Below, one piece after another: positions 1-26,573 of a DNA stretch of 26,573 bases. The position numbers were made by a program, and so were the translations under genes. Position 1 is the first letter of the stretch, and each line of letters starts with the position of its first letter. The notes below the pieces were generated by a model, which had not been told where the DNA came from, searched no databases, and saw only the letters and a list, made by a program, of their open reading frames with translations. The DNA is taken from the IMG/VR virus record IMGVR_UViG_3300031601_003551, positions 1 through 26,573 of that record; one strand, written 5' to 3'. The DNA is from a virus.

Positions 1-726
1 TTAGCACCTCGCCTGAATGACGATCCATTCGCCCTCGATCATCGCGACGATAACTCGAGTGCCGTTGCTTAACGACTCACCTGAACTCAGCAACCAGTCG
101 TGGACTGTGATGGTTCCGCCTGTGGTGACCGCCGTGGCACTACTGGCATAGGTTAGGTCGGCAGACAGCGTGGCCTTTTGGATGGCGGCGCCGGCACCGC
201 CCAGTAAAACGACAGCCCACTTGGTGCCTGTGCCCGACTCCTTCCATAAGATGGTTGTCGATCCGGCCCCGTCAGTGAGGTTCGCGGTTACGGCTGTATC
301 TGCTCCGCATGTGGTTGCAGTCGCTAGCGTAATTTCAACTTCGACGATCGCCAGGCCGATGATGCGGGCATAGCCGATGCCGCCGTCGACGATCGGTTCG
401 TCGAGGATAACGAAGTTAGTCGCGTCGTCGGATGTCGGTGCCACGCACTTCAGGACGATGTCGTCGTCTTGGAACGCAGCCATGGCTACTTCATCAGCCG
501 CGTCCGGTTCAAATAGCGGACCGGTTGGCGAGACCACTGCATACCGATCGAGGTCGCCACCTGTATCGTTACGGATAAGAATCCGGATGCCAGAGCCCTT
601 GCCTTTGATCGAGGGTTGCCTGATTCCCTGAGTAGCACGTTCGACGAATTCCGCAGCATCCAACATGCAGTTGAATGACTTGGCCTCGATGTCGACCGGT
701 TGACCGGCTGTTACATGCGGCTGCAT
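1..726 (-). CDS. Putative distal tail or other virion structural protein (241 aa)
   Basis: The gene is complete: the ATG directly follows the TAA of the upstream gene, and its own TAA occupies the first three bases of the window. I do not recognise a named domain. The protein has no Cys-rich motif, signal peptide or membrane segment. It is rich in Ala, Thr, Val and Gly in short beta-prone stretches, especially residues 120-235, as is usual for phage baseplate, tail or decoration proteins. Its place two genes after the tape measure gene suggests a distal tail component, but this is inferred from position only. It could also be a receptor-binding accessory protein. Confidence 0.6.
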   Translation of the reverse strand: MQPHVTAGQPVDIEAKSFNCMLDAAEFVERATQGIRQPSIKGKGSGIRILIRNDTGGDLDRYAVVSPTGPLFEPDAADEVAMAAFQDDDIVLKCVAPTSDDATNFVILDEPIVDGGIGYARIIGLAIVEVEITLATATTCGADTAVTANLTDGAGSTTILWKESGTGTKWAVVLLGGAGAAIQKATLSADLTYASSATAVTTGGTITVHDWLLSSGESLSNGTRVIVAMIEGEWIVIQARC

Positions 727-1548
727 TTAGAATCCGATCATGAGGGGGCTGAAGTCGGCATACTCGTATACCTGCTCGACGTATGCCGCCTTGGGTTTCG
801 ATACGATTTTCTTCAGGTCAGTGTTTGCACTCTTGTAGTAAATGACCCACATATAATCCCAGCCTCGCTTGGCCGGAACAGTGATATCGCCAACGGGGAT
901 ATCGGTTGCATTGGGCAATGCCGAGAATTTGTACGTGATCTCGCAACGATCGGGTTCGGTTTGCTGGCCTGAAGCACCGAGGAAGATTACTTCGCCTGGC
1001 TCGAATGTCCGGAACGAGTATTTGTTTACGCACGTAGAGAGATTGAACAGATACTTAAGGTAGAACGACGTGACGTTGGCAGGGAGAAACGTCCACTTCT
1101 CTGTCCAGGTGTACGCCGCGATCGGCACGTCGACGCCTGACACCTCGCCGTCATAATTGACATTGATCCCGCCGCCGAAATCATTGATCGTTGCAGCGGG
1201 GTCACCGATAGGTACTGTCGCACTAATCGTCTGTCGAGTTTGAGTCAGGTGCTGCGTGGCACCTTGGGTGTCAAACGAATATTGTGGTGTCGGCCAGTTT
1301 ACAAGTTCAGGCTTTTTATTTCCGAATGGTGCGTAATGGGCAACGCCTTCCCATGTCTCATCGGCCGTCTCGTCGACCGTAACGCTGGAGAGGAAGACCT
1401 GGCCGACCTGGGCAGGGGCTGCTGCGACGATGGCCGCGGTGGCGTCGGCTTCGACACTCGTACCGGTCACGAGGTAATGGCGAGACGCATCCGACTGTTT
1501 GTCGTAATTGTATTCACGCCCGTATTGTTCTGCGGCGACTATGGTCAT
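727..1548 (-). CDS. Putative distal tail protein following the tape measure (273 aa)
   Basis: The ATG overlaps the stop of the tape measure gene (GCATGA), so the two are probably translationally coupled. The protein is soluble, rich in aromatic residues and beta-prone. An N-terminal part (about 1-70) is rich in Ala, Thr and Val. A longer part (about 75-273) contains several Trp and Tyr residues and ends in a Tyr/Phe-rich tail. In siphoviruses the gene right after the tape measure usually encodes the distal tail protein that caps the tail tube, and this is the best guess here. I see no diagnostic motif, so the specific role is inferred from synteny. Confidence 0.6.
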   Translation of the reverse strand: MTIVAAEQYGREYNYDKQSDASRHYLVTGTSVEADATAAIVAAAPAQVGQVFLSSVTVDETADETWEGVAHYAPFGNKKPELVNWPTPQYSFDTQGATQHLTQTRQTISATVPIGDPAATINDFGGGINVNYDGEVSGVDVPIAAYTWTEKWTFLPANVTSFYLKYLFNLSTCVNKYSFRTFEPGEVIFLGASGQQTEPDRCEITYKFSALPNATDIPVGDITVPAKRGWDYMWVIYYKSANTDLKKIVSKPKAAYVEQVYEYADFSPLMIGF

Positions 1549-4355
1549 GCGAATAACAATCCTTTGTTTCGTTTTGAGTCCTTAGCCAACTGCTTGGTGT
1601 TTTTATTCACACCCTTAACTTCTTTGTGGATGTCCTTCTGAATGTCATGCCCTTGGAGTGACTGAAGGGCGCGAACATTGAAGATGCCCTGGGAACCGCG
1701 TTGGTTCTTTTGGGTTTCGTCCAAATCGGAAAGAGCCCACTTGTCCCTCTGCAACTTACCTTTGAATTCAAATTGCCGTTCGATTTCATCTTTATTTTTG
1801 GGGTTATCTCGTAGGGCCTGCCTTTTCTCTTCCGCAAGGAGTTCCTTTGCCGTTTGCCTTTTTAATATCTTCTCCGCCTCCCTATCACCGTGATGTGTCA
1901 CCAAGTCTAAAGCACCTCGAGCCTTGATTCTTAACATAAGACTTTCGTCTTCGATCTGCTGCGTGTCTCGTGCCTCTTCCTTCTTCAGCTTCTTCGCCTT
2001 AACCGCCGCCTTCTTCGCGTGCTTATCTATGATGTTCTGTTTTTCTATTGTGTGAGTATCGTTGATCATCTGTAAAGCTTTTCCGTTGGCACCTTCGGCT
2101 TTGGCATCATCGTATGTTCGTCTGTATTTGAGGTACAGCGCTCTCTGCTCTCTCTTCTCGACGTTTTCGATCGACGCGGTCTTAGCATCTTCAAGGTCTT
2201 CAATGATATCCTTGTTATCCGCAAGCCATTGTTTCTTTTTGGTTTTCTCCTGCTCATGGACTTCATCTGCAGTCAATGGGATATTTTCGGAATGGTCCTG
2301 ACCAGGTTGTTGCTGTGATGCGGTCTCGATCGCTTTCAACGCAGCAATCTCCTTTTTCGTCGATCCCGTAGCTTGCTTCAGCCGGGCCTCGTCATCTTTG
2401 ATCGCCTGTGCCTGGGACTTATATTCCGGAGTGTCCTCGTACCCTTGCCGGCCCCCTCGAGCTTGAGCCATTGCCAGCCTTTTGGCCAAGTCCGCTTTAC
2501 GCACCGGAATGTTGGCGAGAGCTGCCTCTTGCTCCTTAAGCTGCTCGGTTTTTCTCTTGATGTTTTCCTGTCTATTCGTCGCCTGTTCCTGTCTCTCATT
2601 GTCGCGAACTAATCGGGCGGCTGCCGCCGCATCGTATTTACTGTCGCCTGATCTCCCCATAGCACCTGCAAGCTGCGGATACAAACCAATCAGTTCAGCG
2701 ACCAGGGTCTTCTGCCTCTCTAGTCCCGCTGTTACGTTCCCACCAGCCTTCCGCACCTTCTCGATCGCCTCGCGTTGCTTGTTGATCAGGTTGAGCAGTT
2801 CTCGAGCACGATTCGCCTTCTGTTGCGTATCCGTTACATCCTTTCTAAATGCATCTTGCACTGACTTTGCGGCCTCGGCCAGCTCCTGTGTCGTCTTGAC
2901 CGCTTCGCCTGTGTTCTGTAGGTAAATGTAAACAGCCGCCGCCGCCGCCGCGATTGCGACACCGGCAATCAGCCAGGGGTTGGACAACATACTGGCGAGC
3001 GCAACGGTGTTAGCTGTGGCAACCGCGTCGACGAATGCCCAGATCCAGATTATGCAATACTCGACGCCTTGTGCCAGCAGTAAGAAGGCTCCTCCTAATT
3101 TAGCAATAGTCGTGCCAGTAGCACCGAGGATCATCAGGCCGACCGCTGCAAGCTTGGCTGCGGATGCCAGGGTGACGGCTGTAGTAACAACCGCCCCCAT
3201 CGCAAATACGGTGTACCCCAGCGCCCGAACGATTCCTTCGTTGGCTTTGGCGACGACATTCATCCAGTCGGCCAGGTCTTTCATTCCCTGCCCGACCCAG
3301 ATGATGCTGGAGACTAAACCTGCTCCGACCGTCTTGGCTAGGTCTTTTATCGATTGCCATAATTGATCGACTTTGAATCCGGCCGTATCGGTGGCTTTCC
3401 CAAATGCGATCAACTCTTCACCGGCAGAGTTGGACTGCAGCATAAGGTCGTGTTCGTAACCGGTAAGTTTCTGCAAGGCTGGTGCCAGACCAGTGATCGC
3501 ACGAATATTTGGGAAGGCTGCACCGAGGTCGCCGAAATCAAATTTCGACAATTGTTTAAACACGCCCATCAACCCTACCGCTTTGAGTGTTGAGGTGTGC
3601 AGCTCGATGCCCAACTGACGTGCCGCCTCGGCCTGCTGTGGACCGGGCGACATAAAACTGTTGATGATCGCTCGCGCGGCCGTAACGGACCGCTCGGCAC
3701 GCATGCCGGCACGGGTCAAGGTAGAGATAAGAGCAAGAAGTTCTTCAATCGGGACTCCCGCCGCCGATGCCGTTGTCGCCACCATGCCGATGGATTGAGC
3801 CAACTCTTCATAACGGATTTTGCCCCGGCGTACCGTCGTAAAAAGCATATCAGATACATGCGCCGCTTGGTCGGCCTCCATGGCATAGGCGTTGAGAATA
3901 GTAGTTGTGGCATCGGCCGCTGTAGCGGTATCGCTAAAGCCGCCTTTAGCAGCCCTCGCCGAAACGCGGAGCACCTCAAGGGCATGTTCAGGCGCAACAC
4001 TTGCTGAGAGAATGTCATATAATCCTCGGGTTAGGTGATCGGTTGCTTCACCAAATTCCTTAGACATCTCGCGGACAGCTTTAGAGAACTGCTTCAGGTG
4101 CCGTTCTGGCTCCATGAGCATCGTAGAGACGTTCGCCATCTGCCGTTCGAATTTGATGTATTCGTTTGCAGAAATTGCAAGAGTCATCCCGCCTGCCAAG
4201 GTGGTGCGGGACATAGACGACGCGATCTTGTCGGCCTTAGCAGCGAATGCCCGCAGTCGAGCTTCGGCCTTGGCGAGCTTGGATCGGAATTTACCGTCGC
4301 GGAGAAACATTTCCACGTAGGCTCCACCGGCTCGTACTGAAGCTGATGCGGGCAT
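1545..4355 (-). CDS. Tail tape measure protein (TP901-type, 936 aa)
   Basis: This is the longest gene in the window, directly downstream of the tail assembly chaperone. Residues about 70-330 resemble the phage tail tape measure domain of the TP901 family: repeated amphipathic helices, a region rich in Ala and Thr around residues 140-200, and a segment about bringing monomers together near the RAERS motif. Residues about 375-480 hold several hydrophobic helices, including an Ala-rich run encoded by a GCC repeat at 2936-2951. Residues about 490-936 are Lys/Glu/Gln-rich and should form long coiled coils. The protein sets tail length during assembly and is ejected into the host. At about 0.15 nm per residue, 936 residues predict a tail near 140 nm. 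The ATG lies three bases after the stop of the frameshifted chaperone. Confidence 0.9.
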   Translation of the reverse strand: MPASASVRAGGAYVEMFLRDGKFRSKLAKAEARLRAFAAKADKIASSMSRTTLAGGMTLAISANEYIKFERQMANVSTMLMEPERHLKQFSKAVREMSKEFGEATDHLTRGLYDILSASVAPEHALEVLRVSARAAKGGFSDTATAADATTTILNAYAMEADQAAHVSDMLFTTVRRGKIRYEELAQSIGMVATTASAAGVPIEELLALISTLTRAGMRAERSVTAARAIINSFMSPGPQQAEAARQLGIELHTSTLKAVGLMGVFKQLSKFDFGDLGAAFPNIRAITGLAPALQKLTGYEHDLMLQSNSAGEELIAFGKATDTAGFKVDQLWQSIKDLAKTVGAGLVSSIIWVGQGMKDLADWMNVVAKANEGIVRALGYTVFAMGAVVTTAVTLASAAKLAAVGLMILGATGTTIAKLGGAFLLLAQGVEYCIIWIWAFVDAVATANTVALASMLSNPWLIAGVAIAAAAAAVYIYLQNTGEAVKTTQELAEAAKSVQDAFRKDVTDTQQKANRARELLNLINKQREAIEKVRKAGGNVTAGLERQKTLVAELIGLYPQLAGAMGRSGDSKYDAAAAARLVRDNERQEQATNRQENIKRKTEQLKEQEAALANIPVRKADLAKRLAMAQARGGRQGYEDTPEYKSQAQAIKDDEARLKQATGSTKKEIAALKAIETASQQQPGQDHSENIPLTADEVHEQEKTKKKQWLADNKDIIEDLEDAKTASIENVEKREQRALYLKYRRTYDDAKAEGANGKALQMINDTHTIEKQNIIDKHAKKAAVKAKKLKKEEARDTQQIEDESLMLRIKARGALDLVTHHGDREAEKILKRQTAKELLAEEKRQALRDNPKNKDEIERQFEFKGKLQRDKWALSDLDETQKNQRGSQGIFNVRALQSLQGHDIQKDIHKEVKGVNKNTKQLAKDSKRNKGLLFA

Positions 4356-4358
4356 TTG

Positions 4359-4799
4359 TTATACGCTTTCTGGGGCCGGGAAAATTGTTGCCATCTGGTC
4401 CCAAGCGGCCTGGCCTTCGATGACGACGCCACTTGCTTTACTGTCACGATAAGGATGCAGCTCATCGTAGGATACTTTAACTCCTACGGACGACATTATT
4501 GCTACCTGGATGGCAACCGTGTGGTCCCATCCAGCCTCCTCGTGAGCCTTGTACATCGCCTCCAGTCGTCGCAGGGTAAACGGTCCAGGGTCGAGGCCTA
4601 AGACTCCACCGTATCGGTCTCCAAGATCCCAGACATTATACTTTGGTACTCGCTGTCCAGCTTGGCCAGGAGTCCCTCCGTCATCTGGGCTTCCATTTCC
4701 TTGTTGTCCATCGTCTTGTCTTGCCAGATCTCCATCGACTTCCGCATGCGACAGACCTTGTTGTACATCTTGCGGAATTTCTGACGGTGGAGCGGGGGG
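4359..4799 (-). CDS. Tail assembly chaperone, -1 frame extension (gpGT-like C-terminal part)
   Basis: This frame is read only after a -1 slip at the heptamer just upstream and has no start of its own at its 5' end. It stays open for 146 codons and reads as real protein. A Pro/Gly/Asp/Gln-rich linker is followed by a block around YNVWDLGDRYGGVLGLDPG and then FTLRRLEAM, which resembles the second half of siphovirus tail chaperones. Joined to the first 97 residues of the upstream frame it gives a 243-aa fusion. In lambda the equivalent gpG-GT fusion recruits tail tube subunits to the tape measure. An internal ATG at 4556 would give a 65-aa fragment that cuts into the conserved block, so I do not regard it as the real start. 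The stop lies three bases before the tape measure ATG. Confidence 0.82.
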   Translation of the reverse strand, partial: PPAPPSEIPQDVQQGLSHAEVDGDLARQDDGQQGNGSPDDGGTPGQAGQRVPKYNVWDLGDRYGGVLGLDPGPFTLRRLEAMYKAHEEAGWDHTVAIQVAIMSSVGVKVSYDELHPYRDSKASGVVIEGQAAWDQMATIFPAPESV

Positions 4800-5089
4800 A
4801 AAAAATCTTCGAGGCCCTCGACGATTGCGACCAGGCCATCATCAAGAGAATCTCCGCCGAGTGCTCTGCCGAAGTCCTCGTCTGTGATCTTCAGACTGTC
4901 GGCTTCGTCCTTGCAGAGAACATACAGGATGTCGCCCAATGACAGAAGGTTATCCTCGAGGGTGAAGATCACGCCGTTGTCACTGAGGCATGTCAAGTCG
5001 ACCTCGAGTAACGCCTTGACCCGTCGAAGCGAAGTGTAGTCGACCGGCACCAGCCAGCTGCGACCATTTTTATCTTTAAAGGAGCCCAT
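4598..5089 (-). CDS. Tail assembly chaperone, unshifted form (gpG-like, 163 aa)
   Basis: This is the zero-frame product of the chaperone locus, between a structural gene of the tail and the tape measure gene, the standard siphovirus position. It is a soluble, acidic-to-mixed helical protein without Cys-rich or membrane motifs. The slippery site falls at codons 96-97 (FF before PP). Most ribosomes should read through to the TAG at 4598; a minority should shift to -1 and make the longer form. Both forms are assembly factors expected to be absent from the virion. The start ATG is preceded by GAGATTTTTTC, so the ribosome binding site is weak and U-rich. Family membership is inferred from synteny plus the frameshift, which together are quite diagnostic. 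Confidence 0.85.
   Translation of the reverse strand: MGSFKDKNGRSWLVPVDYTSLRRVKALLEVDLTCLSDNGVIFTLEDNLLSLGDILYVLCKDEADSLKITDEDFGRALGGDSLDDGLVAIVEGLEDFFPPLHRQKFRKMYNKVCRMRKSMEIWQDKTMDNKEMEAQMTEGLLAKLDSEYQSIMSGILETDTVES
4799..4805 (-). promoter_or_regulatory. -1 programmed ribosomal frameshift slippery site (T TTT TTC)
   Basis: On the minus strand six T and then six C form the heptamer T TTT TTC in exact X XXY YYZ phase with the zero frame (GAT TTT TTC CCC). Re-pairing one base back gives TTT TTT CCC CCC and enters the open -1 frame. The phase change matches exactly: zero-frame codons start at positions equal to 1 mod 3 and the downstream frame at 2 mod 3, which is a -1 shift. The C6 run just downstream could slow or pair the mRNA. 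I did not model a stimulatory structure. Confidence 0.85.
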
Positions 5090-5133
5090 GAAAAAATCTC
5101 AATTGTGTAATTGGTGCGATTGATAAGGAGCCT

Positions 5134-5155
5134 CACCACATGTGATCAGGTGGTG
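5134..5155 (-). other. Inverted repeat at gene end
   Basis: CACCAC and GTGGTG flank a 10-base loop that includes the stop codon of the upstream structural gene. The left arm is part of the 8-base palindrome CACATGTG. No T-run follows on the minus strand, so it is not a convincing intrinsic terminator. It may simply stabilise or process the transcript before the chaperone gene. Confidence 0.35.
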
Positions 5156-5766
5156 TTATTAAGTAGGGCCGCGATCTGCAACCTGGCTGTCGTTGATGAG
5201 CTGGAATTGCTGGCGACGATCGTGTCGATCGTCGTGGACGCGAGGGGGTTCGTCGAACCGTCGCCGTCGAGGTACGACCAGTCTTCGTCTTCCGTCATGA
5301 CCTGACGTGCGGCCAATGCTTTTTCGGCTTCTCGATACTCGATGAAACCATCGGCATCCTTGATGATCGAAACGATCATTTCGACGTCGTCGCCTTCGAA
5401 GTCGGCGTCGACTTCGACCAGTTCGGTCGCGACCACCGCGGTCGTCTCGCTGGGGAGGACGGCCGAGCCGGCCGTGGACGTGAACGTGACGTCGTCGGTG
5501 GCCACCTCGGTAACTTCCGCACCGTATCGCATGCCATCGGCATAGTAGATGTCGAGAAAGTCGCCGACGCTATACTCGTGACCGGTTGCCAGGGTGAGCA
5601 CGCCAGCGGTGTCACTCGTGCGAGTCGACAGCGTACCGGCGATGCCGACCGGTAGGTCGACGTCGGTCTGGAATAGGGAGGCCGCGCTTCGAGTGGCCTC
5701 TGAGGTGAGCTGGATACCACCAACCGTGATTTGCTTGGAGTATCGGCCTGTCTGATAAACGGCCAT
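5146..5766 (-). CDS. Putative tail structural protein (206 aa)
   Basis: The gene lies between the tail tube gene and the tail chaperone. Residues 1-120 are rich in Thr, Val, Ala and Asp in alternating beta-prone patterns. Residues 120-165 are acidic and more helical. The C-terminus is a Ser/Thr/Asn-rich tail. I do not recognise a named family. The AAAAGGAAAAATACC before the ATG is a plausible ribosome binding site. From its position it is probably a tail tube accessory protein or second tube-like protein, but this is inference only. Confidence 0.6.
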   Translation of the reverse strand: MAVYQTGRYSKQITVGGIQLTSEATRSAASLFQTDVDLPVGIAGTLSTRTSDTAGVLTLATGHEYSVGDFLDIYYADGMRYGAEVTEVATDDVTFTSTAGSAVLPSETTAVVATELVEVDADFEGDDVEMIVSIIKDADGFIEYREAEKALAARQVMTEDEDWSYLDGDGSTNPLASTTIDTIVASNSSSSTTARLQIAALLNNTT

Positions 5767-5833
5767 TGGTATTTTTCCTTTTGAATAATAGTATGTGACA
5801 AATGCCCCTGTCGTTTCTGCCCCTTAGTTTTTA

Positions 5834-6253
5834 TTAAACGAATGTCGGGGTCACTGAGGTGTTCGCTGGCTTCAGGGTCACGTCGTGACTGATCACGTCG
5901 CCGATGCCTTCCTTGCGAGAGAAGTTCATCACGTTGGCATCGCAACGCAGGCCGCGGCCACTTGCCTTGTCGAGGACTCGAATCGAGATCGCGGTCTGGT
6001 TTGTCCAGGCGTTGACGAACGCAGTGTACGCCGAGCTGGACGCTTCTGCGAACATTGTCAGGTTCACCGAGACCGACTTCAGCGTGACGGCCGCGGTTTT
6101 GAATCCGCCAGTGTCACGAGTCGTCGTATCGATCTCGTCGGTCGACAGCTCGAGGCTGACGTCGGTGACATTGGGCACGACACTGGTCGCTTCAACGCCA
6201 GCGGTGCCATAACAAAATTCAGCATCTTTGCCGAGGAGTAGGGTTGTCGCCAT
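5834..6253 (-). CDS. Major tail tube protein (139 aa)
   Basis: The protein resembles TP901-1-type major tail proteins: an N-terminal strand with a GKDAEFCYG segment, a stretch with EIDTTTRDTGGFK near residues 38-52 that is typical of this family, then alternating strands. It should polymerise into the tube through which DNA passes. The length of about 140 aa is normal for the short members. A ribosome binding site, AAAGGAG, lies about a dozen bases before the ATG. The position before the chaperone and tape measure supports the call. The alternative is a second tube-like protein, with the true tube encoded by the next gene. Confidence 0.78.
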   Translation of the reverse strand: MATTLLLGKDAEFCYGTAGVEATSVVPNVTDVSLELSTDEIDTTTRDTGGFKTAAVTLKSVSVNLTMFAEASSSAYTAFVNAWTNQTAISIRVLDKASGRGLRCDANVMNFSRKEGIGDVISHDVTLKPANTSVTPTFV

Positions 6254-6268
6254 GGGATCAGGGCTCCT

Positions 6269-6901
6269 TTAAGGGCTAACTGAATTCGTCCAGAACTCAG
6301 GATAGCGCGCCATTACTTTCGTTAATGCCGGGCGCATAAATGGCCTCGGCGCGTATTTGCCGGTGATGTATTCGGAGCCGTACAATTGTTCGTTAAGCCG
6401 ATTGGCCCTTGCGACCTGAGCCGCTGTCCGTAGTTTTATGTAGCGAACTCGCTTCCGCTTTCCGCCAGTTACACTAATCTCGCCGCCACTGCCGATTCTA
6501 CGTTTCCGCCGTCGCGGGTTGCGGATCTTCTTCGTCCCGCCAAATTCATGTAATGGAGGTACGACGCCCTTGGCCACGCGGAAAGGGAGCGGTCCGACGA
6601 CAACCGATTCTGTGGCCTGGTCATACGAAAAATCCGACAGCTTCCGCATGAACGGATGCGGCTTAATCGCATGTGGTGGCGTGCCGGGCTTCGACGGTTT
6701 CGATTTATGAATCCGCTTTCGCGTGCCTGCCGACTTCTGTTCTTCTTGCGTTTTCTGCGACGTTCGATATCGCATCGATCGTTTGGCAGTCGTTCGCACT
6801 GCGGCACCTTGCCGGGACAGCGCTTTGATCTTGGCCTGGTCGACCTTGTCGGTGACTGTCTTGGAGTTGAACCAGGATTCTGTGTTGAACTTAACTTGCA
6901 T
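6269..6901 (-). CDS. Tail completion / HK97 gp10-like or minor tail Z-like protein (210 aa)
   Basis: The ATG at 6901 overlaps the end of the upstream gene by about ten bases (GAAAATGCAAGTTAA); a longer reading from 6955 would run deep into that gene, so I reject it. The protein is strongly basic: Lys/Arg-rich in residues 35-75 and 120-150, and rich in GTPPHAIKPHPF-type loop sequence. It contains RPFMRPAL near the C-terminus, which is typical of HK97 gp10/tail completion family proteins that also end in a ...RPFMRPAL-type motif. Its place between head connectors and tail tube fits a head-tail joining or tail terminator role. Confidence 0.7.
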   Translation of the reverse strand: MQVKFNTESWFNSKTVTDKVDQAKIKALSRQGAAVRTTAKRSMRYRTSQKTQEEQKSAGTRKRIHKSKPSKPGTPPHAIKPHPFMRKLSDFSYDQATESVVVGPLPFRVAKGVVPPLHEFGGTKKIRNPRRRKRRIGSGGEISVTGGKRKRVRYIKLRTAAQVARANRLNEQLYGSEYITGKYAPRPFMRPALTKVMARYPEFWTNSVSP

Positions 6902-7334
6902 TTTCGTAGTGCATGAATTCCATGCTGATGATCGCCATGAAATATCCGGCGGCATCCATCTCGGGATTGCAAATGGTTTCTCTTGACACCTTCAGGGAGC
7001 ATACGTTTTCGGCGGGATCGCCCGCAGTGAATGTATGTTCCATGAAGAAGTCAACGACCTCATCAGCCAGGTCGGATAATGACCCCTGGTCAGCCAGGTC
7101 CGTCGCGTCAACTTGTTTCTGGATGGCAACGTCAATGACGTTTGTAATTTTGTGGACCCCTCGAGCAAATTGCTCCTTCAGTCTTACCCGTGGGACAGAT
7201 GTGACTTTCAGGGTTGCCAACTCCTCGAGGCTATAGACCGGCCGGAATGCATACAGCGCGGTGAAGTCGAGGGCAAAACCATGCCCGTTGAGTTCACCCG
7301 TAACAGCAATTGCTAGGTCGGTTGCACTGGCCAT
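6891..7334 (-). CDS. Putative head-tail connector or tail terminator protein (147 aa)
   Basis: The start ATG shares bases with the TGA of the upstream gene (TGATG), so translation is probably coupled. The protein is soluble, with an alternating helix-strand pattern and a region rich in Ala, Asp and Leu near residues 70-95. Its size, and its position right before a gp10-like protein and the tail tube, match tail terminator or tail completion proteins such as the lambda gpU group. I see no decisive motif. The C-terminal overlap with the next gene suggests one translational unit. Confidence 0.58.
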   Translation of the reverse strand: MASATDLAIAVTGELNGHGFALDFTALYAFRPVYSLEELATLKVTSVPRVRLKEQFARGVHKITNVIDVAIQKQVDATDLADQGSLSDLADEVVDFFMEHTFTAGDPAENVCSLKVSRETICNPEMDAAGYFMAIISMEFMHYENAS

Positions 7335-7708
7335 CAGGCGTCGGCCTCCAATGTTTTCTTAGTGTGAATGCACATTCGCGTGCGGAACGAATCGGTGTAT
7401 TCGAAAGTAGGGCTATCGGCGAATGACGTAATTTTATGCGTCAACAGGCGGCTCCCTACCTGCAATACAATTACATCATCCGCCGATGGCTCCACTTTGG
7501 AACCGGAAATTACCAGCAGGCCGGGTTCGATCAGGAAATCGACGCTGATAGCTGAAATAGCAAAACCTTGTTGGTCGGTGCTCTCGAAGAGTGTCTCGCC
7601 GACTGTTGCCGGGATGACTACCGACAGCCCGCCTCGATAATACGTGATCGAGTGACCAGCATTATCGAGTTGAGCTTCAGCGAGGAACTCGAGAGCACCT
7701 TCCAACAT
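7334..7708 (-). CDS. Putative head-tail adaptor protein (124 aa)
   Basis: This is a small beta-rich protein. It begins with a short helix, followed by an ITYYRGG strand and a series of Val/Ile-rich strands. It ends with RTRMCIHTKK, an arrangement common in small head-tail adaptor proteins of siphoviruses, though I cannot name the family. The gene sits between the decoration protein and the tail completion proteins. The leader before its ATG contains AAGTAACCCCC followed by six T, a pattern repeated before the thioredoxin-like gene near 19470. Confidence 0.58.
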   Translation of the reverse strand: MLEGALEFLAEAQLDNAGHSITYYRGGLSVVIPATVGETLFESTDQQGFAISAISVDFLIEPGLLVISGSKVEPSADDVIVLQVGSRLLTHKITSFADSPTFEYTDSFRTRMCIHTKKTLEADA

Positions 7709-7753
7709 GATTTTTTATATCTCAAAAAAGGGGGTTACTTAAACGGGGTTCGA

Positions 7754-8464
7754 TCAGGCGGTGGACAGCGCTGTGTCCATGTTGCTGACGACCCGCCAGG
7801 CCAATGTCGCACCCAAGAGGACTGCGACCAACGTGATGGCATCACCGGCCACGCCGAACGTGAGCGTGTTGTCGCCGGTCTCGTTGATGGCCGAAGCCGT
7901 TGTGACCACCGCATCTCCGACAGCTCGCACGGTCATGACCAGCATGATTTTCTGTCCAGCGAACGTGGGGATCGCCAGGGTGCGAGTCTCGGACGCGGCG
8001 GTCGTGAGCAGGCAAGTGCCAGATCCGGTGACCGGGATCGCCGCCGCATCGCCGGGATCAGCGATCGCGTCGGAGAGCGGATCGTAATGCGTGTGTGAAG
8101 GCACGCCGATCAGGTTCAGACGGCCGGTCGTGGTGGAAGACGCCGTGGCACCAATGGCAAAGCCGAGGAACCCGTCGCCCGAAGAGCTGGACACGGTGGT
8201 TGTGGCTGCACCGGAGCCGGGCGTGCCACCGAGGGGATCGCCGTCATCGTCCCAGTAGATGGCCTCGCCATCAGTCCAGGCACCAGTGGCCTTGGCGACG
8301 TCGAATACGCCGCGAGTTGCGAGGGCACCGAGTGCCGAAGCTGCGATCGCCAACTTGGCGATTCGGGCCACTTCACCCGATACGACAACATCGCCAGAGG
8401 CGACAGCCAGGGAAGGTGTATGATCGACGGCATCGCCGTCATGAATGTAAGTTGCTTGTACCAC
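7754..8464 (-). CDS. DUF2190-like capsid decoration protein with extra C-terminal domain (236 aa)
   Basis: It starts with GTG, preceded by AAGGAATTTCC as a ribosome binding site. Residues 1-110 match the pattern of DUF2190 capsid proteins: a strand with SGDVVVSGEVARIA, an AASALGALATRGVFDVAK segment, then AIYWDDDGDPL, then IG.A and a V.L.G.P end. Such proteins stabilise the head lattice. Residues 125-236 form a second Ala/Thr/Val-rich beta domain that is not part of the usual short DUF2190 protein of roughly 110 residues. It could be an outer, surface-exposed domain. The position directly after the capsid gene supports the call. Confidence 0.75.
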   Translation of the reverse strand: MVQATYIHDGDAVDHTPSLAVASGDVVVSGEVARIAKLAIAASALGALATRGVFDVAKATGAWTDGEAIYWDDDGDPLGGTPGSGAATTTVSSSSGDGFLGFAIGATASSTTTGRLNLIGVPSHTHYDPLSDAIADPGDAAAIPVTGSGTCLLTTAASETRTLAIPTFAGQKIMLVMTVRAVGDAVVTTASAINETGDNTLTFGVAGDAITLVAVLLGATLAWRVVSNMDTALSTA

Positions 8465-8533
8465 TTTGGAAATTCCTTATGTGAAAAAAATGTATTGTAA
8501 AAACGAAGTCTGCCCCTGGGTTGGCTAGCCGGA

Positions 8534-10699
8534 TCAAGCAGTGCCAGTATTCATCTGAGCGGCACGGCAGTCCTGCTCCTTCACGCCGAAGTCAAGGAAG
8601 CCGCGGAACTGAATGCCCAACGTGTTGAAGTCGGCCTCGGCCGTCTCGACGGTCGGGTTCTGCACGCCGTTGAGGAACGCGACCTCGAGGGCAGCACGAC
8701 GACGCGGATCGTCAAACAGATACCAGGCCGTGGTCGAGTATCCGGTGATCGCCGAGTTCGACAAGTATGCACTTGAGACGGGGCGATACTTGCTGGTATG
8801 AGGGTTACGGTTCGGTTTCGGCTTGTTGGCCGTGGTGGTCTCGTTGACCCCCTTTTCGTTGTACAACAGGTCGGCCGTTTCCTCGAGGTCCACCGGGACG
8901 CAGAGGATTTTCGGATCAGCACCCAAGGGTGTTCCGTTCGGCTTCTTTTGCTTCTTGAACGTCGTGACCGCCGTGCTCAGGGCACCAATCGACAGTGCCG
9001 TGGCCGCGCCCTCGATCAGGTTGTCGTTATCAGCGTGGAAGAAGCTGTCGGGATTGGACAGGAGCAGGGTCCAGACCGCGGAGTTGATCTTGTCGCCGCA
9101 TCCCATGCCAATGGCCTTGGGGAGAGCGGAGAAGGCCGACAGGTCGTCGTTGATGATCATCTGACGAGTCAGAGAGAACATCTTGCCGTAGGTCGCGATC
9201 TGCTGAGTGAACTGCTCTTCGTCCAGTTCGCCATGCTTCAATTCGCCATCGGCTCCGACTTCCTCGAATTCCATATCCGTCAGCATACGATGACGGGTAT
9301 GCTGTTTGAAGTCGTTGACGCTGGCAATCGCAACGATTTCACGCCAAGTTTGCTCGGAGTAGTTGAACCCCTCGAGCAGCATCTTGTTGGCGGAATCCTG
9401 CAGGATGAGCGGCAGATCGACGGTCGAGAACGAAGCCCGAATGAACTCCGTGCCGAGGCCTGACCAAGCGGGGAGCTGTCGCCCTTCGAGCGAAGCCGCG
9501 GACCGCATGAAGTCGCGGATCGAGTTGACGCGATTCTTTATCGCGAAGTCGGTGGGTTTCTCGCCGTAGTTGGCGGCGACTTTGTCCTCTGCCATGCCGC
9601 CGGAAAAGCAGAACATGGCGCGTAACGAAGCAGACGAACCTTGGCGATCGACGACGTGCGCCGCCGGTGCCGAGGGGAGTTCGGCCTTCATGACCTCGAG
9701 GGTCAATTTGTCCTCGGTCCAATCGTCTCGCACCGCCTGGGCCTGCAACTCAGGATGATTTACGCCGATCTTCGCGACCATCGCAACTCGTTCGAAGTGA
9801 GCCGCGGCTTGTTCCTTCTGACGCTCGAGGGCGGTGGGTTCTTTCGGCTTCGCGACGGGCGCTGCCGGCTCGATGACTGCCACCGGTGCGACGGGATCGA
9901 TAACTGCCGCCGGAACGACGGGCACCGCTGGATCGACGGGCACCGCTGGATCGACGACTGCCGCGGGGGCGACGGGTTTTGTTGGGGTGATTTTACTTAC
10001 GGGCACAACATGCTCCTTCTGGAAATTTAGTAACGATTGTGGGGCATTGCGGAACCCTTCAAGGCTCGCGAATGCTTTCATGTCTTGGGGTTCGGTAACA
10101 GTATCAACGAAGCCGTGTTCCTTCGCCTCTGCTGCTGTGAACCAGGTCTCGTCGTCGAGCCAATTTGAGATCGTGTCCACATCTTGCCCGGTACGGGTTG
10201 CATATGTGGTCACCAGTGAATTCTTTGCCTTACGTAACATCTCTGCCGCCTTGACCATGTCGCTTTCGTCGCCAGCTGCGACGGACCATGGATTGTGGAT
10301 CATGATCAAGCCGTTTTCGGCGATCGATATCTCTTCGCCAGCCATGGCGAGCAACGATGCGGCCGAGGCTGCTATGCCGTCGATCGCAACGTCACAACCG
10401 CCTTTGTGGCGGCACAGTGCGTTATGGATGGCAGTCGCCTCATGAACGAGCCCGCCTAGGCTGTTAATCCGAACCATGACTCGTGCGTTGGGGGCCTGGT
10501 TGAGTTGTTCGACGATGCTCTTGGCCGTAATGCCATTGCCATCCCAATCCTCGTAGCCGATCTCGTCATAGATCAGCAGCTCGAAGGCCTCGGCTGTCTG
10601 GTTCCGGATCGCGAACTTAAAGTTGCGGGACGCACTATCGTACGTGGCCAGGTCAAACGCAGCACTGTTTTTGATTTGGAGGTTGGGATTACTTCTCAT
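8534..10699 (-). CDS. ClpP-like prohead protease fused to gpT-like major capsid protein
   Basis: Numbering here is from the upstream ATG at 10729. Residues 45-215 form a ClpP/S49-like serine protease with the nucleophile in GIAASAAS (Ser122), a His in IMIHNPW (His145), and an acidic residue in LDDETW. Residues 245-300 are a Pro/Val/Ala-rich linker. Residues about 375-731 resemble the Mu gpT-like major head protein. The protease would cut scaffold and capsid precursors during head maturation, probably releasing the shell protein at the linker. ATGs lie at 10729, 10717 and 10699; I chose the last because it overlaps the portal stop least. The first two codon blocks (MTKK, MRTTKK) come from a short local duplication. 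The fusion means no separate scaffold or protease gene is needed. Confidence 0.88.
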   Translation of the reverse strand: MRSNPNLQIKNSAAFDLATYDSASRNFKFAIRNQTAEAFELLIYDEIGYEDWDGNGITAKSIVEQLNQAPNARVMVRINSLGGLVHEATAIHNALCRHKGGCDVAIDGIAASAASLLAMAGEEISIAENGLIMIHNPWSVAAGDESDMVKAAEMLRKAKNSLVTTYATRTGQDVDTISNWLDDETWFTAAEAKEHGFVDTVTEPQDMKAFASLEGFRNAPQSLLNFQKEHVVPVSKITPTKPVAPAAVVDPAVPVDPAVPVVPAAVIDPVAPVAVIEPAAPVAKPKEPTALERQKEQAAAHFERVAMVAKIGVNHPELQAQAVRDDWTEDKLTLEVMKAELPSAPAAHVVDRQGSSASLRAMFCFSGGMAEDKVAANYGEKPTDFAIKNRVNSIRDFMRSAASLEGRQLPAWSGLGTEFIRASFSTVDLPLILQDSANKMLLEGFNYSEQTWREIVAIASVNDFKQHTRHRMLTDMEFEEVGADGELKHGELDEEQFTQQIATYGKMFSLTRQMIINDDLSAFSALPKAIGMGCGDKINSAVWTLLLSNPDSFFHADNDNLIEGAATALSIGALSTAVTTFKKQKKPNGTPLGADPKILCVPVDLEETADLLYNEKGVNETTTANKPKPNRNPHTSKYRPVSSAYLSNSAITGYSTTAWYLFDDPRRRAALEVAFLNGVQNPTVETAEADFNTLGIQFRGFLDFGVKEQDCRAAQMNTGTA
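9921..9956. repeat. Two perfect 18-bp tandem repeats in the protease-capsid linker
   Basis: GGCACCGCTGGATCGACG occurs twice in direct succession. In protein it encodes repeats of PAVPVD in the Pro/Val-rich linker between the protease and capsid domains. Slippage here would lengthen or shorten the linker without breaking the frame. Confidence 0.85.
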
Positions 10700-12236
10700 C
10701 TTTTTCGTCGTCCTCATCTTTTTCGTCACTGGGTACAGGTTCGACCACCGCGGTGGGACCGTATAGTTTTTCCTTGATCAGTTCACGAAGTTCGTCAACC
10801 GTAATGTTCAACGCGTCGGCCTGGCGGGTCAGCTCGACCTCGTAGTCCTTGCCCTCTTTCGCGTATTCGGCGGGCAGGGTAGTCGAACCGTTTTTCAACT
10901 TGACGTTTTGGGCATCAGCTTCCTTTTTGGGGTCCGCATGCCCAATGCCATCCCAGAACCATTGATGCGGGATCAATGGCTTGAACTTAACGCCCTTCGG
11001 GAGTACGCCGGGGATCAACCTGGCCATCGATAACCAGAGTTCGAACAGTCGATCGAGGACGTCCAGCTGGATGTCGTGACGCTCGATCTGTACTGTTCGT
11101 TGGAATGCTTGGATGTCGAGCCGGCCACTGGCATAATTGTGATCACCAGCGTATCCCGAAGCGACGATCAGAGGCATGCTGACGCATCGTGCCATCTGTC
11201 GTAGCATCTGTTTCATGAAGTCCGCACATTCGGAAGTCGGATGCTCGGCCCGCAACTGCGTCGGTTTGAACCCGAAGGGGAGCACCATGCCGATATCTCG
11301 CTGGGGCAGGTCCACTTCGTCCAACGGATAGGAGATTACCTCCTCATTGCCCGCCGCCGTATCGGCATCACCGTACGGGTCGGGCTCGTCAGTGTGGATC
11401 AGTAGGGAGAAGCTCGCGGCCTTCTCTGCAGCCGACACGACAGCCAGCACGTATCGCCGCATGTCGGCAAATAGCATCAAGGCTGGAGTCAATTCGGGGA
11501 TACCACGATGTTGCCCAGGCCGGTCCTCGCGGAACATATGCACCATCGACTTGGCCGAGATCGGCGTCGGGTCATTGGTGATATTGAGGATCGATGTTTC
11601 GCCTGGATGCTCGGGCAGCAAGTGGTAAGTCTTGGGGTTGCCGTCGCCATCGAAGTCGATGCCGTCAACCGCATTTGTTTTGTAGTCGTACGGCGACGGG
11701 CCGTGCGAGATCTGGTCGGCCTCAATCAATTTAAAATCCAGCGGCACCGGACCGCTGATGCCGCTGTTGACGATCATCATCAAGAACGATTCGCCATCAA
11801 CGGCTTTTGTTCGACGGGCGGTTCGAAGCTTACGGGCTGCTCGAGTCGAGTTCAACCAGGTGTTGAATGCGGATTCGACCCTGCGATTGTCTTCGCTATT
11901 TGCGGTCAAGAGCTGCAGCCGCGGACCGGTGCCAACAGTCTCGTTCGACAGCGACAGCATCATGCCGGTGGCGTCGGAGTTGTTCGCTACTTCATATCTC
12001 GATCGATTGCGAAGGACTCGCCGCACTCCCGCGTTGTTGGCCGCATCAGCAGACAATGAATCAACCAGAGCCCAATGGGTCAGGTTGTCGGGCGATTGAC
12101 GCGCAGCGTCATACTTCGCAGATGCTGGCCGAGCCCCGACCTGCATAACGCGATTATTGCCTCGATTACGAATCCGGTTTGCCGGTTTCGAGCGAGAGCG
12201 GGAACTAGGTTTGCGGGGAGGGACGTGGACATTCAC
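10689..12236 (-). CDS. Portal protein (lambda gpB-like, 515 aa)
   Basis: This is a head portal subunit, the ring through which DNA is pumped and to which the tail joins. The N-terminus is Arg/Lys-rich and disordered (1-40). It is followed by the typical lambda-type pattern: a DSLSADAANN segment, Arg-rich RRVLRNRSRYE, then GPRLQL and FNTWLNS, ending in a DGESFLMMI strand. The C-terminus is highly acidic (DEKDEDDEKDEK). It starts with GTG in a GTGA overlap with the stop of the gpW-like gene. Its length is normal for this family. It follows the terminase and gpW-like genes and precedes the protease-capsid gene, as in lambda. Confidence 0.88.
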   Translation of the reverse strand: MNVHVPPRKPSSRSRSKPANRIRNRGNNRVMQVGARPASAKYDAARQSPDNLTHWALVDSLSADAANNAGVRRVLRNRSRYEVANNSDATGMMLSLSNETVGTGPRLQLLTANSEDNRRVESAFNTWLNSTRAARKLRTARRTKAVDGESFLMMIVNSGISGPVPLDFKLIEADQISHGPSPYDYKTNAVDGIDFDGDGNPKTYHLLPEHPGETSILNITNDPTPISAKSMVHMFREDRPGQHRGIPELTPALMLFADMRRYVLAVVSAAEKAASFSLLIHTDEPDPYGDADTAAGNEEVISYPLDEVDLPQRDIGMVLPFGFKPTQLRAEHPTSECADFMKQMLRQMARCVSMPLIVASGYAGDHNYASGRLDIQAFQRTVQIERHDIQLDVLDRLFELWLSMARLIPGVLPKGVKFKPLIPHQWFWDGIGHADPKKEADAQNVKLKNGSTTLPAEYAKEGKDYEVELTRQADALNITVDELRELIKEKLYGPTAVVEPVPSDEKDEDDEKDEK

Positions 12237-12430
12237 GCGTGTGGTCCTCGCGTTTTAAAGCGGAAAAAGCGGATACCCATGTTGGCCCGCTTGATCGTAG
12301 ATTGTCTACCTAGGTACTTGGCCGCTTCAATCTGCTGGGTCAGGTCATGCTGTTTAGCACGGCCATCGGCAGTTTGAATCTCTTGCACTTTGGCAAGGTT
12401 GGCGGCGATGGTCTCGGCTGTAGTCGTCAT
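12233..12430 (-). CDS. gpW-like head-tail joining protein (65 aa)
   Basis: This small helical protein lies between terminase and portal, the place of lambda gpW. It has an N-terminal helix (TAETIAANLAKVQEIQ), an ADGRAKQHDLTQQIEAAKYL segment that resembles the gpW loop and second helix, and a basic, Arg-rich tail. In lambda, gpW closes the portal before tail joining. The match is short and was judged by eye. The ATG is preceded by a small inverted repeat, TACAC...GTGTA, with no clear ribosome binding site. Confidence 0.6.
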   Translation of the reverse strand: MTTTAETIAANLAKVQEIQTADGRAKQHDLTQQIEAAKYLGRQSTIKRANMGIRFFRFKTRGPHA

Positions 12431-12492
12431 ACACTATCGTGTGTAGCGATTCAGCGGATAGCAAGAGCGAGACGTTAATAATCGAAAAGTAA

Positions 12493-12675
12493 TTACGTAT
12501 CTGTAACTTCTGACTGGATTCGTTCTCGAGTCTGGAATCGTCGACCGCAGTAACGACACTCACGGAGACGTACAATCTGATGCTTGGTCCGGTGGCGAGT
12601 GTAGACTACCTTGAGATGCCGGCAGTGGCACCGCGGGCACCGAATGCCCACGCCAAGTGGTTCGCTGTCGGTCAT
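12493..12675 (-). CDS. Small NrdR-like / Com-like zinc-ribbon protein (60 aa)
   Basis: The ATG overlaps the terminase stop (AAATGA). Residues 13-48 carry CPRC and CRYC pairs around a basic stretch, the pattern of a Cys4 zinc ribbon. The arrangement CPRC...RLRECRYCGRRFQTRE resembles the N-terminal zinc ribbon of NrdR, but the ATP-cone domain is absent. It should bind nucleic acid. It could be a regulator such as the Com type, or a packaging accessory. The call of a zinc ribbon is firm; the role is unknown. Confidence 0.7.
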   Translation of the reverse strand: MTDSEPLGVGIRCPRCHCRHLKVVYTRHRTKHQIVRLRECRYCGRRFQTRERIQSEVTDT

Positions 12676-14816
12676 TTAGATTTCTTCCGTTTCTGGTATT
12701 CGGCCAGTGAGATTCTAGCCCGACGTTTATGTTTTCCACCAGAGGTTGCCAGCTTCACGCCGATCAGGCTGGCCGCAACGGCAGCCCCAGCGACATTGTC
12801 GAGATAATGGTTTTCACGGTGCTCGGGGTATTCTTTCCATTCATCAACTTCCCGGCCGCGGCCGAATGTTCGAATTCGGTACTCACCATGCAGCTGCTCG
12901 GCAAACATCTGGTGTTCAACTGGATCTGCCTGGAATAAAGCCAGGCTACCGGGGTCACCCATCGATGTGGCAAACCGGGCATGGATGAACGACTTAAAGT
13001 GATTGACGTCGTAGAGCAGATGCCGGGTTGTTTTGGTCCCTCGCTTTCGAGCGGGCACTCGCCAATTATTCCCCACCAGGTCGCCGCGTTTTTTCACATA
13101 CTCGTTGAATGGTTTCGAGGAAGCTGCCCCAGCCTGGCCGTGGGCTGGCATCAGGATGCTGGCATGTGGTGACTGGCGGCAGAACTGATAGACCGCATCA
13201 GTCGATCGACCCCAGTTCGCATCGACAAGACATTTGTTGATCCGCAGTGGGGAACCGTCGTCGCGGAACCATTCCTTGGCCAATGTTTTTTTCGTTAACG
13301 CATCGAGGCCAGCATAGAGACTGCCCTCGAATCCGGCACTAGGGTACTTAAGGGCCAGCGTCTGCCTGGCCGTGGCTGCGGTGAAGTACGGAGCATGCTG
13401 TTCAGGATACGTTCCATAGTCGATGACGTCGCCCGTGAACCCCTCGCCCCAGGCTACAACCGTGTAGTACAGCAAATTGAGCTGGACATCGATGTGCATG
13501 GTCAGCCACTGGGCCTCGGTCCGGATCTCTTTTCGTTTCATCCCGTTGACCTTCTTCGCGATCTCCGATGCGGTCAAGATCGTGACGTCACCAAGGTTAT
13601 CCTCGAGAGGTGAGTTCTGATATTCCGCCGCGAACACTCGTTCGTTCTGGAATTTCTTATTCATCGCATGCTGGATCGCCGACAGTTCATCCTCGTCGTA
13701 CCGCTCTTCCCACGCGATGATGGCACCGAGGTCCATGGCAGCTCGATTCTCGCGATAGAACTCCGTTGCCGGCTCGATGCCTTTGTCCTCTTGTAGCGAC
13801 CGAATCCGAATCCGGTTGTAATCCTCCCAAATCTTGATGTCATTGGGGAACGAGTAAACCATCTTGGTCCGTTGCCCTTGCCACTGCGGATGCTTCTGCC
13901 GATCGAGGACATTGTCGGCCATGTCGCCTGGCCGGATCACAGTGCAGGGCATCACGCCCGCTATCTTCTTCCCAGGCCCCGCCAGGCCGAGTACGGCTCC
14001 AGCTACCAAATTCTCGCGGGTGGCACACTGGAGCGGGCTGCGGGCCGAGTCGTCGGTCTGTGGGTCGTCAAGGACAACCAGGTCAGGTCTCACGACCCGA
14101 CCATCCGGCCGTTTCCAGTTCATCCCGCGAATCTGGCCGGTTAGGCCGACGACACGGATGACAGCACCGCTGGATTTACTGTCCTTGATTGTGGGTAACG
14201 TGATCTGCTTACTTGTCCAATTGATCAACGTCCGGACACCAAACTGCAGCTGGCCAGTGGTTCGGTTTGCAATTCCCTCGAGCCGATTAATCGGATAACA
14301 GACCTCGGGGAAGTCCGCGGCTAGTCGAGTATTGTTTTGGATCTCCGACTTAATCGATACAAGCATGTTCTCGGCATGTCGTTCCTCCGGTCCGATGATC
14401 GCGACAAAGTCCCGATAGCCGTAGAGGATTGCCCAGATGCATGCGATCTCGCACATGCACGTCTTGCCGGAACCTCGAGGCATCGCCAGGGCGAACAATC
14501 CGCCTTTGCGAACCGATTGCTCAATTCGCTTTGCGGCAAGCCCTTGGTCCTTCGACCAGGCCATGAAGAAAGTGTCGGGAAAGTATTCACGACAGAAGAA
14601 CAAGAAGTCTTCCGCCGCCTTTGCTTTCCGACGAGGAGCAAGGACCGGCGGGAGCTTTCCTATGTCACGGCCAGCTTTTGACGCTAGCGCATTCCGTTCA
14701 CGCGCAGCTGCCTTATGGGCTTCGTAACGCGCGTCATCAGAGACAAGGGATTTCGGCCGTGCCAATCGATCACCAAAAAAAAGAAGGAGGGAGCCAGGGG
14801 CTGCATGTAGTTTCAA
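12672..14816 (-). CDS. Terminase large subunit (lambda gpA-like)
   Basis: This is the ATPase-nuclease motor that packages DNA. Walker A is PRGSGKT at residues 113-119, Walker B is LVVLDD near 246-251, and acidic nuclease residues lie in HIDVQ (Asp443), CLVDANWG and HYLDNVAGA. The tail is Lys/Arg-rich. It has the size of large GpA-type terminases. The start is uncertain: the 5'-most option is a TTG at 14816 without a clear ribosome binding site and would give a Leu/Phe-rich head encoded by a T8 tract. A TTG at 14765, preceded by GGTGA, is as likely. No separate small subunit gene is evident; it may lie elsewhere or be absent. Confidence 0.9.
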   Translation of the reverse strand: MKLHAAPGSLLLFFGDRLARPKSLVSDDARYEAHKAAARERNALASKAGRDIGKLPPVLAPRRKAKAAEDFLFFCREYFPDTFFMAWSKDQGLAAKRIEQSVRKGGLFALAMPRGSGKTCMCEIACIWAILYGYRDFVAIIGPEERHAENMLVSIKSEIQNNTRLAADFPEVCYPINRLEGIANRTTGQLQFGVRTLINWTSKQITLPTIKDSKSSGAVIRVVGLTGQIRGMNWKRPDGRVVRPDLVVLDDPQTDDSARSPLQCATRENLVAGAVLGLAGPGKKIAGVMPCTVIRPGDMADNVLDRQKHPQWQGQRTKMVYSFPNDIKIWEDYNRIRIRSLQEDKGIEPATEFYRENRAAMDLGAIIAWEERYDEDELSAIQHAMNKKFQNERVFAAEYQNSPLEDNLGDVTILTASEIAKKVNGMKRKEIRTEAQWLTMHIDVQLNLLYYTVVAWGEGFTGDVIDYGTYPEQHAPYFTAATARQTLALKYPSAGFEGSLYAGLDALTKKTLAKEWFRDDGSPLRINKCLVDANWGRSTDAVYQFCRQSPHASILMPAHGQAGAASSKPFNEYVKKRGDLVGNNWRVPARKRGTKTTRHLLYDVNHFKSFIHARFATSMGDPGSLALFQADPVEHQMFAEQLHGEYRIRTFGRGREVDEWKEYPEHRENHYLDNVAGAAVAASLIGVKLATSGGKHKRRARISLAEYQKRKKSK

Positions 14817-14843
14817 GACCGCATGCAGCTGTTTCTTTGCACT

Positions 14844-16349
14844 TTAAAAATAAAGCCTATGCATTATTTCTGATTGCATTTCTGCCCGTACATTATCCAA
14901 TTCGCCATCAAGTGATGGCACAGAACCGCCTAATAGCTTCAGCAGTGTAACGTATTGCGTATCCACGACGCCAGCGGCGAGGCCCTCATAATGCCGCGTA
15001 TCGATCGGACCGCCTCCACCTGGGTAAGTATAGCAACAATCACGCCCATCGCCGCCGCCATCCTCGTCCGTCCAAATGTCGGGACCATCGGGAGTTTGAT
15101 AAGCGTAATTGCAGCATCCGGAAAATCCACTATCTACTAATTCCAATCCAGACCGTCGACGAACCCTGTCTGGTAATTGGGACGAAGAAATTTCGTATCT
15201 CCAGACATCCACACCCATATTTCGCCACGATGCAATTATTTCGGGTAATCCTGCTTTTTGAGGATACCCTTGATTGATGACTGCGATGTCAATGCGTCCA
15301 TCAGCACGTTCATGTAGATCATGGATGTGTGGCCAGTATGTCGTCGCTAAAATGCCGACATCATACTTACTAGCCAAGGACCAATAGGGGAATTGCTCGT
15401 TAACCTTTTTTCCATGGGCTTCATCTGTGGCATAGCCATAGATTTGCTTGATACCTAATTTTTCACATTTAAGTTTAGCTTTAAGGAATTCGATTTCTCT
15501 AGTTTGTAAATCCGTAACCCCAAAGTTAAGCCCCACGTCAAGCCTCGAGTGAAACAATGGATCAACACACACACCAGCCAATCGTCGCAATTTTATTGCA
15601 TCCTCGAAGTAGGGGCTATCAATAAATTCGTATATTGACGGCTGCGTTATGCCGTGGGCTTTCATGTTTTTCAAATCGGCAAAATAATCCCTCTTCGATT
15701 TAACATGCTGCTGTAATTTTGGGGCCACATTTGGGTCCAAATGGGCACGATAAAACATGCTGTAAATCATGTCCGACGCAGGCAAGGTGAACGGCAAAAC
15801 ATTAATCTCAACCGTGACTCGTTCTACAATTTCACCACCTACGGACAATGCAAGACTGAACTGGTAATCACCATGCGTACAATTGCTTGGAACGACGATG
15901 TCAATCCAGTATTGCTGAGTGTGGTTCGCCGGTAGATCGATGGGCTGCAATACCTCGGCGTCGACTTGATCGGTAGGATATTCATTCACGCCCACAGTGG
16001 ACGATGGCACAACGAAACGAGGATCTTTCACCAATAGCTCGGACTGTAAGATCGGCTTGGGGGTCCAAACGGTTGAAACCCCCGCCTGCCACCAGACCAT
16101 CGCGTAACGAATATCGATCGACGGCATCACATCACGATAGATTTCTCCGGAGTCAACCGCAATCCACTCGCCACGAACGGTCAGTTTATCCAATGGCTCC
16201 TCAGACCATACGCAAAAGGATACCGCTCGCCTTTCACCTTTTGCTACACGAACACATTGTCGCACACCACCATCATTAAGTGATGGTGGTGTGCTTGGAA
16301 ATATATGAGTATCAGATATGGCCTGAACCGGCCACGTTTGAATATTCAC
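14844..16349 (-). CDS. DUF4091/GH123-like glycoside hydrolase-type protein (501 aa)
   Basis: The gene lies between the tailspike and the terminase and starts with GTG just after the tailspike stop; the preceding GAGG is a plausible ribosome binding site. Residues 1-190 form a beta-rich N-terminal domain with a VLPFTLP end, as in GH123-type enzymes. Residues 215-420 resemble a TIM barrel with an Asp-Glu pair (Asp309-Glu310 in YATDEAHGK), where GH123 enzymes carry their catalytic pair. The C-terminus has a GDG.xCCYTYPGGGGPIDTRHYEGL arrangement typical of DUF4091 (GDG..YPG..GP..S.R.E). It may cleave a host surface glycan. The DNA is much richer in AT than its neighbours (two 60-base lines at 40% and 32% GC against 65% in the terminase), suggesting a separate origin. 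There is no signal peptide, so it may be a virion part. Confidence 0.75.
   Translation of the reverse strand: MNIQTWPVQAISDTHIFPSTPPSLNDGGVRQCVRVAKGERRAVSFCVWSEEPLDKLTVRGEWIAVDSGEIYRDVMPSIDIRYAMVWWQAGVSTVWTPKPILQSELLVKDPRFVVPSSTVGVNEYPTDQVDAEVLQPIDLPANHTQQYWIDIVVPSNCTHGDYQFSLALSVGGEIVERVTVEINVLPFTLPASDMIYSMFYRAHLDPNVAPKLQQHVKSKRDYFADLKNMKAHGITQPSIYEFIDSPYFEDAIKLRRLAGVCVDPLFHSRLDVGLNFGVTDLQTREIEFLKAKLKCEKLGIKQIYGYATDEAHGKKVNEQFPYWSLASKYDVGILATTYWPHIHDLHERADGRIDIAVINQGYPQKAGLPEIIASWRNMGVDVWRYEISSSQLPDRVRRRSGLELVDSGFSGCCNYAYQTPDGPDIWTDEDGGGDGRDCCYTYPGGGGPIDTRHYEGLAAGVVDTQYVTLLKLLGGSVPSLDGELDNVRAEMQSEIMHRLYF
16262..16294 (-). other. Perfect 14-bp stem-loop near the start of the glycosidase gene
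   Basis: The arms GCACACCACCATCA and TGATGGTGGTGTGC are exact reverse complements around a 5-base loop, TTAAG. The structure covers codons about 19-30 of the glycosidase gene, 55 bases after its GTG. It is far stronger than any other hairpin I found. No T-run follows, so it is not a classic terminator. It might slow or attenuate translation or transcription of the gene. Confidence 0.85.
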
Positions 16350-16350
16350 G

Positions 16351-18072
16351 CTACGCCTCTGCTACGGCTGAAATGCAGTCCCATTTTGAGTCTGCGGAAT
16401 TGTATCGTAAGTGAACGTAATTGGTTTTTCCATCGGCAACCGTGGCGGGGAGCGTGGCCGGGATAGATTGATAAACGGCATTCCACGTCAGCGTCCGCGG
16501 ACCGCCGCTCGCCAGAATGCGAATCGTCAGCTCCTGTCCATTGACGGGCGTGCCAAGCGGTGCGTTGATTGCAGCATTTACGCCCAAAGCCGTGATATCG
16601 TACTGGCCTTGTTCACTGGCCCATGGCGTAAGACTAGCTCCCGTCGTAACCGTATAGGGCGCCGACAGCGCGTTGATATTGTCTCGCAATGTCCAATCAG
16701 CGAAGGCCAGATTGGTTGCGGGAGTGATCGCCATCGCGGTCCCGACAAATCGATTGCCGATCAATTCACAGTCCGTATACGTATTGATGTCTGACGCGGC
16801 AAAGCGGAAGTCGTATGCAGAACCATCGCCCCATACAAAGGTATTATTGCAAATGCTCACACCTTCAAACGTCTCCGTTCCCGCGCCAAAATCAAACGTC
16901 CGATATCCGGATTCGAATGTGTTACCATCCATCCGCATAAATTGGATATCGCAGCCGTCCGAACCGGTAATTCCATTTTTCGCATTCGCGAAATGATTGT
17001 TTGAAATGAGTGTGTAGTAAACTTTGCCCAACCAAATCATTTCAACCGACGTTGCCCCCCCGGTCAGCCACGAATTGGACATGTTATTTGTGAGCGATAC
17101 ACGCTCGCAATTCTCCAAGCGATATCGTGTGGCTGCACCCGGCGTCTCTTCTTGTAAGATGTTTCCATCTACTAAAATGTCGGTACACAGTTCAGTTGAA
17201 TTTTTCCCCTTAATGTAAATAAGGTTATATGCTGCGGCAACACTGTTATAAATCGTATTCCCGCTGATGACCACATTGTGACAGGCTGAACCGCTTGCAA
17301 CGTTGTGGGAACATACATAGATCCCATTGGGTTTTGCGGAGTCGGCCGGAACGTAGCCGTCCATGATGATGCGATTGCCCGTAATAACAATATGCTCTGC
17401 ACCGTCCTGCACCTCGATGCATGCGGGACTCCCATGGCTGCCCTTTTCCGCCGGATTTGTAATCAAATTTCCGGCAACGTAGACGTACTGGCACATATCA
17501 TTTACGCCAATAGAGTCGTCTGTCGACCCATTGATCGTATTATTTACGACTCGCACGTTGACACAATAGGTCAGCTCAATACCTGCTCCGTGAGCATCAC
17601 CAATCGTGACATTCTGGATGTCGACCCGCAAGCAGTTTTTAAAGTCAACACATCCCGCATTTCCTTTTGCGTCGGTGGTGCCGATTCCTGATTGCCCGGT
17701 GGTGTTGCCGTCAATCACCATGTCGCGCAAGGAAATGTCAGTCACCTGTGTCGTTGTGTTTGTGCCGTCCCAACCTTCCTGCGTAATGAATCTGGAGTCT
17801 TGGGAATCCGCGAGAACCAGGATTGTCCCATTACCAGACCCCTCCAGTGTGGTTCCAGATTTCAGCTCGATACGTTCAGCAGTAAACGTGCCTTCCGATA
17901 ATCGGACTACACCGCCATCACTTGGCAATGCGTCGATAGCTGCTTGGATTTGCACATTGTCTTGGGTGCCGTCGCAGATGTAATCAGCTCCTGCTTTCCC
18001 GGCAGCCGGTAATGTCGAACTAGCGACGAAGGTAACACCCCCGCCGCTTGAGTCTATTCCACGTAATGCCAT
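16351..18072 (-). CDS. Tailspike protein with pectate-lyase-like beta-helix (573 aa)
   Basis: The ATG shares an A with the upstream stop (TAATG); a longer reading from 18162 would overlap the upstream gene, so I reject it. Residues 30-75 hold the motif around DYICDGTQDNVQIQAAID followed by LPSDGGVVRLSEGTF, the standard entry to a right-handed parallel beta-helix. Residues 100-430 show repeated short strands with NNT and ITGN turns, as in pectin-lyase-like folds. Residues 470-573 form a C-terminal beta domain. Such trimeric spikes bind and often degrade surface polysaccharide. No catalytic residues could be assigned. The pairing with the glycosidase-like gene next to it fits a polysaccharide-recognition module. 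Confidence 0.85.
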   Translation of the reverse strand: MALRGIDSSGGGVTFVASSTLPAAGKAGADYICDGTQDNVQIQAAIDALPSDGGVVRLSEGTFTAERIELKSGTTLEGSGNGTILVLADSQDSRFITQEGWDGTNTTTQVTDISLRDMVIDGNTTGQSGIGTTDAKGNAGCVDFKNCLRVDIQNVTIGDAHGAGIELTYCVNVRVVNNTINGSTDDSIGVNDMCQYVYVAGNLITNPAEKGSHGSPACIEVQDGAEHIVITGNRIIMDGYVPADSAKPNGIYVCSHNVASGSACHNVVISGNTIYNSVAAAYNLIYIKGKNSTELCTDILVDGNILQEETPGAATRYRLENCERVSLTNNMSNSWLTGGATSVEMIWLGKVYYTLISNNHFANAKNGITGSDGCDIQFMRMDGNTFESGYRTFDFGAGTETFEGVSICNNTFVWGDGSAYDFRFAASDINTYTDCELIGNRFVGTAMAITPATNLAFADWTLRDNINALSAPYTVTTGASLTPWASEQGQYDITALGVNAAINAPLGTPVNGQELTIRILASGGPRTLTWNAVYQSIPATLPATVADGKTNYVHLRYNSADSKWDCISAVAEA

Positions 18073-18326
18073 TAGAGTACGCCTCCCACTACTGTGATGA
18101 TGTCGCCCGACGTGCCTTTGACCCTGATGTTGGCCAAATTGATCAACGGCAGTTCGTGCCATTCGCCTGGCTCCAACGGGATCTCGTCACCGAGGTCGCC
18201 TTCAAGTGATACATTGCCGGTATTCGTCGATGGCGCGGTGATCGTACCGGACACGATCTCGTTGTTGGCGGACAACGCTTGCCATGCTGTTGTGATCGTA
18301 ATCTTACGACCGATTAGTGAGTTCAT
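18072..18326 (-). CDS. Small virion-associated protein upstream of the tailspike (84 aa)
   Basis: The ribosome binding site is GAGGAATAAA before the ATG. The protein is beta-rich with a segment around PLEPGEWHELPLINLANIRVKGTSGD, a sequence style seen in small tail or head proteins where a Trp-rich turn precedes an Asn/Val strand. It has no signal peptide or membrane span. The TAATG overlap with the tailspike gene suggests coupled translation, perhaps as a tail fibre attachment protein. I do not recognise a named family. Confidence 0.6.
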   Translation of the reverse strand: MNSLIGRKITITTAWQALSANNEIVSGTITAPSTNTGNVSLEGDLGDEIPLEPGEWHELPLINLANIRVKGTSGDIITVVGGVL

Positions 18327-18380
18327 TTTATTCCTCGTGACATGCGGGGTTGTAATGGGAGCCGCATGGGGAATCGCCGA

Positions 18381-19448
18381 TTACCGGCGAGTACGTGTTG
18401 ACTTCTTCTTCGCAGCTCGCTTCCGGACCAGTGGTTCAGGGGATATCGTCTCCACCTCTACATCCTTTTCATTGTCGGCCAGGTCGAGTCGATCCAATAT
18501 GCCGTTAATAGCGTCGGTCACCTTCTTGTAGGCACTGTCACTAAGGAGGGGTTCCTTCCCCGACTTTTTTCGCCAAGATCGGAAGACGGTAAATCCCCAA
18601 AGTGCGATCGCAATAATTGCAAGCCAGGAAAATCCCCCGCTCATCAGGCCGAGTAGACTTGCCCAGGGAAAAGTCAGTAGTGGGGCCGCATCAAGAGGCG
18701 GGATCTGAAACTGATTCACGGGCGGAGCATTCGGCTGGAAAGGTCGCCATGGCTCTTTCGGGTCGGTTTCAGGGGCAGGTGTAGGTGTCCATGGGCAAGG
18801 AGCGTTACGGTCCTGATCGGCGATAGGGGCAGCGACAATGGGCAACGGGGCAACGTCTCGACCGTGCTGTGCATCAGGTGCAGGTTGCCGCGTCGGGACA
18901 ATTTGCACTTGCGGTGCGATCTTTCGAACGTACCTTTTTACTGTCGAAACAATCCGCTGTGCCATGGCCTTGGGACTGCCACCGTAAGCACCCTGGAAAA
19001 CGACAATCGATGAGTCGCCGTATTTCCCTGATTCCGGCGGCTGCACCAATACTGTAGGGTAGGCCTCAAATTTAACATTCTCAAATTGCCAGTTCTGACT
19101 TTTATTCTCAATCATGTACTCGCAATAGTGAGCCCATGATTCTTTTGGTGCATTCGGGTCGGCTAGCGCTCGCAGCCAGGGGTCGGACCGCCAGGCTTTT
19201 TTCAATTCGAGACAAGGCTGGCACCCCTTCGTCGAGATGACGGAAATGAACCACTTGTCGACATCGCTGGTTGGCGGCTTCATAGCCTCGATCACGGCAT
19301 CGGTGCCGTTGGTCTGGTGGCCACCGTTGATGTGCTGGGTAGTATTCCCCAGCCGGGCAACTTCTGCCGTATGTACGGCGTCGAGCCCCTGGGCCGACAC
19401 GCAAAACGCAGTCAGCAAGAGCACGCAGGAGAGAAATGGGTTACGCAT
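18381..19448 (-). CDS. Secreted, membrane-anchored thioredoxin-like protein (355 aa)
   Basis: Residues 1-20 are a signal peptide (basic start, hydrophobic core, then SAQG). Residues 60-175 resemble a thioredoxin fold: a strand ending in FISVISTKGCQPC with the CQPC active site at 76-79, a long insert, and YPTVLV with the expected cis-Pro at 131. Residues 180-250 are Pro-rich. Residues 262-290 form one membrane helix, followed by a cytoplasmic tail with a Lys/Arg-rich end. It should sit in the inner membrane with the redox domain outside. A phage could use it to fold or break disulfide-bonded envelope or virion proteins. The role is inference; the domain order is visible. Confidence 0.72.
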   Translation of the reverse strand: MRNPFLSCVLLLTAFCVSAQGLDAVHTAEVARLGNTTQHINGGHQTNGTDAVIEAMKPPTSDVDKWFISVISTKGCQPCLELKKAWRSDPWLRALADPNAPKESWAHYCEYMIENKSQNWQFENVKFEAYPTVLVQPPESGKYGDSSIVVFQGAYGGSPKAMAQRIVSTVKRYVRKIAPQVQIVPTRQPAPDAQHGRDVAPLPIVAAPIADQDRNAPCPWTPTPAPETDPKEPWRPFQPNAPPVNQFQIPPLDAAPLLTFPWASLLGLMSGGFSWLAIIAIALWGFTVFRSWRKKSGKEPLLSDSAYKKVTDAINGILDRLDLADNEKDVEVETISPEPLVRKRAAKKKSTRTRR

Positions 19449-19481
19449 GAGCTTCGGTCTCCAAAAAAAAGGGTTACTTGT

Positions 19482-20042
19482 TTACCACCACTGCACGTAA
19501 CAAGGACGATTTGGACGCGGAGGGTAGTCAAGAATAACAACCCACTGTCCGCTCGCCAGGTGCAATCGGCGGAAACCTGATTCATCATATTCATCTATAC
19601 GGTCCGTACTGTTGTTATTGCAGACGTACCATGTATTTTTCTGAGGATCATGTCCAACTAAAGTTTGAAAGTGCTGCCGCCCAGCTCCGATCGCCGCCCC
19701 GCGGCCGGTATGGCATGCCCATGTCATCCAGTCCCATGTGTTGGAACCGGTGATATTATATGCTCGAATTCCGCGCTCCCGGCAATAACGAGCCACGCGA
19801 CTGGGGCCAGAGCCGCCTCGTTCTTTTTTCCCGTACACTGTATCCCATAAAAGAGTGGCAGCCGCCGGCACATTTTGATCGATGCCCAACATACCAATAC
19901 TGCACTGCACACAAGAGCCATCAGGGTTGCGAAACCATGCACGAATTTCCTCCGGTAGATCAACGTCAATCGGGGTTGCGAAAACAGCCAACGGCATCAG
20001 GGCAGCCAGGACAGCTGCGAAAACAATACTACGCAATCTCAT
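19482..20042 (-). CDS. Secreted papain-like cysteine peptidase (186 aa)
   Basis: I chose the ATG at 20042 because it starts a clear signal peptide (MRLRSIVFAA, hydrophobic core, FATPI) and follows the upstream TAG at once; the longer reading from 20090 lies inside the membrane gene. The mature part carries GSCVQCS with Cys44, matching the papain GSCWAFS motif, a His in RQHFQTLVG (His124) and Asn residues in CNNNS (142-144): a Cys-His-Asn triad in the right order. It should cut peptides outside the cytoplasm. As it sits between a holin-like protein and a thioredoxin-like protein, it may act in lysis or envelope processing, instead of a standard endolysin. I see no cell-wall binding domain. Confidence 0.7.
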   Translation of the reverse strand: MRLRSIVFAAVLAALMPLAVFATPIDVDLPEEIRAWFRNPDGSCVQCSIGMLGIDQNVPAAATLLWDTVYGKKERGGSGPSRVARYCRERGIRAYNITGSNTWDWMTWACHTGRGAAIGAGRQHFQTLVGHDPQKNTWYVCNNNSTDRIDEYDESGFRRLHLASGQWVVILDYPPRPNRPCYVQWW

Positions 20043-20043
20043 A

Positions 20044-20247
20044 CTACTTAATCCAAACTCCAATGTTCCCATTGAGGTAGCCCACGACACTAATCACAAT
20101 CATGGTGAAGACCGCCAAACCCAATACGCTCGGGACAAGGCTGGAGTCTCCCACGTATCCACCGGACCGCTCGAGCATAGAGACAACCAATGCGATCACC
20201 AAAAATGCAACCAAAACAGTCACTAGCAAGATAGGAAACGCTGACAA
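20044..20247 (-). CDS. Small two-helix membrane protein, holin-like candidate (67 aa)
   Basis: It starts with TTG, preceded by GAGG at a suitable distance. Residues 4-25 and 38-58 are hydrophobic helices joined by a short polar loop (ERSGGYVGDSS); the C-terminus is polar. This is the size and shape of small class II-type holins, and the protein directly precedes a secreted peptidase. There is no sequence signature that proves holin function, and other small phage membrane proteins look the same. Confidence 0.55.
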   Translation of the reverse strand: MSAFPILLVTVLVAFLVIALVVSMLERSGGYVGDSSLVPSVLGLAVFTMIVISVVGYLNGNIGVWIK

Positions 20248-20332
20248 ACCAAACCTCGGGCAAAAGTCGCGGTAATTACTTTCCTGTAAAACCGAAACAA
20301 TACCAACTAAGTGGGGGAGTTTGAATTGAAGA
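20248..20332 (-). other. Non-coding gap between early and late genes
   Basis: The 85 bases separate the helix-turn-helix gene from the membrane protein gene and are the widest gap in the window. A loose promoter-like pair, TTGTTT and TAATTA with 16 bases between, can be picked out, but the second hexamer is a poor match to TATAAT. I see no terminator or repeat. If a late promoter exists in the window, this is a natural place for it. Confidence 0.3.
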
Positions 20333-20680
20333 TTATTTTTTCCTGGCGAGAAGATTCAGCTCGGGATGCAGCTGCTGCCAAAATAGAATGCCCTCGTATC
20401 GAGCTAATTCGGCTGGCTCGAGGGTCAAGTGTGCCAGAATCCCCCCTGGATCGCGACGGTCGCAACGAAGCTTGCTCCGGACAATCCTCGCCTGCGTCTC
20501 GATCTCATCGTAGTCCGGTTGCCCCGGCCGCGGCCGGATCTTGCCATATTGACAGACGAGCCTGACCGTCTTGCGGGTAACGCGAAATCGGATCGCAAGC
20601 TTGCGCTGGGACATTTGCCCCTGGTGATCGAGGATCTCCTGCTCCGTTATTCGAGCTATAAAATTCATACTGAAATCCAT
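20333..20680 (-). CDS. Small helix-turn-helix protein, candidate late-gene regulator (115 aa)
   Basis: Residues about 24-43 (SQRKLAIRFRVTRKTVRLV) have the pattern of a helix-turn-helix: a first helix, a short turn, then a recognition helix rich in Arg, Lys and Thr. The rest is helical and basic, with a few Leu-rich segments. The location at the junction of replication and late genes is where phages often keep the late activator or antiterminator. There is no direct proof of target. Two ATGs are possible, at 20680 and 20668; the second has GGAT in front of it. Confidence 0.65.
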   Translation of the reverse strand: MDFSMNFIARITEQEILDHQGQMSQRKLAIRFRVTRKTVRLVCQYGKIRPRPGQPDYDEIETQARIVRSKLRCDRRDPGGILAHLTLEPAELARYEGILFWQQLHPELNLLARKK

Positions 20681-20698
20681 TTCAGGAGCCGAGATTAT

Positions 20699-21166
20699 TC
20701 AGAAGCCGAAATCTGACTGCCGGTATTGCGGACCGGGATCGACATCCACTCTGGCATAGGCATCTGATGCGCCGCCATATTCCTGTGCCCAGACCCCCTC
20801 GGTGTTAAGTCCTTCCGCCCAGGCCTCGCCGTTAGGGATCTGTGGAGTGCCCCAACGCAGGCGGCGGGTTCCCAGGATCATCTCCTGTGGATTGAGGTGA
20901 AGCCCCTTGACGACATATTCACCGTCGACTCGCTGCTGCAGCCATAGATATTCGACTACCAGGCTCAGTACGACTTTGTCGCATTTGGTACACCGAACGA
21001 CTCCACCGCGGTCCAACCAGAAGATCCGACCACTGCATCGAGAGCACGGCCGCGGACCGCTAACTGGTTCCGGTGGAACTGCCGGCGCCGGCTCCGTAAC
21101 TACCCCCTGTCCCATGTCGTAACTCTTCGCAACACTTTGGCGAATTTGTTCTGCCATCGAAGCCAT
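20699..21166 (-). CDS. Zinc-ribbon protein (155 aa)
   Basis: I chose the ATG at 21166 because a strong GGAGGA lies five bases before it; an ATG at 21178 lies upstream of that site and would lack one. Residues about 30-65 carry two Cys pairs, CSRC and CTKC, around an aromatic strand (FWLDRGGVVRC), the form of a small Cys4 zinc ribbon. The rest has a Pro-rich N-terminal linker and an acidic, Tyr-rich C-terminus. It lies at the end of the replication operon and may bind DNA or act as an accessory factor. I do not recognise the family further. Confidence 0.68.
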   Translation of the reverse strand: MASMAEQIRQSVAKSYDMGQGVVTEPAPAVPPEPVSGPRPCSRCSGRIFWLDRGGVVRCTKCDKVVLSLVVEYLWLQQRVDGEYVVKGLHLNPQEMILGTRRLRWGTPQIPNGEAWAEGLNTEGVWAQEYGGASDAYARVDVDPGPQYRQSDFGF

Positions 21167-21170
21167 AACT

Positions 21171-21176
21171 TCCTCC
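21171..21176 (-). promoter_or_regulatory. Ribosome binding site that decides the zinc-ribbon start
   Basis: GGAGGA lies five bases before the ATG at 21166 and just after the stop of the upstream gene. It would be internal to the coding sequence if the ATG at 21178 were used, so it favours the shorter protein. Confidence 0.6.
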
Positions 21177-21181
21177 ATGAA

Positions 21182-21385
21182 TTAAAGTTGAACGCCAGCC
21201 TTCATCAGGGCGAGCCTGACAGTGTCCACTGCTTCTTTTATATCCGCGGTGTCTGGCACAGCAATCAGAATACGGATCTCCCCCTCTGGTCTCTTCTTCA
21301 ACGTATACTGATTGCATGTTTCCGTGAGGGACAATCCAAAATCAATATCGACATCCACTTCTATCGTGCCGCTTAACTTCAACAT
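21182..21385 (-). CDS. Small conserved-style protein after the helicase (67 aa)
   Basis: AAGGAGCTGAC before the ATG is a good ribosome binding site. The protein has alternating strands (IEVDVDIDFGLSL), then a basic turn, a beta strand (IRILIAV) and a final helix. No motif is recognised. It belongs to the replication operon by spacing. Confidence 0.6.
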   Translation of the reverse strand: MLKLSGTIEVDVDIDFGLSLTETCNQYTLKKRPEGEIRILIAVPDTADIKEAVDTVRLALMKAGVQL

Positions 21386-21394
21386 GTCAGCTCC

Positions 21395-22489
21395 TTAAAA
21401 GCCTGAGTCAGTGCCAGTGCCGTGGAGTAGACCATAATATCGCCACTCTCGCCCGCCAACTACCCGATTCTGTTTCCGCTCGACCTTCATGAAGATCCGC
21501 TTGACCTCCTTACCAAACTGCCGTTCCCCCAGCGACCGATAACCGCTGTCCGCGCTCCACTCTTTATATGCAGTGTATAGATCCCTGACAATTACGAAAT
21601 CCTCCTCCGCCCCAGCGCTACACTTTTCCTTCAGGAAGGCCTTTGCTGGATTGACTTCAGTCCGATAATCTTCGAGCGCGGATTCGCATGCCGCAGGCTT
21701 AGTAAAATCCTTCTGATCCAATAGCCGCTTCAGCCCCTCTAGCGCCCAGTTAAATATTCCCGGACACTCGCCAGATGCCTCCCATACCATATGATCATCT
21801 AGACCCCAGATCTTATCGTCATCTTTGATTACAACGTCGAACGGAACCAGAAGCATTCGTCGCCACAACCCACCAGTCCGATCACTAAAACGTGGCCGGT
21901 TGTTAAACGCCAATATTAACTTCGCCGTTGGTGAAGTGTTGATCGACGGCAAGCCTTTGCGGTCAAAGTCCATCCGCTCGCCTGTGGTGAAAGTCTTTAA
22001 TTTGCCTTCATCCGCTTTGTCAAGTTCGCCACAGTCGCTAGCGATATTGGCCATTTTCCCCAACGTACCGATCAGGGCAAACCGACTCGAGAACGACTCG
22101 AGGGGAATGTTCGACACATTCTGCGTTCCGAGCATAGCGGTCAACCCCGCGAGGAAAACGGATTTACCATTACCACCCTCACCCTCGATCGCTAAAAACC
22201 GTTGTCGATCGAGCTTCGGGTATAGTAAGTATCCGGCCCACTCTTGTAGCACCGACACTCGCTCCAGATCGCCGCCCATGTTCGATATCAACGTATTCGT
22301 CCACCGTGGGCAGATGGCTAGCGGATCAAATTCATAGGGTAGTAACGTCTCGGAAAACCACAGGGGAGTAAGCTCTTGCAGCATGGTTTCATCGCCTCGG
22401 ATGTATGCCTTGAGATCAAGCAACCCGTTTTGTAAGGCAATGTGGTGATCGTGTGTTTTGTCATGCGGCTTATAATCGATTATCGTCAT
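21395..22489 (-). CDS. SF3 helicase, C-terminal half of a D5/P4-type primase-helicase (364 aa)
   Basis: It has Walker A GEGGNGKS (residues 103-110), an SF3 B motif around IASDCGE, and a C motif region, LILAFNNRPRF, with a following Arg-rich RRMLLVPF (arginine finger region), all in the order of P4/D5-type helicases. Residues 15-65 carry HIALQNGLLDL and TPLWFS..LPYEFDP, which in related enzymes sit in the middle of one polypeptide, after the primase and D5 N-terminal helices. Here they follow the start codon by only 15 residues. It should unwind DNA at the phage origin as a hexameric ring. It overlaps the upstream gene by ATGA. Its primase-side partner is the protein at 24721-26166. Confidence 0.88.
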   Translation of the reverse strand: MTIIDYKPHDKTHDHHIALQNGLLDLKAYIRGDETMLQELTPLWFSETLLPYEFDPLAICPRWTNTLISNMGGDLERVSVLQEWAGYLLYPKLDRQRFLAIEGEGGNGKSVFLAGLTAMLGTQNVSNIPLESFSSRFALIGTLGKMANIASDCGELDKADEGKLKTFTTGERMDFDRKGLPSINTSPTAKLILAFNNRPRFSDRTGGLWRRMLLVPFDVVIKDDDKIWGLDDHMVWEASGECPGIFNWALEGLKRLLDQKDFTKPAACESALEDYRTEVNPAKAFLKEKCSAGAEEDFVIVRDLYTAYKEWSADSGYRSLGERQFGKEVKRIFMKVERKQNRVVGGREWRYYGLLHGTGTDSGF

Positions 22490-22818
22490 ACTCTCTCAGC
22501 TCCCATCATATCTAGTAAGGCCTGAAAATCAGTAGTCTCGTACATGTTCATAATTGTAACTTTGTGTTTACCGTAGCGATCTGGAATGACGGTTACCTTT
22601 GGCGACCATGGCCACCGAAAGTCCTCACGGAATTTCAGCACAAGAGTCCAGGTGCCGTCATGTGCCTGAGTGCCTCGGATGTCCTGCAACAACCAATGCC
22701 CCGGCAGAATCCCGTCTATGGCAACGTCGTTGACGGTGGTCATTGCATCATGGATTGTTGAGGCCATCCCCCAGTCCGCATTCCGAACAACAAATTCAGT
22801 ATCAGCGTATCCAATCAT
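22486..22818 (-). CDS. Unknown replication-operon protein (110 aa)
   Basis: I chose the ATG at 22818, which overlaps the upstream stop (ACATGA); a longer reading from 22851 runs into that gene. The protein is soluble with alternating polar strands, a Trp-rich patch (WPWSPKV) and a C-terminal helix. It ends in a TGA overlapping the helicase ATG. No known motif is visible. It may assist the helicase, given the coupling. Confidence 0.6.
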   Translation of the reverse strand: MIGYADTEFVVRNADWGMASTIHDAMTTVNDVAIDGILPGHWLLQDIRGTQAHDGTWTLVLKFREDFRWPWSPKVTVIPDRYGKHKVTIMNMYETTDFQALLDMMGAERV

Positions 22819-23141
22819 GTTACGTCCCACTTCAGAAGCCTTCGCCACCATGAAAGCTTCCGATCAAATCGCCAACACAACCCGTCTTTGTTAATCTTAT
22901 GACATTCGCCCCAGGGTTCAGCGAGGTGATAGTATTCAAGCACGGCTAAACATCTATTGTTACCATGAAGAACCCGTTGAAACTTGCAGTCAATACAGGC
23001 GTTTGTGCCGGGATGTTTTACCGGTTCCCACCCCTTCATGGTGAATGAGTCGCCGTTGTCACTGAGCGTGAATTTAACGTATGTGCATGACGTACAGCCG
23101 ATTGCGGCTAACCGTTCGTTGATGGCTCGATCGTCTTTCAT
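22815..23141 (-). CDS. Cys-rich protein, possible metal-binding (108 aa)
   Basis: A good ribosome binding site, AAGGAGATATC, precedes the ATG. The protein has a CTSC pair near residue 16, a CIDC pair near 50 and further single Cys at about 63, 80 and 89, so it may bind zinc or another metal. It ends in a Trp/Arg-rich, basic region. I do not recognise it. Confidence 0.6.
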   Translation of the reverse strand: MKDDRAINERLAAIGCTSCTYVKFTLSDNGDSFTMKGWEPVKHPGTNACIDCKFQRVLHGNNRCLAVLEYYHLAEPWGECHKINKDGLCWRFDRKLSWWRRLLKWDVT

Positions 23142-23150
23142 GATATCTCC

Positions 23151-23456
23151 TTATTTTACCTTTGCGATTAACGTGTCGATTGCGCGACACTGTTTAATTA
23201 TTGCAAGCCGATCGTACTTCGAAAGCAACTCGATCGATTTGCAGTATTCCATTAAGGCCTCTACGGTTGCGATCAACTCCTCACGATGCCCCACTCGATT
23301 TTGGGAGTTTTTAAACCGACGAATCATATCCTGTATTGCGTACCGGATAGTACGCGCCTTGGTGGAGAACTGCATCTCTGATCGTATTCGCTCAATAGCC
23401 TGCTCGTCTTGCTCGGACAAATAAATGGTCCGCTTTACTTTTGATTTATTATTCAC
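23151..23456 (-). CDS. Ribbon-helix-helix DNA-binding protein (101 aa)
   Basis: It starts with GTG, with AAAGGATTAATACG ahead of it as a ribosome binding site. Residues 8-42 have the ribbon-helix-helix pattern: a basic strand (KRTIYL), then a helix starting SEQDEQAI and a second helix with RYAIQDMI. Residues 55-100 form a helical tail. Such proteins bind DNA as dimers and often repress their own operon. It lies within the replication operon and could control it. Confidence 0.68.
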   Translation of the reverse strand: MNNKSKVKRTIYLSEQDEQAIERIRSEMQFSTKARTIRYAIQDMIRRFKNSQNRVGHREELIATVEALMEYCKSIELLSKYDRLAIIKQCRAIDTLIAKVK

Positions 23457-23473
23457 CGTATTAATCCTTTCGA

Positions 23474-23872
23474 TTATTGCGGCTGCCGCAATTCAGGTGG
23501 CCTTCCTGTCGGAATCAAAAATCCATAGTCCCAGTCATCAGGAGCATCGATCAATCCGCCACCATTTGGATATGGATCGTGTTCAACTTCTCCTTGATAC
23601 CCAATTACCGAATGCCGATTCCCCCGTGGACCTTCCCCGCTGATCACATGCCACCCCCAATCCTTAATCAACTCGTCTCTTGCATCACCAGTCAGATTTA
23701 CATCTAAATAAAACATGCCTATTTTGGACAACCATTTATTGGTAGATTTTCGCCAATTTGGAGCGACAAAACAAAAGTTGGGGATCGTAGCGGGATCTTG
23801 CTCAACAAGGCAACCAATACATACAGCAAAGCAGTTGTTCGTGCCTTCTCCCTGAAAATATCTGAGCATCAT
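23474..23872 (-). CDS. Papain/C39-like putative cysteine peptidase (132 aa)
   Basis: The AAGGATTAAT before the ATG pair is a good ribosome binding site. The protein carries a Cys in NNCFAVCIG (Cys14), a His in GNRHSVIG (His87) and an Asp in EHDPYPNGGGL (Asp99). This Cys-His-Asp order, together with the short loops between them, is the form of a small C39/papain-like fold found as single genes in many phages. There is no signal peptide, so it should act in the cytoplasm. Its substrate is unknown. It is unrelated in sequence to the secreted peptidase in the lysis region. Confidence 0.62.
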   Translation of the reverse strand: MMLRYFQGEGTNNCFAVCIGCLVEQDPATIPNFCFVAPNWRKSTNKWLSKIGMFYLDVNLTGDARDELIKDWGWHVISGEGPRGNRHSVIGYQGEVEHDPYPNGGGLIDAPDDWDYGFLIPTGRPPELRQPQ

Positions 23873-23918
23873 ATTAATCCTTACTGTTGAGGTATTGCCA
23901 CCAGGTTGTTTTCAGCCA

Positions 23919-24260
23919 CTACTTCTCGATCGACTTATAGGTGGCAAAATTCGGGGCCCCCGTACTGGTACAGGCAAATAGGTGGCGTATTGAAAGCAGC
24001 TCTGCGGTTGACGTGGATGTGCGGACCGCCATGATGAGTTCATACATGATACTCGCACATCTTTTATTGGCGCAAATCATTTCCATCATATCAATGTCAC
24101 CACAGGCGACGTAACAGTCCCGAACGTATCTTGTTTCAAGATTGAACTCCAGAGCCAGGGTGAGGAGTCGCTCGACTGACCGCGGATTACCTGTAGCCTG
24201 AAACAATTTCCACCGCTCAAATTCGTCGAACGCCAGTGCCATTTTCCGTGTATGATTCAT
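23919..24260 (-). CDS. Unknown helical protein (113 aa)
   Basis: I chose the ATG at 24260, overlapping the upstream stop as GTATGA; a longer reading from 24494 lies entirely inside the previous gene. The protein is strongly helical, with several Cys residues and a Leu-rich segment (SVERLLTLALEF). No motif is recognised. Confidence 0.58.
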   Translation of the reverse strand: MNHTRKMALAFDEFERWKLFQATGNPRSVERLLTLALEFNLETRYVRDCYVACGDIDMMEMICANKRCASIMYELIMAVRTSTSTAELLSIRHLFACTSTGAPNFATYKSIEK

Positions 24261-24721
24261 ACAAAAATATCCGGCTCCACTTGAGTCTTGGCTAACTTCC
24301 TGGCGTGCCGTTGGATCGCCTGGACCGCTTTCTCGAAACTGAACGTCCGCATCAGCGTGATGTAACCAGCCGATGTGCCCAGCGTCTGAGCGATGTACCA
24401 CATGTCGTTCTTCCGCTTGTGCCGTTTGGTCACGGCCTTGCGAACTATCTTGTATTGCCCGCCATCGGCAAACCATTCTCGACCGTTGTCGCAACGACGC
24501 CCGACAAGGTCTCCGCCAGCTACCTGGAAATCTACAATGACGTTTGGGGCGATTAGCCCTCGATCACACCGTATGTCGCCGTCTACGGTTTCCATCCTAA
24601 TAGGATCACCTCCGACATCGACGTTTAGACTATTGACATGCCCAGTACATTGAATCCGCCGGCCATCAGCGAACGCGATGATTAAATCTGCTGCATTGTG
24701 TACATTTCCAAAAGATGGCAT
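24257..24721 (-). CDS. Unknown beta-plus-helix protein after the primase (154 aa)
   Basis: The second ATG of the ATGATG pair is best placed for the GGAG before it; the primase stop lies in the same bases. Residues 1-85 are beta-prone (IIAFADGRRI and so on). Residues 95-150 are basic and helical (VTKRHKRKNDMWY). The C-terminal part might bind nucleic acid. I do not recognise the family. Confidence 0.6.
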   Translation of the reverse strand: MPSFGNVHNAADLIIAFADGRRIQCTGHVNSLNVDVGGDPIRMETVDGDIRCDRGLIAPNVIVDFQVAGGDLVGRRCDNGREWFADGGQYKIVRKAVTKRHKRKNDMWYIAQTLGTSAGYITLMRTFSFEKAVQAIQRHARKLAKTQVEPDIFV

Positions 24722-26166
24722 CATCTCTCCAGTAGTGGATTGATCCACCGATTAAGTTCTAAGTCTGAATCTTTTAATATGACGTCGCCCATCAATGCGT
24801 TCACCGCATTGAGTACAACTCCCTGGACAACCTTCCGGACTTCAGGCAGATTACCATCTGCCGCGTTGGCCATTACATCACGATGAATCCGATCGAATTC
24901 CTCCTTGATTTCCCTGGTCAATACTCCGCGTATGATTTGATCATCGTCGCATTCATACTTTTTTTTCCAAGTCCGCCAACACCCTTTCCAGTGCCGCAAC
25001 GTATAACCATCAGTATCGTGTTTACAATACCTCTCCAGATACAATCTGGCCAGTCTATGTGGATCGTCATCAGCCTCAAGCTTGTGGACAGCCTGGCTGA
25101 CGGTCACCGGCTTTGCGGGTTCGACCGCCATGGCCAGCGTTAGCAACTCCTCAAAGGTATGCCCATCGTTAAAATAATCCCGCAGATCCTTACCGTGAAG
25201 CGGAGCCACCTCATACGGCAATCGGATATGCCTGACCTCAGAAGCAACTCCAGTCAACCATGGAACCCACTTATCAACTGCTCCAGCTTCCCCGGCTACA
25301 TCGGCGTCATGGACGACCATCACTCGCCGCCCCGTAAACGGACCGGACATGCCCGCCTTTGGAATCTCACTTGCACCGTTTGCGTTGGTAATGGCTAGAT
25401 GCGTATCTCGCAACTCATCAGGAATCATCGATAGCAGCGCCAACATGTCGACCGGTCCCTCGGTCTTCCAAATAGTCTGGGTAGCTGGGTCAGTCCCACT
25501 ATCGATCGCTGTTTTCTGCCAGGCATGCAATCCGATCAGGCCCGGCTGACTGCCCGCGGTGGTCTTCATTTTCTTTCGGGTCGAAATCCCCTTCGCATGA
25601 AACACCGGCAGAGTGCCACCAGTCCGCTCCCACATTACCCAGCCACACGGTTCCGCATCAAGCCCCATGGGGCCGATCACGGGGACCGTTACCACATGGT
25701 TAGATTGCCGGTAGACCGCCAGTCGCCCGCCAGCGGCCAGCACGGCATTGGCATTAATCGGCAGCTTCGTCTGGCCCCACATGTCGACCAAATTGTGGCA
25801 CCATGGCTTGAATTCAAGATGATCAATAGGATTGGTCGGCGGTCGACCTCGAGGAAGCGTTACGCCAACGACTTTTGCGTAATGTTTGCGGGCTTCTTTC
25901 CAGTCGGTGAACTTGCCGACTCGCACAGCCATCTCATAGATGCCAGCCGCAACTCCATCGCCGCCATGATCCTTGTACGTACCAGTCCGCACGTTCACCG
26001 CAGCAGACGGCGTACGGTCATCGCGACCATACGCTCGGGCTTCGATCCATCCACTTTCGGACGGTGCTTGGCCCGTAATTTCCACACCTAACTGGGCATA
26101 GGTATCTCGCAGGTCGAGGCCTGAAAGTATTTCTAGATTAACCTGTGCCCAGTCGACTTTGGTCAT
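24721..26166 (-). CDS. TOPRIM primase carrying the N-terminal part of a D5-type helicase module (481 aa)
   Basis: Residues 38-85 resemble the DnaG zinc-binding domain (GRDDRTPSAAVNV then a GG turn), but the zinc-binding Cys residues are missing. Residues 230-340 are a TOPRIM domain: KTEGPVDM holds the catalytic Glu (236), VVHDADVAG the Asp-x-Asp pair (287, 289), and GKDLRDYF the third motif. Residues 365-475 match the first part of the D5 N-terminal helical region (DDPHRLARLYLERY, then LRHWKGCWRTW), and the gene stops before the helicase domain. It should make primers for replication. The continuation of this module is encoded at 21395-22489. No primase-polymerase domain is seen. Confidence 0.85.
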   Translation of the reverse strand: MTKVDWAQVNLEILSGLDLRDTYAQLGVEITGQAPSESGWIEARAYGRDDRTPSAAVNVRTGTYKDHGGDGVAAGIYEMAVRVGKFTDWKEARKHYAKVVGVTLPRGRPPTNPIDHLEFKPWCHNLVDMWGQTKLPINANAVLAAGGRLAVYRQSNHVVTVPVIGPMGLDAEPCGWVMWERTGGTLPVFHAKGISTRKKMKTTAGSQPGLIGLHAWQKTAIDSGTDPATQTIWKTEGPVDMLALLSMIPDELRDTHLAITNANGASEIPKAGMSGPFTGRRVMVVHDADVAGEAGAVDKWVPWLTGVASEVRHIRLPYEVAPLHGKDLRDYFNDGHTFEELLTLAMAVEPAKPVTVSQAVHKLEADDDPHRLARLYLERYCKHDTDGYTLRHWKGCWRTWKKKYECDDDQIIRGVLTREIKEEFDRIHRDVMANAADGNLPEVRKVVQGVVLNAVNALMGDVILKDSDLELNRWINPLLER

Positions 26167-26195
26167 AAGAGCATCCGTGAGGTGAGAGGTGAATT

Positions 26196-26216
26196 CCTTT
26201 TCCGACGACGGAAAGG
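26196..26216 (-). other. Hairpin between two early genes
   Basis: CCTTTCCG and CGGAAAAGG face each other across a four-base loop on the minus strand, with one bulged A, directly after the stop of the upstream gene. The following sequence is AATTC, not a T-run, so it is at best a weak terminator or processing site. Confidence 0.5.
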
Positions 26217-26573
26217 CTAGCCGTTGACACTCTCACCATCACGGGTGTATTGGGGATTTTCAGCCCAGAACATCACCATCGCATCTTCGATCTCGGTAGC
26301 CTTCGAAGGACCGACCTTGGGGATTGCCGTCAATGGGTCAGTTCGATCGGCCAAATCGCCAATCGTCGTCAATGTCTTTTCGGGATTATCGCGCAGCACC
26401 GCCAGGGTGCCGGGGGAGATCTTCGTCGTTGTCAACGGCACCGCTCGCCATTCATCAGACGATACGGTCACTTCTTCCTCGACCACCTCTTCCTCGACGT
26501 CGTCAACCTTTTTATCAAACAGCGGCATACGCTCCGGACCGCTCTCTAGAATCTCTTCGAGCTGGTCCGTTAG
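26217..26573 (-). CDS. Helix-hairpin-helix protein, possibly cut by the window edge
   Basis: The reading frame is open to the right edge. An ATG at 26528 could start a 103-aa protein, but the preceding residues (LTDQLEEILESGPER) also look like protein and no good ribosome binding site precedes the ATG, so the gene may begin outside. Acidic residues (VEEEVVEEEV) are followed by a compact domain with LAVLRDN, TIGDLADRT and LTAIPKVGPSKATEIEDA, a helix-hairpin-helix motif that binds DNA non-specifically. It is likely a replication accessory factor, but this is inference. Confidence 0.65.
   Translation of the reverse strand, partial: LTDQLEEILESGPERMPLFDKKVDDVEEEVVEEEVTVSSDEWRAVPLTTTKISPGTLAVLRDNPEKTLTTIGDLADRTDPLTAIPKVGPSKATEIEDAMVMFWAENPQYTRDGESVNG

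Follow-up and report, generated by a model that had tools for sequence, protein, structure and literature searches.

The gene at positions 14844 to 16349 (minus strand) of a phage sequence is predicted, from its sequence and a model of its fold, to encode a glycoside hydrolase of the GH123 superfamily, whose clade falls outside the GH123 groups compared here. The window, i.e., the whole stretch of DNA analysed, is the 26,573-base virus record IMGVR_UViG_3300031601_003551 (positions 1 to 26,573), and the GH123-like gene within it specifies 501 aa from a GTG start. The open reading frame, the Asp309-Glu310 pair (codons at 15420 to 15425, minus strand) and the C-terminal pattern named in a preliminary description of this DNA were all present, with the C-terminal string reading GDGRDCCYTYPGGGGP. 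The Asp-Glu pair, predicted to serve as acetamido stabiliser and acid/base, was invariant in the clade relatives and aligned with the DE of GH123 enzymes, and the Tyr442-Pro443 codons (15021 to 15026, minus strand), representing the YP that is conserved in the DUF4091 region, aligned in all 18 sequences compared.

Homology, predicted fold and relation to GH123

Standard libraries returned neither a PHROG nor an NCBIfam match for the enzyme. The GH123 N-terminal domain PF22680 was detected at E 2e-5, under the family cut-off, and PF19543 at E 0.006, and among solved structures searched by sequence the best matches were GH123 enzymes (E 8e-4). Scanning of genome contigs with the enzyme alone yielded no match, and a GH123-profile scan of the same contigs recovered only Bacteroidota GH123 among the 80 loci retained. 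Clear full-length relatives were identified in 2 of 395 Bacteroidota genomes, the clade having been sampled in Bacteroidota genomes only: G460 (E 8.8e-41, with paralogues; L105, L110, L111, and L116) and G546 (E 6e-25; L106). The only relatives found were cellular, as anticipated when the gene type was first described as mostly bacterial. Similar motifs (YGIDEA, YRRNYG, and WEGFRE) probably occur in other phyla as well. The G460 and G546 proteins resemble the phage enzyme over their full length (about 23-28% identity) and share its DE, YAYQ-type, and YP motifs as well as the Tyr replacing a GH123 Trp; unlike it, they are cellular, have hydrophobic N-termini where read, and in some cases are multidomain. 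About 65 columns were invariant between the phage enzyme and these relatives, including W148, D309, E310, A311, G313, Y385, R397, R398, G411, Y415, A416, Y417, Y442, P443, T451, E455, and G456. Moreover, the clade profile matched the GH123 profile with 98.7% probability (E 4.7e-16; the two DE pairs coincide in the alignment) and still reached 98.5% when the phage sequence was left out; against solved structures, its best matches were NgaCa (E 1.2e-9) and NgaDssm (E 3e-9).

The fold was modelled from a six-sequence alignment, with a mean pLDDT of 61 and a pTM of 0.65; a single-sequence AlphaFold2 model (mean pLDDT 32) was useless and was discarded. Foldseek placed the six-sequence model with GH123 (E 7e-21, TM about 0.6), in agreement with a second structural aligner, for which the top 17 matches were all GH123 (Z 18.3-21.9, 402-430 residues aligned, rmsd 3.8-5.1 A). 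The best of these was 8k2j (Z 21.9, 417 residues, spanning 7-496), and the first unrelated folds, also barrels, appeared at Z 14 over about 210 residues. The model combines an N-terminal beta-sandwich, a (beta/alpha)8 barrel, and a DUF4091-type region in one chain, which is the GH123 layout. Barrel strands, assigned by the author from the DSSP string of the model rather than from coordinates, were 195-200, about 236-241, 265-267, 303-306, 332-338, 355-359, 381-385, and 411-418. Only the overall fold is claimed, because the stretches 63-135 and 418-448 were poorly modelled.

In this model, residues 309-310 lie just past the fourth strand (303-306), at the expected barrel mouth, so that alignment and model together place a consecutive catalytic-type Asp-Glu pair where GH123 enzymes have it. 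In GH123, the DE pair comprises the acetamido stabiliser and the acid/base, and retaining, substrate-assisted hydrolysis of beta-GalNAc or beta-HexNAc has been described (PMC11087588). The beta-N-acetylgalactosaminidases NgaDssm (8k2j, GH123 Group 3) and NgaCa (8k2f, Group 1) are alike in predicted fold (Z about 21-22), in the DE after barrel strand 4, and in a DUF4091-like C-terminal region, whereas their identity to the phage enzyme is about 14-18%, their Trp and Arg are Tyr and His in the phage, and they form a separate clade (100/100 support). Sequence, profile, and fold thus bear out the proposed GH123/DUF4091-type enzyme. The preliminary description had named the lack of a TIM barrel, or a DE pair away from the barrel mouth, as grounds for dropping the idea; the model, at low-to-moderate confidence, contains the barrel and has the pair at its mouth.

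A survey of GH123 gathered 734 sequences with PF13320 and distinguished five groups (GH123 and Groups 1-4), with nine residues conserved across all of them (PMC11087588). The phage enzyme carries six of the nine (W148, D309, E310, Y385, G411, and Y442) and hence not the complete set. The substrate-contact Trp (W431 in GH123) is Tyr415 in the phage and Tyr throughout the clade, the DUF4091 Arg (R478) is His453 in the phage and Gln in relatives, and the N-domain Asp (D95) had no clear equivalent in the phage enzyme. As two of the nine invariant residues differ, including the change of the substrate-contact Trp to Tyr, specificity may have shifted. PF13320 (DUF4091/GH123_cat) gave no match to the phage enzyme at E up to 1 or to its relatives at E up to 0.1, and the clade was therefore probably outside the published survey. 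Furthermore, in an 18-sequence tree, the phage enzyme and its relatives formed a group apart from GH123 (100/100 support); the phage branch was long, and the tree tool warned of long branches. In view of the residue differences, the PF13320 result, and the tree, the enzyme is called GH123-like here, with a GH123 type of action presumed, and is not filed in the described groups.

The phage and the neighbourhood of the gene

Contig IMGVR_UViG_3300031601_000005 (37,140 bases) was 100% identical to the window across the 17.5 kb compared; its bases 10568-37140 match the window, base 1 of which is contig base 10,568. The source of the window is a tailed phage. On the minus strand, primase-like genes are followed by the genes for a CxxC membrane protein, a beta-helix tailspike-like protein, the enzyme, and the terminase, and then by those for a lambda-type portal, a ClpP-capsid fusion, cement and head-tail joining proteins, the tail tube, and the tape measure. 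The virus record, classified as linear, may not be complete. Among 50,697 phage records, none was closely related (best identity 28-29% for the terminase and 33% for the capsid). With regard to the host, a tRNA search of the phage sequence found none, and the phage sigma factor provided no clear lead.

Several other genes of this phage were also observed. The fusion at window positions 8534-10729 joins a ClpP-like head maturation protease to the major capsid protein in 731 aa (cf. Pseudomonas phage F10). The product of positions 18381-19448, directly before the tailspike gene, is 355 aa long and combines a signal-peptide-like N-terminus with a transmembrane segment and a thioredoxin-like CxxC motif (CQPC). 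The phage contig also encodes, left of window base 1, a very glycine-rich 993-aa protein with long GGxGG-type tracts (L003:7586-10567), which weakly matched a collagen-like minor tail PHROG and might function as a long tail fibre or an adhesin. Downstream of this gene lies that of a 264-aa sigma-70-family factor with regions 1.2, 2, and 4 (L003:6311-7105).

The enzyme gene was placed between tailspike and terminase at the outset, and both neighbours were recovered. Upstream, the tailspike-like gene (16351 to 18162, minus strand, 603 aa) matches PF13229 (E 4e-6) and PHROG tail and tail-spike families (PHROG 11699 and 7458); its true start may be an internal ATG near 18072. The 84 C-terminal residues of the spike (16354-16605) form a stand-alone module that also occurs in phages of Mycobacterium and Tsukamurella (identity about 42-45%), where the records listed annotate it as hypothetical. 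Downstream, the terminase large subunit gene (12672 to 14816, minus strand; PF20454, E 6e-24; PHROG 38, E 9e-39) begins 27 bases after the enzyme gene. The GTG start of the enzyme is one base apart from the tailspike stop codon, and a ribosome-binding-site-like AGAGG, read in the sequence, lies 6 bases before the GTG within the end of the spike gene (16356 to 16360, minus strand). The one-base junction and the upstream AGAGG favour synthesis of the enzyme in coordination with the spike. Promoter and terminator scans around the enzyme gene scored at or below chance.

Base composition gave a smaller contrast than first described. The enzyme gene has 47.1% GC (GC3 44.8%), compared with 55.8% (GC3 63.5%) for the terminase, 51.1% (GC3 53.5%) for the spike, and 53.7% for the window overall. 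It does lie below its neighbours, but the size of the difference had been overstated: the gene has 47% GC vs 56% for the terminase and falls short of the other genes by 1.6 SD, with still lower values in some early genes. The values of 40%, 32%, and 65% given originally look like those of single lines rather than of genes, and 60-base windows inside the enzyme gene range from 25 to 68% GC. A contrast of about 1.6 SD is a weak basis for late-acquired cargo and does not on its own show recent acquisition, and recent horizontal transfer was thus rejected as an explanation drawn from GC alone.

Candidate substrate and mode of action

The genomes G460 and G546 share the gene order GT1, heparinase II/III-like, GT1, WecA/MraY-type GT4, and GH123-like enzyme (L117:10876-18687 and L118:9443-17171), which looks like an undescribed exopolysaccharide operon, the exopolysaccharide link resting on two genomes. 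L105 and L106 lie within these exopolysaccharide-type operons, whereas the phage copy adjoins a tailspike. The enzyme probably hydrolyses a host surface polysaccharide or exopolysaccharide that contains acetamido sugars. The target was originally suggested to be capsule or wall glycan; a wall target is unlikely for the superfamily, and surface polysaccharide or exopolysaccharide is better supported. By analogy with GH123 biochemistry, catalysis would be substrate-assisted and directed at a beta-linked 2-acetamido sugar (GalNAc or a related one): Asp309 would hold the acetamido group in place and Glu310 would act as acid/base. The gene context of the relatives points to an extracellular host polysaccharide as the likely substrate. 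Synthesis would take place in the host cytoplasm, probably alongside that of the tailspike, and the enzyme would reach the outside without Sec, either on the virion with the spike or freed at lysis, where it could open or clear polysaccharide for adsorption or for the spread of progeny.

A hydrophobic, export-type N-terminus was present in the three relatives read and missing in the phage enzyme, so that extracellular action would need virion assembly or lysis. Alignment with the relatives also revealed little beyond the enzyme core and no recognisable virion-attachment domain. The tailspike junction and the missing export-type N-terminus are consistent with the enzyme being part of the virion. 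In the strict form of the best explanation, it would be a virion-bound depolymerase, an accessory of the tailspike acting before infection, which is quite possible if short of probable: its start one base past the spike stop, the AGAGG inside the spike gene, and the late structural genes on both sides agree with this reading, whereas the lack of an extra domain for attachment and the location of spike and enzyme upstream of the terminase, away from the tail genes, speak against it. The same bare core, with neither an export-type N-terminus nor an attachment domain, would also suit a soluble enzyme that builds up in the cell, is released at lysis, and then clears exopolysaccharide so that progeny disperse, and the high late expression expected from the late-operon position would serve this role; against it, the junction hints at a functional link to the spike, and release at lysis is possible, if slightly less so than assembly on the virion.

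The cytoplasmic type of N-terminus and the polysaccharide biosynthesis operons of the relatives would likewise fit a metabolic cargo enzyme that, during infection, breaks down precursors or intermediates of host polysaccharide inside the cell. Such a role appears unlikely, given that the N-termini of the relatives are export-type, that known GH123 enzymes act on exported glycans, and that the position next to the spike does not favour it. An endolysin role, in which the enzyme would act on peptidoglycan, is very improbable. The gene products scanned included no recognisable endolysin, and one GH123 group consists of beta-N-acetylhexosaminidases also taking GlcNAc (PMC11087588); against this, no GH123 enzyme described in that survey acts on peptidoglycan, the possibly incomplete linear record may lack genes, and an unrecognised lysin is likely because many small phage genes have no family.

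Rarity among viruses and implications

When 50,697 phages were searched by tblastn, no match was obtained with the whole enzyme or its catalytic half, nor with a GH123 enzyme or a relative from the clade. Among viral contigs, queries with the enzyme, the GH123 profile, the clade profile, and a mixed profile recovered only the same phage (IMGVR_UViG_3300031601_000005), and two scans with putative motifs of the family found, besides the phage itself, only unrelated proteins. Predicted viral structures (BFVD) showed no full-length overlap with the model (best TM by query 0.30). Phage-encoded barrel glycosidases do occur in BFVD (GH5-like and beta-N-acetylhexosaminidase-like), but they belong to other families, and even the top-ranking viral structures show poor overlap with the model (TM by query <=0.30). 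A literature search found no paper on a phage GH123. This rarity is bounded by the collections and by pattern-based scanning, and is no proof of absence.

Known phage depolymerases are mostly beta-helix spikes. The role proposed here, cutting host surface polysaccharide, is like that of beta-helix tailspike depolymerases, but the fold is different, and the beta-helix spike of this phage is the neighbour rather than the enzyme. Taken as a whole, the enzyme may represent a new GH123-related subfamily, tied to exopolysaccharide operons, with altered substrate-contact residues and a barrel fold absent from the phage proteins searched, which was captured by a phage, has no export signal such as its relatives have, and acts as a tailspike-coupled exopolysaccharide depolymerase; this combined reading is tentative, and we lean somewhat against all of its parts holding together. 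If true, a GH123-like enzyme beside a beta-helix spike would add a fold and an acetamido-sugar specificity to phage depolymerases. Furthermore, the clade, outside the GH123 groups compared and exopolysaccharide-linked in two genomes, could be tested as a source of new enzymes that cut glycans, for which the phage gene offers a compact version without an export signal for expression.
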